From Armatimonadota bacterium (GTDB lineage: Bacteria; Armatimonadota; UBA5829; DTLH01), in NCBI GenBank assembly GCA_029551395.1, contig JAKPFN010000055.1:1-56984 (forward strand): a stretch of 56,984 bases of DNA. The letters are read 5' to 3'. Both the position numbers and the translations under genes were made by a program. Positions 1 through 56,984 of this stretch are shown here, in pieces. The notes below the pieces were generated by a model. It ran no database searches. It was not told the DNA's origin and saw only the letters and a list, made by a program, of their open reading frames with translations. Each line of letters begins with the position of its first letter. Within the stretch, counting starts at the first letter, position 1.

Positions 1-498
1 ACAGTGCTTAGGATGAGCACCTGGATTCAAATTCCTATGGATAGAGTTTATTGCCTGAATCCAGGCGAAAGCATCAGTGTTGGCGACAGGAAGCTGACTG
101 CCTTCAAGCCGCCGTTCTTCGATAATCCTGCGACCATTGGCTTCTATGACGATAAATCGGAAGCCGTATACTCCGCTGACTTCTTTGGCGCTATCTTGCC
201 GTCCCCGGTTAAGAACATTGATGAAGTTTCTGAGGAGACGCTGGCTCAAGGTATGGTGCTCTGGGGCACAGTCGACTCCCCTTGGCTTCACTTCACGGAC
301 CAAAGCAAGTTTCGCCTCAGACTGGATGCAATGCGAAAGATGGCACCCAAAATGATCTTCTCAAGCCACCTGCCTCCGGCGTACGGCAGGACGGAGCAGT
401 TCCTGCGTTCGCTCGCATCCGTTCCCGAAGCGGAACCGTTCACAGCACCAAACCAGGCAGCCTTTCAACAACTACTTGCAGAGGTGCATAGTATATGA
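1..498 (+). CDS. metallo-beta-lactamase-fold protein, C-terminal part (partial)
   Basis: The reading frame is open from the first base, so the true start lies upstream of the window; the GTG at 4 is probably internal. The visible 165 or so residues look like the second half of a metallo-beta-lactamase-fold hydrolase of the flavodiiron/ODP type. An SADFFG segment near residue 60 would supply the bridging metal Asp, and SSHLPPAYG near residue 120 would supply a late metal His. The first metal motif (HxHxDH) would be upstream and is not seen. No flavodoxin domain follows, because the frame stops at TGA 496-498. Substrate is unknown. Confidence 0.65.
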   Translation, partial: TVLRMSTWIQIPMDRVYCLNPGESISVGDRKLTAFKPPFFDNPATIGFYDDKSEAVYSADFFGAILPSPVKNIDEVSEETLAQGMVLWGTVDSPWLHFTDQSKFRLRLDAMRKMAPKMIFSSHLPPAYGRTEQFLRSLASVPEAEPFTAPNQAAFQQLLAEVHSI

Positions 499-541
499 TG
501 AGCTATACTAAAACATCAACGGTTAATATCGGCACTCAGCC

Positions 542-970
542 TTAACCTTCGGCAGTCAATTCGGATGTGCACGCAGGGCAGCGTGTTGCCTGGGCTGGAA
601 TCTTCGAGAAGCAATGCGGGCAATCCTTAGGAGGAGCCTCTATGCTTCGGAATCTGTTCACCGTTCGAATAATCAGGAAAAGCGCAAATCCTATGATGAG
701 AAACTCAATTATCGTGTTCAGGAACACCCCATACGCAATCACAGGCGCTCCTGCATCCCTCGCAGCGGCTAATGAAGAATAAGAAACCCCGGACAGGTTG
801 ATGAACAAATTCGAGAAGTCCACTTTGCCAAGCAGCAGGCCGATTGGCGGCATCAAGATATCATTGACTAACGAAGTAACGACCTTTGCGAATGCCAGTC
901 CAATGACAAAGGCTATTGCCAAATCGATGATATTTCCTCTGGCTATGAAGATTTTGAAGTCTCTCCACAT
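542..970 (-). CDS. mscL: large-conductance mechanosensitive channel MscL with C-terminal zinc ribbon
   Basis: MscL forms a homopentameric inner-membrane channel that opens under membrane tension and releases solutes during osmotic downshock. The 142-residue protein has the family layout: an amphipathic N-terminus, a first membrane helix (about 14-36) with the Gly/Ala-rich pore-lining pattern, a short periplasmic loop and a second helix (about 78-101). After the second helix the usual cytoplasmic bundle is replaced by a CPHC (117-120) and CPAC (131-134) pair that should bind zinc. Such tails occur in MscL of several phyla. A purine-rich ribosome-binding site (AAGGGGA) precedes the ATG. The gene appears to be transcribed alone. 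Confidence 0.95.
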
Positions 971-1281
971 TTCTGAATCCCCTTTCCTTTTTATAAGCGA
1001 TGATTACCCATCAGTTTAATGGCTTAGTGCTAGTCTTCGATGTTATCCATTGTCTGCCAGGCAATAACACATTACCCAATTGGGAACGGACAACCGCTAT
1101 TATCTATCTACATTCAGCATCAGCAGCATTGATTCCTCTTATGAATTACACAATAACTCAATTATAGGATTTGAGACATCAACAGATTAGCATCACATAC
1201 CTGTAGAGTTGAGTATAAAATACTTTTTGGAAGAATGGCGATTCAGTTTTGGTTCAAAGATTACAAGAGACTTGCTCCTTA
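971..1281. other. intergenic region without a recognised feature
   Basis: About 310 bases lie between the start of mscL and the end of the next minus-strand gene. The stretch is AT-rich and has no convincing open frame. It presumably holds the mscL promoter, but I could not pick one with confidence, and I see no repeat or stem-loop worth naming. Confidence 0.5.
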
Positions 1282-1962
1282 TTAACTTCGATTGAGCAAA
1301 TAAGCCTCGATGGCTGCTGCTCGGTCGTCTCTACCTCGTTTCCTGTTGACCTGCAATTGCAATTCCAAAGGAGGGACTTTGATAGTTTGCCCTCTCCAGT
1401 CGATAATCTCCAAGTTCCTCATTGCATACGGGCCGAAGTCCACCGGATCAGGATTGTCAACGAAGTCTTCAGGGTCAAATGCCAAGTCTATTCTTGCACC
1501 CATAAACAGCACGCCGAAATTGGCAGCAACCCAACCTTTGGAACTTATGACAGGCTCTACGATGCAGTCCGCGAATAACCGGTTTATTCTATCGATATCT
1601 TCCGAGTCCAGTATGATATCGACATCATGAGGCTGGATGTCGATTCCTCTAACACATGTGGCACAGCTACCCGTTAACCACCACTGGATATCAGTGCCCT
1701 TGATTCTGTCTATGAAACCAAGCAGGGCTTCTTCCCAACGGGCCGTTTTGAAGTAACCCATTTGTGAGAACATCTCTTCCGCACAGTTCTCCCAATTATT
1801 CCTAATCCTGGAGATGTTTGGGGTATCTTTTGGAAACCGCTTCACGTAGGAACCGTCTACCAGAGAATAGCAGGCATTCTCAAGCACTTTCTTGTACTCG
1901 GGGGAAAACTCACTTACAACAAACAAAACATCGTTGCCTTCTTCGATGGAGAATACTCTCAC
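1282..1962 (-). CDS. nucleotidyltransferase-fold protein
   Basis: This 226-residue protein has the signature of the polymerase-beta-like nucleotidyltransferase fold: a WWLTGS segment near residue 98 followed, about 17 residues on, by a DVD acidic pair, the usual metal-binding arrangement. A later IDLAFDPED stretch could give the third carboxylate. Members range from antitoxin-type minimal transferases to enzymes that modify antibiotics or proteins, and the substrate cannot be told from sequence. The GTG start is supported by AAGGAG seven bases upstream. No toxin-like partner lies beside it, so a toxin-antitoxin role is not indicated. Confidence 0.65.
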   Translation of the reverse strand: MRVFSIEEGNDVLFVVSEFSPEYKKVLENACYSLVDGSYVKRFPKDTPNISRIRNNWENCAEEMFSQMGYFKTARWEEALLGFIDRIKGTDIQWWLTGSCATCVRGIDIQPHDVDIILDSEDIDRINRLFADCIVEPVISSKGWVAANFGVLFMGARIDLAFDPEDFVDNPDPVDFGPYAMRNLEIIDWRGQTIKVPPLELQLQVNRKRGRDDRAAAIEAYLLNRS

Positions 1963-2092
1963 AAAACGCTCCTTTTGCCGAATCTAACCTCAGTGGTCAG
2001 ATTATATCACAGCAGATTTTGGCTTGCTCAGAGAATATTTCAGTCTCTCAATCCCAGGCTGCACCAATACAAGGCAATAGTTTCTTGTATGA

Positions 2093-3751
2093 CTAAGGCA
2101 GGTGCGGCCATTCCTGGTTGATCACCAAACTGTCTTTGAAGTAGACATGACCTTGAAATGGAATGTTGTCATAAGCCCAATCGTCGAGGGCAAGCATCTC
2201 GCTCTTCGTGCCGTAGATAGATGGCCAACCTATAGCCCATGCGACCATCTCGTGAGTCATTCCATCGACCACTTCGCCGCTAAGAACTGCCTCTCGCATC
2301 TTTTCTGGCCAAGTTGAGTGTGTCTCGAAAGGATTGGATAGACTATACTGGCGCTCGAAATCCCAACTGTCGCTTACCACGTTCCACAGACCAAGACAAT
2401 GTGCGCGAGGATTGGACACTAACTCTATCGCTGCTTCCTCCGGGTCATTGTTACCTACATAGGATAATGCGCTGAACTCAAGCCCTTTGTCTGGTGCATC
2501 CAGAATCACAACAAGCGGGTTATCGGTGATAAATGCGGATTCACGTTCTCCTCCTATGAACGTCGCATTTCCTACAGCCAACTCCATCCGCGGCATATAG
2601 ACTCTCTCGATCCGGCTGATCCGCAGAGGCATATCCACGCGCCCGCTGAGGCTTATGGCCATACCTGGTTCTGCAGACACGCATTGTGCACCTGGCCCAC
2701 CATAGCACCATACCTGCTTCCCCTCATATCGTGATTTAAGTGCTCTGACAACAGGCTCGGTCAGGAGCGGAGTAAGATACGGAAGGTCAGGAGCCTGATT
2801 TTCAGTCTCCAGGTAAATCTGTCCCGCGTGCTTCTCAAGCTCAAAGATCAACCGATGACCAACATCTAAAGGTTCCACTCGTTTAAGTGTGACGATCTTT
2901 GTAGCGATCTCACCCCAGGAAATCGGCTTATTACTCTTTAGATCTCGGTATTTGGTGACAGTAGAAGCGCTGACTTGTTCCCAAGGGGTTCCTATAAACC
3001 TCTGTCCTGGTCGAAGCGCTGGAACCTCGTCAGGCTGAGGAGTCAAGTAAACTCGTAAAGAACCGATTACATCTTTGAGACTCACGCGTTCATTTGTCTC
3101 GGTGTCTGCTGCATTGATTCCTGCTTTGAACTGGATGGTGTAGAAGCCCGGTTTAGCGGTTTTTCGGTCGAGGATGAACTCCACCTGACACATGCTGATA
3201 CCGTCCTCATCAATAGTTGGCTTAATGACATCAGGCACATCAGGCGCGAGCGTAAGTTGCGGGCCATCGGAAACTGGTTTGCCTTGTGCATCGAAGACGT
3301 TTAGCTCGATGTCCTGCTTGCGGATCTCGTAAGAGAGGTACTTAGATGGATAACCTTCAAACCGCACCGTATAATGGGCCAAGTCCGATCCAGACGTGAT
3401 ATATGCGCTGACTGTCCATTGCTGCTTCGGATACATAAGATCCTTGAGCTTTCTTTGCTGAGCGGGAGTAAGAATCTCATTGACTCGCGCGCGTTCGCTC
3501 TCCTGGATCTCACGAAACTTTGTCTTACGCTCGTTGCTGTTAAACTCTGAATCGTCTAAGACATTCCGGTACTGCTTCTCCAAGTCTTTTTGAATTGCCT
3601 CGATCCTTGTTTTCTGATCAGGAGTCAAACCCAGCTTGTCTGAATTCTCTTCTGCCCACTGTGTAATAAACTGAGCCTGAGCGCAAACCACAGACAGAAG
3701 GCAGTACAGCACGAGTGTGACAATGCAAAGGTAGTGCAAGTTTCTCTTCAT
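2093..3751 (-). CDS. large secreted protein with Spy/CpxP-like LTxxQ N-terminus
   Basis: I do not recognise the full protein. The ATG at 3751 has a strong ribosome-binding site (GGAGGTGAT) and starts a clear signal peptide ending near AQAQ. The first 90 or so mature residues are charged and helical and contain two LTPxQ motifs (LTPDQ, LTPAQ), the pattern of the Spy/CpxP/zinc-resistance periplasmic family. The remaining 430 residues look like beta-rich extracytoplasmic domains rich in Pro, Asp and aromatics. The product should be periplasmic or exported. It has no co-directional partner nearby and may be a stand-alone stress or surface protein. Confidence 0.6.
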   Translation of the reverse strand: MKRNLHYLCIVTLVLYCLLSVVCAQAQFITQWAEENSDKLGLTPDQKTRIEAIQKDLEKQYRNVLDDSEFNSNERKTKFREIQESERARVNEILTPAQQRKLKDLMYPKQQWTVSAYITSGSDLAHYTVRFEGYPSKYLSYEIRKQDIELNVFDAQGKPVSDGPQLTLAPDVPDVIKPTIDEDGISMCQVEFILDRKTAKPGFYTIQFKAGINAADTETNERVSLKDVIGSLRVYLTPQPDEVPALRPGQRFIGTPWEQVSASTVTKYRDLKSNKPISWGEIATKIVTLKRVEPLDVGHRLIFELEKHAGQIYLETENQAPDLPYLTPLLTEPVVRALKSRYEGKQVWCYGGPGAQCVSAEPGMAISLSGRVDMPLRISRIERVYMPRMELAVGNATFIGGERESAFITDNPLVVILDAPDKGLEFSALSYVGNNDPEEAAIELVSNPRAHCLGLWNVVSDSWDFERQYSLSNPFETHSTWPEKMREAVLSGEVVDGMTHEMVAWAIGWPSIYGTKSEMLALDDWAYDNIPFQGHVYFKDSLVINQEWPHLP

Positions 3752-3938
3752 GCCAATCACCTCCGAGCTTTAATCAACTCCAGCAGCTTTAGACAATCAT
3801 TTTACTATAGGCACACCGATACAGCATTGTACAACATACCCTGCTTTGCGACAAGAAATTGAAGGAGGTAGAACCTCTACGGCCTCTTGCAGGGCAGATA
3901 TCAATTACGATGTCTGCTTCTTTTTTCGGAAAAACTGA

Positions 3939-3980
3939 TAAATGCCTGGCAACTTGCATTCACTCACCACCAGGCATTTA
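3939..3980 (-). terminator. rho-independent terminator
   Basis: An 11-bp perfect inverted repeat (TAAATGCCTGG at 3939-3949 and its complement at 3970-3980) is followed on the minus strand by TCAGTTTTTCC. It overlaps the stop codon of the short decayed frame just upstream, so it probably ended the transcript that runs through the GH3 operon. Confidence 0.65.
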
Positions 3981-4145
3981 CAACTCCTTGAGCTTCATCA
4001 ATCTGACAAGATTTAGTACTCTCCAAGCTGTTAACTCATCGCCACTGAGAAGCAACAGTTTGAGAGCGTCTATAACGGCACGTTGGAGTTCTTGAGCATA
4101 CCGTTCGATTTCTCACTGGACTCTAATTATTAGCTCTTCATTATA
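3978..4145 (-). pseudogene. short decayed coding remnant
   Basis: On the minus strand a 44-codon frame without a usable start (4112 down to 3978) reads like real protein: an amphipathic helical stretch rich in Leu, Glu and Arg that ends in KLKEL and a TAA placed inside the terminator stem. The same frame continues upstream for ten plausible residues across a TGA at 4113-4115 and then meets a TAA. The simplest reading is the 3' end of a small gene that lost its start and gained stops. It lies directly downstream of the GH3 gene on the same strand. The family is not recognised. Confidence 0.3.
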
Positions 4146-4164
4146 TTAATCCTGTACAACCTTT

Positions 4165-6348
4165 CTAATGCCCAAATGACCGCCCTGTCAGTCTTACTTC
4201 AGCCGTCTGGGTGAAGTCTTGAGCGGACTTGCCGAGCGCTATCTTGTAAGTACCGTCCGCGATGCACCATTGGCCGGTTTGGCCATCAAAGCGCGCGAGT
4301 AGTCGTGGATCGGCTGTCAGTGTCACTTGACGTGACTCGCCAGGCTTCAGGACTATACGTTCGAAACCAAGTAACCGCATTCGTTTTCCATCCAGCGCAT
4401 CCGTGAGGTAGATCTGCGGTACATCTGCTCCCTCACGTTCGCCTGTGTTCATCACGGTGAAGGTTGCCGTGACTGTCTCGCCGCTGCTCACTTTAAGGTT
4501 GCTGTGCTCAAAGTCTGTATAGCTCAAACCGTAGCCAAAAGCGTATAGAGGTTTGTGGTTATTCTTCGCAAACCATCGGTAGCCGACTTCAGCGCCTTCG
4601 TTGTAATGGATGGTGACTGGTGTTCCCCATGGCGTACCCAAACCTGGCAGCTCGGGGCGCGGCGTCTGGGAAAGATCGATTGGGAAAGTGATCGGCAGCC
4701 GGCCTGAAGGGTTCACTTTACCGGTCAGGACCTCGGCAATTGCCGTACCTCCCGCCTGGCCGGGATACCAGGCCTGTACAATCGCCTTCACTTTGTCACG
4801 CCACGGCATCGAGACCGGATTACCGGTTTCAAGGACTACAACAGTATTGGGATTGACCGAAGCCACAGCATCAATGACGCTGTCCTGCCCCCAAGGCAGC
4901 GACAGGTCCGCACTGTCAAAGCCTTCACCTTCGACTCGAATTCCAAAGAAAATAACAAGGTCAGATCGCTTAGCGGTCAATGCAGCCTCCGACGGAGTAT
5001 AAGCAGGATCGAAGTCGATCTGAGCTTCCGGCAGTGCCTTCTGTAGCTCCTCGAGTGGAGACGGAGCATACAGGAAAAGATTGCGCGTTTTTCCCATAAC
5101 ACCCGCGCCGCCGATCTTGATAACACCGGCGAATCCACCCACGGGCGCTGTGGCGCCCGATCCGGTACCGCCAATCACCCCTTGCTGGGCAAAGCCGCCG
5201 ATTACAGCGACCTTGAGCGGCTTGTCGGTCTGGATCGGCAGTACACCATCGTTCTTGAGAAGCACGATTCCCTGGCGCGCGCCTTCCAGCGCGACCTCGT
5301 TGTGCTTCACCATGTCCACATCAGGCGCTGGTCCCCATTGGTCGACGCCTACCTCAAACAGCGAGTGGAGGATACGGCGCACCATGTCGGAGAGGCGCTC
5401 TTTTGGCAGCTTGCCTGCGGCGTAGGCCTCACGGAGATCATGGGTGAACGGCTCTTTTCCCCAGAAGACCCTGTCGGCCTGGGCGCCCGACTCCTGGTCG
5501 AGGCCTTTGAGCGCGAAGCTCCAATCAGACGTCGCGCCCCAGTCGGACATGACCCACCCTTTGTAGCCCCACGCGCCCTTTAAGACTTCATTCAGTAGAT
5601 GATGATTCCCGCCTGCGTACTCGCCGTTGATCTTATTGTAACCGGTCATGATCGAGCCAGGCTGAGAGCGCTCTATCGCAATCTGGAACGCGAGCAGGTC
5701 TGACTCACGGTGCGCATCGGGATCGATGATCGCATCCAGCCAGTGGCGATTTGTCTCGTTGCAGTTGAGTGAGTAGTGTTTAAGCGTTGAGATGACACCC
5801 TGACTCTGGATGCCGTTGACCTGTTCGGCGGCAAGCACGGCGGTATGATACGGGTCCTCGGAGAAATACTCGAAGTTTCAGCCATTGCGAGGATCGCGCA
5901 TCAGATTGCATCCGCCGGCAAGCTGGACGTTGAATCGCCGGATACGTGCTTCTTTGGCGATAGCTTCACCTCCCTCGCGCACGAGTCTCGGATTGAAGCT
6001 CGACCCGAGGGCAATCAACGACGGAAACGCCGTGGCTCCCTTGTCATCCGGCCGATAGCCGGGATTGGTAATGCCCATGCTTGCATCACTGCTTTGTATC
6101 GCCGGAATACCGAGCCGCGGGATGCCGGGCGTGTAGCCCGCGCTCATGTTTTTGATGTCTTCGGGTATGCGCGGGTCGCGTGGCCCCGTAACACTTCCTG
6201 GTATGGAGCCCATAATGCTGATGAGGAGAGAGAACCGCTCGTCGTCGGTCATCTTGTGTTCGGTCTCGATGGCCCTGGCCTCGGCAGGCAGCGAGGAGAC
6301 TTCCGTTTCTTCAAGTTCTTCTGTTTCTTCCAATCGATGTCTATCCAT
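4165..6348 (-). pseudogene. GH3 beta-glucosidase-type glycoside hydrolase interrupted by one in-frame TGA
   Basis: Two pieces of one family-3 glycoside hydrolase lie in the same frame. The N-terminal 156 residues (6348-5881) end in RDPRNG, a TGA occupies 5878-5880, and the sequence resumes as NFEYFSEDP with no frame change. GH3 enzymes normally read RDPRNGRNFEY here, so one CGA-to-TGA transition explains the break. Read through, the protein is about 727 residues, a normal length. It has the KHY..N..N..R motif, the nucleophile Asp in MSDWG (about residue 269), a C-terminal alpha/beta sandwich and a fibronectin-III-like end. The ATG has AGGAGG upstream. No signal peptide is seen, so it would act in the cytoplasm. 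It may be a recent pseudogene, a sequence error, or a readthrough site. Confidence 0.85.
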
Positions 6349-6382
6349 AATAATCCTCCTGATCTACTTATTTGGTCCTATC

Positions 6383-7165
6383 TCACGTGATACCCATCAT
6401 TCGCAGTGCGTCTATGGAGACCTGTACACCAAGCGCAACGAGAAGCAATCCCATGACCGCGCCCACAATACCGAGCAGGGAAGCGACTATCGACACCTTC
6501 AGTATTCTGTCGGCAAACAGCATCGCCAATAGATCGAGTCCAAGCACCAAGACTACCACTCCGAATATTTCGAGCAGATAGCTCGGACGCAGTGTGACCG
6601 CCAAGATTAGGACAGCGATACCGTATGGAGTAACAATCGTCGGAAAAGCGAGTGGTGCAAAAGCCATCTGGGACAAAGACTGCGTGGGCAATGGGGCAGG
6701 CTCAGGCGTCTCTTTCGAATGGATCGGTTCGTACTGTTCCAGAACCGGCTTGAGCGCAATGATGAACAGGACAATACCTGCTGCTAATTGAAGCGCTCCG
6801 ATTGAAATACCCCATTTGAGCAGAGTATTTGCGCCGATAGTGGCAGCAACGAGCAAGCCAATCGCGGCAATGAGAATGCCCTGCAGAGCAAGACTTCGCT
6901 TGAAGGCGCGATCACGCCCATGGGTCATCTCTACGAAAGGCCCGATGAGCTTAAATGGCCCCAATGTAAGGAACAAAAATGTGAAAAGTTTACCGGTAGA
7001 TAAGGGAGTGGCCTGGGTTTGCCCAGTCGCATCTGCGGCTTCCTGCTGGGCATAAAGAATAGTGGCTGAAATTACGAGTAGTATTATCGTGTAAACTACA
7101 ACAACCTTGTTCCATTTCCAGTCTGGTGGCTGCCCACTACGAAATGTCATAGCTGCCTTCCACAT
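6383..7165 (-). CDS. MarC family integral membrane protein
   Basis: This is a multi-spanning inner-membrane protein of the MarC/UPF0056 type, recognised from its helix pattern and motifs such as FLFLTLGPFK near the N-terminus and PLAFPTIVTPYGIAV in the second half. Family members are of unknown function despite the historical link to antibiotic resistance. The frame could begin at a TTG overlapping the porin stop, but AAGGAG lies eight bases before the ATG at 7165, so that start was chosen, giving about 260 residues. An extra N-terminal membrane helix followed by a Gln/Ala/Thr-rich linker precedes the core. It sits 32 bp after the porin gene and 34 bp before GH3. Confidence 0.8.
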   Translation of the reverse strand: MWKAAMTFRSGQPPDWKWNKVVVVYTIILLVISATILYAQQEAADATGQTQATPLSTGKLFTFLFLTLGPFKLIGPFVEMTHGRDRAFKRSLALQGILIAAIGLLVAATIGANTLLKWGISIGALQLAAGIVLFIIALKPVLEQYEPIHSKETPEPAPLPTQSLSQMAFAPLAFPTIVTPYGIAVLILAVTLRPSYLLEIFGVVVLVLGLDLLAMLFADRILKVSIVASLLGIVGAVMGLLLVALGVQVSIDALRMMGIT

Positions 7166-7197
7166 CTTCCCAACTCCTTTCCATTTATTAATAACTA

Positions 7198-8385
7198 TCA
7201 AAGACGAAATCTCAGGCGCAGCCCTCCGATGAAAGCGTTCTCGTCATCTCCAATCGCCGGATTCACATACTGAACATCGAGGGCAATGCGGACATCCGGA
7301 TTAACGACGAAATCGTAGAACAACTCGATACCGTGCTCGTCATTGAACTGGATGAGCGGGTTGATCACACTCTGAAGGTCGTCGCTGAAGTTGCAGTTAA
7401 AGTAGCCTAATCCGAAGGTGTCCTGGGGACGCGACTTGAAAAGTCCTTTACCGCCGAAACCTCCGGCAAAAAATGCCTGATATGGATTGGGGTTGCCGTC
7501 GCTCACCCCAAACTTTGAAAAAAATCCCCAGCCATCACCCGCACCTGGCTTGCTCTCATGCAGGAAATGTGCAAGCTGCAGGCTGGCATGCCAGGAGTCG
7601 TCTTTTGGGTCTGTCTGCAGGTCAGGAGGCAGCAGCAGGTCCCTCAGATCTATGCTATCCGCTGTGCTATACATGCCAGTGATCGTGAGACTGCTGGTAC
7701 GCCCATGAACAAGACCGCTGCGTTTCATACTGACGGAGTAATTCACGCCATCTTCGAAAACATCATCAAACCAGTAATCTTCCGTATGGTCTTTTGGATC
7801 ATACACCATGAACGTCCAACCGGTTTGAGGAGTTGACTGAACACTAAGAATGCCGCCAATTGTAACCGGCGGCGCAAGACCGCTTGGCGGAGCCGAGAAC
7901 GCAAGATTGAGAAAACGACTGACACCAGCGCCACCGAAGAATGGATCATTTGCGAGGAGGTCCAGCAGGTTGATCTTGCCGATGATGAGGCTGGACCTAC
8001 TTCCCAAACTCTGTATAAGAGAGATATTCGTGAGTTCAAGGCCGTTGGACAAAGGAAGAAGCATGCCGACATTGCTGGACAACAAAACGCCGCCAAGGTT
8101 AGAGGACAGGTTGCCGTAGTGGTATTCAGCGTGCAGGCTAAGGGTTCCATCCTTCCACCATCCGAGCTTTTCGGTGTCAAAGCTGGCGTAACCATCGAAC
8201 CGTCCACCGTAATCCCATTCCTTGCTGCCGGTCCCAGATATGAGTCCCTGGTAGTAATTGGTCCACTGGGCATTTACAGTAATACCACTATCCGCAGTAT
8301 CCGCAGCCTGTGCGAACATAGTTGGGTTCGCTATGACTATAACCGCAAGAATAACAAATAGGAACTGAAACCAGCTAACCTTCAT
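7198..8385 (-). CDS. OprB-like carbohydrate porin
   Basis: The 395-residue product begins with a signal peptide ending in FAQA and continues as alternating beta strands rich in Gly, aromatic and Asp residues, typical of an outer-membrane barrel. The layout (YYQGLISG near the N-terminus, a WWKDGTLSLHAEY strand, long loops, a final strand rich in Arg and Phe) resembles carbohydrate-selective porins of the OprB family. It should allow diffusion of sugars through the outer membrane. It heads an apparent operon with the MarC-like gene and a GH3 enzyme, which fits import and hydrolysis of small oligosaccharides. Its presence supports a diderm envelope. Confidence 0.8.
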   Translation of the reverse strand: MKVSWFQFLFVILAVIVIANPTMFAQAADTADSGITVNAQWTNYYQGLISGTGSKEWDYGGRFDGYASFDTEKLGWWKDGTLSLHAEYHYGNLSSNLGGVLLSSNVGMLLPLSNGLELTNISLIQSLGSRSSLIIGKINLLDLLANDPFFGGAGVSRFLNLAFSAPPSGLAPPVTIGGILSVQSTPQTGWTFMVYDPKDHTEDYWFDDVFEDGVNYSVSMKRSGLVHGRTSSLTITGMYSTADSIDLRDLLLPPDLQTDPKDDSWHASLQLAHFLHESKPGAGDGWGFFSKFGVSDGNPNPYQAFFAGGFGGKGLFKSRPQDTFGLGYFNCNFSDDLQSVINPLIQFNDEHGIELFYDFVVNPDVRIALDVQYVNPAIGDDENAFIGGLRLRFRL

Positions 8386-8600
8386 TGGTTACGCCTCATA
8401 ATTGTTATCAGCACTGCCGAATTCAGCAGCCGTTCCTGCGACGTATACCCCCATACTCCAAAGCCAAAACTTCGCGCATTATAGGGTTGAGCTGTGATGA
8501 GGAGACTGCAAAGAGAAAAATGTCGGTATGTTAGGAATCAATAGGACGGAAGTTGTCGGAATCCGGCGTGGACATCACAATTGTGTGCGAATTCCATACA

Positions 8601-8642
8601 TAAAACAGTAAAAGCCCCGCCTTTCACAATACCGAGGCTTCT
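8601..8642 (-). terminator. terminator of ssrA
   Basis: An 8-bp stem (8612-8619 with 8633-8640, one G-U pair) is followed on the minus strand by a T-rich tail. It lies about 20 bases downstream of the tmRNA CCA end. Confidence 0.7.
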
Positions 8643-8661
8643 GACTTTGTTTTCAGTTGTT

Positions 8662-9013
8662 TGGTGGAGGCGCCGGGACTTGAACCCGGGTCCAAAGAAG
8701 AGCTGACAGCAGCATCTACGCGCGTATCCTGTAATTTTTTATCTCGCCAGACGGACCCCTACAGGCCGGGTTCCTGCCTAAGCCAGCTCGTAGTGTGTCC
8801 TATCCCCGTTACGAGCATATAGGGATGAGCAATCCGACTCTGTTGACACCCGTATCCGGCCACGTCGGATTAGACCGGGCGGATGCGCCACTTAATTAAG
8901 CGGCGAGAGCGTAACTATTTGTGCCGTTTATTGGCTTGCCGCTTTTTACGAGGCCAGCGGCGCCTCGGCGCGCAACTAAAGCCGCTACTTCCCTGTCGAC
9001 TCCAATCGCCCCC
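8662..9013 (-). ncRNA. ssrA: transfer-messenger RNA (tmRNA)
   Basis: tmRNA rescues stalled ribosomes and tags the incomplete protein for proteolysis. The 5' end (GGGGGCG at 9013-9007) pairs with CGCCTCC before the encoded ACCA at the 3' end (8662), forming the tRNA-like acceptor. The T arm is the usual GGGTTCAAGTCCC-type sequence beside the 3' end, and the 5' GGGGGCGATTGGAGTCGACA block is characteristic of tmRNA. The tag frame on the minus strand reads GKPINGTNSYALAA and ends in TAA (near 8895), so the degradation signal is the standard YALAA. Length is about 352 nt, normal for one-piece tmRNA. It has its own promoter and terminator. Confidence 0.97.
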
Positions 9014-9033
9014 ACGTTTCTGAATTCATCATA

Positions 9034-9062
9034 ATTATACCGCTAAATTGACCATTTATCAA
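9034..9062 (-). promoter_or_regulatory. sigma-70-type promoter of ssrA
   Basis: TTGATA (9062-9057) and TATAAT (9039-9034) are separated by 17 bases on the minus strand. The predicted start lies about 14 bases before the mature tmRNA 5' end. Confidence 0.85.
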
Positions 9063-9080
9063 GTACCGAACCTTTCAAAT

Positions 9081-9150
9081 GCGGAGTGCGAAGTGCGGAA
9101 TGCGGAATAAAGGGAAATTATGAGTGATGTAAGCGCGGAGTGCGGAATTG
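9081..9150. repeat. purine-rich short repeats (GCGGAGTGCG units)
   Basis: The 340 bases between ssrA and the DUF4446 gene have no convincing gene. They hold a G/A-rich tract in which GCGGAGTGCG occurs at 9081 and again within a 14-base match at 9135-9148, with shorter GTGCGGAAT variants between. The tract ends in AG-rich sequence up to about 9210. It may be a degenerate dispersed repeat. Confidence 0.4.
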
Positions 9151-9354
9151 AGAGAAGGGAGACGAGGAAAATTGGAAATTAAGAAAATTAGAAATAAAGA
9201 AAACGGATAATATCTTGTTCCATTTCCTGCTTTCTCTAGTTTCAATCTTTCTTGTTAACCGCTTTTGTTTTGGCATTTGCGGGCAGTTGGCTATCTTCCC
9301 AGTCAAGCTCTGCTGTGATATAATTAGCGCACTGGATGGAGGACAGGGAGCCCG

Positions 9355-9864
9355 ATGAATTGGACTCATTTACTCTTGCGCTTCGTAAATACACACGAAG
9401 ATTGGATGCTGATTGCAGTATCCGCAGTCACAGTTTTCCTGCTGTTTCTCAATATATGCCTTCTGTGGAAACTGGGTAGACTGTCTAGAAACACAAAATC
9501 CGCATTGACTATGTTAAGCGACTCACCAGTTGGCGAAAGCATAGAACTGATGCGGCGTATGGGCAAGTCTGAGGAGGATGTTGCCCTCCTTAATGAGCAT
9601 CAGAACGTTCTTCAAGAACATCTGACGCGCAGTGTACAGAAAGTTGGACTGGTAAGGTTCGACGCGTTTCCAGACATTGGCGGGGAACAGAGCTTCGCAC
9701 TGGCTCTCTTGGATGGAAATATGAACGGAGTAGTACTCAGTAACCTGTATGGGCGTACTGACTCTCGCGTTTATGCCAAAGAGATAGTAAATGGCAGCTC
9801 CGCTCATACACTGTCTAATGAGGAGAAGGAAGCTATTCGCCGAGCAGGAAACCCTTCCTGTTGA
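9355..9864 (+). CDS. DUF4446 family membrane-anchored protein
   Basis: The 169-residue protein has one N-terminal membrane helix (about 17-38), a charged helical segment and a compact C-terminal domain. Its VGLVRFDAFPDIGG, ALLDGNMNGVVL and YGRTDSRVYAK pattern is the DUF4446 signature. The function of this family is unknown. In other bacteria it often lies near cell-envelope or chromosome-partition genes. GGGAG sits six bases before the ATG. It is 27 bp upstream of the sigma-factor gene on the same strand, so co-transcription is likely. Confidence 0.85.
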   Translation: MNWTHLLLRFVNTHEDWMLIAVSAVTVFLLFLNICLLWKLGRLSRNTKSALTMLSDSPVGESIELMRRMGKSEEDVALLNEHQNVLQEHLTRSVQKVGLVRFDAFPDIGGEQSFALALLDGNMNGVVLSNLYGRTDSRVYAKEIVNGSSAHTLSNEEKEAIRRAGNPSC

Positions 9865-9891
9865 TACCCCGCTGGCAGGCCGTGCAAGTTA

Positions 9892-10491
9892 ATGACCGAT
9901 GTAAGTGATAAAAGCTTGGATAAGGCCCTGATCGCTCGATGTAAGCAGGGCGACATGTCTGCATTCAGCGAACTGCTGGCGCGGTACGAAAAGCGCGTCT
10001 TTAACTTCGCGTATCGTATGGCCGGCAACTACGATGATGCAAACGATGTCGCCCAGGAAGCTTTCATCCGTGTCTTCAACTCCATCGGAACATTTCGCGG
10101 CGATGCCAACTTCACCACATGGCTTTACAGAATTGTAACAAATGTCTACCTCGATGAAAGAAAGAAGCAGAAATCCCATTTGCATACGTCTCTGGAAGAT
10201 TACATAGAACTCGAGGAAAATACTGTTACAAGACAGATAGAGGATGGAAACCCAACTCCCGATCATTTAGTTGAAACCGGTGAACGTGATGACCTGCTGC
10301 ACAGGGCTATTCAGGAACTGCCTGAATACCAGCGGGTTATGGTAGTCCTTTATCATACACAGAGCAAATCTTACGAAGAGATCGCACAGATTATGAACCT
10401 GCCGATAGGCACTGTAAAGTCTCGTTTGAATCGTGCAAGATTAGCTTTAAGAGAAAAACTTGAACCAATCAGGGAACTTTTCGACCTTTAG
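9892..10491 (+). CDS. RNA polymerase ECF-type sigma factor
   Basis: A 199-residue sigma-70 family protein of the extracytoplasmic-function class. Region 2 (about 15-85) contains the DDANDVAQEAFIRVF core-binding segment and the FRGDANFTTWLYRI promoter-melting part. Region 4 (about 135-190) carries YEEIAQIMNLPIGTVKSRLNRAR, the helix-turn-helix that reads the -35 element. The acidic linker between them is longer than minimal, about 40 residues. It should direct transcription of an envelope-stress or similar regulon when released by its anti-sigma factor, encoded about 170 bp downstream. Target promoters cannot be deduced here. Confidence 0.93.
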   Translation: MTDVSDKSLDKALIARCKQGDMSAFSELLARYEKRVFNFAYRMAGNYDDANDVAQEAFIRVFNSIGTFRGDANFTTWLYRIVTNVYLDERKKQKSHLHTSLEDYIELEENTVTRQIEDGNPTPDHLVETGERDDLLHRAIQELPEYQRVMVVLYHTQSKSYEEIAQIMNLPIGTVKSRLNRARLALREKLEPIRELFDL

Positions 10492-10660
10492 GAAGGTCTG
10501 CAAATTAGAAGAATAAAGGGCAAAGAGGCGCTGTAAACGTCTGACACTTGCGTGTGTGTGCCAAACAGGTCCATTGGCACGTAGGTATTGACTGTTTAAG
10601 CGGCTCAAAGTCGGCTTGTCATTGGTCAGGAAATCAAGATGACAAGTGGAGCAGAATTAT

Positions 10661-11698
10661 ATGAGATGCGATCAAGCGCAAGAACTGTTCTCTGACCGTC
10701 TGGAAGGATTATTAGAACGCCCGATGGCGATAGCGTTCGATCATCACCTTTCAGAGTGTTCCGAGTGTTCACACCAGTATGGAGCATTCAAGACGACCTG
10801 GCAGATGCTAGAAAGTCTGCCTGAAGTCGCACCCCCGCCTGGTTTTGCCTGTGATGTGATGATGAAGATTCAATTACAGCGCGAGGCCGAGCGAAGGGCC
10901 CGTTCCTGGTGGCAGACCATTTGGAGCGAGAAGTTTATGCCGAAAATACCCGCCAGAGCTTATGCCGGTGCATTTGCTGCTGCTGCAGTAGTACTTGCTG
11001 CAGTGCTGTTGCTGCCGTCTTCACCACAGAAGACGGATATACCAGCCACATTGAAGCCTGCCGCGACTACAGTAGACGCACCGAAACCGGTTCCAGTAGA
11101 ACCTGGCAAGTTAGCAGCAGAAGCATGGCTGCACAGCGGGCTTACTATCGAGTTCGATGGCTACAAGACCGGGTCACGCGCAAAAATGGTCCGGTTGATG
11201 CTCAAACCAAAAGGCACACATAGCCAGCATGTTCGGGTTTACCTACTGGATTCGAGTCAGGCCAGGCTGGATACTATAAACCTTCAAGGCGCCAGTTCGA
11301 TATTTGACGGCGAAGTTGACAGCAACGGTCAGCCGATTCCGTTCATCCTTGGTCAGAATGTGGACAAGCAGGAAGTCATGACCGCTATCGTCGAGTGGGA
11401 ATACCAGGGAAGGAACTACAGAGAGGCTGTATTCGTGCCATCCTGGGTCAATCCGCTGAGTCCGGTCACAACGGGCAGCCTGTATGTTGAAGACCAGGAC
11501 TTCTATTCTGCACTGCAGGAAATCAGTGCGACATTCGGCATAGTCCTGATGGCTAACGGCGACATCAACGCCAGAGTGAGTATGGTTGTTGAAAATGGCA
11601 AGCCGGATGATGCGCTCTGGAAACTGTGCTCGGACCTGGGACTGAGCTGGAGACAACTCCCTGGAACTCAGGTCTACTCGGTAGAGAGAAAACTGTAA
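10661..11698 (+). CDS. membrane anti-sigma factor with zinc-finger N-terminus and STN-like C-terminus
   Basis: The protein starts with a putative zinc-finger anti-sigma domain (HHLSECSEC at about 28-36, the H-x3-C-x2-C signature) that should hold the upstream sigma factor. One membrane helix follows (about 97-117). The outer part has a Pro-rich linker and a beta-rich domain, and ends (about 275-340) in a segment like the secretin/TonB short N-terminal (STN) domain: paired ALQEISATFGIVLM and ALWKLCSDLGLSW repeats. GTG 10646 is an alternative start, but ATG 10661 has GGAG at good spacing and gives the usual short lead to the Cys motif. A sensor of the outer compartment is inferred. Confidence 0.85.
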   Translation: MRCDQAQELFSDRLEGLLERPMAIAFDHHLSECSECSHQYGAFKTTWQMLESLPEVAPPPGFACDVMMKIQLQREAERRARSWWQTIWSEKFMPKIPARAYAGAFAAAAVVLAAVLLLPSSPQKTDIPATLKPAATTVDAPKPVPVEPGKLAAEAWLHSGLTIEFDGYKTGSRAKMVRLMLKPKGTHSQHVRVYLLDSSQARLDTINLQGASSIFDGEVDSNGQPIPFILGQNVDKQEVMTAIVEWEYQGRNYREAVFVPSWVNPLSPVTTGSLYVEDQDFYSALQEISATFGIVLMANGDINARVSMVVENGKPDDALWKLCSDLGLSWRQLPGTQVYSVERKL

Positions 11699-11728
11699 TC
11701 AGCTTCAATAAGGTGTAGTGGCCTTAAA

Positions 11729-11766
11729 AAGAAGGCGTCCCATGATAACTCTTGGGACGCCTTCTT
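11729..11766. terminator. bidirectional terminator
   Basis: A perfect 14-bp stem (11729-11742 with 11753-11766, ten-base loop) lies between convergent genes. On the minus strand it is followed by TTTTTAAGG and on the plus strand by TGTGTTATC, so it fits the minus-strand gene best and may also end the anti-sigma transcript. Confidence 0.75.
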
Positions 11767-11782
11767 GTGTTATCTGCTCAAG

Positions 11783-12181
11783 TTACCTTACTCCGCGCTC
11801 AAAATAAACTCTGGAATCCTGATAACCGTACCTGGCTCGCCCGAATGGGTCATACTCACCACCGTATTTGTAGCCGTAACTCTTCCAGTAATCATTAGAA
11901 GGTGCATAGCCTGGTGTGTAGTAGCGATAGCCATAACCATAATACGGCTGATAAACATACGGCCCAGGATAATATCCGTAACCGTAATGAGGCACCACAA
12001 TGATTACCCTCGGTGGTATTCTCGGCACACGTCTAGGCACCGGACGGTACTCTCGCCTCGGGATTGGCAGTCCAGGCTCACGCGGTACAAGCCTTTGTGC
12101 TGATGCCGTGCCAGGAATCAACATCGTCAGGATTGCAGCTGCTAACCCAATGACCGACAGTATCCTCGTTCTGATTTTCAT
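11783..12181 (-). CDS. small secreted protein rich in Pro, Arg, Tyr and Gly
   Basis: No family is recognised. The ATG at 12181 was preferred over an upstream GTG because AGAGGA lies eight bases before it. It opens a signal peptide ending in TASA. The mature part begins with Pro/Arg-rich sequence, passes a short hydrophobic VIIVV segment and becomes strongly Tyr/Gly/Pro-rich with YGYGYY-type repeats. Such compositions are common in small exported or envelope-associated proteins, sometimes with a Gly-Tyr membrane-interacting tail. It is convergent with the anti-sigma gene. Confidence 0.65.
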   Translation of the reverse strand: MKIRTRILSVIGLAAAILTMLIPGTASAQRLVPREPGLPIPRREYRPVPRRVPRIPPRVIIVVPHYGYGYYPGPYVYQPYYGYGYRYYTPGYAPSNDYWKSYGYKYGGEYDPFGRARYGYQDSRVYFERGVR

Positions 12182-12309
12182 ATTTACACGTCCTCTCACT
12201 TAGGAGAGCCGGGAGCTCCCATGTTTGACATGGTATTGTACCCATTTCATCAATAATCGCACGCATGTTTGCTGGTAACTCATACGGTCAGGATTATGCT
12301 TGATGTGGG

Positions 12310-12750
12310 TTACATCCCGTGTCCAACGCCTTTGTGACAATCCATGCATTTACGGTCAGGGTCGTGTGTTATTGTGAGGTGATTGACCATTGTTTCATGG
12401 CAGTGGATGCAATTTTCGTTTAGAACTACTCTATTATGTTCTCGGATTTGGATTACATCCGGTGGGCCAAAGGTAAAGACCCAGGAGTGCCAAAACCCAT
12501 TCTCGCCTTTAATAGCCCATTTGCTTACGAAGTCATGAGGGATATGGCAGTCGTTACATGTTGCGAATTTGTGGCTTGAGACTCTCCAGCTATTGTAGTT
12601 ATCCCTCATGATGTGGCAGTTGATGCATACATCAGGGTCATCCAATAGGTAGGAGTATCCCCTGGCGTACCAGAAGGTGAAGGCAGACGCGCCAATGAAC
12701 GCTCCAAGAGATACACATAAGAAGATTTTAGCTGCACCAGCCAGTTTCAT
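12310..12750 (-). CDS. nrfH: cytochrome c nitrite reductase small subunit NrfH (tetraheme quinol dehydrogenase)
   Basis: NrfH anchors NrfA to the membrane and passes electrons from menaquinol to it. The 146-residue protein has an N-terminal membrane helix (about 7-28) and four c-type heme motifs: CINCH (42-46), CNDCH (65-69), CIHCH (114-118) and CMDCH (135-139), the NrfH/NapC pattern. The gene starts nine bases after the nrfA stop with GCGAGGTAG as ribosome-binding site, so the two are co-transcribed. Here nrfA precedes nrfH, the reverse of the usual nrfHA order. Confidence 0.94.
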   Translation of the reverse strand: MKLAGAAKIFLCVSLGAFIGASAFTFWYARGYSYLLDDPDVCINCHIMRDNYNSWRVSSHKFATCNDCHIPHDFVSKWAIKGENGFWHSWVFTFGPPDVIQIREHNRVVLNENCIHCHETMVNHLTITHDPDRKCMDCHKGVGHGM

Positions 12751-12758
12751 AGCTGTAA

Positions 12759-14087
12759 CTACCTCGCAGCTCGCTCGGGCTGCGGACGGCGTTTAACAAG
12801 CACTTTATAGGCTTCGAGTTCAGCTTGTCTGGCATAATCTATCGAGTCTCCCAGCATTCGCACCGCTTCCTGGCCGCTATGGAATCCCATGCTGTTTTCG
12901 GCGCTGATGAAATCCCATCGGATTTGCGCTTTTCTGTGGAGTTCACGAGCGCGTTTCAATTCCGCATCCCCTGCCCCAGCTTCTATAGCCAGTTTGATAC
13001 CGTCCATAGCTGCTATGATTGCGTTCTCTGAGCGGTTGAGCAGCGAAAAAGTCCTGTCCTGAATCTCAATTACACGAGACTTCATTTCAGACTCAGTCTG
13101 GTTATGGCACTGGAGGCAGCTTCGAGTTATTGTGGCAAGCGGAGTTTGAATCCAGTGGTCGGTCAGTTTGATAGAACCTTCTCTCATATAAGGCATATGA
13201 CAATCCGGGCAGGTGACACCGGAACGGGCATGGATTCCGGTTGACCACAGTTCAAACTCAGGATGTTGAATTTTGACCATAGCCGCACCAGTCTCTTGAT
13301 GAGTCCAGTCTGAGAAGCCAATTTCATCGTAATACGCTTCGATATCATCGATACGAAATCCGTTGATCCAAGGAAAGGTCAGCTTAATATCGCTTTTTTG
13401 CCAGTAATACTCCACATGGCACTGGCCGCAGACATAAGAGCGCATTTCCTGATGAGATGCCTTGGAGATATCGATTCCTCGTTCGGACATTGCGCGAATA
13501 AACGCAGGACGGGTCACTCTTAACTCCATTGTACCTGCTTCATGGCAATCTGCGCAGGAAATGGAGTGCTCAATTCCATGTGTAGCAATCAATTCCTTTG
13601 CAGGTGTCTGATAAAACTTGTCCTCACCAATAGCTTCAAACACGCGGGGATTATCGCTGCTTTTACAAGTCACACAGGCCCCTGGCTTGTTATCACCGAG
13701 TCTTTTGGTAGCGAGCATGTCCTCTAACGCATTCAAGTGGCCCCGTTCTTCTCTATACTCAACAGAAAATGGATAACCAGCAAATAATCTTATGTAATTC
13801 GGGTATTTATCAAGTTTGGAGAACGCTTCAGAACCGCCATAACGGCCATATTTGCTATACTCGCTCATTTCCATAGTAGTGAGTGTTTTCATGTAGGTTT
13901 CGTATTCACGGGGAAAGTTTTTGCCCCATACGCTGGGGTCAGGTTCGTTGTGCTTTACCTCAACTACCTGCGGAAATACGACTCTTGCCTGCTGTTTTCG
14001 CTCGAAAATACTGACCAAAAGTGCAAGTACAATAACCGTAAAGATGATACTGCCAGCAAAAAGAAACCAAAACCTATACCGGGCCAT
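12759..14087 (-). CDS. nrfA: cytochrome c nitrite reductase catalytic subunit NrfA (pentaheme)
   Basis: NrfA reduces nitrite to ammonium with six electrons on the outer face of the membrane. The ATG at 14087 was chosen because AGGAGA lies ten bases upstream; the longer frame would add 37 unlikely residues. An N-terminal signal anchor (about 6-27) precedes the catalytic heme site CVTCK (138-142), whose Lys ligand marks true NrfA. Ordinary hemes follow at CADCH (178-182), CGQCH (220-224), CPDCH (293-297) and CLQCH (324-328). The conserved Tyr after CGQCH and the His in GIHARSGVTCPDCH are present. Length, about 442 residues, is typical. With nrfH it indicates dissimilatory nitrite ammonification. 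Confidence 0.96.
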   Translation of the reverse strand: MARYRFWFLFAGSIIFTVIVLALLVSIFERKQQARVVFPQVVEVKHNEPDPSVWGKNFPREYETYMKTLTTMEMSEYSKYGRYGGSEAFSKLDKYPNYIRLFAGYPFSVEYREERGHLNALEDMLATKRLGDNKPGACVTCKSSDNPRVFEAIGEDKFYQTPAKELIATHGIEHSISCADCHEAGTMELRVTRPAFIRAMSERGIDISKASHQEMRSYVCGQCHVEYYWQKSDIKLTFPWINGFRIDDIEAYYDEIGFSDWTHQETGAAMVKIQHPEFELWSTGIHARSGVTCPDCHMPYMREGSIKLTDHWIQTPLATITRSCLQCHNQTESEMKSRVIEIQDRTFSLLNRSENAIIAAMDGIKLAIEAGAGDAELKRARELHRKAQIRWDFISAENSMGFHSGQEAVRMLGDSIDYARQAELEAYKVLVKRRPQPERAAR

Positions 14088-14127
14088 GAAGCAGACTTCT
14101 CCTGAAAATAAAATAAATGTTGAGCTT

Positions 14128-14156
14128 ATTATAACCGACCAGTCAAGAATGTTAAA
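14128..14156 (-). promoter_or_regulatory. possible promoter of nrfAH
   Basis: TTTAAC (14156-14151) and a perfect TATAAT (14133-14128) are 17 bases apart on the minus strand, about 40 bases before the nrfA start. The -35 box is weak, as expected for an activator-dependent promoter, but no clear FNR-type site was found. Confidence 0.5.
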
Positions 14157-14352
14157 CATGCTGAGCGGTAAGTTAAGGTTAAATTTCAACCGAACCACTC
14201 TCGAGAGGTATCTGTGTATAGGTGTGGTTTAGTCCGAGTGTGGGAAACCCGAGTGCGGGATTGCATTTCTCTCAGGTACTTTACTTCCTTTCGTTTTGCC
14301 TTAGCCGCTTAGGGGCATATTATGCTTGTATTCCATCGGGAGGGATATATCA

Positions 14353-14739
14353 ATGAAAGACACTCAGATATCGGTATTTTTGCCCAATAAGTCCGGTGAA
14401 CTGGCAAAGATGACATCTCATCTTGCTCGTTTTAACGTTAACATAAGAGCGATAAGCGTCAGTGAGTCCATCGATTATGGAGTAGTCAGAATAATTGTCA
14501 ACGATGTAGACAGAGCCGGAGCTGCGCTTGCTGATCTTGGAAGAGGATTCATAACCACTCCGGTTGTTGTGGCAGAGATACCTGATCGTCCAGGTGCCCT
14601 TTATGAAGTCAGCCAAGAGTTGGCAGATGCAGGTATAAACATCCGCTATATCTATGCAACTGTGACTCCTGGCGGAGGTGTAGCTATGGCTGTTATCAGC
14701 ACTGATGACGACGACCGTGCTGACGAGTTGATTGGATAA
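14353..14739 (+). CDS. tandem ACT-domain protein
   Basis: The 128-residue protein consists of two ACT domains. The first begins TQISVFLPNKSGELAKMTSHLA and the second VVAEIPDRPGALYEVSQELA; both have the GxL/GAL turn before a helix that binds small ligands, usually amino acids, at the dimer interface. Small stand-alone double-ACT proteins are usually regulatory. The ATG at 14353 was chosen over a TTG at 14326 because GGGAGGG lies eight bases upstream. No amino-acid biosynthetic gene is adjacent, so the ligand is unknown. Confidence 0.85.
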   Translation: MKDTQISVFLPNKSGELAKMTSHLARFNVNIRAISVSESIDYGVVRIIVNDVDRAGAALADLGRGFITTPVVVAEIPDRPGALYEVSQELADAGINIRYIYATVTPGGGVAMAVISTDDDDRADELIG

Positions 14740-14779
14740 TAGTCCGATACCGACTCAAATATTGAGCCATACCCTAAAC

Positions 14780-15508
14780 TCAACACTTTTTAGGAACAAT
14801 GTCCGTTTCCTGTTTTAGCTTGACTATGTGGTTAGGCGGATAGTAGCCTTTCCGCATCGACAGATTCGGATAGACCATCGTTCCTCTCCCGATGAGTGTA
14901 CCGGGGTTGGTTACGACATTGCAGCCAGTCTGAGCGTAGTCTCCCAGGATGGCTCCGAATTTCTGTAGTCCTGTATCATATTCTGTGCTGTCAATTACTA
15001 TCTTTACCGTAGGTCTACGGCCGGTCTTTTTGTCTTTCTCAGACAGGATAGGAACATTAGATAGTCTGGTTCCAGCCCCAAGGTTGACCTTTCTTCCCAG
15101 GATACTGTCTCCAACATAGGCAAAATGGGGAGCTTGAGCGTCATCAAGCATAATAGCGTTCTTTATCTCGCTTGAATGGCCGATAATACATCCGTTACCG
15201 ACAATCACATCGCCCCGGATGTAAGCGCCGTGTCGAATCTGACAGTCCTCACCGATTATTGCAGGACCTTGAATGTATGCGCCCGGTTCCACAACGGTTC
15301 CTTTTCCGATAACGACACTGTTTCGGTCATCAATGTAGGCTCCTGATCTGACTTCCCCAAAGATAGTAGTCTCACCTTCTATTTCCGTAATGCAGCTCAA
15401 CGCATACGCACCGATCTTCAAGAGAGCCTGCCAAACAAACTCACAGTCTTTGAACACGCCTCGGAATTCATAACCGTTAAGGTCAAAAAAATCTTCTGGT
15501 CTGAGCAC
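14780..15508 (-). CDS. left-handed beta-helix sugar-nucleotide acyltransferase-like protein
   Basis: The product resembles the C-terminal acetyltransferase half of bifunctional sugar-nucleotide transferases (GlmU-like). An N-terminal region of about 35 residues starting LRPEDFFDL is followed by hexapeptide repeats forming a left-handed beta-helix (VVEPGAYIQG, IGEDCQIRHGAYIRGDVIVGN, ILGRKVNLGAGTRLSNV and others). No nucleotidyltransferase domain is present, so it may acylate a sugar or act in trehalose-, LPS- or peptidoglycan-precursor metabolism. The frame extends to GTG 15538, but a GTG at 15508 with GAGGGGG seven bases upstream gives a start that matches relatives. It is divergent from the ferritin-like gene. 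Confidence 0.75.
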   Translation of the reverse strand: MLRPEDFFDLNGYEFRGVFKDCEFVWQALLKIGAYALSCITEIEGETTIFGEVRSGAYIDDRNSVVIGKGTVVEPGAYIQGPAIIGEDCQIRHGAYIRGDVIVGNGCIIGHSSEIKNAIMLDDAQAPHFAYVGDSILGRKVNLGAGTRLSNVPILSEKDKKTGRRPTVKIVIDSTEYDTGLQKFGAILGDYAQTGCNVVTNPGTLIGRGTMVYPNLSMRKGYYPPNHIVKLKQETDIVPKKC

Positions 15509-15761
15509 TAAGTCATCCCCCTCAGAATTGTTTACCACGGAGATTATATTTGCGTCAGAGCAAGTATGTCAACGAAAACTGATTGTAATGCTATAGAGTT
15601 TCAGATATTGAATAAACCTCCTGCTATTCTCACCCAATTCTTCATCATAATAGGCAGTAAGCAAGCAAATGGCCCTTACTCAGGTGTATTTCACTTCTTG
15701 AAAGGTCATAAATGCAAACAGTGCATAGACAGCTTTCGTTTAAAAAGGAGGATACGGAATT

Positions 15762-16955
15762 ATGGCAGTATTCAGACCTTTCGAAATGAAGGGCAGACCG
15801 CTCGATGATCAGGTTATGAGCTGGAATGACATGGTCAAAGCGCCTTACGACAAGAACAACGTCGATACATTCACCAGAACAAGAGTTATTCTAATGAACG
15901 GCATAGAGAACGCGAGTGTTCTTATGTCGCATTGTCTTAGCAGAATGATCGATAACGATGAAATCAAGCGGCAGCTCTCATTCATTCGTCGGCTCGATTC
16001 TTTACAGCAGCAGACTGTGAACTGGCTGCATCCTGCAAACCAGTCAGTTACCGAGACAACAATTGGATACGAACAACTTGCTGTTGATCTGACCGCTAAC
16101 CTTGCCCAGAACGAACCTGACGGCTATTTCAAACAAGTATTGGACTTTGCTCTACTTGAGGATTTCGATCACTTGTTCCGTTATGGCTGTTTGCTGGAGC
16201 TTTTGGAAGGTAAAGACCCAAACAACATCACCCAGGGCAAGACGATGATAAAAGAAGGCCGGCCTACTAAGTTCCATCACCGTCATCCCTGTGACGAGAT
16301 GAGAAAGCATTTTGACGGTCAGGCAGCCAGCTTGAAATCCAAAATGAACAATCTGACTATCGTTGCTGCAGAACAGCAGACCGAACTGTTCTATAAATCG
16401 CACGGTTTCATGTATCAGAATGACCTTGCAAGGAAGCTGTATTTTGAAATCGCTGACATAGAAGAGCAGCATGTAACCCAGTATGAACTTGTCGGAGACC
16501 CAAGTGAATCCCCACTTGAGAAAATGTGCATGATACAGCTCTGTGAGGCTTACAACTACTATTCCTGCGCAGAAACTGAACCGGACAGCAGGATTAAGAG
16601 CATCTGGATGCAGTTTGCCGAAGATGAAATTCAACATTTTATGGTCATGAACGGGCTTTTGCAGCAATTCGAAGGTAGAGATATTAGGGATGTTATGAAG
16701 ACTGACACTATCGAGCCATTAATCGTGCTTCAGGAAAATAAGGATTATGTGCAACAAGTTCTGGACACTCAAGTTCAGTTGCAGCCATTTATAGTTTCGG
16801 CTGTACCGCTGGAAACCGAGTGGCGGAGTTATCAGGATCTGCCATCAGATTGGCCGTCATTTGGCTGGAGAGACAAGCAGAATGCAGATGGAGTTCCATC
16901 TGACCAGGTCGTAGAACGAGCCAGGAAAGAGGCAATGATCCCGCAGGCGGTATAA
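15762..16955 (+). CDS. ferritin-like (diiron-type) protein of unknown function
   Basis: The 397-residue cytoplasmic protein is mostly helical. Two segments have the ExxH spacing of ferritin-like diiron proteins: EIADIEEQHVTQYE (about 228-241) and FAEDEIQHFMV (about 290-300), and Glu-rich helices (ALLEDFDHLF, VAAEQQTEL) could give the other ligands. A rubrerythrin-like role in iron or oxygen chemistry is possible, but I know no characterised member with this layout. The tail is Trp/Pro-rich. GGAGGATACGG supports the ATG. A strong terminator follows directly. Confidence 0.6.
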   Translation: MAVFRPFEMKGRPLDDQVMSWNDMVKAPYDKNNVDTFTRTRVILMNGIENASVLMSHCLSRMIDNDEIKRQLSFIRRLDSLQQQTVNWLHPANQSVTETTIGYEQLAVDLTANLAQNEPDGYFKQVLDFALLEDFDHLFRYGCLLELLEGKDPNNITQGKTMIKEGRPTKFHHRHPCDEMRKHFDGQAASLKSKMNNLTIVAAEQQTELFYKSHGFMYQNDLARKLYFEIADIEEQHVTQYELVGDPSESPLEKMCMIQLCEAYNYYSCAETEPDSRIKSIWMQFAEDEIQHFMVMNGLLQQFEGRDIRDVMKTDTIEPLIVLQENKDYVQQVLDTQVQLQPFIVSAVPLETEWRSYQDLPSDWPSFGWRDKQNADGVPSDQVVERARKEAMIPQAV

Positions 16956-16973
16956 CTCATCATCACAACTCGC

Positions 16974-17010
16974 AAAAGGGCAGTTCAAAGAATTTGGCTG
17001 CCCTTTTCTG
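16974..17010 (+). terminator. rho-independent terminator
   Basis: A perfect 10-bp stem (16974-16983 with 16998-17007, AAAAGGGCAG and complement) ends in a T-run directly after the ferritin-like gene. Confidence 0.85.
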
Positions 17011-17072
17011 ATATCACTGCGCTACTGTTAGTTTTGAAATTGCAAAAACGAAACTCCACAGGGGGAAGTATA

Positions 17073-17444
17073 GTGGGAATAAAAGACCACCTGGTAAAAG
17101 ATGCAAAGTCGACTGTAAGAAGACATGAGCGGTATGCAGGCAGGCATTCTCATTACCTTACGTATAACCCAGGTCCCGGAACACAAGATGAGACTGGAGA
17201 CTCCGACACCCGTGTTGTTCGAGTTCAACTGCCTGCTTCAGCAACAAATATCAGCCTGCATGGGCCAGGTCATTTCAACAAACGAGGACGAGGGAAAGTC
17301 TACGGAGTACAGGTAACCTTCCAGGAAGAGACTCCGGAAGGTCTAAGCACAACACATGTGCGAACAATCGAGCTTCCATCGCCAGTGGTTGACGTTCAAC
17401 TGCTGGAACGCCGCCCAGATGAAAGATACAAGTCTGTATCATAG
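17073..17444 (+). CDS. small basic protein of unknown function
   Basis: The protein, about 123 residues from the preferred GTG at 17073 (GGGGG seven bases upstream; a TTG at 17034 would add 13 residues), is not recognised. Its N-terminus is basic and rich in Arg and His (TVRRHERYAGRHSHYL). The rest reads as a small beta domain with VVRVQLPASATNISL and TTHVRTIELPSPVVDVQLL strands. No signal peptide or membrane helix is visible. It lies between the terminator of the ferritin-like gene and a strong bidirectional hairpin, so it is probably transcribed alone. Confidence 0.55.
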   Translation: MGIKDHLVKDAKSTVRRHERYAGRHSHYLTYNPGPGTQDETGDSDTRVVRVQLPASATNISLHGPGHFNKRGRGKVYGVQVTFQEETPEGLSTTHVRTIELPSPVVDVQLLERRPDERYKSVS

Positions 17445-17451
17445 GCTAATG

Positions 17452-17493
17452 TTACAAGCAATGAGGCGATGATTATTACCTCATTGCTTGTAA
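17452..17493. terminator. bidirectional terminator hairpin
   Basis: A perfect 15-bp stem (17452-17466 with 17479-17493, TTACAAGCAATGAGG and complement, 12-base loop) separates two convergent genes. No long T-run follows, but its place suggests termination in both directions. Confidence 0.65.
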
Positions 17494-17497
17494 TGCC

Positions 17498-18178
17498 TCA
17501 GATAGATGGCATGGCTGGCTCCTCTTCAGGCGCTCCTATCTTGCGTTCGCCCATAAGGAACCTGACCGCCCGGCTGCAGACCTCATAGTCCAGCAGTCCA
17601 TTGATTATGACCTTATCACCTTCATCATTCTGCATCACAAGAGTAGGAGTTACATTGATGCATCGGTCTGCTGCTGCCATCGCATCACCTGCAACTTCCT
17701 GCTCCAGGTTTGGTGCGTTATCAGTCATATCTTCATGGAATTTGTTGACATCGAGACCAGCCTGACCTGCAATATCTTTCAAGACATCCAGGCTTGAGAT
17801 GTTGCGTTTTTCTACCAACACAGCATCCCTCAGCATGTGAAGGAACCTGTTACCTTTATCGAATCCCTGCCGGAACCCTGCTTTCATTGCACGGTTGGAA
17901 GGCCAACTGGAATGTGGGGGATCTTCATTCCAAATTTCTGTGTTTATCTTTGTTCCAGTTTTTTGAGAAACCTTGGACCAGTTATCGATTATTTGCTGCG
18001 GTGAATGATACTTTGCTCCCGGCTTTGGTTCTCCTGAGATGCTGTCTAAAGTCGGCAGTGAACGGAACCGGAAGTCTACTTTGTCTTTATACTCGCCGAT
18101 AAGCGCCTGTATAGTCGGCTCAGATGCATAACTCCATGCACACAGCGGATCGGTGAAATATTCTACGGTAACTTTCAT
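17498..18178 (-). CDS. DsbA/FrnE-family thioredoxin-fold protein with CxxS site
   Basis: The 226-residue protein has the thioredoxin fold with helical insertion of the DsbA family. The active-site region reads YFTDPLCAWSYASEP near residue 8, like FrnE and 2-hydroxychromene isomerase relatives (DPxCxWxY), but the second Cys is Ser (CAWS). The cis-Pro loop is INVTPTLVM near residue 180. It has no signal peptide, so it is cytoplasmic. A lone Cys suggests mono-thiol (glutathione-dependent or isomerase) chemistry rather than disulfide formation. GGAGTGAGG precedes the ATG. Confidence 0.8.
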   Translation of the reverse strand: MKVTVEYFTDPLCAWSYASEPTIQALIGEYKDKVDFRFRSLPTLDSISGEPKPGAKYHSPQQIIDNWSKVSQKTGTKINTEIWNEDPPHSSWPSNRAMKAGFRQGFDKGNRFLHMLRDAVLVEKRNISSLDVLKDIAGQAGLDVNKFHEDMTDNAPNLEQEVAGDAMAAADRCINVTPTLVMQNDEGDKVIINGLLDYEVCSRAVRFLMGERKIGAPEEEPAMPSI

Positions 18179-18272
18179 ACTGCCTCACTCCTTGGTCAAT
18201 AGCTGCGGATTTCTTACCCTGCGGAGATAATCGGAGAAACCAAGAGAGAATGACAACCTACACTCGGGACTA

Positions 18273-18402
18273 CACTCGGGCTAAATTTGCAATTTAGCCC
18301 GGAAATAATAACCAAGGGATTTACAATCCCGTTCTTGGCATTCAGATAATCATCCGGGATCATAGATCCATGTCCGGGAGGGATTGCAAATCCCTCCCGA
18401 GA
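18273..18402 (+). repeat. palindrome-rich dispersed element, copy 1
   Basis: About 130 bp built from three palindromes: an 11-bp-arm repeat CGGGCTAAATT with centre TGC (18277-18301), a shorter GGGATT with centre TAC (18316-18330), and CGGGAGGGATT with centre GCA (18375-18399). Each centre approximates ATTTGCAAAT. The element begins CACTCGGG and ends CCCGAG, giving short terminal inverted repeats. A homologous copy lies in opposite orientation at 53045-53185. The rest of this 350-base gap holds no gene. Confidence 0.8.
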
Positions 18403-18530
18403 GTAGTAGGGACATAAAAGGTCATTTCCCAAAATTGTGGGATGGTAGTGAACTTGTTTCAGGATCTCAAATTCGACATGACAGGAAGACGTCACCTATC
18501 ACTATATAAAGACTTGTTTTCCCGAAATAA

Positions 18531-18830
18531 CTAAGCACTGCCTGTTTCTTCATCCAGTTCATCTATGCTTGGGCCTTCGTAGCGTTGATCAGCAGGCAGG
18601 CAGACATTGGCAGCCTGATCTACTAGCTTTCTGTTTCGCCTGGTCCTTCCAATTCCTAAAAGCGCGACCAATGAGGTGATGACTGCCAGGACCACCATAT
18701 CGAAATGTCCTGCGAGCAATCCCCACACGGTTCCGAAGAGGTTGATGAACCAAATCCAACGAAAAATCCAAATATCGTAGTCGACTTCTTCTTTCAGTAA
18801 GTCGATTTGCGTATCGCACTTTCTTCTCAC
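18531..18830 (-). CDS. small two-helix membrane protein
   Basis: A 99-residue protein with a charged N-terminus, two closely spaced membrane helices (about 24-42 and 45-62) and an acidic hydrophilic tail. No family is recognised. The GTG start has only a weak upstream purine stretch, and an overlapping frame exists, so the start is uncertain. The Asp/Glu-rich N-terminus before a WIFRWIWFINLFG helix and the regular composition suggest a real gene. Confidence 0.5.
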   Translation of the reverse strand: MRRKCDTQIDLLKEEVDYDIWIFRWIWFINLFGTVWGLLAGHFDMVVLAVITSLVALLGIGRTRRNRKLVDQAANVCLPADQRYEGPSIDELDEETGSA

Positions 18831-18978
18831 GGCCCATTCCCACCTATAGTTGTCTATTACTTAAGTATTACCCCTATCCAATCATGATAGTGCCCCTGAT
18901 GGACTAATATTCCAAGGAACCTCTGCACTTGATGTATAAGGGTATAGTGGCTCTAAAACGTATCATCGGAGGTAAGAG

Positions 18979-21630
18979 TTGAAAGCCCTCATTCTTGCAC
19001 TGGTACTGCAATATGGAACCACCATCCCACCACAGCCGCCTGGCCATGACTGGATGAAGTATAAGTATTGGTCTTGTTATGATACATATATTGACTCATC
19101 ACAGCCGCAAACCAACTATGGAGCATCTGAAAAACTCGTTCTAGGTGATGGAAAAACAGTCCTAATACGTTTTTCAGACCTGTCTCGTGCTGCTGGACCG
19201 AATAAATCGGTATCTCAGGCAGAAATGGTCCTTCATCTGACAAAACCTGTCCAGGGTCAGCCGAATATAACTGTTTACAGGCTTAAGTCAAGCTGGGGAG
19301 AAGGCGCTGGTCCTGTAGATAAAACAACCTGGTGCGCAACCTGGAAAGCTCGCCGCACGGCAAGCGGAGGAGAACCTAGATTATGGAAAAAATCTGGCAC
19401 AGGTGATGAAGACAGGCAGCAATCGAATGCAAGAGCGGTCGTAAGCGCAGATGGGAAAACTATCACCATAACCGGACTTGAAGCCGACCTTCAAGATATG
19501 CTCGATCAGGAGTTTTCGAACTGGGGTTGGGTGATTACATCAGATAGTAAAGCGCCAATTGAGATAGCCAGTTCTCAAGCATCGGATCCTAAACTTCGAC
19601 CAGAACTGAGATTGAAGCTCCGGGAGAAGCCATCTGCTCCGACCGATTATGACCTGTCCGTTATCTATATCGAGCGCCAGCCTGAGTATCTTCGCTATAA
19701 TCCCGGCGATAATGCCTACACTCCTAAGAACTTCAAAGGTACCGATGTAACACTTATGGATAATCCGGGCTATGCAGACGAGCAGAAGTGGCCTAATGAT
19801 GGTGAAAAGGTCATGTTCGTAGCCCATGTCAAGAACCAGGGAACCAAACCTGTAACCGGCTTTACATACGAATGGTGGATCAATGACGAACTGCACGGCA
19901 GAGGTGCAACTGCTCAGACTTTGTCTCCAGGCGAGGAAACGACTTTCAGCATTCTCTGGAATTGGCAGGCAGAACACAGCGACCATAGAGATCAGACCAT
20001 TACATTCCGCGTAGAGCCTGCACAGAGCATCATCGAGACTACCAGAAACAATAATGTGCTGACGGACTATATCGAAGCACTTCAGATGGGGTTCTGGGTC
20101 GAAAAATCATTCTATGAGGAGTTCAAGAAAAAGCAGATCGGCCCGGGGAGCTTCTCATTTGAGGACTGGATACAGTGGCAGATCAATATCTGGAACGAAG
20201 TGTATATGGACCGCTCCCGGTACCCTGTATTGGCCCCAGACGGCTCACTCGAGCGGATCAGAGCACAAAAGATAACCGTTGTTGAGGATGGAGTTCTGGA
20301 AGGCGGTGTCCACGTGCCGGGCAATAAGACTAACTTCTACACTGACGGCGAGTGGGGTTTTGAGTGGAACGATAAGGACCCGCAGGACTCGATCAACTAC
20401 ATCGAAATCTGCAGGGCTGGAGCTGAGCGAGCATTTCTGCATGAATCCAGCCATCAGATGGGGTTGAATGATGTCTACGTGCAGAATATAGATGCCTCGC
20501 TGCCCGATGGAGAGCGCGGCAAGGTGCGACTGAAGGCCGGAACGGATAATGTCATTACACGAGGGTTTATTGATCCTTACGGCGGACTGATGGGTGGCGG
20601 CGATACGCGGCCTCATAAGTATGAACGCCGTAAAGACGGACAGATTGGTGTAGTGAACCTAGAGCCATCACTCGATGCAGAGCCGTATGACCTCTACGCA
20701 AGCATCGATATAGGCGCTTTCAACACTGCACTCGGCAAGCGGCGAGGGTTTTTCGGCGAATATATGTATGACCTGCCGGAGAAGATTGTCCTCAGGTTCG
20801 TAGATGCTGCAGGTAATCCTATACCGGATGCTGATATTCGGATTTTTCAGGAGCGGGGAGGCAGTTTTCCCAATGATCCTCCTACTTTCACTGGAAAGAC
20901 TGATAAAAACGGGCTATTCCCGCTGCCAGACCAGCCGACACTCGAAGACAAACCGTTTACCACGCTGACCGGCCACACTTTGAGGCCCAATCCTTGGGGA
21001 AGGATTTGCGTAGTTGGTGGAAACGGAGTCTTTATGATCGAATGCAGCGCTTATGGTCAGAAAGAGTGGCAGTTTGCGAAGATTCATGAGTTCAATGTTG
21101 CCAGATGGCTCGGAAATGAGGGGCTGTTTTCCTACGATGTGAAGATGAATATCGCTCCAGCCCGGATTGCTGAATCTAATCTGGCCTTGGGCAAGGCAGC
21201 AACAGACTCAAGAGGGCCAGCCGAAAGCGAGAATGCATCCAAAGTCTGCGATGGCGATCTTTCTACCCGATGGTTCAGCGGCAACAAGGCCGGAGACTGG
21301 ATTCAAATCGACCTTGGCAGGGAAATCGATGTTGCGGAGATCAGAATGATCCAAAACGGGCGAGCAGGAGACTTCTGGCAGCAGTTTAGAATAGACACAG
21401 CGTTGAGTCCTGATGAGTTCGAAAAGCTGCCACCGTTTGACAGAGCTTTCGCTGTGGAACCTTCATGGGGATGGACTGTCGGCCATAAACGGGATATAGA
21501 CCCGTCCAACTTCGAGATTCACACCGTTTATTATCGGAATAAGCCTAAAAAAGCCCGCTATATCAGGATCACCAACCTGAAAGACTGGGGCGGAACGATG
21601 TCAGAGATAGAAGTCCGCGCCGCACTCTAA
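18979..21630 (+). CDS. modular secreted protein: DNRLRE-like, CARDB-like, HExxH and F5/8-type C domains
   Basis: This 883-residue protein starts at a TTG with GGAGGTAAGAG upstream and has a short hydrophobic leader. Domains in order: a DNRLRE/CBM96-like carbohydrate-binding domain (about 30-210, with YDTYIDSSQPQTNYG); a CARDB-like adhesion domain (about 265-365, VAHVKNQGTKPVTGF); a central region with FLHESSHQMGL near residue 488, an HExxH zinc motif; a carboxypeptidase-regulatory-like strand region (about 605-650); and a C-terminal discoidin/F5/8 type C domain (about 735-880, WIQIDLGREIDVAEIRM). It probably binds extracellular polysaccharide and may be a metallopeptidase. The combination was not recognised as a known enzyme. 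Confidence 0.75.
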   Translation: MKALILALVLQYGTTIPPQPPGHDWMKYKYWSCYDTYIDSSQPQTNYGASEKLVLGDGKTVLIRFSDLSRAAGPNKSVSQAEMVLHLTKPVQGQPNITVYRLKSSWGEGAGPVDKTTWCATWKARRTASGGEPRLWKKSGTGDEDRQQSNARAVVSADGKTITITGLEADLQDMLDQEFSNWGWVITSDSKAPIEIASSQASDPKLRPELRLKLREKPSAPTDYDLSVIYIERQPEYLRYNPGDNAYTPKNFKGTDVTLMDNPGYADEQKWPNDGEKVMFVAHVKNQGTKPVTGFTYEWWINDELHGRGATAQTLSPGEETTFSILWNWQAEHSDHRDQTITFRVEPAQSIIETTRNNNVLTDYIEALQMGFWVEKSFYEEFKKKQIGPGSFSFEDWIQWQINIWNEVYMDRSRYPVLAPDGSLERIRAQKITVVEDGVLEGGVHVPGNKTNFYTDGEWGFEWNDKDPQDSINYIEICRAGAERAFLHESSHQMGLNDVYVQNIDASLPDGERGKVRLKAGTDNVITRGFIDPYGGLMGGGDTRPHKYERRKDGQIGVVNLEPSLDAEPYDLYASIDIGAFNTALGKRRGFFGEYMYDLPEKIVLRFVDAAGNPIPDADIRIFQERGGSFPNDPPTFTGKTDKNGLFPLPDQPTLEDKPFTTLTGHTLRPNPWGRICVVGGNGVFMIECSAYGQKEWQFAKIHEFNVARWLGNEGLFSYDVKMNIAPARIAESNLALGKAATDSRGPAESENASKVCDGDLSTRWFSGNKAGDWIQIDLGREIDVAEIRMIQNGRAGDFWQQFRIDTALSPDEFEKLPPFDRAFAVEPSWGWTVGHKRDIDPSNFEIHTVYYRNKPKKARYIRITNLKDWGGTMSEIEVRAAL

Positions 21631-21654
21631 AGTAAGTGTAGAATTGAGATTAGA

Positions 21655-21716
21655 TGTGATGCTTGGTTTTTCTATGGATTTAACCCTACAGTAATAAACC
21701 CTAACCAAGCATCACA
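21655..21716. terminator. long inverted repeat after the secreted protein gene
   Basis: Perfect 14-bp arms (21655-21668 and 21703-21716, TGTGATGCTTGGTT and complement) enclose 34 bases that can extend the stem (GGTTT with AAACC). No T-run follows on the plus strand, so termination is tentative. The rest of this 400-base gap is AT-rich with no gene seen. Confidence 0.45.
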
Positions 21717-22039
21717 AATCTTGAATCAGTTTAACACAATGCAATTTGTAAGCCTGCTATGATCAGGTAGTAAAATGGATCTGAATCTTACAGGCAATGA
21801 TAACTGTATAAATCCTTATTTCTTGAGCCACACGTAGATTAAGTTCGTCCTCGAACTGTGATTTTTTCTCTTCAACCCGCTCACAAGTTATCTATGAGCT
21901 ATCAGCACCGTCAAATCTGGCAGAATTCAAGTAGCAAATTTATGTGAAAAACGGAGGTTATTTAGTATCGTCTGCATAAGGATACATCTGATGGAGTTTC
22001 AAACAAGCTCTGATGAACAATTTTAACTGGAGGTAAGTA

Positions 22040-23479
22040 ATGACCGCAGCCGGGTCAACCGTATCAATATCCCCAAATCCTAAATTTGAATTGTCCCCGT
22101 ATCTGTTTATGCAGTTTATGGAACCACTCGGCACAACTGACAGCTCAGTTGAAGCTGGCTGGGATTTCGTGAATAATCGCTGGAGAGAAGATCTCATTGA
22201 AGCAACCATCGAACTGGCGCCAACATTAATTCGCTGGGGAGGATGTCTTACATCTTACTACCGATGGAAAGAGGGTATTGGACCACGAACAAAAAGAAAG
22301 CCGATGGTCAACCTCTGTTGGGGCGGAGTCGAAACCAACCAGATAGGAACCCATGAGTTTCTCGATTTCTGCAAACGCGTTGGCGCTGATCCGCTGATTG
22401 GCGTGAACTTCGAGTCTGATGGACGCAAGCCTTGGGCGCGACCTGCCTGCGGAGGACTTCGCTCTGCAGGACCAAAAGAAGCAGCCGAATGGGTAGATTA
22501 CTGCAATAATCCATCAAATAAACTCAGGCAGGAAAACGGGCAAAAAGAGCCGTTTAATGTCAGGCTCTGGCAGATAGGAAATGAAACATCTTATGATCCC
22601 GATGGTTACAATGCAGATCAGACAGCCCGCCGAACACTTGCGTTTGCAAAAGCGATGCATGCAGTAGACCCAGACATCAAATTGATTGGCTGGGGAGACG
22701 GCAAAGGCTGGACGGCCAAGGTGATGGATGCAGCAGGCGACCATTTGGAGCACATTGCATTCCACTGCCACTATGGCGCGCCTGAATTTATCTCGCAGAA
22801 TGGACACCTGCAGGACCCGGCAAAGGCTTGGGAAATGCTGATGGATACAGTCCATAACGTCGAAGAGCAAGTCCAGAGGATGCGCGAAGAAACAAAGGAT
22901 TACCCGGTTACGGTTGCTATTACCGAAGGCCATTATACTCTGCGCGCACGCAACCGAGGAGATGTTCTATCTACCTGGGCTACCGGCGTTTCCTATGCAA
23001 GGATTATGCAGGCTTACGAGCGGAATGGAGACCTGATCAAGATTGCCACCCTTGCGGACTTCTGCGGAAACCGATGGCAGGTCAATGCATTGATGATCCC
23101 AACTCCGGTTGGTAAGACTTACCTGATGCCTGTTGCACGCATTATGCAGCTCTACAGGAAGCACATCGGCAAGAATTTCCTCGATGTAACCGAGTCTCCT
23201 GAGGGATTGGATGTAACTGCAAGCCGGACCGGTAATAAGATCTATCTGCATGTTGCCAATACAAGTATGTCTAAGTCTTGCACAGTAAAGTTGAACATAC
23301 CTGGACTGAAGATTACCTCTGGAAAAGTGTTCGAGATAGTTGAAGAACCGTTTAAAGCAATATCTGAGTATGAACCGGACCTGTTCACGAATAAAGAGCA
23401 TGATCTGCCTGCAGATAGCACCTGGACATTCCCGGCAGGATCAGTCGCTGCAGTCGAGCTGACTGTAAAGGAGGCGTAA
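22040..23479 (+). CDS. GH51-type alpha-L-arabinofuranosidase, cytoplasmic
   Basis: GH51 enzymes release terminal alpha-L-arabinofuranose from arabinan, arabinoxylan or arabino-oligosaccharides with retention of configuration. The 479-residue protein has the (beta/alpha)8 signature: TLIRWGGCLTSYY near residue 62, acid/base Glu in LWQIGNE (E182), a FHCHYGAPE strand end, and nucleophile Glu in VAITEGH (E296). A C-terminal beta-sandwich follows. No signal peptide is present, so it acts on imported oligosaccharides. The stop codon overlaps the next ATG (TAATG), so it is translationally coupled to an acetamidase/formamidase gene. GGAGGTAAGTA precedes the ATG. Confidence 0.88.
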   Translation: MTAAGSTVSISPNPKFELSPYLFMQFMEPLGTTDSSVEAGWDFVNNRWREDLIEATIELAPTLIRWGGCLTSYYRWKEGIGPRTKRKPMVNLCWGGVETNQIGTHEFLDFCKRVGADPLIGVNFESDGRKPWARPACGGLRSAGPKEAAEWVDYCNNPSNKLRQENGQKEPFNVRLWQIGNETSYDPDGYNADQTARRTLAFAKAMHAVDPDIKLIGWGDGKGWTAKVMDAAGDHLEHIAFHCHYGAPEFISQNGHLQDPAKAWEMLMDTVHNVEEQVQRMREETKDYPVTVAITEGHYTLRARNRGDVLSTWATGVSYARIMQAYERNGDLIKIATLADFCGNRWQVNALMIPTPVGKTYLMPVARIMQLYRKHIGKNFLDVTESPEGLDVTASRTGNKIYLHVANTSMSKSCTVKLNIPGLKITSGKVFEIVEEPFKAISEYEPDLFTNKEHDLPADSTWTFPAGSVAAVELTVKEA

Positions 23480-24360
23480 TGAAACGGCTGACCAGAGATA
23501 ATACGGTTCCCTGCGGGATGCGTTATAAAGTCTTTGAGCCGGTGATGAAAATCGATCCGGGAGAGACTATAATCGTTGAAACGATCAATCACATGACGCC
23601 AATTGTCAGAAGTGAAGCAGACCTGCACCCGCATCGCTCAGAAGGATACAGAGAACGGGAGGAAACCGGCCCGATATACGTCCACGGTGCAAAGCCTGGC
23701 GATTCCCTGGCGATAAAAATCGAGCAGATCGATATTGTAGGGCTGCCGCACACGCATGGATCAGGTCCGTTACAGGATGTATATCCGCAGAAACCTCTTG
23801 CCTATCCGGTAGTGGACGGCAGATGTCAAATGCCTGGTGGGCTTAGTGTTCCGCTGGCGCCAATGATTGGTGACATCTATACTACTCCCGGTCCCGATGG
23901 CCCTAAATTCTACGATCATGGCGGGAACATGGACTTTACTGAGGTGAAGCCTGGTAACATCCTTTACCTCCCAGTTCTGCGAGAAGGCGGACTGCTGGTT
24001 CTTGGAGATGTCCATGCGGCGCAAGGAGACGGCGAGATGTACGGAGAAGGTGCAGAAACCGCATCAGACGTTACGGTTACAATCGATGTAGACCGGAAGT
24101 ATCCGCTATCGCGTCCGATGATCGAAACAAAGGATTCATTCATCTGTATGGCTTGCCGGGAAACATACTTCGACAGCCTCAAGCTTGTTATTGAAGATGC
24201 CATGAAGCTTGCCTCTGCAATCTACGGAATCAGCAAAGAAGATGCTTATATCTTCTGCACGATGGTAGGATCCTTGAGGGTAGCAGGATGCATTTCCAAT
24301 AAAAGAGCGACTGAACAGAATATTCTGCTTGGATTGAGTATCCCAAAAGGCTGTAAATAA
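23479..24360 (+). CDS. acetamidase/formamidase family protein
   Basis: The 293-residue protein belongs to the FmdA/AmdA family, which hydrolyses short amides to ammonia and the acid. Family features are NPxTGPIYVHGAKPGDSLAI-like sequence (about 55-72), HGGNMDFTEVKPGNILYLPV (about 145-165) and LLVLGDVHAAQGDGE (about 174-188), with the metal-binding His residues. It lacks the N-terminal extension of some fungal members. Its start overlaps the GH51 stop by one base, suggesting equal expression. Why an amidase is coupled to an arabinofuranosidase is unclear; a role in trimming an amide-bearing glycoconjugate is only a guess. Confidence 0.88.
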   Translation: MKRLTRDNTVPCGMRYKVFEPVMKIDPGETIIVETINHMTPIVRSEADLHPHRSEGYREREETGPIYVHGAKPGDSLAIKIEQIDIVGLPHTHGSGPLQDVYPQKPLAYPVVDGRCQMPGGLSVPLAPMIGDIYTTPGPDGPKFYDHGGNMDFTEVKPGNILYLPVLREGGLLVLGDVHAAQGDGEMYGEGAETASDVTVTIDVDRKYPLSRPMIETKDSFICMACRETYFDSLKLVIEDAMKLASAIYGISKEDAYIFCTMVGSLRVAGCISNKRATEQNILLGLSIPKGCK

Positions 24361-24366
24361 GCAGTA

Positions 24367-24401
24367 ACAGGGCTTGTAGATCAGCTTTCTGCAAGCCCTG
24401 T
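24367..24401 (+). terminator. hairpin after the acetamidase gene
   Basis: A perfect 10-bp stem (24367-24376 with 24392-24401, ACAGGGCTTG and complement) follows the stop codon by six bases. It lacks a clear T-run. Confidence 0.55.
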
Positions 24402-24463
24402 ATAACCTCCACTTGTCCCCGACTACAGTATCAATCCAGACCATTTTGTAAAGGTAAAAAAGT

Positions 24464-24937
24464 ATGATTAAAATTCGCAGAGCAGAGCTAAAAGATGCTC
24501 CTGCCATCCTGAATATCTTTGTTTCGTCTATTCGCGAGCTTGCAAAAGGTTATTATTCAGATGACCAAATTGCCGTGTGGGCAGGCAGGCTGACACTTGA
24601 GAAGATCCACCAAGCTATAACCGTTGATGAAACATGCATCGCTGAAATAAACGGAACACCGGCAGGTTACGGACAATTGGATATATCTACAGGCATAATA
24701 GAGGCTGTCTTTGTATTGCCGGAGTTTAAAAGGCAAGGTGTAGGCTCGGCCATACTAAAGCATATTGAAGAAGTTGCTCGGGCAAACGGGATAAACACAC
24801 TCAGGCTCAGGTCTTCATTGAATGCCTTCGAATTCTACAAACACTTAGGATATGAAGAGACAGAGCGGATTGTTCATTGTGCCGATGGCATAGAATTCGA
24901 CTGCATAAATATGAAGAAGGATATCAGGCACGAGTGA
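24464..24937 (+). CDS. GNAT family N-acetyltransferase
   Basis: A 157-residue GNAT-fold acetyl-CoA-dependent transferase. It starts with the usual IKIRRAELKDAPAIL strand-helix, and has the acetyl-CoA pyrophosphate loop VLPEFKRQGVGSAIL (about 86-100, the R/Q-x-x-G-x-G/A motif) and a C-terminal LRLRSSLNAFEFYKHLGY segment typical of small GNATs acting on amines. The acceptor is unknown. The ATG has AAAGG upstream. It lies alone between a hairpin and the convergent ABC-exporter operon. Confidence 0.88.
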   Translation: MIKIRRAELKDAPAILNIFVSSIRELAKGYYSDDQIAVWAGRLTLEKIHQAITVDETCIAEINGTPAGYGQLDISTGIIEAVFVLPEFKRQGVGSAILKHIEEVARANGINTLRLRSSLNAFEFYKHLGYEETERIVHCADGIEFDCINMKKDIRHE

Positions 24938-24959
24938 TTCTGGGGAAATCTGAACCAGC

Positions 24960-25694
24960 TCAAGATATCATTTGCACTCTAACCGGTTTTCTTTCTCCTT
25001 TACAGGTATCATCGACTACCTGACCATCTACCAGATGAAGCGTACATTCTGCCTGCTGTGCCAGCCGTTCATCATGAGTTACCAGCACAAAAGCAGTTCC
25101 CACTTCCGCATTCAGGTCCAGCATTACCTGAAAAACTGCCTGACCTGTCTTTGTATCGAGATTACCGGTCGGTTCATCAGCTAAAATCAGCTTTGGCTTA
25201 TTGGCAAGCGCCCGCACTATTGCCACACGTTGAGCTTGACCACCAGATAACTGGTTTGGCTTGTAGGTCAAACGTTCGCTCATCCCTACTCTATTGAGAA
25301 TGTACTTCACCCATTCTTCTTCAGCTTTAGTAGCAGCGCCGCGGCGAATGGTAATCGGCATCAACACATTTTCCAGCACATTGAACTCTTCCAGCAGGTA
25401 ATGAGATTGAAATATAAAACCGATTGTCTCGCCACGAAGCACAGCAAGCTCGGAATCGTCCAGGCTGGATATATCCTGGCCGTTTACCAGCACTAAACCG
25501 GATGTCGGTCTATCCAGCGCTCCGATAATATTCAGAAGAGTCGTCTTCCCTGAGCCTGATGGCCCGACAATCGATAGAAATTCCCCCGCATCGACCTGCA
25601 TATTGATTCCTTTCAATACAGGGGTCTCAACAGGTCCATTGCAGTAAGTCTTTTTGAGGTCTTTGGTGATTATGACAGGTATGGTGTCAGCCAC
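24960..25694 (-). CDS. ABC transporter ATP-binding protein, MacB/LolD type
   Basis: A 244-residue ATPase with Walker A GPSGSGKT (about 43-50), Q-loop in IGFIFQSHYLL, signature LSGGQ near residue 148, Walker B LILADEP and an H-loop His in LVTHD. It groups with the LolD/MacB exporters that energise FtsX-like permeases. It is the last gene of a three-gene run: adaptor, permease, ATPase, with an eight-base overlap with the permease stop. The set probably exports a lipid, peptide or antibiotic-like compound across the envelope. Confidence 0.93.
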   Translation of the reverse strand: MADTIPVIITKDLKKTYCNGPVETPVLKGINMQVDAGEFLSIVGPSGSGKTTLLNIIGALDRPTSGLVLVNGQDISSLDDSELAVLRGETIGFIFQSHYLLEEFNVLENVLMPITIRRGAATKAEEEWVKYILNRVGMSERLTYKPNQLSGGQAQRVAIVRALANKPKLILADEPTGNLDTKTGQAVFQVMLDLNAEVGTAFVLVTHDERLAQQAECTLHLVDGQVVDDTCKGERKPVRVQMIS

Positions 25695-26937
25695 CTCTTA
25701 TTACCTCCACCGGATTGAGCAGCGAAGCACGTCTGGCTGGGAAAAAGCTGCTTGCAAGACCTACTACAATAGCAACCAAAAATGCAACCGCAACAAATCT
25801 CGCTTCCCACTGCATTGGAACGAGAGTGGCAGGTTCTCCTGCGAATGTGCGGCCTGGGATGGGGTTTGCTTCGATAAGAAATGCTATGAATGAACCAAGA
25901 GCCGTGCCAAGCAATGCGCCTCCAATGCCAATCGCCAATCCTTCCAATGTAAATATCCGCAGTATTTGCCTATTGGTTGCTCCCATGCTCTTCATTATCC
26001 CGATATCTCTCGACTTCTGAACCACAAATACGATGAGCACACTTGACACACCAAACGCAGAAGCCAGCACCGCTATTGCCTGAATAGCCACGGAAGTAGT
26101 AGTCTGGCTTCGAAGCGCCTGAAGGAATGATTCATTTGCTTCCATCCAGCTTTCAACCTCAAGCGGCGTCACTCCTCTAATCCGTCGTGCTACATCTGAA
26201 GCATCAAAGAGTTCATCGACCTTTACATATAGTGCTGTAACTTCAGTTCCCAGGTTCAAAAGCGCCTGTGCAGGCCGTAACTGCAGGTATACCCACGAGC
26301 TATTAGCCTGTTCAAGTCCAAAATCAAATAGCCCTCTAACAATAAATATCCGGGAATTGCCTTCGCTTGCAGTGATTCTAATTCTGTCGCCTGGTCCGAC
26401 ACCGAGTTCCTCAGCCATATCAACTCCAATGAATGCACCATCAGGGTCAAGCGCTAAAAAGTCTCCGCTTACAATATCCTCCTGCAAACGGACTACATTT
26501 ACCTGTCTTTGCGGTATCACACCAATAATCAATGCAGACTGGTCTACTGCACCGCGGCTGACAATTCCGCCTCCTTGCGCCACTGGAGCAACAGCAACGA
26601 CATCCGGGAGTGATTGAATTGCCTGGTCAACTTCCTGCCAGTTGGCTATACTCCTTTTTCGCTCTCTTGTCGCTTCTATCTCTGAGACTACCTGCTCTCT
26701 GTCATCCTGGGTTTCGGTCTCCCAGGCAGGTTCAGGTTCATAATCTGGAGCAGTGATTGTAATGTTTGGAATTGAACCTATCACGTTGGAGATTATCTGC
26801 TGCTGAAGTCCATATATTATCGAGGACAAAAATACTATCAAGAATGCGCCGAGAGCGACAGCGCCGATAGTCAGCCAAGTCTGCGTGCCTCCGGTCACCA
26901 AATGCCGCCAGGCAATTTTCAGTTCAAACCTGACCAT
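25687..26937 (-). CDS. ABC transporter permease, MacB/FtsX type
   Basis: A 416-residue permease with one N-terminal membrane helix (about 20-42), a large extracytoplasmic domain (about 45-265) and three C-terminal helices. The last helices are linked by the FtsX-family motif KSRDIGIMKSMGATNRQILRIF (about 310-330), which couples to the ATPase. The periplasmic domain has the ExxGxxxGDxIxI pattern of LolC/MacB proteins. It overlaps the adaptor gene by 14 bases and the ATPase gene by eight, so the three proteins are made from one message. The substrate is unknown. Confidence 0.92.
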   Translation of the reverse strand: MVRFELKIAWRHLVTGGTQTWLTIGAVALGAFLIVFLSSIIYGLQQQIISNVIGSIPNITITAPDYEPEPAWETETQDDREQVVSEIEATRERKRSIANWQEVDQAIQSLPDVVAVAPVAQGGGIVSRGAVDQSALIIGVIPQRQVNVVRLQEDIVSGDFLALDPDGAFIGVDMAEELGVGPGDRIRITASEGNSRIFIVRGLFDFGLEQANSSWVYLQLRPAQALLNLGTEVTALYVKVDELFDASDVARRIRGVTPLEVESWMEANESFLQALRSQTTTSVAIQAIAVLASAFGVSSVLIVFVVQKSRDIGIMKSMGATNRQILRIFTLEGLAIGIGGALLGTALGSFIAFLIEANPIPGRTFAGEPATLVPMQWEARFVAVAFLVAIVVGLASSFFPARRASLLNPVEVIRGG

Positions 26938-28456
26938 TAGTCACTCTCCTGACCACAATAACTCTATCGCCGCTCATAACTTCGTCTGCGTCGCGAACAA
27001 TGAGTTCGCCTTCTCTAAGCCCTGAGAGAATAACCACACCTTGAGGATTAGTACCGCCGGTCTCGACCTTCCTTCTAACTGCTTCACCATTTTCTATAAC
27101 CATCACATAAGCCTCACCTCCTATGCGGGTAACTGAGCTTGGAGGCACTAAAATCTCCCTTACATTGGATGCAATGACAATGCTTGCATCGACTGTCAGG
27201 TTAGACCTCAGCCATTCAGGTGTCCTCTCAGGAATCAGAGTGACCTCGACTGTTCCCTGTTCTGGGTCAACTCGGGGAGATATTTTGGATACAGTGGCAT
27301 TAATCCTTCTACCGGGAAAAGCCTGAGATGTTACAACAGCTTCCTGACCGACTTCTACATCACTTAAATAGTTTTCATCCAGATCAACGATAATCTCAGG
27401 AACAGCTATTTCGACTAATCTCAAAGCTGGTTGAGCCGGGGAAATTGGCTGACCTTCTTCTACGAAGAGTTCGGTAACTATACCATCAAATGGAGCGTTG
27501 ACATTGGCTCTTGCGCGTTGAGCGATAGCAGCATCGAGTGCGGCTTCGGCTTCTTTGACTCTTTCCTGGGCAACCTGGACTTCTTCAGGTCTTGGTTGAG
27601 ATAAAAGCTGCTGCACTCTGGCTTCAGCAGCCTGGACGCTGGTGCGGTAATCAGCTCTGGCAGCTTCGAGTTGAGCGCGAGCTTGAGCAATAACCTCCGG
27701 TCTTGCCCCTTGTTGGAGTTCATTCAACTGTTCTTCGGCAGAACGCAGATTTTCCTGAGCTGCTCTGAGTGCTGTCTGTGCTCGTTCAAGCTCTACAGCA
27801 GCAATAGCGCCTTCACCGACAAGCTGTCTTGCGCGTTCTACATCAGCCTCTTCCTGTGCTACCAGCGCTCTCAGCCGACGGACCTCTGCCTGTGCCCGTG
27901 CGATTTCCGTTTGACGCGCTCCCTGCTGTAAATCGCGCAGTTCAGCTTCTGCTGCCGCTACCCGCGCCTGACCAACCTGCCTTGCGCGTGCTAGTTCGCT
28001 TCTTGCTTGAGCTATTTCTTCATCACTTGCTCCAGCCAGCACTTGAGAAAGCTGTGCTCTAGCTGTCTGCAATGCCTGCTCTGCCTGATTGACTCTTGCA
28101 TCCAGCTCTTCAGATTCAAGAGTCAACAAAAGATCGCCTTGTTCAACCAGATCACCTTCTCTGGCGTTCAACTGTTCAACAACTCCGGCTATATCAGCGC
28201 CTATATCAGCCTCTCTAGCTCCTGAAACCTCACCCGATGCTGTGACAGTACGCGTAACACGGACAGGAGTCGCTTCAACTGCAACAACCCTCTTAGGAGC
28301 AAATGTGACAAACAGGACTATAGCCAGAGCAGCTAACAGCAGGACTGCCGGGATTAAATACCAGAGATACTTCCTGTTCCTGGCCCTATTAGTCCTGTTT
28401 ACAGTAACTACCGTCTCACCTTCCGGCTGATTAGCGCCACTCTCAGTTGTGTTCAC
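26924..28456 (-). CDS. HlyD-family periplasmic adaptor with long coiled coil
   Basis: The 510-residue membrane-fusion protein has one N-terminal membrane helix (about 32-52), a biotinyl-lipoyl-like half motif with GEVSGAREADIGADIAG (about 75-95), and then a long helical hairpin of some 210 residues (about 105-310) rich in Ala, Arg, Glu and Gln, typical of adaptors that reach an outer-membrane channel. The second lipoyl half (NVNAPFDGIVTELFVEEGQ) and a beta-barrel follow. It heads the operon and should bridge the MacB-like permease to an outer-membrane factor; no TolC gene is seen nearby. GTG start, GGGGA upstream. Confidence 0.9.
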   Translation of the reverse strand: MNTTESGANQPEGETVVTVNRTNRARNRKYLWYLIPAVLLLAALAIVLFVTFAPKRVVAVEATPVRVTRTVTASGEVSGAREADIGADIAGVVEQLNAREGDLVEQGDLLLTLESEELDARVNQAEQALQTARAQLSQVLAGASDEEIAQARSELARARQVGQARVAAAEAELRDLQQGARQTEIARAQAEVRRLRALVAQEEADVERARQLVGEGAIAAVELERAQTALRAAQENLRSAEEQLNELQQGARPEVIAQARAQLEAARADYRTSVQAAEARVQQLLSQPRPEEVQVAQERVKEAEAALDAAIAQRARANVNAPFDGIVTELFVEEGQPISPAQPALRLVEIAVPEIIVDLDENYLSDVEVGQEAVVTSQAFPGRRINATVSKISPRVDPEQGTVEVTLIPERTPEWLRSNLTVDASIVIASNVREILVPPSSVTRIGGEAYVMVIENGEAVRRKVETGGTNPQGVVILSGLREGELIVRDADEVMSGDRVIVVRRVTNGQV

Positions 28457-28731
28457 ATCATTCCCCGTTCATCTGGAGATGGTTCACTCCTGCACATTCT
28501 GCCAGTCGAAACAACAGATGGGCACTCACTGAAGCACCCCTTAAAGAACTGACTTCTATTTGAATATGTACCGCCACCTTACAGTAGGCAAACTGCCCAA
28601 GTCTGCGCGAAAAATGTTGTGTTTGTTACAGAGGATTATTGTAAGTTAAAATATAAAGCATCAGTATATAAGGTTTGGTAGTGTCAGGGACTTGCGTGTT
28701 TCCTCATCACAACAGGAAAGGGAGAAGTGAA

Positions 28732-29313
28732 TTGTTCGAGAATCCTTATGGTTATTCAAACTATATGATTCGAAAGCAGTTTTTCAAATTATTCGGTGAC
28801 GCCTTCCGAATCTACACACCGACAGGCGCGCTTGCATTTTATGCTAATCTTAAAGCGTTTAAGTTAAAAGAAGATATTAGAGTCTACTCGGACGAAAGCC
28901 GCACACGTGAGATTCTTGCAATTAAAGCGCGGAATATTATAGATATCGCGGCAACATATGATGTCATAGACTCGATGAGCGGTCAGAAAATCGGAGCGTT
29001 TAAAAGAAAAGGGCTAAAATCAATCATTAAGGACGAATGGCTTATCTTCGATGCGCAGGATCAGCAGATCGGAATGATTCAAGAAGATAGTTGGAAACTT
29101 GCACTATTGAGAAGATATATAACAAACTTAATACCTCAAAAATTCCACGGCACTGTAAACGGTCAGCCTGTATTCTTTTTCCAACAGCATTTCAACCCGA
29201 TTATCCAGAAAATCGACCTGGACTATTCGATTGACACAAACGGGCTGCTTGATAGAAGGCTTGGTATTGCTGCTGCCGTTCTGATGTGCGGAATTGAAGG
29301 CAGGCAAGGCTGA
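28732..29313 (+). CDS. LURP-one/scramblase-like beta-barrel protein
   Basis: About 193 residues from a TTG at 28732, chosen because AAAGGGAGAA precedes it; the frame could begin earlier at a TTG. The sequence resembles LURP-one-related/Tubby-C-terminal-like proteins: an N-terminal YMIRKQFFKLFGDAFRIY strand-helix, alternating strands with EILAIKARNIIDIAATYDVID and IGAFKRKGLKSIIKDEW, and a closing helix-like RLGIAAAVLMCG. Bacterial members are uncharacterised and may bind phospholipid. It is divergent from the exporter operon. Confidence 0.65.
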   Translation: MFENPYGYSNYMIRKQFFKLFGDAFRIYTPTGALAFYANLKAFKLKEDIRVYSDESRTREILAIKARNIIDIAATYDVIDSMSGQKIGAFKRKGLKSIIKDEWLIFDAQDQQIGMIQEDSWKLALLRRYITNLIPQKFHGTVNGQPVFFFQQHFNPIIQKIDLDYSIDTNGLLDRRLGIAAAVLMCGIEGRQG

Positions 29314-29412
29314 ATTCAAAATAGAAGGAATTATGCCTTTCAGAGAATAAATAGCGAAAGGTAACGAGAGTACTACCTAAAGGTAGACGGGGATTTTGAA
29401 AGGAGTACTAAG

Positions 29413-31191
29413 TTGACCCCATACACATTCAAACCACTGGCGCCCGGTGATGTCAAATTGCTTTGGAGTACGTTCAGCCAGCGGTTTGAAGCTAATAAGA
29501 ATTACCTGGCCAGCTTGAGGACGGACAATCTTATCCGCGCTCATTATATGGAGGCCGGGCTTTGGGCGGCTCCCGAGTATGTTAAAGATATACATTGGGG
29601 TTGGGAATCGCCTTCCTGCCAGTTGAGAGGCCATTTCGTCGGCCACTGGCTTTGGGCTGCTGCTCATATTTATGCATCAACCGGGGACGAAGAGTTCAAA
29701 GCAAGAGGAAACAAGATTGTCTCCGAGATCGCCAGGTGCCAGAAAGAAAACGGTGATAACTGGGCCGGTTCGATTCCGCCTAAATACCTGGACTGGGCAG
29801 CACGCGGAAAATACGTCTGGGCGCCGCATTATACAATCCATAAGAACATGTTTGGCCTGCTTGAGATGTATAAGTTCGCCGGAAACCAACAAGCGCTGGA
29901 CATTCTTGTTGACTGGTCTGAGTGGTTCTACAAATGGACAGGTCAGTTCACACAGGAGCAGATGGATAATCTTCTGGATGTAGAAACCGGCGGAATGCTC
30001 GAAATCTGGGCTGATCTGTATGGTGAGACCAGAGATCCGAAGCACCTGGAACTGCTCCATCGCTATGATCGGCGGCGGTTGTTCGATAGATTGCTCGCAG
30101 GCGAAGACGTGCTTACCAATATGCACGCTAATACGACAATCCCCGAAGTCATGGGCGCTGCGCGAGCTTGGGAAGTAACCGGTGAGGATCGCTACCGCAA
30201 GATAACAGAGGCTTATTGGAAGTTTGCTGTTACTGACCGTGGATATTATTGCACTGGAGGCCAGACCTGCGGCGAAATTTGGGGGCCTAACGGTGAACTT
30301 TCGGCAAGACTCGGTGAAAAAACTCAGGAACACTGCACTGTCTATCACATGATCCGGTTGGCAGACTACCTGCAGCGTTGGACTGGTGATGTCGCCTGCG
30401 CAGATTACATCGAGCGCAACACCTATAACGGAATTCTGGCTCAGCAGCATCCTGAGACTGGTATGGTTACTTACTTCCTGCCTCTCCACGGAGGCGCACA
30501 GAAGAAATGGGGAACACCAACAGAAGATTTCTGGTGCTGCCACGGCACGCTCGTACAGGCTCACGTGCTGCATAACGCTTATGTTTATTATGAAGATGCA
30601 GAAGGACTTGTCGTTGCCCAGTTCATCCCAACTGAGGCTGCATGGAAGTGGAACGGCGTTCCGGTCAAGGTTCTTCAAACCATCGATATGCAGAAGGAAC
30701 AGACCAGACGGCCTAAGAACAACGCATTCAACTTGACTGTCCAGGCCGAACAGCCTGTGGACTTCACTCTCAAGATAAGGTTGCCCTGGTGGCTGAAAGG
30801 CGAAGCAACGATAACAGTCAATGGTGAAAAGCAGAAGATAGAGTCCAAACAATCGAGTTATGTGTCCATCAAACGGACTTGGAAAGATGACAAAGTCCAC
30901 GTGGTGCTTCCAAAGGGGCTGGTTGCTGAACCTCTTCCTGATTTGCCGGATACGGTTGCGTTCGTAGATGGTCCGGTTGTTCTGGCAGGTCTTTGTGATG
31001 AGGAAAGAACGCTGATTGGAGATAAATCCGACCCTGAAACCATTCTCACTCCGGATTGTGAACGGTTGTGGGGAGCGTGGCAGCCTGGTTATAGAACAAT
31101 CAATCAGGACAGAGGAATACGGTTCGTTCCGCTCTACAGCGTGCGGGATGAGAAGTACTCAGTATACTTCCCTGTTCGGAGAAAAGGTTAA
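29413..31191 (+). CDS. GH127 beta-L-arabinofuranosidase
   Basis: GH127 enzymes hydrolyse beta-L-arabinofuranosides, such as those on hydroxyproline-rich plant glycoproteins, using a zinc-bound Cys nucleophile. The 592-residue protein shows the family signature: QEHCTVYH (Glu 306 and Cys 308, matching Glu338 and Cys340 of the Bifidobacterium enzyme HypBA1) and FWCCHGT (Cys 375 and 376, matching Cys417 nucleophile and Cys418). An (alpha/alpha)6 barrel precedes a C-terminal beta domain with IRLPWWLKGEATITVNGE. No signal peptide is seen. The TTG start follows GAAAGGAG. It complements the two GH51 enzymes, so both anomers of arabinofuranose can be handled. Confidence 0.93.
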   Translation: MTPYTFKPLAPGDVKLLWSTFSQRFEANKNYLASLRTDNLIRAHYMEAGLWAAPEYVKDIHWGWESPSCQLRGHFVGHWLWAAAHIYASTGDEEFKARGNKIVSEIARCQKENGDNWAGSIPPKYLDWAARGKYVWAPHYTIHKNMFGLLEMYKFAGNQQALDILVDWSEWFYKWTGQFTQEQMDNLLDVETGGMLEIWADLYGETRDPKHLELLHRYDRRRLFDRLLAGEDVLTNMHANTTIPEVMGAARAWEVTGEDRYRKITEAYWKFAVTDRGYYCTGGQTCGEIWGPNGELSARLGEKTQEHCTVYHMIRLADYLQRWTGDVACADYIERNTYNGILAQQHPETGMVTYFLPLHGGAQKKWGTPTEDFWCCHGTLVQAHVLHNAYVYYEDAEGLVVAQFIPTEAAWKWNGVPVKVLQTIDMQKEQTRRPKNNAFNLTVQAEQPVDFTLKIRLPWWLKGEATITVNGEKQKIESKQSSYVSIKRTWKDDKVHVVLPKGLVAEPLPDLPDTVAFVDGPVVLAGLCDEERTLIGDKSDPETILTPDCERLWGAWQPGYRTINQDRGIRFVPLYSVRDEKYSVYFPVRRKG

Positions 31192-31201
31192 CTGATACTT
31201 A

Positions 31202-31232
31202 AAAAGGCCTGATGCATTTGCTCAGGCCTTTT
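31202..31232. terminator. bidirectional terminator
   Basis: A perfect 11-bp stem (31202-31212 with 31222-31232, AAAAGGCCTGA and complement) has T-runs on both strands and separates GH127 from the convergent RRM gene. Confidence 0.9.
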
Positions 31233-31246
31233 GTTTCATAAGAGAT

Positions 31247-31543
31247 TTACCAGCGTCGTCCTCCGCCGCCGTATCCGCCTCGTCCACCGCCACGGTTTCC
31301 ACCACCGCGGTCGCTCTTAGGTCTTGCTTCGTTGACTGTAAGAGTTCTGCCGCCAAGCTCTTTGCCATTAGTGGCATCGATTGCAGCCTGCATGTTCTCT
31401 TCTGGGAGTTCTACGAAGCCGAAGCCCTTGTCACCAATGATTCTGACTTCAGCGATTGGGCCGTAAGGCTCAAAGTAAGAACGAAGGTCGTTCTCAGTAG
31501 TGCTGTAGGCCATGTTGCCTACATAAAGTGTTTTATTGGCCAA
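31247..31543 (-). CDS. RRM-type RNA-binding protein with Gly-rich tail
   Basis: A 98-residue single RNA-recognition-motif protein of the bacterial (cyanobacterial Rbp-like) type. RNP2 is LYVGNM (about 6-11) and RNP1 is KGFGFVEL (about 39-46); the last 25 residues are Gly/Arg-rich and end in GGRRW. Such proteins bind single-stranded RNA and are often cold-induced. The start is TTG at 31543 with AAGGAAGG upstream. A well-formed promoter about 150 bases upstream implies a long untranslated leader, as in cold-shock genes. Confidence 0.93.
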   Translation of the reverse strand: MANKTLYVGNMAYSTTENDLRSYFEPYGPIAEVRIIGDKGFGFVELPEENMQAAIDATNGKELGGRTLTVNEARPKSDRGGGNRGGGRGGYGGGGRRW

Positions 31544-31690
31544 TTAGATTGCCTTCCTTCCGGGTATTCCCGATTTCTCAACGAAGGGCACGCAGTATTC
31601 ACTGCAGACGGGGATTCGATCAGACGCAGAAGGTAAAGCAATCCACGGATAGACGAAGACACCGTTGCCAAACGTTGGCTAGTATTAGTG

Positions 31691-31719
31691 AGTATACGCT
31701 TAAGTTGAGAATTATGCAA
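31691..31719 (-). promoter_or_regulatory. sigma-70-type promoter of the RRM gene
   Basis: TTGCAT (31719-31714) and TATACT (31696-31691) are 17 bases apart on the minus strand. Start of transcription would be near 31684, giving a leader of about 140 nt that begins with a GCCAA-CGT-TTGGC hairpin. The rest of the 470-base gap is AT-rich with no gene seen. Confidence 0.65.
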
Positions 31720-32017
31720 GTATCTAGGAGAATATTTATCTTATTATTCAAAATAATTACTGCATAAGTTTAATGCAAATAACTATACAAAGTATGATTC
31801 CATGTGGCGGCTAACCAATAAAATCCAACTGTGTTCCAGTATCTCAGTTTGACTGATTGAGAGTTCGCGGTAGTTTTACAACAGGTTATGAATAAGTGAA
31901 GGACCTTCCAAATCTGGTTTATATTTAGCACTGGACTGTTGAAGCCAGCGTTTTTCACTGATAATATTTATGCTGATTAAGCGGTGGAAAGCGTATTAAC
32001 AGAGGATAGAGAAACAA

Positions 32018-32821
32018 ATGAGCGGTTATTCGACTTCGGATAAAATTATACATTGGCTGTTGTACGATAGAGTTCCTGTCGTAAAACTGTTAATCATCTC
32101 CAACCTCTTGACAGCGCTGGCATTCTTGATGCTAAGAGGCCTCGCTGCTGTTATACCGGGATTACTTGCTTTTAGTTCAGTTAACATCATGATAATGCCG
32201 TGGACGATTGCAACATATCCTCTGGTGTCGGTGTGCGGCAGCATTTTCTGTCTGCTTTTTACGCTTTTCGCGTGCTACTGGTTGTGGCTTGCCGGAGGAA
32301 GCCTGGAACGCACCTGGGGTTCAAAAACATTCGGGCTGTTCTTCTTCGCAGTAGCAGCAATCTCCGCTCTTGGAGTCACACTTGGGTCTGCGGTAGTCGG
32401 CAGGGCTGTTCATCTGGTTGGTTTGACTCTACCGCTCGCAGGAATCACTGTAGCCTGGGCAGCACTGAATCCTGATCAGATAATCAATTTCTATGCTGTT
32501 CTCCCTGTCAAGCTGAGGCAACTAGCAGTTCTGACGGTCATATTGGTACCGCTCAGCTACCTGAAGATAAGCATAGTAATCGGCGTGTTTGCACTGGCAG
32601 GATGCGCGTTTGCACAGTGGTTCGCAACCCGCGGCACAAGCAGGCGAAGAGAACCGAAGTACTGGCGCGGCAGGCGGATAGATGATGACGAAGATGAAAA
32701 GGTAATACGGCTCTACCCTCGTAAGAGCATGGTAAATCTGAACCCATTGAAGTGGTACAACAGTTACCGCGATAAAAAACGGTTGAAAAAGCTGTTCGAG
32801 AAGTCTGGATACAAAGACTGA
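32018..32821 (+). CDS. rhomboid-like membrane protein lacking the catalytic Ser-His pair
   Basis: The 267-residue protein has about six membrane helices (30-200) followed by a basic, Arg/Lys-rich cytoplasmic tail. The order of motifs matches rhomboids: PWTIATYPLVSV early, then CYWLWLAGGSLERTWGSKTFGLFFF (the L1-loop/ExxWG region), and LTLPLAGITVAWAALNPDQ where an active rhomboid would have GxSG. No Ser stands at that place and the late catalytic His is not evident, so it looks like a pseudoprotease or derlin-type relative. It is 12 bp from the DUF2007 gene and surely co-transcribed with it. Confidence 0.65.
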   Translation: MSGYSTSDKIIHWLLYDRVPVVKLLIISNLLTALAFLMLRGLAAVIPGLLAFSSVNIMIMPWTIATYPLVSVCGSIFCLLFTLFACYWLWLAGGSLERTWGSKTFGLFFFAVAAISALGVTLGSAVVGRAVHLVGLTLPLAGITVAWAALNPDQIINFYAVLPVKLRQLAVLTVILVPLSYLKISIVIGVFALAGCAFAQWFATRGTSRRREPKYWRGRRIDDDEDEKVIRLYPRKSMVNLNPLKWYNSYRDKKRLKKLFEKSGYKD

Positions 32822-32833
32822 AAGGAGAACTTT

Positions 32834-33193
32834 ATGGCCTACTGTCCTAACTGCAAGTATGAGTATGTCGAGGGCATCAAGACATGTCCCGACTGCGAAG
32901 TCGAACTTGTCGAGGAACTCCCCACTGAAGAAATCGAAGATATGGTCCCGGTCTACATCGCTGAAGACCATAATGAAGCAATAATTGTCAGAAGTATTCT
33001 GGAAGAAGCTGGAATCCCAGTCAGGGAAAGGGCTGACATCGACACCGATTTGGATATCTTCGCTGGCCCGATTGCTGAAGAAGCTATTATGGTGCCGGTA
33101 TCCCGCAAAGAAGAAGCCGAAAAGATTCTCGAAGAAGCCCGTGCATCAGGTCAGTTGCTGCCTGAATCAGACGAAGAAACCACAGAAGAATAG
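32834..33193 (+). CDS. DUF2007 domain protein with N-terminal zinc ribbon
   Basis: The 119-residue acidic protein starts with a zinc ribbon, CPNC (4-7) and CPDC (18-21). A DUF2007-type alpha/beta domain follows (about 37-98): VPVYIAEDHNEAIIVRSILEEAGIPV, then a strand pair ending IMVPVSRKEEAEKILEEAR. The family is described as putative signal-transducing and is related to PII-like folds, without a proven role. The tail is Glu-rich. AAAGGAGAAC precedes the ATG. Confidence 0.82.
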   Translation: MAYCPNCKYEYVEGIKTCPDCEVELVEELPTEEIEDMVPVYIAEDHNEAIIVRSILEEAGIPVRERADIDTDLDIFAGPIAEEAIMVPVSRKEEAEKILEEARASGQLLPESDEETTEE

Positions 33194-33203
33194 AGAACTT
33201 TCA

Positions 33204-33227
33204 AGCCCGGAGGACTTCTTCCGGGCT
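33204..33227 (+). terminator. short hairpin after the DUF2007 gene
   Basis: A perfect 8-bp stem (33204-33211 with 33220-33227, AGCCCGGA and complement) lies ten bases after the stop. The tail is only weakly T-rich. Confidence 0.5.
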
Positions 33228-33334
33228 ATAAACTCCTTAAATATTATCCACTGACTGCTTAAAATAATTATCCCACAGGTTTTTACTATAATGCCTGGTT
33301 GACAGAGATGTTTGGCTGTGTTACATTGCAACTA

Positions 33335-33348
33335 TGCAACCGGTTGTA
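33335..33348 (+). promoter_or_regulatory. LacI-family-type operator before the secreted GH51 gene
   Basis: TGCAACCGGTTGTA fits the LacI-family pattern TGNAANCGNTTNCA at all but one fixed position and contains a perfect ten-base palindrome. It sits 33 bases before the GH51 start and about 42 bases after a TATAAT (33287-33292), so it would act as a roadblock or on promoter clearance. Near-identical sites are at 46042 and 46876. Confidence 0.6.
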
Positions 33349-33380
33349 TGCAGTATACAGGATTCCTGCGGAGGATTTTG

Positions 33381-35246
33381 ATGTTTGATTATAACCTGTT
33401 TATTTTAGGGCTTATTGGTCTTGCTGCTCTTCTATTCTGCACACAAGAAGCACAAGGCAGTGAGTCTTTACCACAAGTAAAGGTATCAACAAAACCTATG
33501 CACTCCGGGAAGATCAGCCCGTTGATCTACGGAGCGTTTATTGAACTGCTGGATGACCTGGTTCCGGGGATGTGGGCTGAAATGCTCAATGATCGCGGAT
33601 TTGATGGAATATTGAGGAACTCCAACTGGGTTTATCATACAGGAGAACCAACAATTTGCGACCGTAAATGGGACGAGAACCCCACTTGGACACTGGATGA
33701 AGAAAATCCGTTTAATGGCTCATATTCTGCCAGATTGACAGCAGCTAAGGATACTCCAGGAAGTCTGACACAGACTGGATTGGCGGTAACTGATGGACTG
33801 ACTTACCATTTCTCAGGTTATTTCCGAGCCAGTAATCCGAACATTCAGGCTGAAGTCATATTGAAGTTCAAATTACCAGATGGCAAATGGTTCATTCTAG
33901 GCTCTAAACAGCTTCCTGCACTAAAAGATACCTGGCACAAGGTTACATGCGACATCCCATGCAATGGGACGACTGACAGAGTAGTTTTCGAAATCAAAAC
34001 AACAGGTGAAGGCAGTGTCTGGGTGGATAAACTGTCCCTTATGCCGTCAGACAACATCAAAGGATGGAGAGCTGATGTAGTCAAGGTAGTAAAAGAGGCT
34101 AATCCGGCTCAAATCCGTTGGGGAGGCTGCATAGTCGATCCCGGTGGTTATCGTTGGAAGGACTGTATTGGCGATAGAGACCTCAGGACCTCATTTTTGA
34201 ACCCAACCTGGGGCAGGCTCGATTCGAATGATGTTGGAATAGATGAGTTTCTGCAGTTTTGCGAATTAGTAGACGCAGAACCATTGGTTTGCGTCAGTTT
34301 TGCTGATGGGCCGGAAAGCGCAGCAGACCTGATGCACTACTGCAACGACGATGCGAGCACCGAATGGGGTCAAAAGCGTGCCGCAAATGGCCATCCCGAG
34401 CCTTATAACGTAAAATACTGGCAAATCGGAAATGAGCTGGGGCGGCCTGAGTATGTTGCTGGTTGCGTAGAATTCTGCAAACTCATGAGATCAGTTGATC
34501 CTGATATCGTTATTCTGGCATCGTATCCATCTCAGAACATCCTGGAGCAGGCAGGGCAGTATCTTGATTATGTATGCCCGCATCACTACTCAGGCGATCT
34601 GGAATGGTGCAAGAAAAGTATAGAAGACAGTTTAGAATTGATACGCAAGATTGTTCCTGACAGAAACGTAAAAATCGGAATCACTGAATGGAACGTCACC
34701 GCAGGAGATTGGGGAATAGTAAGAGCCAGGATTGCTTCCCTGGGATGGGCACTGAAGAATGCTGAGTATCTGAACTTCCTTCATCGCTACTCAAATGTTG
34801 TCGATATTGCAAACAGGTCAAACCTTACAAACAGTTTCTACAGCGGTATGATCCAGACCAGACCGGATGGAGTTCTAAAAACGCCTGCTTACTACGTTAT
34901 GAAGCTTTATGCTGACCATACAAAGCCAATTCCACTACCAGTTTCTGGCACTCCTGAAGGACTGGATATTTCAGCCTGCAGATCGGAAGATGGCAGAGAA
35001 CTATGTTTATTCGCGGTCAATACAAGCGCAGAACCTGTGGAATTCGAGCTTGACCTGAGTGAGTTCGGCTCTGGAATACAGCCTGTTGAGAGCGAAATTG
35101 TTTGCGATACCGCAGACCAGCGCCAGTACGACCTGATGAACCATTGGACTGCTCCTGAACGTGTTAAAACAGTGAGTTTTACGGTGCAGAGCAATAAGAT
35201 TATTGTGCCTGCATATTCAGCAGCGGCTATTGAGTATAGTAAATAA
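33381..35246 (+). CDS. secreted GH51-type alpha-L-arabinofuranosidase with inserted carbohydrate-binding domain
   Basis: The ATG at 33381 follows GGAGG by six bases and opens a signal peptide ending near EAQG, so this 621-residue enzyme is exported, unlike the GH51 at 22040. After a first catalytic segment (IYGAFIELLDD) a CBM4/9-like beta-sandwich is inserted (about 80-222), then the barrel continues with IRWGGC (about 245), acid/base Glu in WQIGNELG (E352) and nucleophile Glu in GITEWNV (E436). The insertion resembles eukaryote-like and Bacteroidetes GH51 enzymes. It should trim arabinose from polymer outside the cytoplasm. Confidence 0.9.
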   Translation: MFDYNLFILGLIGLAALLFCTQEAQGSESLPQVKVSTKPMHSGKISPLIYGAFIELLDDLVPGMWAEMLNDRGFDGILRNSNWVYHTGEPTICDRKWDENPTWTLDEENPFNGSYSARLTAAKDTPGSLTQTGLAVTDGLTYHFSGYFRASNPNIQAEVILKFKLPDGKWFILGSKQLPALKDTWHKVTCDIPCNGTTDRVVFEIKTTGEGSVWVDKLSLMPSDNIKGWRADVVKVVKEANPAQIRWGGCIVDPGGYRWKDCIGDRDLRTSFLNPTWGRLDSNDVGIDEFLQFCELVDAEPLVCVSFADGPESAADLMHYCNDDASTEWGQKRAANGHPEPYNVKYWQIGNELGRPEYVAGCVEFCKLMRSVDPDIVILASYPSQNILEQAGQYLDYVCPHHYSGDLEWCKKSIEDSLELIRKIVPDRNVKIGITEWNVTAGDWGIVRARIASLGWALKNAEYLNFLHRYSNVVDIANRSNLTNSFYSGMIQTRPDGVLKTPAYYVMKLYADHTKPIPLPVSGTPEGLDISACRSEDGRELCLFAVNTSAEPVEFELDLSEFGSGIQPVESEIVCDTADQRQYDLMNHWTAPERVKTVSFTVQSNKIIVPAYSAAAIEYSK

Positions 35247-35283
35247 GTTAAGCCCGGGAGATAGGGGTCTCCCGGGCTTAACT
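35246..35283. terminator. very strong hairpin after GH51
   Basis: A perfect 16-bp stem with a six-base loop (35246-35261 and 35268-35283, core AAGCCCGGGAGA) begins at the last base of the GH51 stop. No T-run follows on the plus strand; the minus side is T-rich. It may end transcripts from both directions. Confidence 0.7.
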
Positions 35284-35284
35284 A

Positions 35285-35495
35285 TGGCTGTGATCTCCAC
35301 GGTTGGCAGTATCAGAACACTGACCGAACCGTAGCCAGTTAGGAGATCTAGCCAAAACGAAGGGTTTCAGGGAACAACCCCTTTCGGCCCCTTCCTAAGT
35401 TACCTGGGAACAGGCATGCTCCAGCCCATTCTGCAGGTTGACAGTCTCCGGTGCTACGTGGGTGTATGACGGGGTAAGTAACGCCGGAGACACAT
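35285..35495. ncRNA. candidate structured RNA of unknown class
   Basis: About 210 non-coding bases contain four hairpins in a row: GATCTCC/GGAGATC (35292-35348) with inner ACGGTT/AACCGT; CGAAGGG/CCCTTTCG (35358-35386); ACCTG/CAGGT (35402-35438); and GTCTCCGG/CCGGAGAC (35444-35491) extended by a second five-pair helix. I could not match it to 6S, RNase P, SRP or a known riboswitch. Strand is unsure; on the minus strand the 35246-35283 hairpin would terminate it. The next 450 bases up to the amidase gene are AT-rich with no gene, only a TACACGTGTA palindrome at 35670. Confidence 0.35.
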
Positions 35496-35944
35496 TCGAA
35501 TATATTAATGCTGATATCAGCAATATCCCTTTCACTGAACATCTATACCTGTTGAAACTAAATTACCACTACTTACCAGACTTGTATTCCATATCGATTG
35601 TTCCATTTCCTCCAAAAAAATGTTACACGCATAGCATGGCATATTTAGCCTCATTTCCAGTTGAACGGTTACACGTGTAGCAAATTGGAATAACATTCAC
35701 ATATTAGTAAATACCTTTCATTAGACATTCTCATTGATACTACATAAGAAGGTTTGAAGGTTAGGATTACACTTGATATGAGTTGCTTGATATAGAGAAT
35801 CTTTTAGATAAACCAGCAGAAACACTCGATAATGGGTTGAAAAGAGGGTTCATTTTTACTCAACTACCTGGTAAAATTACGGATGAGCCATATTGATTTC
35901 CTGCGTCTTTTATAATTACACTAACAGTTTGGTGGTTCCGCATT

Positions 35945-37552
35945 ATGCGTTTTTTTGCAAGTTCATTCGTAATAACCCTCGTAATGTTGAGCTTTTCCCC
36001 CACCCTGATGGCGGCACCTCGTTATGCTCGTGTCGTTGTCGGCACCAGGGAAGTTCCGCTCTCGCTAAGAGCAGTTGTAGAGAATGGTGTGGTCTACGCA
36101 CCTGCTGATATTCTGAGGACTCTTGGCGCTGATTACGCAGCAGGCGACCATAAAGTAACTATCGCTTCAGACGATAAAGCAATAGAACTCAGTCTTAGCG
36201 AAAAAAATAAATCCCGGATGATCAGATTGGATGAGGCAGTAAAAGCTCTCAATGCTCAATTGACTTGGGATGATGCAACATCTACTGCCAGAGTCCTGGC
36301 TAAATTGACAGCGGTAGAATTTTCCGATTCAAAACTGACTATACGAACATCACTGCCGGTTGCAGTAACATACGACCGGCTTTGGGCTCCGGCTAATGGG
36401 GCTGGATGGCGAATTTCTGTTGATCTGGCCGGTACCGTGCTTGCTACAGACTCGAAAAGCTATCCGGTTCAGGACAGTGTGGTAAAACAGATCAGGCTTG
36501 GACAGTTCAATGAGGATACAGCCAGAGTTGTGCTGGATATCAGCAATAAAACCGGGTATCAGGTATTGACCAAAGAGCCAAGCCGGGAAATAAAAGTTGC
36601 CATAGGTACATCAGAACCTAAAGAAAGTCAGAAGACTGGAAATACTACTCCTGTAACACCGGTCAATATAACTAATGTTAAGGTAGACCCAGATGGTGAT
36701 TCCAGAATACGGGTGCGTATATGGACCTCAGGAAAAGCTACATTCTCTACAAGTATGTTGTCTAATCCTTCGCGTGTAGTGGTGGATATCCAAAAGGGCA
36801 ATATTGCCATGTCTAAAGAAGATATGGAGCTCGACCACCCAATTTTAAAAAGAGTCAGGTTCGGCCAGCAAGATAGCGCTTCCAGAATAGTTTTTGATGT
36901 ATCCCGCTATGTATTAGTTGCTGGAGATGCTGATCCAAACGGAATCAACCTCAGCCTGCAGTTACCAAAAGGTGCTGGAGGCAAACTTGCTGATAAGACC
37001 ATAGTAATTGATCCCGGACATGGAGGCAGAGATCCAGGAGCACAGCGGAATGGCGTGCAGGAAAAAACACTCAACCTGCAGATTTCGAATGCAATCAGAT
37101 ACGCACTGGAGCGCGAAGGCGCAAAAGTAATATTGACCAGATATGATGATCAGTTCCTTGAATTGTCTGATCGTCCGGCTGTTGCAGACCAGTACAGAGC
37201 GGACTTCTTTATAAGTGTCCACTGTAATGCAATGCCATCGCCCAATACAGCAACAGGCATCCAGACGCTCTATAGCAACAAATCCGGAAGTAACTATCTT
37301 CTGGCTGCTGCACTCCATAACCAGATAGTTAGATTAACCGGAATGAGCGATGGAAAAGTAAGGAACAGACCTGGTCTGATAGTGCTTAAACATGCAAACA
37401 TTCCCGCAGTCCTATTAGAGTGCGGGTTTATCGATAACGACAGAGATCGACAAAAACTCTGTGACCCGACATATCACAGAACTCTCGCACAAGCTGTTGT
37501 GGATGGTCTAAAGCATTATGTTGAGGGTACAACAGAATCAGAGGGCAATTGA
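35945..37552 (+). CDS. N-acetylmuramoyl-L-alanine amidase with AMIN domains
   Basis: The enzyme cleaves the bond between MurNAc and the stem peptide. The 535-residue protein has a signal peptide ending in LMAA, a copper-amine-oxidase-N-like domain (about 26-108), two AMIN domains that target peptidoglycan or the division site (about 115-220 and 243-345), and a C-terminal Amidase_3 domain (about 353-525). Zinc ligands are seen in DPGHGG (about 357), QEKTLNL (about 374) and SVHCN (about 424), and the catalytic Glu in LLECGFIDN (about 494). It is followed two bases later by the GerMN gene. Confidence 0.94.
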   Translation: MRFFASSFVITLVMLSFSPTLMAAPRYARVVVGTREVPLSLRAVVENGVVYAPADILRTLGADYAAGDHKVTIASDDKAIELSLSEKNKSRMIRLDEAVKALNAQLTWDDATSTARVLAKLTAVEFSDSKLTIRTSLPVAVTYDRLWAPANGAGWRISVDLAGTVLATDSKSYPVQDSVVKQIRLGQFNEDTARVVLDISNKTGYQVLTKEPSREIKVAIGTSEPKESQKTGNTTPVTPVNITNVKVDPDGDSRIRVRIWTSGKATFSTSMLSNPSRVVVDIQKGNIAMSKEDMELDHPILKRVRFGQQDSASRIVFDVSRYVLVAGDADPNGINLSLQLPKGAGGKLADKTIVIDPGHGGRDPGAQRNGVQEKTLNLQISNAIRYALEREGAKVILTRYDDQFLELSDRPAVADQYRADFFISVHCNAMPSPNTATGIQTLYSNKSGSNYLLAAALHNQIVRLTGMSDGKVRNRPGLIVLKHANIPAVLLECGFIDNDRDRQKLCDPTYHRTLAQAVVDGLKHYVEGTTESEGN

Positions 37553-37554
37553 AG

Positions 37555-38163
37555 ATGGGTAAAAAGAAAAAGTCATCAGCCGGCCCGCCGGTTGTCTTTA
37601 CAATAGCATTATTGATATTAGCCGCAATCGTTGGAGCTGGGATTTGGATGAACAGAAAACCACCAAAACAAACAGCTCCGCCTGTTCAATCTGAACGGCC
37701 GCATTCTGTTGCTGCTGTAACGGACAACCAAAGGATGCAGGTAAAGATATATGTATTGCAAATTACTGATGGTGATATAAAGCTGGTTCCTGAATCACAC
37801 TCGGTGTTACCTGGCGCTAATAAGCATAAAGCAGCGATAGATAAACTTCTTGCAACCAATAGAAAACCTGGCCCGTCAGAGAATCTAATACCGGCTGGCA
37901 CTAAACTGCGGTCGCTAAAGATTAGAAATAAAGTTGCTTATGCTGATTTCAGTAAAGAGATTATAGATAACTTCCCTGGCGGTTCTATGAGTGAGTCGCT
38001 GTTAGTTAACTCCATAGTCTTCACTTTAACTCAGTTCGAGGATGTAGATAAAGTTCAATTCCTTATTGATGGAAAGAAAGTAGAGTCCATAGGTGGTCAT
38101 CTGGATGCATCCCAGCCAATATCAGGCGATAAGACTTTACTTGGCAAGGGAGAATCAGAGTGA
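37555..38163 (+). CDS. GerMN-domain membrane-anchored protein
   Basis: The 202-residue protein has a basic N-terminus, one membrane helix (about 13-32), a Pro-rich linker and a GerMN domain (about 62-180) with the characteristic KIYVLQITDGDIKLVPES start, a helix followed by LIPAGTKLRSLKIRNKVAYADFSKE, and ESLLVNSIVFTLTQFEDVDKVQFLIDGKKVE. GerMN domains occur beside amidases and in GerM and LpqB, and are thought to aid peptidoglycan hydrolysis. ATG 37555 was preferred over TTG 37549. It lies between amidase and murI with a four-base overlap downstream. Confidence 0.9.
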   Translation: MGKKKKSSAGPPVVFTIALLILAAIVGAGIWMNRKPPKQTAPPVQSERPHSVAAVTDNQRMQVKIYVLQITDGDIKLVPESHSVLPGANKHKAAIDKLLATNRKPGPSENLIPAGTKLRSLKIRNKVAYADFSKEIIDNFPGGSMSESLLVNSIVFTLTQFEDVDKVQFLIDGKKVESIGGHLDASQPISGDKTLLGKGESE

Positions 38164-38987
38164 GAAATCCTATCGGAATGTTTGACTCCGGCCTCGGTGG
38201 ATTGACTGTGGCCGGTGAATTGTTACGCCAACTTCCCAATGAATCGATAATCTATTTTGCCGATACCGCACATGTTCCTTACGGCGAACGGCCTCTGGCA
38301 GAAATCGAGGAATTTGCACTTGGAATTACTCAGTTTTTAATCGAGCAAGGCGCTAAGGCGGTTGTCATGGCATGTAATATGTCTTCTGCAGCAGCGTTAT
38401 CGAGTGCCAGAGAGACATTCCCTGATATTCCAATACTTGGGGTTATTGGCCCAGGTTCACGTGCAGCAGTCGGTTCCGGCGCAAAGTCTATCGGAGTGCT
38501 CGCAACTACTGGAACGGTTAAAAGCGGCGCTTATTCCCGAATAATAAAAGAGCTGAACCCCGACTGCGAGGTATTAGAACAGCCATGTCCGCCATTTGTG
38601 CCGCTTGTCGAGGCCGGACTTGCAGAAAGTGAAGAAGCAGAAGTAGCCGTCAGGAGCTGTGTAGAACCGCTGTTAGCCAATGGCATCCAGGCGGTTGTTC
38701 TCGGCTGCACTCATTATCCCTTTTTACGTCCTGCAATCGCACGCACAGCGCCAAACGTGCAGATTATCGATCCTGCGGAGGAAACTGTGCGTGAACTACA
38801 TAATATACTTGAAGAACGTGGTATAACAGCACATAATGATGAAGCTGCTGAACATATCTTTTACGCAAGCGGTGATATGGACGGATTTGCCCGTCTGGGA
38901 AGCAGCTTCCTTGGCAAAGATATCAACCATGTCAGGCACGCACAGTGGGGAGTCGATTTGATGCCGCGTGCTAAGTCCAGAATTTGA
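38160..38987 (+). CDS. murI: glutamate racemase
   Basis: MurI makes D-glutamate for peptidoglycan. The 275-residue protein has the family motifs [10 protein letters not shown] near the N-terminus, the first catalytic Cys in [11 protein letters not shown] (about residue 75, where relatives usually have CNTAS) and the second in LGCTHYPFL (about 186). The GTG start overlaps the GerMN stop (GTGA) and has GGGAG upstream. The order GerMN, murI, rph, rdgB matches racE-gerM-rph-ysnA of Bacillus, apart from the GerMN/racemase swap. Confidence 0.96.
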
Positions 38988-39033
38988 TACAATAGCCATC
39001 GCTGATGCCAGTCTAGCTCAGAAAGGTGATGAT

Positions 39034-39759
39034 ATGATTCGATTAGATGGTCGGGCAACTGATCAACTCCGACCTGTAAAGATTACGAAAGACTACATTA
39101 AATACGCTGAAGGATCCTGCTTGATAGAGGTAGGTGACACTAAAGTCATCTGCACAGCATCGATTGAAGACAAGGTGCCTCCGTTCCGCAAAGGAAGTGG
39201 TTCCGGCTGGGTCAGCGCTGAATACGGGATGATTCCCCGCTCCTGTCAGACAAGGACTGCAAGAGAAGCCTCAAGAGGCGGCGCAGGCGGCAGGACTATG
39301 GAAATCCAGAGGCTTGTGGGACGAGCGATCAGGTCCGTAGTTGATCTGGATGCCCTTGGAGAGCGAACCATCTGGCTCGATTGCGACGTGATTCAGGCAG
39401 ATGGCGGCACTCGGACCGCATCAGTCACCGGAGCGTTTATTGCATTCGTTGAAGCTGCTAATGTACTAAAAAATGAGGGGATCGTCAAGAAAATCCCTAT
39501 CTCTGACGTTCTGGCAGCTATCAGTGTTGGCGTCGTCCAAAACGAGGAAATCCTGGACCTGACTTACGCTGAAGACTCGAATGCATCCGTTGATATGAAC
39601 ATCATTATGACCTCTGCAGGAAGATTCGTCGAGATTCAGGGCACGGCTGAAGGAATCCCATTCTCCCGGAACCGGCTTAACAGACTGCTCGATCTTGCTG
39701 AAAAAGGCATCAGTGAGCTTATAGTTATGGTTAAGGACTCACTTGCCGGCCGGTTATGA
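39034..39759 (+). CDS. rph: ribonuclease PH
   Basis: RNase PH trims the 3' end of tRNA precursors by phosphorolysis. The 241-residue protein starts MIRLDGR and contains the family blocks [73 protein letters not shown] and VEIQGTAEG. The ATG at 39034 follows AAAGGTGAT; the open frame runs further back into murI but those codons are not family-like. Its stop overlaps the rdgB start (ATGA). Confidence 0.97.
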
Positions 39760-40349
39760 GGATACTTGTTATAGCGACCGGCAATCCTGGGAAAGCCAGA
39801 GAAATTTCCCGGATTCTCGCAGATTTGGATTTTGACATCCGCACGCTCAAGGATTATCCACCTATGCCTGAGCCTGAAGAGAATGCCGAAACCTTTGCAG
39901 GAAACGCCGAGATAAAAGCGCTTGCGGCAGCAAACCATACTGGAGAACTGGCAATAGCAGATGATTCAGGGCTGGTTGTCGATGCGCTTGATGGCGCTCC
40001 TGGTGTCTACTCCAGCAGGTTCGCCGGTGAAAACGCGACAGACGAAGAACGCAACGAGAAGGTTCTTCAACTGCTGAAAGATATCCCCGATGACCAGAGA
40101 ACAGCCCGCTTTGTTGCCGTCGCTGCCATTGCTGAACCTGGACGGATTATTGCCACTACAGAAGGCAAGGTAGAGGGAATCATCGCTCGTGAACCAAAAG
40201 GCTCGAACGGTTTTGGATACGACCCGATTTTCTATGTTCCAGAGTTTGGCAAGACAACAGCGGAGCTTTCATCTGAGCAAAAAGATGCAATCAGCCACAG
40301 AGGAGAGGCATTCAGAAAGGCTAAGGAGGTTCTTCGCAGCCTAGACTGA
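39756..40349 (+). CDS. rdgB: XTP/dITP diphosphatase (RdgB/HAM1)
   Basis: The enzyme removes non-canonical purine triphosphates (XTP, ITP, dITP) by releasing pyrophosphate. The 197-residue protein has the Ham1 signature: [12 protein letters not shown] at the N-terminus, [40 protein letters not shown] and [14 protein letters not shown], with SHRGEAFRK near the end. It overlaps rph by four bases and is translationally coupled. Confidence 0.97.
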
Positions 40350-40429
40350 CAAGACGGAATATCTGCAGATGAGTATGGGTAGAACCAAAAGTAATCATTT
40401 AATTTTTGGAAAGATGAGGCGGCCAGGAC

Positions 40430-40624
40430 ATGGAACCAACTGACCCGAGAGTTAAGGAACTCGAAAAACTTGGATGGAAGTTCAGCTTCGACGAAAAACA
40501 GGGCTGGATAGTCCACGACCCTACAATGGAGGAATTTCCCGACTTTCGCGGTCAAGCCTGGGCACATCTCGATTCAGCCGTAAAAGCAGCAGAAGAAGCT
40601 GAAAAACGAGCCGGCAAAAGCTAA
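40430..40624 (+). CDS. small hypothetical protein, 64 residues
   Basis: A soluble, charged 64-residue protein with a likely strand-turn-strand core (LGWKFSFDEKQGWIVHDPT) and an Ala/Glu-rich C-terminal helix. No family is recognised. A purine-rich site (GATGAGGCGG) lies before the ATG. It is between rdgB and nagZ on the same strand, 80 bp after the former and 18 bp before the latter, so it may be in the same message. Confidence 0.6.
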   Translation: MEPTDPRVKELEKLGWKFSFDEKQGWIVHDPTMEEFPDFRGQAWAHLDSAVKAAEEAEKRAGKS

Positions 40625-40642
40625 CGTCAGTGTCGTAATACG

Positions 40643-42208
40643 ATGATGAACCTCACTCTTGAGCAGAAAATCGGGCAAATGCTGTGTTTTGGGTGGTCAG
40701 GTGAGACTGAAGAAGAAAACCTGACCTATTCAGCCCATGCGCGCGAACTCATCGAAGACATGCAGGTCGGCGGAGTGATTCTGATGGGTAGAAATGCCCA
40801 GCCTCCATACATTCAAACTGCTGAGACTATCAACCGGATGCAAAGTGCATCCAGACTGCCGCTTTTTGTTGTCACAGACCAGGAAGGTGGGATGGTTGCC
40901 CGGTTTGGAGAGCCGATGACGGTCTTCCCAAGCAACATGGCTATTGGCGCCACCCAATCCGTAGACTTTGCCCGTCAAGCCGCGCAGGCCACAGCAGAGG
41001 AACTGAAGGCCGTTGGCATTAACTTCGATTTCGCGCCTGCTGTAGATGTCAACAACAACCCGGACAATCCTATCATCGGCACCCGGAGCTTTGGGGAATC
41101 TCCCGAACTAGTCGGAAAGCTAGGAGCAGCGGCAGTCGAAGGCTATCAAAGTTCAGGAGTCATTGCCTGCGCCAAACATTTTCCTGGGCATGGTGATACG
41201 GCTGTCGATTCGCACCTTGCACTGCCAGTTGTGCCGTTCGAGAAAGAGCGGTTGTGGGAAATCGAGCTTGCGCCGTTCATGGAGGCTATCAAAGCAGGTG
41301 TGGACTCTATCATGACTACCCACATTATGTTCTCTGTATTCGACCAGGAACGGCCTGCGACACTTTCTCGTAAGATTGTAACAGACCTGCTTCGTGGGGA
41401 GATGGGTTTTAATGGTGTAGTGGTCACTGACTGCCTTGAAATGAAGGCAATCGCAGATAATTACGGGATTGGAGAAGCTGCGGTGCTTGCAGTCGAAGCT
41501 GGTGTCGATATTCTGCTCGCATGTCACACACTTTCGGCTCAAAGAGAGATCAGAAACGCCGTCATAAACGCTGTAAAGACCGGCAGAGTGCCGGAAAGCC
41601 GTATAGATGAGTCTCTGGAGCGTATTCTGGCGCTGAAACAAAAGTATCAGCTCGATGAACGGCGGTTTGCAGACACTCAAGAAGTTTTACAACGGTTGGG
41701 AACACCGGAACACAAGGAACTACAACGTAAAATCGCAGAATCGTCCATTACGGTGGTTAAAGACCAGGATCAACTCCTGCCGGTTGTGGTCTGCGGAAAG
41801 TGCAGCATACTAGTCACCGGGCTGCACAGGTCAGTCGAGCAGTTGGCAGAGGCGATAAGCGAGTACCACACCAGCATCAAGGCCATTCAAGCTGTTCAGG
41901 ACAACATCGATGAGGCTGTCAAAGCTGCTTACAGATCGGCTGCCGCAATAGTAGTAACCTGTCCTAAAGAGCCTTGGACGCAACCGATAAACGAAGCTGC
42001 TCAAGTAGAACTTGTAAAGCGGATTTATGCCACTGGAACGCCTACCGTGGTCATTGCAGTGCGGGAACCGTATGACCTGCGCCATTTTCCTGAGATTGGA
42101 ACATACGTCGCAACCTACGGATATATGAAAGTCCAACTGGAGTCAGCAGCCAAGCTGTTATTCGGTAAGATAAAACCTCACGGGCAATTGCCGGTAACTA
42201 TTCCCTGA
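40643..42208 (+). CDS. nagZ: beta-N-acetylhexosaminidase NagZ (GH3)
   Basis: NagZ removes GlcNAc from 1,6-anhydro-muropeptides during cell-wall recycling. The 521-residue protein has the GH3 barrel with VVTDQEGGMVARF, the KHFPGHGDT His-Asp dyad loop (about residue 173-181) typical of the N-acetylglucosaminidase branch, and the nucleophile Asp in VVTDCLEM (about 258). Unlike the short Gram-negative NagZ, it has a second C-terminal domain (about 350-521), as in Gram-positive-type enzymes. No signal peptide is seen. Ribosome-binding site is weak. The gene follows peptidoglycan-related genes. Confidence 0.9.
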   Translation: MMNLTLEQKIGQMLCFGWSGETEEENLTYSAHARELIEDMQVGGVILMGRNAQPPYIQTAETINRMQSASRLPLFVVTDQEGGMVARFGEPMTVFPSNMAIGATQSVDFARQAAQATAEELKAVGINFDFAPAVDVNNNPDNPIIGTRSFGESPELVGKLGAAAVEGYQSSGVIACAKHFPGHGDTAVDSHLALPVVPFEKERLWEIELAPFMEAIKAGVDSIMTTHIMFSVFDQERPATLSRKIVTDLLRGEMGFNGVVVTDCLEMKAIADNYGIGEAAVLAVEAGVDILLACHTLSAQREIRNAVINAVKTGRVPESRIDESLERILALKQKYQLDERRFADTQEVLQRLGTPEHKELQRKIAESSITVVKDQDQLLPVVVCGKCSILVTGLHRSVEQLAEAISEYHTSIKAIQAVQDNIDEAVKAAYRSAAAIVVTCPKEPWTQPINEAAQVELVKRIYATGTPTVVIAVREPYDLRHFPEIGTYVATYGYMKVQLESAAKLLFGKIKPHGQLPVTIP

Positions 42209-42217
42209 ATTTGCAAA

Positions 42218-42247
42218 GATGGGGTATGATAATGTCCACACCCCATC
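42218..42247 (+). terminator. hairpin after nagZ
   Basis: An 8-bp stem (42218-42225 with 42240-42247, GATGGGGT and complement) starts ten bases after the stop codon. It lacks a long T-run. Confidence 0.5.
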
Positions 42248-42304
42248 AACTATATGCTGTTCGATTGTATGACTGAGCCATTTGTTGTACGCGACTCCAC
42301 CTGC

Positions 42305-42949
42305 CTAATCTTCTCCGCCTTCTATCTCGACCTCATCCGGGTTCGCATGGCGAAGTATCTCCCGAGCACGTTCTGGAGGGATTTCCCCACCGAACTTCTC
42401 AGCCAGACTGATATCCTGCTCATCCGTAACCGAGGCCATAGCGCTTTCCAATTCACCCGGATGACGTTTTTCCTCATCGGGAGGAGTAGCCGCTTCCTCA
42501 CTGCCAACTTCCTCTACATGGAACCCCTTTGGCATTCGTGTCACAATAGGCACATCATAAATAATATCTCCTGCTTCTACCGAATGGATTTCTTCTATCT
42601 GGTCTTCTGCAACAACATCTTCATCATCCAGATTGGTAGTCAGTGCATCGTCATAATCGTCCATATAGTCAGTAGGCAGCAGATCCTCCTGGCTTTCCAC
42701 CCAGTCAATATCTATATCATCCTTGTCAGGCGTATCCATCAACTCTATGTCTGCATATGGATCCTTTTTACGCTTGGGATGAGGAAAAGTAAGCGCCTCA
42801 TCCACATCTATATCTTCCGGTATATCAAGGTCGATGTCGGCCGAATCTATATCTCGTGCAAAATGAGAACTGCCTTCGCTTCTTGCGTCAATCAGATCAT
42901 CCAACTGTTCGACCTCATCTTCATCGTGTCTCAATCTATCTTCAGGCAT
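42305..42949 (-). CDS. highly acidic, probably disordered protein
   Basis: The 214-residue protein is strongly enriched in Asp and Glu, with runs such as DIDIDW and DEDVVAEDQIEE, few aromatics and one Lys/Arg cluster (PKRKKD). A more ordered part near the C-terminus contains IIYDVPIVTRMPKGFHVEEVG, and a helix EIPPERAREILRHA. No family is recognised. The start is strongly supported by GGAGGTAATT before the ATG, which argues against the 264-codon frame on the opposite strand. It may be a DNA-mimic, chaperone-like or scaffold protein; this is a guess. Confidence 0.7.
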   Translation of the reverse strand: MPEDRLRHDEDEVEQLDDLIDARSEGSSHFARDIDSADIDLDIPEDIDVDEALTFPHPKRKKDPYADIELMDTPDKDDIDIDWVESQEDLLPTDYMDDYDDALTTNLDDEDVVAEDQIEEIHSVEAGDIIYDVPIVTRMPKGFHVEEVGSEEAATPPDEEKRHPGELESAMASVTDEQDISLAEKFGGEIPPERAREILRHANPDEVEIEGGED

Positions 42950-43186
42950 AATTACCTCCAGGGGCAGGTGATTTTCGCCCCAATAGAAGTGTACCCCTGC
43001 CCAGATAGAGGTAAACTGAGCAGCCAGAACTCAAGTGAAACGGAATGAGAGCGAAGAAAAACTATTTATGGGGAAGATCAATCTCAAAGGAAAAATATCG
43101 AGAGATTCTGACTAACGAAACTATCGTCAGGATAGGTTGAATATTGCTTAATGTTGTAGAGAAAAGAAGACAGAAAATCTGTTACT

Positions 43187-43223
43187 GGTGACTGATAACT
43201 ACTGCCAGCAGCTATCAGTCACC
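43187..43223 (-). terminator. hairpin after leuS
   Basis: A perfect 11-bp stem (43187-43197 with 43213-43223, GGTGACTGATA and complement) lies 15 bases downstream of the leuS stop. An ATTTT tract follows about 12 bases later. The remaining 290-base gap shows nothing else. Confidence 0.6.
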
Positions 43224-43237
43224 TGTTCAACTTCAGA

Positions 43238-45745
43238 TTATCCCACGACTACATTCACCAACCGGCCAGGGACAACCACTATGTTCTTGACCTGCTTACC
43301 GTCCAGTTGAGGCTTGACTTTCTCGCTCTCAAGCGCAAGTTTTTCCAGTTCTTTGAGATCGGTATCTGCTGGGACTATCAGTTTATCTCTCAACTTGCCA
43401 TTGACCTGGACAACCACAGTAATCTCCTCAGCCTTGGCAACTTCAGAATCATAACTCGGCCAAGGCAGGTTCAGCATGAACCCCTGATGCCCCAACTGGC
43501 TCCAAAGTTCATCCGTGATATGCGGAGCCATCGGAGACAGAAGCAGCAGAAGCATCTCAAGTGCCTCTGAAAATACCGCCGATTTGCCTTCCATCTTAGC
43601 TGTCTGAACATACTTGGACAGATCGTTCAGCAGCTCCATCAATGCAGCAGCAGCGGTATTGAACTGCAGACCTTCGATATCTTCCGTTACTTTCTTAATG
43701 GTCTGGTGGACCTTGCGGGCCAGCGCTTTGTTTGCAGGGCTTGCTGATGTCTCCTGCCGAACTGTTTCACGCCAATTCGAGTCATAGTTTTCGCCATAAT
43801 CCTGGACAATCCTCCACACTCTGGAGAGGAAGCGATACATGCCGTTGATTCCATCTTCGCTCCATTGGATTGCCTCTGTCATTGGCGCAACGAACAGCTC
43901 ATAGACACGCAGAGCATCCGCACCATACCGAGATGCAATCTCATCAGGTGTAATAACATTGCCCTTAGACTTGGACATCTTTATCCAGACGCTCTCGTTT
44001 TTCGGATCCGGCGCAAGGACCATCCCCTGGTTGCGAAGCGCCTTAAACGGTTCTACAAAATGGACCAAACCTGCATCATAAAGCACCTTTGTCCAGAACC
44101 TGGCATAAAGCAGGTGCATGACTGCGTGCTCCGCGCCGCCGACATACAGATCAACCGGCAGCCAGTATTTTACAGCCTCCGGCTCAAATGGACCATCAGT
44201 ATAATGAGGACTTGCAAACCTCAGGAAATACCAACTCGAGCAGGCAAATCCGCCCATCGTATCGGTTTCCCTGGTTGCAGAGCCGCCGCAGGTCGGACAG
44301 GTCGTATTCACGAACTCTGGAATGTTTGCAAGCGGCGATTCACCTGTCCCCGAAGGCTCATAATGCTCAACATACGGCAGTTCTACCGGCAGTTGGTCCT
44401 CAGGAACCGGCACTTCACCGCATTTTTTGCAGTAGACTATCGGAATCGGCGCTCCCCAATACCTCTGGCGAGAAATCAGCCAGTCCCGGAGCTTATAATT
44501 CACCTTGATCTGGCCTATGCCGTTGTCTTCCATATATTCTGCGATCTTTTTAGCGCCTTCAGGACTCGGTAAACCGTCGAACTGGCCTGAGTTGACCATT
44601 GTGCCCTCTTCAGTGAAGGCTTCTTCGAATTCCTCACCATTCCAGTCTGGTGGAGCAATAACCACTTTGACAGGCAGACCGTAACTCCTGGCAAAATCGA
44701 AATCCCTGGTATCGTGCGCGGGAACAGCCATAATAGCACCTGTCCCGTAGGTCAACAGAACATAATCTGCGATAAAAATCGGTATCCGTTCGTCGTTCAT
44801 CGGATTGATGGCATAAGCACCGGTGAAGACACCAGTACGGACCCGTTCTGTCGAGAGCCTGTCTATCTCAGAGGTCAGTCTGGCACGTGTTATGTATTCC
44901 TCGACCTCATCGCTCTGCTCCGGTGTAGTGATGATCGGAACCAGAGGATGCTCAGGCGCAAGGACTGCAAAGCTCATACCGTAGACAGTATCGACACGAG
45001 TCGTAAAGACGCGCATGCAAGCATCGTGACCTTCGATTGGCATATCGAACTCAACGCCTTCGCTGCGGCCAATCCAGTTGCGCTGCATCGTCTTGATGGA
45101 CTCCGGCCAGTCAATCTGATCCAAATCCTCGATCAACCGGTCAGCATAATCAGTGATTTTGAAGAACCACTGCGGGATATTTCGTTTTTCGACAATCGAC
45201 TCGCATCTCCAGCAGCGTCCTGCTTCGACTTCCTCGTTAGCAAGCACTGTTCTACACGATGGACACCAGTTGATAGGTGCATCAGAACGGTACGCAAGAC
45301 CACGCTTGTAGAGCAGCAGGAATATCCACTGGGTCCAGCGGTAATAGTCTGGAGAACTGGAATTGATCTCTCGAGACCAGTCGTAGGACAACCCAACCAG
45401 GTTCATTTGCCGTTTATAGTTTGCCACATACTTCGGCACTGTTTTGCTTGGATGGCTTTTTCTTTTTATTGCTTCATTCTCTGCAGGAAGGCCGAATGCA
45501 TCCCATCCCATTGGATGAAGAACATCAAATCCTTGCATCCATTTATAGCGGCAGATGACATCTGTGGGAATATAGTTGCGGCAGTGGCCTACCGAAAGTC
45601 CGTTGCCGCTTGGGTAAGGGAAGAACTCCAGTCCATAAAATTTGGGCTTGGAAAGGTCGCCTTTAGCCTTGAACAGCTCAGCTTCCCTCCACAGATCCTG
45701 CCACTTTTTTTCGATTTCCTGAGGCACGTAGCGTTTTTCGCTCAT
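43238..45745 (-). CDS. leuS: leucyl-tRNA synthetase
   Basis: LeuRS charges tRNA-Leu. The 835-residue class I synthetase has FFPYPSGNGLSVGHCRNY (the HIGH motif appears as SVGH, where most have LHVGH or LHMGH), an editing domain with TTRVDTVYGMSFAVLAPEH and GTGAIMAVPAHDTRDFDFA, and the intact KMSKSKGN loop (about residue 600). A zinc-binding CPSC and CWRC pair lies near 165-182. ATG 45745 is the natural start. The leader has a perfect sigma-70 promoter and two hairpins. Confidence 0.97.
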   Translation of the reverse strand: MSEKRYVPQEIEKKWQDLWREAELFKAKGDLSKPKFYGLEFFPYPSGNGLSVGHCRNYIPTDVICRYKWMQGFDVLHPMGWDAFGLPAENEAIKRKSHPSKTVPKYVANYKRQMNLVGLSYDWSREINSSSPDYYRWTQWIFLLLYKRGLAYRSDAPINWCPSCRTVLANEEVEAGRCWRCESIVEKRNIPQWFFKITDYADRLIEDLDQIDWPESIKTMQRNWIGRSEGVEFDMPIEGHDACMRVFTTRVDTVYGMSFAVLAPEHPLVPIITTPEQSDEVEEYITRARLTSEIDRLSTERVRTGVFTGAYAINPMNDERIPIFIADYVLLTYGTGAIMAVPAHDTRDFDFARSYGLPVKVVIAPPDWNGEEFEEAFTEEGTMVNSGQFDGLPSPEGAKKIAEYMEDNGIGQIKVNYKLRDWLISRQRYWGAPIPIVYCKKCGEVPVPEDQLPVELPYVEHYEPSGTGESPLANIPEFVNTTCPTCGGSATRETDTMGGFACSSWYFLRFASPHYTDGPFEPEAVKYWLPVDLYVGGAEHAVMHLLYARFWTKVLYDAGLVHFVEPFKALRNQGMVLAPDPKNESVWIKMSKSKGNVITPDEIASRYGADALRVYELFVAPMTEAIQWSEDGINGMYRFLSRVWRIVQDYGENYDSNWRETVRQETSASPANKALARKVHQTIKKVTEDIEGLQFNTAAAALMELLNDLSKYVQTAKMEGKSAVFSEALEMLLLLLSPMAPHITDELWSQLGHQGFMLNLPWPSYDSEVAKAEEITVVVQVNGKLRDKLIVPADTDLKELEKLALESEKVKPQLDGKQVKNIVVVPGRLVNVVVG

Positions 45746-45767
45746 AATCACCACTCTACAAATGCAT

Positions 45768-45816
45768 GTTCCAAACTTCAGATCTTTACTAAGCGATAAT
45801 CAGCGAGGTTTGGAAC
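45768..45816 (-). promoter_or_regulatory. second stem-loop of the leuS leader
   Basis: Perfect nine-base arms (45768-45776 and 45808-45816, GTTCCAAAC and complement) lie between the terminator-like hairpin and the leuS start. The AGTTCC at its upstream edge can instead pair with GGAACT of the first hairpin, allowing two alternative folds. Confidence 0.5.
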
Positions 45817-45821
45817 TTGAT

Positions 45822-45864
45822 ATAAAAACAAACCGACGGAACCGGGTCAAGCCACAGTTCCGTC
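45822..45864 (-). terminator. terminator-like attenuator in the leuS leader
   Basis: On the minus strand GACGGAAC and GTTCCGTC (45864-45857 and 45842-45835) form an 8-bp stem, followed at once by GGTTTGTTTTTAT. It lies about 15 bases after the expected transcription start and 75 bases before leuS. The T-box sequence AGGGTGGNACCGCG is absent and no leader peptide start is seen. Confidence 0.65.
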
Positions 45865-45885
45865 CGTGCTTATTGCTCTAATAAA

Positions 45886-45914
45886 ATTATAAAAACTGCC
45901 TTGCCTAGTGTCAA
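45886..45914 (-). promoter_or_regulatory. consensus sigma-70 promoter of leuS
   Basis: A perfect TTGACA (45914-45909) and perfect TATAAT (45891-45886) are separated by 17 bases on the minus strand, directly before the terminator-like hairpin. Strength is expected to be high. Confidence 0.9.
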
Positions 45915-46013
45915 GCGAGCGAGGAAATGAAAGGCTATTTACGATGCCTGGATTATACGATATCAACCCTTTTAATTTTTTCTGATGCACTAAAAAATAA
46001 CTCGAAAGTATTA

Positions 46014-46042
46014 TTTACCACCTGGTTTTCCGGCGGTATAAT
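46014..46042 (+). promoter_or_regulatory. promoter of the pilin-like gene
   Basis: TTTACC (46014-46019) and TATAAT (46037-46042) are 17 bases apart. Start of transcription should fall inside the operator at 46042-46055, so repressor binding would block initiation. Confidence 0.65.
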
Positions 46043-46055
46043 GCAAACGGTTGCA
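46042..46055 (+). promoter_or_regulatory. LacI-family-type operator at the pilin-like gene
   Basis: TGCAAACGGTTGCA matches the LacI-family pattern TGNAANCGNTTNCA at every fixed position. It begins on the last base of the -10 box and covers the predicted start site, the classical position for a repressor. Confidence 0.7.
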
Positions 46056-46148
46056 TAAATAACAGTAGACACGGCACATAACTGGTCACTGCCACAGCGG
46101 AGTGGCTCCGTCCCAGATAATACAACCAGAAAGGAGAGTGTGGATGCC

Positions 46149-46808
46149 ATGAACGCATCTACTGGTCGAAACAAAGGTTTTACTCTAATTGAGCTGTTGG
46201 TGGTAATAGCCATCATAGCGATTCTGGCCGCTATCCTGTTCCCTGTGTTTGCCAGAGCACGTGAAGCTGCCCGCAAAGCTAAGTGCCTTCAGCATATGAA
46301 GGAAATAGGTACAGCTATGCAAAGCTACATAAATGATTGGGGGGATAAATTTCCATACGCAATAGAAGACTACAGATTCAAAAAGCCAGAATATTACTGG
46401 GAAGTTGACGGCCGCCCAGTATTCCGCTTAGCCCACACACTGAAGCCTTATGTGAAGAATGAGAATATCTTCCACTGCCCTAGTGATGTTGGTGAACTGC
46501 ATAGTAATTCCGGACATTTACAGGCTTCGGGTAAACCTTTATGGCGTGAGCATTGGTCTAGTTATGGATATCCAGATATTTATTTCGGTGGTGCATCTTC
46601 AATAGCGGGCCGAACCATGGGATCAGTAATAAGACCAACCCAATGCACGATAAGCTGGGAGCATGAAACCTGGCATAACCAAACGTCTAGCAAACTTTTC
46701 TGGAACGAGACTTACACAATCAACATTTTATACGCTGATGGACATAGCAAAACCATGGGACAAGCTGATTTTAATAATATCCTGGGGGCGCCTCGCGTTA
46801 ATATCTAA
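46149..46808 (+). CDS. type IV pilin-like/type II secretion G-like protein with C-terminal DG motif
   Basis: The 219-residue protein has a prepilin signal: [35 protein letters not shown]-type N-terminus (cleavage expected after the Gly), a hydrophobic helix that forms the filament core, and a globular part ending in ILYADGHSK, the H-x-DG-type end of DUF1559-like pseudopilins common in Planctomycetes and Armatimonadota. Only one of many such paralogues is usual per region. ATG 46149 is chosen since AAGGAGAG lies ten bases upstream. It is controlled by a LacI-type site. Confidence 0.85.
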
Positions 46809-46822
46809 TAACTCGTAATTCG

Positions 46823-46860
46823 AAGCCCCATTAGCCTCCCAATGGGGCTTTATTTATTTT
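46823..46860 (+). terminator. rho-independent terminator
   Basis: A perfect 10-bp stem (46823-46832 with 46841-46850, AAGCCCCATT and complement) is followed by TATTTATTTT. Confidence 0.9.
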
Positions 46861-46875
46861 CCCGCATGTGTTAAC

Positions 46876-46889
46876 TGCAATCGGTTGCG
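46876..46889 (+). promoter_or_regulatory. LacI-family-type operator before the DUF362 gene
   Basis: TGCAATCGGTTGCG fits the LacI-family pattern except for its last base and shares TGCAA-N-CGGTTG with the sites at 46042 and 33335. It lies 126 bases before the DUF362 start; no clear -10 box was seen beside it. Confidence 0.55.
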
Positions 46890-47014
46890 TTTTTCGATAG
46901 CCGCAGAAAACTGCCTTTCCAGCTGTTCCACATCCAATTGAATGGAGGTTCAAACGCCTCAAAAGCCGAAATAGACAGTAAGAACATCTAATCGTTAGAG
47001 GTTGAACCACCGAA

Positions 47015-48106
47015 ATGAGCAAAGTTTTATTTGCCTCCGCCAAGATGCGAGAGCTTAGAGCAGACGCAAGCCTGCCTGCAAAGTTCAAACGGCTTCTTAA
47101 TCAATATCCACTCAAAGAGATGTTTGAAGGCAAAACTGTAGCAATAAAGATGCACCTGGGAGGTCATCTGGGCTATACTACAATCTCACCAGTGTTTGTG
47201 AGGATTCTCGTGCAGCAGGTCAAAGACGCTGGTGGCAAACCGTTTATCACTGACGGAACTTATGCTGTTCCAACAGCTAAAGACCGGGGATATACAGAAG
47301 AAGTGCTTGGTGCACCGATTGTTCCTGCCGCCGGATTGAAAGAAGGTTATTATAAGACCATTCCAGTTGATTACCTGTCGCTCAAAGATGTCCAAATCTG
47401 TGGGGAAATTGCAAACGCCGACGCAATGATCGTTTACAGTCACGGCAAAGGACACGGTCACTGCGGATGGGGCGGTGCAATCAAGAATATTGCAATGGGT
47501 AATGTTACCTGCAAGAGCCGTGGAGGTATTCATGCTCTAATGGACACTGAGTTTAAGTGGGATGCGGAGCTATGCACTCACTGTTACCTGTGTCATGATA
47601 ACTGCCCTGCAAATGCAATCAAGTTCGAAAAAGATAACACACTGTTCATCGACACTCATAGCTGCCGTTACTGTATGCATTGCGCTACGGCATGTCCGCA
47701 AAATGCGATAGAAATCAATGACGCTGGGATGAGACAGTTCCAGACAGGAATGGCAAAGGTAACAAAGGTATGCCTTGACCTGTTCGAGAAGGACAGAGTC
47801 TTGTTCATCAACCATGTCACAAGCGTTACGCCATTCTGCGACTGCTGGGGCTTCAGTTCTCCGGCTATTGTACCTGACGTCGGAATACTGGCAGGTACGG
47901 ATATTGTCGCAGTCGAGCAGGCATCGATAGACATGATCAAAACAGAGGACTTCATTCAAGGATCACTCCCACATCCGCTTTATGTTCGAGATGTTGAGGG
48001 ACACCTGTTACAGAAAATCCACGGGAAAGATCCTTACCTGCAGTGTGAAGAAGCAGCCAAAGCAGGTCTCGGTTCGCAGGAATACAATTTGGAAGAAATC
48101 CCGTGA
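47015..48106 (+). CDS. DUF362 protein with two 4Fe-4S clusters
   Basis: The 363-residue protein combines a DUF362 fold (about 1-180 and 240-345; VAIKMHLGGHLGYTTISP, FITDGTYAVPTAKDRGYTEE, IKNIAMGNVTCKSRG) with an inserted 2[4Fe-4S] ferredoxin: CTHCYLCHDNCP (about 188-199) and CRYCMHCATACP (about 217-228). DUF362 proteins are cytoplasmic and their reaction is unknown; redox or nucleoside chemistry has been proposed. It has a weak ribosome-binding site. A LacI-type operator upstream suggests sugar-linked control. Confidence 0.88.
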   Translation: MSKVLFASAKMRELRADASLPAKFKRLLNQYPLKEMFEGKTVAIKMHLGGHLGYTTISPVFVRILVQQVKDAGGKPFITDGTYAVPTAKDRGYTEEVLGAPIVPAAGLKEGYYKTIPVDYLSLKDVQICGEIANADAMIVYSHGKGHGHCGWGGAIKNIAMGNVTCKSRGGIHALMDTEFKWDAELCTHCYLCHDNCPANAIKFEKDNTLFIDTHSCRYCMHCATACPQNAIEINDAGMRQFQTGMAKVTKVCLDLFEKDRVLFINHVTSVTPFCDCWGFSSPAIVPDVGILAGTDIVAVEQASIDMIKTEDFIQGSLPHPLYVRDVEGHLLQKIHGKDPYLQCEEAAKAGLGSQEYNLEEIP

Positions 48107-48259
48107 CAAGTCTCAATGGATTAGACTACCTGTTTAGTGATTTACTATTTACACATATACCAGCTAACCTTATATTTCTCTTGAGGCAAACCGATACTGT
48201 CGGAAACGTCTTAATATTAACGGATCAAACCAAGTGAGCATCATATGAGGAGGTAAAAA

Positions 48260-50686
48260 TTGCGTAAGCTCATTATCATTCTGGCTGTCCTTCTGGCCGC
48301 GACAGCAGCCGTTCAGGCAAAACCCAGCATGACCATCCGCAACTTAAAAATGCTGATAGTCATCTACCGAGGCGCGCCTGATGATGCAAATCGGCTATCT
48401 GACCACCAGGTCAAGTGCATGAAAAACGGCATAGAAGTAGCCCGTTTGTTCTATTTTAGAAACAGCAACTGTATGCTGCATCTGGACTATACTTATATGG
48501 TATTAGACCGGAGAGCGCCTGACCATGCAGGACCAACCTATGAGCACATCGTTACTGACCTGAGATCCAGAGGAATCAAAGACAATCAGTACGACGGGAT
48601 TTTCTGTACAGGCCTGGGATTCACAGCCAACTACGGAGGGTTCCGGGTCTTTGACAAGACCGGCGCTGCGTTCGGAATGGGCTACGATGAAACACCGGAC
48701 TACGAATGGTGGCCCGATACCGCACCTGATACTTACTATTCATCCACATGGATGATCAGTCATGAGTTCCAGCATGCTCTGGACCTGGTAATCTGCAACA
48801 TGGCCGGACATCCCGAGATGTTGCATGATCATCCGTATGCTGATTACGACGAGGATTACTTCTGGTGGGGACACCGCGCTGGTCAGCACTTCGACTGGGT
48901 AGCGCATACTCTTTCCACCTTTAAGGACTATCTGGATGTGCCAGGCGCAACGGATTCTACCATCGTAACTATGGATGCTGACGAAGACGGGCTTCCAGAT
49001 GATGACCCAAGGCTCCCGATGGACGAAAAACGCTTCGGTTCCGACCCTAAAAAGAAAGATACCGATGGTGACGGCCTTACAGATTTCGAAGAGTTCACTG
49101 CAGACATGTTCCGAGGTTCGGATCCTAAAAACAAAGATACAGATGGTGATGGGGTTATTGATGGTAAAGACCTTAATCCGACTGTAGCAATAACCGATAC
49201 TATGACCTACGCTGCCGCTGATCCTAAGATTGACGGCAAACTGGATGCCTCCTACAAACCATTTGTAACCGGTATGTATACATACAATTCCCCTACCCTT
49301 GCTGATGGCAGATTATCGGCTTGTTGGAACGAAGATGCACTGTTCCTGTTCGTTAAGTCCAAGACCAAATGTTCACTTGAAGTTTGGGTGGACTCATCTT
49401 ATGAAAACGGCTACTGGGAAGGCGGAGACACGTATGTTATACGTGCTGACCCGGACGGCAAAGTTGCCATTATCTGGCCAAATACCAGACCTATAGCTGA
49501 AGGTAAAGCTGTTTGGGGTGAAGACGGACTCGAGGTAAAGATCCCCGCGCTTCTTGGACAGGGAGTATCGCTTGAGATCAACTTCGGCGGTAAGAGACGG
49601 CCTGAAGACGTATCAGATGGACTGAGACTCCTGAACGACCGCATGATCGGCTTCAACATGAAGCTTATCAATGGTAATGACAAAGCGCTCATTACGCCGA
49701 ATCACGCAATGTTCGGCACAAAACTGGTCAAGTCTCCGACTGATCCTCCGAGGCCCAGCCTGCGGTTCACTAAAAGCCTTATCACAGATCCCAAGGCCAC
49801 TGTAGTTGTCTGCGGTACGGGACCTAATGACAAGGTAACTATCGTTGATGCATCCGGTAATGTGCTTGGAGAGCGGACTGGCGATGGTGAAGTCGTTCTG
49901 AAGAAGCAGTTGAAAGCCGGTCACGATGCCGCTACCGGTATGAATGTCTTGAAAGCACGTGCCTCAGGCAAAGAATCAGCTCCTTTTACCGTAGTTGTGG
50001 ACAATAAAGCGCTTCCTCCGGTAGTTTCGCCGACTTCAGACGGTTCTGTGTTTGAAATCCGTGGTGAACCGGGAGCAAGAGTCGATATTCTAGTCGGACA
50101 GTCCGAAAAGTCGAGCCAGACACCAATCATCAGCGTGTTTCTCAATGATGAGGGTATTGGCTCCTTCCATTTGGATAAGATAACCGAAGGATTCGTCGGA
50201 GCTTATGGACTGGAGCAGAATTTTGATCAGCCAGTGCTTTGGAGAATCGATCCTGAGATCAAGTTCAGCTACGAATGGGGCGGGCCTGATCCCAGAGTTA
50301 CCAACGACGGCTTCTTCACTCGATGGACAGGCTATCTGAGCGTGCCGAAGAGCGGTGAATATACATTCTACCTCGGCACCGACGACGGCAGCAGGCTCTA
50401 CATAGACGGCAAGCTGATTATCGACAATTGGGGAACTCATGGACTCGAAGAAGGCCTGGTAACCATGAAAACCTATCTGGAAGAGGGTGAACATGCCATC
50501 CGAATCGACTACTATGAAGGCGGCGGCTGGGCTGCAGCTCATCTGGAGTGGTCAGGGCCTGGTATCCAGAGGACTTATGATCTTCCGGTAAGCCCTATAC
50601 CGATCTCGAATAAAGACTACTTCTTCTTTGCAAGGCAGGTTGATATAGCAGGAAACACATCTGAATCTGCCAAAATAGGCAACTAA
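48260..50686 (+). CDS. secreted multi-domain protein: HExxH peptidase-like, thrombospondin-3-like repeats, DOMON/CBM9-like, PA14
   Basis: The 808-residue protein starts at a TTG six bases after AGGAGG and has a signal peptide ending AVQA. The first domain (about 28-225) contains SHEFQHALD (HExxH near residue 169) and resembles a zinc metallopeptidase. Calcium-binding DxDxDG repeats of the thrombospondin-3 type follow (about 233-310), then a CBM9/DOMON-like beta-sandwich (about 318-470, KIDGKLDASY...), an Ig-like linker and a PA14 domain near the C-terminus (about 650-775, YTFYLGTDDGSRLYIDG), which often binds sugars. Likely outside the cell, possibly on polysaccharide. The terminator at 50695 follows. 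Confidence 0.75.
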   Translation: MRKLIIILAVLLAATAAVQAKPSMTIRNLKMLIVIYRGAPDDANRLSDHQVKCMKNGIEVARLFYFRNSNCMLHLDYTYMVLDRRAPDHAGPTYEHIVTDLRSRGIKDNQYDGIFCTGLGFTANYGGFRVFDKTGAAFGMGYDETPDYEWWPDTAPDTYYSSTWMISHEFQHALDLVICNMAGHPEMLHDHPYADYDEDYFWWGHRAGQHFDWVAHTLSTFKDYLDVPGATDSTIVTMDADEDGLPDDDPRLPMDEKRFGSDPKKKDTDGDGLTDFEEFTADMFRGSDPKNKDTDGDGVIDGKDLNPTVAITDTMTYAAADPKIDGKLDASYKPFVTGMYTYNSPTLADGRLSACWNEDALFLFVKSKTKCSLEVWVDSSYENGYWEGGDTYVIRADPDGKVAIIWPNTRPIAEGKAVWGEDGLEVKIPALLGQGVSLEINFGGKRRPEDVSDGLRLLNDRMIGFNMKLINGNDKALITPNHAMFGTKLVKSPTDPPRPSLRFTKSLITDPKATVVVCGTGPNDKVTIVDASGNVLGERTGDGEVVLKKQLKAGHDAATGMNVLKARASGKESAPFTVVVDNKALPPVVSPTSDGSVFEIRGEPGARVDILVGQSEKSSQTPIISVFLNDEGIGSFHLDKITEGFVGAYGLEQNFDQPVLWRIDPEIKFSYEWGGPDPRVTNDGFFTRWTGYLSVPKSGEYTFYLGTDDGSRLYIDGKLIIDNWGTHGLEEGLVTMKTYLEEGEHAIRIDYYEGGGWAAAHLEWSGPGIQRTYDLPVSPIPISNKDYFFFARQVDIAGNTSESAKIGN

Positions 50687-50694
50687 CTGTACAA

Positions 50695-50730
50695 AGGGCC
50701 AGGCGTTTATCTGCCTGGCCCTGATTTATT
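50695..50730 (+). terminator. rho-independent terminator
   Basis: A perfect 10-bp stem (50695-50704 with 50713-50722, AGGGCCAGGC and complement) ends in GATTTATTT, between convergent genes. Confidence 0.85.
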
Positions 50731-50748
50731 TCAACCTCAGTTTTACTG

Positions 50749-51807
50749 TTATATCCGAATCTTGTAAGTCCTCTTGATATTGACACTTCTTGGCTGACCA
50801 TTCTGTACGGCTGGCCTGTAGCGTATCTTCTTGGCTGCATCCACAACTGCTTTATCTATTGCCTTTATGCCGCAGGAGCTTACCACCTTGACGTTGCTTA
50901 CATTGCCATCTGTGCCAACTGTGTATTCAAGTTTGACTGTGTAATCGCCTGGTTCGTCGATGTCAGGTATATTAGGTTCATAATCTTTGACAAGTACCGG
51001 TTCAGCAACATCAGCAAGTGTCGACACATGCTTTGGCTCTGGAGCTTTACACATCCCACACTGACGCTTAGGCTCTGAGCCTGTCTTGAATGATTTCGTT
51101 TCCTTCCTCTCACAATGCGCTCCGGGAAGCAAACCGGAAACAGAACATACCTTCACACTCTTCATAACTACTGGCGGCGGTTGCGGAGGTGACGGTGGCC
51201 GAGGCGGTTGCGGTGGCGGTGGTGATGTAGTAAGCCCCGGACCATCCACTGCATCCGGGTCTGGTTCAGCAGAACCTTTTCCTTTACCGCTTCCTGAACC
51301 TGATCCTTTACCCCAATCGCTGCCAGGAACATGACCTACAGGCGTAGTGCCTTCACGCACGACGCCTAGATCTTCACCATTAGGAGCAGTTATTCCACCC
51401 AAAGGCCCACCTGGGTTTCCTGGAATCTGTGCTGTGACCGTTCTTGTAGTCTGATTATGCCCCGTTGGCCGGGTGTTCGTTGGACGAGGCTGTGCCTGCT
51501 CCTTGTTCCACTGCTGACGCTGCTCTGGAGTCGGTTTTGGAGGCTTCCTGTCTGTGACCATCTTGGAAGGAGGCGGAACATACGGCGATTCAGGAGGAGA
51601 CTGCTCTACCTTTGGTTTTGGTTCCTCTGGCTGCTTCTCCTGTTCAACAACAGACTGATCCGGTTCCTTGATAAGGTCTACCTTGACGATCTTAAGCTGC
51701 TCTACTTCAATAGGCTTGGCAGCAGATGTTCCTCCGAGTATGCTCAGAGTAGCTAAATGGATCGCTATGGACGCAATAATGGCGTATGTAAGCAATTTGT
51801 CTTGCAT
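50749..51807 (-). CDS. TonB family energy-transducing protein with a Cys-rich insert
   Basis: TonB proteins carry proton-motive energy to outer-membrane receptors. This one has an N-terminal membrane helix (about 8-25), a Pro/Lys/Glu-rich spacer (40-100), Gly/Ser-rich and Pro-rich low-complexity parts and a C-terminal TonB domain (about 265-352, YTVKLEYTVGTDGNVSNV, RYRPAVQNGQP). Before it lies a 35-residue insert with four Cys (VCSVSGLLPGAHC, CGMC) that resembles the tail of some class A penicillin-binding proteins. It follows exbB and exbD. ATG 51807 (TTG 51819 is an alternative). No strong ribosome-binding site was seen. Confidence 0.85.
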   Translation of the reverse strand: MQDKLLTYAIIASIAIHLATLSILGGTSAAKPIEVEQLKIVKVDLIKEPDQSVVEQEKQPEEPKPKVEQSPPESPYVPPPSKMVTDRKPPKPTPEQRQQWNKEQAQPRPTNTRPTGHNQTTRTVTAQIPGNPGGPLGGITAPNGEDLGVVREGTTPVGHVPGSDWGKGSGSGSGKGKGSAEPDPDAVDGPGLTTSPPPPQPPRPPSPPQPPPVVMKSVKVCSVSGLLPGAHCERKETKSFKTGSEPKRQCGMCKAPEPKHVSTLADVAEPVLVKDYEPNIPDIDEPGDYTVKLEYTVGTDGNVSNVKVVSSCGIKAIDKAVVDAAKKIRYRPAVQNGQPRSVNIKRTYKIRI

Positions 51808-51906
51808 ATCAACAGCCAACCGACATTTTACTTGTAAAGTGCAGGAGTATTCTCAGTTATTTTGACACTGCATACTGCCGCTGCCTTCACATAATAAGCC
51901 CCGTGG

Positions 51907-52320
51907 TTATACCGGTTTTCCTTTTGGTTCTGTGGCGATGGTCAATAGCTGCGCGCCTGCCCGTTTGGCTTCGTCTGCAAGCTCGATGCCCTTCTGCCAG
52001 GACTGCTTCTTGTCGCAGTTGATCACAACCACGATTTTCGGGTTCTCCGTAAGCCGGGCTTTCATCTCAGTATATATGTCTTCGAACTCTACCTGCTTTT
52101 TATCGATATAGTAATTGCCATTCTCCGTCAGAGTGAGAACGACTTTTACCATCGGCCGATCCTGTGCGCTTTGCGATTTAGGCAGGTTGACCGGCATACC
52201 CTTCATCGTAGTCATCGCAAGCGATGCAATCATGAAGAACACGAGCAGGAAGAAGATCGTGTCGATCATCGGTATGATTTCAATGCGTGCCTTCTTAGGC
52301 TGAAAGCGATTTAATTTCAT
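51907..52320 (-). CDS. exbD: ExbD/TolR biopolymer transport protein
   Basis: The 137-residue protein has one N-terminal membrane helix (about 16-38) with the essential Asp (PMIDTIFFLLVFFM) that carries protons, and a periplasmic domain with GxYYIDKKQV and VVVINCDKK strands typical of ExbD. The 26-base overlap with exbB and the following tonB gene show an exbB-exbD-tonB operon. Its name could also be tolR; the adjacent TonB argues for ExbD. Confidence 0.93.
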   Translation of the reverse strand: MKLNRFQPKKARIEIIPMIDTIFFLLVFFMIASLAMTTMKGMPVNLPKSQSAQDRPMVKVVLTLTENGNYYIDKKQVEFEDIYTEMKARLTENPKIVVVINCDKKQSWQKGIELADEAKRAGAQLLTIATEPKGKPV

Positions 52321-52954
52321 TTCTACGATCCTCTATATCGCTGAGAACATTTACAAGATGAGTTGCGCGAATTTCAATGATTTCGATGGATCTCTTAATC
52401 CGCTCATTAAGATAATTGTAGGCAACAACTGAGAAGATGGCGATTGCCAGACCTGTAGCCGTAGCAATAAGCGCTTCAGCTACACCACCTGTAATGGCAG
52501 TTGGCTGACTGATTCCGGATTTGGAAGAAATTACATGGAACGACCGAATCATACCGACGACAGTTCCGAGAAGTCCGAGAAGAGGCGCGATAGTAACGAT
52601 GGTATCGAGCATTCCCAATCTTATCTGAAGCGACGAGACCACCCGTTGTGCCTGTTCCTCCATAATACGTTCAGCCCGATCTGCTCCAAGCTTTCGGCTT
52701 CGGATTCCTGCAGCCAGAACAGTTCCAACCGGCGTTTCGCTCTTTTCACATTCTGCTGCTGCAAGTTCTGATTCGCCGTTATAGAGCCAATCCTCTACTG
52801 AACGTGCTAGATCCGAGGAATCGGCAGTAGCCCTTCTAATCGTGAAATAACGCTCTATAGCCACAGCCACAGAGATAACAGAGCAGGCCATAAGGGGAAT
52901 CATTACAGGCCCACCCTTCGCCAGAAACGCGTACGCGTCTGCAAACCAACCCAT
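52295..52954 (-). CDS. exbB: ExbB/TolQ/MotA-family proton channel protein
   Basis: ExbB forms the pentameric channel that surrounds ExbD and powers TonB. The 219-residue protein has three membrane helices: near the N-terminus (about 15-33), and two in the C-terminal half containing LGMLDTIVTIAPLLGLLGTVVGMI and ITGGVAEALIATATGLAIAI, the family blocks. ATG 52954 was chosen; GGGAGG lies 15 bases before it, and the frame's earlier start would add 17 unlikely residues. It is the first gene of the exbB-exbD-tonB operon. Confidence 0.94.
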   Translation of the reverse strand: MGWFADAYAFLAKGGPVMIPLMACSVISVAVAIERYFTIRRATADSSDLARSVEDWLYNGESELAAAECEKSETPVGTVLAAGIRSRKLGADRAERIMEEQAQRVVSSLQIRLGMLDTIVTIAPLLGLLGTVVGMIRSFHVISSKSGISQPTAITGGVAEALIATATGLAIAIFSVVAYNYLNERIKRSIEIIEIRATHLVNVLSDIEDRRNEIKSLSA

Positions 52955-53044
52955 TTGGTATGGTTTCCTCCCTTGCAAGGTGTTGTACAAAGGGATTATC
53001 GGCAAAAGTGTGGGCTGACTGAAGGCTAAAATAAGAATTACCTA

Positions 53045-53185
53045 ACTCGGGATGGATTTGCAATCCCTCCTGGAGGTATAGCTGAGGAAATCTGTGATTC
53101 CGGATAATGGTCTGAAACTTCAATAACCAGGATTGCAAATCCTTCGGATATTCTTCCGGGCTAAATTGCAAATTTAGCCCGAGTG
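53045..53185 (-). repeat. palindrome-rich dispersed element, copy 2
   Basis: About 141 bp homologous, in reverse orientation, to 18273-18402. Its 25-base palindrome at 53157-53181 is identical as reverse complement to 18277-18301; the block after it (AGGATT with centre GCA at 53129-53143), the TTCAGA..ATCCGG..ATC spacer and the closing GGATGGATT-type palindrome (53048-53073) align in the same order. It occupies the gap between exbB and the tRNA promoter; the rest of the gap shows no gene. Confidence 0.8.
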
Positions 53186-53242
53186 CAAGACTCCGGCACC
53201 CTAGTCACTGCTACCGACGATGTCCACGACGATGTCCAAAGA

Positions 53243-53271
53243 TTGACTCTGAGGGGGTCAGATGGTATAAT
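53243..53271 (+). promoter_or_regulatory. sigma-70 promoter of tRNA-Ala
   Basis: TTGACT (53243-53248) and TATAAT (53266-53271) are 17 bases apart; the start would be near 53278, eight bases before the mature tRNA. Confidence 0.85.
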
Positions 53272-53285
53272 ATCCGTGCTTTAAT

Positions 53286-53361
53286 GGGGCTGTGGCTCAG
53301 TTGGGAGAGCGCTTCCTTCGCACGGAAGAGGCCGGGAGTTCGAATCTCCTCAGCTCCACCA
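53286..53361 (+). tRNA. tRNA-Ala (anticodon CGC)
   Basis: A complete 76-nt tRNA: acceptor GGGGCTG (53286-53292) pairs with CAGCTCC (53351-53357, one G-U), the anticodon stem is CTTCC/GGAAG with loop TTCGCAC giving anticodon CGC, the T arm is GGGAG-TTCGAAT-CTCCT-type, and CCA is encoded. It reads GCG codons for Ala. Confidence 0.97.
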
Positions 53362-53365
53362 TTTG

Positions 53366-53395
53366 GCGGGAGGCTTATCAGCTTCCCGCTTTTTC
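53366..53395 (+). terminator. terminator of tRNA-Ala
   Basis: A 10-bp stem (53366-53375 with 53380-53389, one G-U) and a TATC loop end in TTTTTCG. It lies just before recQ. Confidence 0.9.
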
Positions 53396-53406
53396 GTTTC
53401 TTGTTC

Positions 53407-55305
53407 ATGTCTGGTGAAATGGCTGTTCAACCTGAAATCCCTAAACCGACCGATGCCGATGTATCAGAAGAAGCTATCAGGACTGCTGCACGGCAAATAT
53501 TGCAGAAAACCTTTGGCTATAACGAGTTCAGAGGCAATCAGGAACGGATCATTACCCACGTAGTCCAGGGCGGCGACGCTTTTGTGCTGATGCCGACCGG
53601 AGGCGGTAAATCGCTGTGCTACCAGATACCCTCTTTGATACGCGATGGCGTCGGCGTAGTCATTTCACCTTTGATATCACTCATGCAAGACCAGGTTTCC
53701 GCGCTCGTTGAGCTTGGTGTGAACGCAGTAATGCTCAATTCGTCGCTGTCACCAACCGCGCAGCGGGAAGCAATCAACTATGTCAGGACCGGAAAGGTTG
53801 ATCTTTTGTATGTCGCGCCTGAGCGGCTGTTGATGGAATCGACACTACAGATGCTCTCCGAAATCCCGGTCGCACTTTTTGCCATAGATGAAGCTCACTG
53901 CGTTTCTCACTGGGGACACGACTTCCGGGCGGAATATCTTCAGCTATCAGTGCTGCATGAAAGGTTTCCAGATATACCGCGCATCGCACTGACCGCAACA
54001 GCTGATGAACCAACACGCAAAGAGATTGTCTACCGGCTTAAACTGCAGAAAGCGCAGGTTTTCGCAACCGGCTTCGACCGCCCGAACATCCGCTACCAGA
54101 TAGTAATCAAGGACAATCCCAAGAAACAACTTCTGACTTTCCTTAAAGAAGAACATCCGAATGACTCGGGGATTGTCTACTGCCTGACCAGGAAGAAGAC
54201 TGACGAAATTGCCAGGTGGCTCGTAGAGGAAGGCTGGAACGCTCTCCCCTACCACGCAGGGCTGACAGCAAAGGTACGGCAGCGTAACCAGGACCGTTTC
54301 TTGCGTGAAGATGGAATAATCATGGTCGCAACAATCGCGTTTGGGATGGGAATCGATAAACCTGATGTGCGGTTTGTTGCTCACCTGGACCTGCCAAAGA
54401 GTATTGAGGCATACTATCAGGAAACCGGCCGTGCAGGACGAGACGGGCTTCCTGCAGATGCCTGGATGGCTTATGGAATGGCCGACGCAGTCCTTCACCG
54501 GAACCTGATAGAATCATCCTATGCAAATGAACAGCATAAACGGCTCGAACACCGCAAGCTGAACGCACTCTTGGGGATGTGTGAGACGACATCATGCAGG
54601 CGGCAAGTGATGCTTTCCTATTTCGGAGATGAATTGGCTGAACCTTGCGGCAACTGCGACACCTGCCTGTATCCTGTAGAAACCTGGGATGGCACTCTTG
54701 CTGCCAGAAAAGCGCTCTACATCGTCAAACAGACCAACCAGAAATTCGGCGCTACCCATCTTATTGATATAATGCTGGGAAAACCGACTGACCGGATACA
54801 GAAATGGGGACATGACAAGCTGAGCGCGTTCGGCAGAGGTACAGAGCTTTCTGAACGAGAGTGGTCGTCTGTTTTTCGACAGCTTGTGTCTATGGGCTAT
54901 CTGGCTGTAGATATGGAACATTATGGCAGCCTCAAACTTACACCTGAAAGCCAGAAAGTGCTAAAGGGAGAGGTAACGGTAAGCCTGAGAAAAGACCTGC
55001 TTGGCAGCAAGATAAAGCCGAAGAAGTCCACGGTCACTGGCAGGCCAACAGACCCGGTGACGAAAGCGCTGTTCGAAGCGCTCAGGGAACAGAGGATGAA
55101 GCTGGCTGAAGAACACAATGTCCCGCCATATGTGATATTTCATGACTCGACTCTTCAGGCAATGGCTGAGATGAAACCGTCCAGCCTGAAGGAAATGAGC
55201 CGGATTTCTGGAGTCGGAGAGCACAAACTGGAGAACTACGGGCAGATATTCCTCGATGTGATTCAGAATTTCAAAGCCGGTGAGAGTAATCCGCCAGTCA
55301 CTTAA
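53407..55305 (+). CDS. recQ: ATP-dependent DNA helicase RecQ
   Basis: RecQ unwinds DNA 3' to 5' in recombination and repair. The 632-residue protein has the superfamily-2 helicase core: Walker A PTGGGKS (about 63-69), DEAH (161-164), an aromatic-rich loop CVSHWGHDFR, motif V-VI with IAFGMGIDKPDVR and QETGRAGRDG. The RecQ-Ct zinc-binding region has CETTSCRR and CGNCDTC (about 400-432), and a single HRDC domain closes the protein (about 555-630). The frame is open back into the tRNA, but the ATG at 53407 or 53419 is the sensible start; ribosome-binding sites are poor. Confidence 0.96.
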   Translation: MSGEMAVQPEIPKPTDADVSEEAIRTAARQILQKTFGYNEFRGNQERIITHVVQGGDAFVLMPTGGGKSLCYQIPSLIRDGVGVVISPLISLMQDQVSALVELGVNAVMLNSSLSPTAQREAINYVRTGKVDLLYVAPERLLMESTLQMLSEIPVALFAIDEAHCVSHWGHDFRAEYLQLSVLHERFPDIPRIALTATADEPTRKEIVYRLKLQKAQVFATGFDRPNIRYQIVIKDNPKKQLLTFLKEEHPNDSGIVYCLTRKKTDEIARWLVEEGWNALPYHAGLTAKVRQRNQDRFLREDGIIMVATIAFGMGIDKPDVRFVAHLDLPKSIEAYYQETGRAGRDGLPADAWMAYGMADAVLHRNLIESSYANEQHKRLEHRKLNALLGMCETTSCRRQVMLSYFGDELAEPCGNCDTCLYPVETWDGTLAARKALYIVKQTNQKFGATHLIDIMLGKPTDRIQKWGHDKLSAFGRGTELSEREWSSVFRQLVSMGYLAVDMEHYGSLKLTPESQKVLKGEVTVSLRKDLLGSKIKPKKSTVTGRPTDPVTKALFEALREQRMKLAEEHNVPPYVIFHDSTLQAMAEMKPSSLKEMSRISGVGEHKLENYGQIFLDVIQNFKAGESNPPVT

Positions 55306-55792
55306 TACCAATTCGCTCCAACATCATTGGAACAGCATCTTCAACTGGCCCCTGCCGAATTTCAACCTCATAACCATCGGTAATGCACTCAAAAGTGCCG
55401 TCATGGAACGTGATGATAATGTGCTGTAAACCTTCCAGGAACTTCTCCTTATCGTGCAGCGGATTGATAGAACTCGCTTTTTCCAGTGCAAGAATCCAAG
55501 ATGAGTCCTTGACTTCAGATGCACGGTAAGACTCCAATCCGCGCTTGTAGAGCGGGTGTCCGTCCAGAGTTTCATCGTTCGGCAGACCGAACATATGGGC
55601 ATAGCACCTGGGGAATGTGATTACGGCTACAGGCTCTTCATCTGAATCCGAATCCTCAGTCTGAGCTTCCCACAGATAGTATGCAATCGCTGCCGAACGT
55701 TCGCTGGCTATAAAAATCGGTTCTGGAGCGCCTGCCGTCGGCCTTGGTATATCTCCGAGTGCTACTACCTGGTCTTTATCGACTGCGTACAC
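55298..55792 (-). CDS. hypothetical protein, 164 residues
   Basis: The protein is soluble and acidic. The central part reads like an alpha/beta domain: PVAVITFPRCYAHMFGLPNDE, a helix-rich middle and a C-terminal HIIITFHDGTFECITDGYEV strand pair. The N-terminal 40 residues contain IASERSAAIAYYLWEAQTED. I do not recognise the family. GTG start with GAGGTGAG upstream. Its end overlaps the recQ end by eight bases on the opposite strand. Confidence 0.6.
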   Translation of the reverse strand: MYAVDKDQVVALGDIPRPTAGAPEPIFIASERSAAIAYYLWEAQTEDSDSDEEPVAVITFPRCYAHMFGLPNDETLDGHPLYKRGLESYRASEVKDSSWILALEKASSINPLHDKEKFLEGLQHIIITFHDGTFECITDGYEVEIRQGPVEDAVPMMLERIGIK

Positions 55793-56056
55793 AGCTCACC
55801 TCAAATCTCCACTTTCTTTAACGCGCATTATAACGCCTATTTACCCACCGGACAAGCGAAAATGAGCAGATTGCTTCATCTGGAGCAAAATCAGGAGCAA
55901 ATGTGAGGCGCGAACGAGAGCCTATCAAGACCTAAAGATTAAGCTGCAGGCCTTAACTCAGTAACCAGTCAATCTGATATCAGCAGCGCGTGGAAGAAGC
56001 TAAGAGTGTGGAACAAAGCCCTCAAACGCTGCCAGAACCGGTTAGTATGACATCAA
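55793..56056. other. gap without a recognised gene
   Basis: The 260 bases after the hypothetical gene contain only short frames. One 35-codon plus-strand frame without start (about 55946-56050, ending QNRLV) looks protein-like and may be a remnant. Nothing else is seen. Confidence 0.4.
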
Positions 56057-56272
56057 CTAGCGAGAAGCATGGTTGTGTTTTGAGTGCCGCAATGGCCGAT
56101 GAAGATCTTCTACATCAGGTGTCATTTCCAAGTGTTTTTGTTTTTCTACCTTTTTGCAGCGGCGTTTCCTTAAGACGCAGGAACTCTCCCAACCACTGCA
56201 TCTACAACTGCTGCCGAGGAGGTCACACCATTCTACTCCTCCGGCGAACCACCAATAGTCGCATTTAGCCAA
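56057..56272 (-). CDS. possible Cys-rich small protein
   Basis: A 71-codon frame starts at TTG 56272 with AGGAGG ten bases upstream, a strong ribosome-binding site. The first 40 residues hold seven Cys and several Trp (CDYWW, EWCDLL, CRCSGW, CVLRKRRCKK), suggesting a small zinc- or metal-binding protein; the rest is charged and low in structure. No family is recognised. It could be a chance frame, since the surrounding 1 kb is otherwise non-coding. Confidence 0.45.
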   Translation of the reverse strand: MAKCDYWWFAGGVEWCDLLGSSCRCSGWESSCVLRKRRCKKVEKQKHLEMTPDVEDLHRPLRHSKHNHASR

Positions 56273-56401
56273 CTATTCCAGTCCTCCTTGCCCTACTTCT
56301 GCCACCATTATCGGCAGCAAAGAACGCGACTTAGAGATTAAAGTAATTCTTCCCGTAATTTTACGGAACGAACCAAACAGATAAACGTCAAATTGAGTGA
56401 C

Positions 56402-56658
56402 TGCCACGCTGGTAGTCCCTTTATCTGAGTGACCTTGCCCGTTTCCATCCGATACAGCAGGGCTGCCAGCGTGGCAAAAGCGGAGAGGTAAGACACAAAC
56501 GGGACCAATCGACTTCGAGACGCTCAGAATGAACTGATAGAACCTGCTTCTGGCCTCATTCTGAGCGTCATCGGGGCACTGGTTTCAGTCAAACCGAACC
56601 CCACGCTTCATTCCCAACCCATTGCGGCCGGCCCTCGGCCGCGCGTCCTGGAACCAGG
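56402..56658. ncRNA. candidate structured non-coding tract
   Basis: Five inverted repeats fall in 257 non-coding bases: TGCCACGCTGG (56402-56412) with 56466-56476; GACGCTCAGAATGA (56519-56532) with 56556-56569; GGGG..GGTTT with AAACC..CCCC (56573-56602); GCGGCCG with CGGCCGC (56624-56642); and CCTGG with CCAGG (56647-56658). The last part is GC-rich against its surroundings. It may encode a structured RNA or be the relic of a mobile element; neither strand is favoured. No gene was seen in 56273-56401 or 56659-56786. Confidence 0.35.
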
Positions 56659-56786
56659 AAAAAATGTCCATTGCCCTAACGAGGTAATTTGCATTCAAAG
56701 CCGGACAGATAACGATGGTCAATAAATCTGTATTTCTGGTTGGTATGGGGGGAAACTCCATCAGGAAAACATGAAGATACTTGCTC

Positions 56787-56984
56787 TTATAATCTGGTCA
56801 ACGAGATTATGTGTTCTCTGAATTCGGGGTAAGCTTTGATTAAATCCTCCCTGCGGCCGTGCTCATAATCGGCATACTCGAAACCTGGAGCGACCGTAGT
56901 TCCAAGCAGCGCGAACTGGCCGCCACTTGTAATCCTGGCTCCCTGCCACACTCCTTTAGGCACAACAACCTGAGGATGCTGATT
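56787..56984 (-). CDS. DUF985 (cupin_5) family protein, C-terminal part (partial)
   Basis: The last 65 codons of a minus-strand gene run into the right end of the window. The visible part reads VVVPKGVWQGARI, then GGQFALLGTTVAPGFEYADYEHG and a helix with RREDLIKAYPEF, which is the C-terminal half of the DUF985 cupin family (small beta-barrel, YML079w-like, unknown ligand, possibly sugar epimerase-related). The N-terminal half, with the first cupin motif, lies beyond the window. The stop is TAA at 56789-56787. Confidence 0.85.
   Translation of the reverse strand, partial: NQHPQVVVPKGVWQGARITSGGQFALLGTTVAPGFEYADYEHGRREDLIKAYPEFREHIISLTRL

Follow-up and report, generated by a model that had tools for sequence, protein, structure and literature searches.

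A REPIN-like family of double-hairpin repeats associated with a RAYT gene in an Armatimonadota genome

Two copies of a palindromic element

The window analysed in this work (the whole stretch of 56,984 nucleotides from an Armatimonadota bacterium) contains two full-length copies of one element in opposite orientation, at the places where the initial annotation had noticed two related palindrome clusters. Both were located with a profile built from the family, and the strands given below follow the orientation of the gene for a REP-associated tyrosine transposase (RAYT) found inside another copy.

18273..18401, minus strand: copy 1, full-length element (family-built profile, E 3.6e-36)
18258..18269, minus strand: single 12-bp end iteron on the RE side of copy 1, CTACACTCGGGA ahead of CTACACTCGGGC
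18277..18301, minus strand: RE outer hairpin of copy 1, CGGGCTAAATT-TGC-AATTTAGCCCG
18316..18330, minus strand: P2 inner hairpin of copy 1, GGGATT-TAC-AATCCC
18357..18369, minus strand: P3 inner hairpin of copy 1, GGATC-ATA-GATCC, degenerate
18375..18399, minus strand: LE outer hairpin of copy 1, CGGGAGGGATT-GCA-AATCCCTCCCG
53046..53185, plus strand: copy 2, full-length element (family-built profile, E 1.5e-40)
53048..53072, plus strand: LE outer hairpin of copy 2, CGGGATGGATT-TGC-AATCCCTCCTG
53086..53101, plus strand: P3 inner hairpin of copy 2, GGAAATC-TGT-GATTCC, with one extra A
53129..53143, plus strand: P2 inner hairpin of copy 2, AGGATT-GCA-AATCCT
53157..53181, plus strand: RE outer hairpin of copy 2, CGGGCTAAATT-GCA-AATTTAGCCCG

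The copies are about 80% identical along their aligned length, and over a 32-nt end block they are 100% complementary. Their predicted folds are far more stable than those of shuffled sequences (z of -5.8 and -5.4). Each element has four hairpins rather than the three palindromes first described; in copy 1 the overlooked fourth (GGATC-ATA-GATCC on the plus strand) has lost its flank.

Other features of the window were recorded as well. A second dispersed palindromic repeat (GTCATTTCCCAAAATTGTGGGATGGTAGTGAACTTGTTTCAGGATCTC...; 18416-18495) adjoins copy 1 and has 18 matches in the genome, several of them beside elements of the main family. A tmRNA gene with the tag peptide GTNSYALAA lies on the minus strand at 8662-9013, and a 21-bp inverted repeat (86% complementary, 1-nt gap) lies between two long ORFs at 43184-43226.

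Architecture and covariation

The family element is about 139 bp long and intergenic, with the order LE (outer hairpin), P3 (inner), centre, P2 (inner) and RE (outer). P3 and P2 resemble each other when read on opposite strands, as do LE and RE. The element is thus built as an inverted dimer, whose unit is a double-hairpin end of about 60 nt. Because of this layout the covariance model matches both strands of many copies, and its 146 matches in the host genome include reverse-strand duplicates.

The proposal that pairing is kept despite base changes holds across the whole family: 98.3% of the cells in the stems are paired, and 19 cells have changed on both sides compared to 5.5 in shuffles, with none of 500 shuffles reaching as high a value. 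The RNAalifold consensus (model R1) joins P3 and P2 into a single long stem, and it is possible that the inner palindromes adopt either this stem or two separate hairpins. The sequence GC(T/C)(G/A)AGG stands ahead of the inner hairpins. A search of the family for the canonical 5' GT[AG]G tetranucleotide (the GTAG guide) at the foot of the hairpins did not find it.

Family size and distribution

Far from being present only twice, as the initial annotation had it, the element is represented in the host genome by at least 74 full-length and 56 partial copies after removal of duplicates, the latter including isolated LE halves and RE halves. These counts, obtained from genome searches and about 295 kb of contig sequence, are lower bounds, since several copies lie at contig ends; a BLAST-type search alone returned more than 40 strong places. 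Copies differ from one another by 15-20% and occur also as tandem dimers, and none of the 74 full-length copies is spanned by an ORF of at least 150 aa. The family consists of dispersed intergenic doublets of two palindromes in inverted orientation, as REPs and REPINs do.

Among 40 relatives, matches at the DNA level were found only in G001, a genome from the same taxonomic family as the host, where the covariance model gave 12 matches, reverse-strand duplicates included. Searches of plasmid and phage collections returned no match to the element. Many elements have yet another palindromic repeat (TCATGCCGAACTTGATTCGGCATCTC...CCTGAAACAAGTTCAGGGTGACG) next to them, e.g. in the right flanks at G000:C56:11481, C8:890 and C77:24744.

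A RAYT gene inside one copy

One copy, on contig C39, holds a RAYT gene in its centre, a transposase that the first reading of the window had missed; further copies lie on both sides. The locus (L042) is arranged as follows.

1319-1374: left half of the element
1408-1953: RAYT gene
1963-2018: right half of the element

The encoded protein scores 86.1 bits against NCBIfam NF047646 (cut-off 80), with its motifs intact: HAH at 60-62 (HUH) and the catalytic Y142 within an HNNP motif. It is 64% identical to a RAYT of Armatimonadetes bacterium UBA5829. Four RAYTs in the host genome score above the curated cut-off, and the C39 gene is single-copy, the next RAYTs being 42% and 35% identical to it. Thus, it has the attributes of a RAYT: a single-copy gene set between inverted palindromes of which copies occur throughout the genome. 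The right half of this copy is canonical, but its left hairpin (CTTGGGCTAGATT) differs from the common one (CTCGGGAGGGATT), which speaks against the C39 RAYT as the mobilising enzyme, as does the lack of a GTAG guide. Since the same two ends bracket the RAYT gene, the C39 locus is the predicted autonomous source of the family.

In most of the RAYTs of the class that were examined (e.g. L072-L076, L084), two hairpins, one outer and one inner, stand at either side of the gene, and their sequences vary between lineages. The sister genomes G002, G014 and G017 (the last from the same order as the host) encode RAYTs 61-65% identical to that of C39, and contain dispersed copies of the ends of their own RAYT, as found in a search queried with the left end of the RAYT of G002. 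The copies in G002 are four-hairpin elements of about 140 bp, with the same architecture and a different sequence. A second RAYT of the host, on C162 (L041:1000-2000), has double hairpins of its own (CCCGGGATGTGTATCCCGGG and GGCGGATATTTATCCGCC), with a few dispersed matching copies. In G001, which represents a sister genus, the L076 RAYT (G001:C137) has several 18-bp iterons in succession at its left end, and a search of that genome for dispersed copies of its ends recovered only its own two ends. The case for mobilisation in trans rests mainly on the correspondence between each type of element and its own transposase. Decayed direct repeats were also observed upstream of the C162 RAYT, and a third host RAYT (G000:C84; L039 / L067) is enclosed in long inverted repeats (GGAGTGCGAGG...CCTCGCACTCC type).

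The suspicion that these palindromes belong to a new REP- or MITE-like family is borne out by the many genomic copies, by a working covariance model and by the RAYT gene inside one of them. Judging from association and architecture, the two sites in the window are very probably copies of a RAYT-mobilised, REPIN-like miniature element. The grounds for likening its mode of action to that of REPINs are the RAYT gene inside one copy, the double hairpins that bracket it, and the sister elements that match the ends of their own RAYT. By the known chemistry of RAYTs, the protein would bind the hairpins in single-stranded DNA, nick the CT-rich foot that flanks the outer hairpin, and move or copy the short element in trans.

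Stuttered ends

The termini of the elements have a conserved foot. On the LE side, positions -5 to -1 outside the hexamer CTCGGG are nearly devoid of G; the RE foot reads CTANM on the opposite strand, on the 5' side of the hairpin, which provides a C-T step. According to a study of characterised RAYTs (PMC8266576), CT beside a hairpin is the dinucleotide that they cleave on single-stranded REP DNA, and its authors note that the 3' end freed by the cut could prime synthesis.

Tandem repetition of the terminus, in one or more copies (iterons), is seen at 36 of 68 left ends and at 34 of the 73 right ends, compared to about 0.14 expected per end. A stuttered end carries from 1 to 7 iterons, with unit lengths mostly of 15-19 bp on the left and 11-28 bp on the right. 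The foot of the outermost unit matches that of the next copy over at least 3 nt in 50% of cases on the left and 55% on the right (10% and 19%, respectively, with shuffled partners). Because this match mostly stops at 4-5 nt, we take the unit to comprise a foot of 4-5 nt and a part of the arm of the terminal hairpin. There is a weak indication that the arrays grow from the side of the element (P 0.008 by permutation and 0.05 by the Wilcoxon test, although chance matches at the far end confound these values). The copies inspected in sister genomes showed no iterons, which are therefore not obligatory; one element in G001 (L158) shows one iteron. None of the consulted passages of the REP literature describes end iterons in RAYT/REP systems.

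The iterons could have arisen in two ways, which differ only in this step and leave the identity of the element as it is; we consider them about equally likely. One, with close to an even chance of being correct, is replication slippage, in which the polymerase stalls in the outer hairpin, slips back to a point a few bases outside and recopies the end. It agrees with the inner breakpoints, which often fall within the arm of the hairpin or at the apex, in runs ending TTTGC, with the occurrence of larger local duplications (e.g. of about 250 bp at C18 and of 32 bp at C145), and with the existence of sister genomes that have similar hairpins and a RAYT and lack iterons in the inspected copies. 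However, simple slippage does not predict that the outer breakpoint should be confined as it is, with a shared flank mostly of 3-5 nt that ends at the conserved foot. The other is that the RAYT itself would nick the foot repeatedly, with synthesis of 10-20 nt from the free 3' end into the hairpin arm and resealing after each nick; we put this forward tentatively. A stronger proposal, less likely than not, is that the iterons preserve in the genome the traces of reactions catalysed by the RAYT in vivo, with one terminal unit added per cycle. In such a case the scars at the ends may record individual reaction cycles, and RAYTs would be nick-prime-reseal enzymes rather than cut-and-paste enzymes only.

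Alternative origins of the family

Host regulatory hairpins or protein-binding palindromes, such as terminators or RNA elements, would likewise be strictly intergenic, fold stably and accumulate compensatory changes. Nonetheless, it is very unlikely that the family represents such sites instead of mobile DNA: no Rfam family matches at the element, and the neighbouring ORF pairs of the full copies are of mixed orientation (34 tandem, 15 convergent and 9 divergent). The tandem dimers, the isolated halves, the degree of variation among copies and the match to the transposase locus also speak against a regulatory role.

Target duplications, which had been suggested as a further sign of mobility, were not seen at the ends of the elements: with direct or inverted repeats at offsets 0-13, no offset exceeded the shuffled pairing. 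The absence of target-site duplication is expected for the RAYT class of transposases. Longer duplications of the flanks (20-48 bp) occur at C18, C117, C132 and C145, and we considered them as long target duplications; those at C18 and C145 turned out to be tandem duplications of the flank together with the element. For this reason the longer flank duplications do not count here as signs of insertion. A classical MITE that depends on the DDE transposase of an ordinary insertion sequence would also be short and non-coding, with inverted-repeat ends and many intergenic copies, but the missing target-site duplication, the hairpin nature of the ends and the RAYT as the sole gene found inside a copy make this origin very unlikely as well.

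Relationship to known systems

Mobilisation by a RAYT, the reading that we favour, places the family among several groups of repeats associated with transposases of this class. In the openly available REP literature searched, RAYT-linked repeats were not found for Armatimonadota; relative to that literature, the present family extends such repeats to a further phylum. The mechanisms of REP dissemination are described as poorly understood (PMC8266576). In this context the family offers a clean system: a single transposase goes with a well-delimited element, the autonomous source can be seen, and sister genomes hold families that run in parallel.

With IS200/IS605 the system shares an HUH-Y1 transposase, subterminal hairpins and the lack of target duplication. 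It differs in that the C39 gene exists in a single copy and is recognised by the RAYT model; against the IS200 family PF01797 it scores below the cut-off. The atypical REPs of TnpA(Y1) subclass 2.6 and class 3 (Quentin 2018, PMC6006769) are similar at least in that hairpins bracket RAYT-like genes without GTAG and have copies elsewhere in the genome. The REPINs/BIME-1 and their RAYTs, as presented in Nunvar 2010 (PMC2817692) and Bertels and Rainey 2011 (PMC3116915), share with our family the intergenic inverted pair of palindromes, the single-copy cognate RAYT set in the same palindromes and the compensatory changes. In contrast to those REPINs, the elements described here have two hairpins per half instead of one, lack the 5' GT[AG]G and carry end iterons.

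The best match is with the little-studied TIRtron repeats (Di Nocera 2013, PMC3733652), which the text searched does not report from Armatimonadota. In the TIRtrons/TIRYTs, as at C39, a RAYT-like gene is enclosed in long GTAG-less inverted repeats; some of these repeats are double palindromes, and they are dispersed in single, dimeric or clustered form, as here. The present family likewise combines a gene bracketed by long GTAG-less inverted repeats with dispersed dimers, and differs from the TIRtrons of that account in its defined 139-bp dimer unit, its 74 or more copies and its end iterons.
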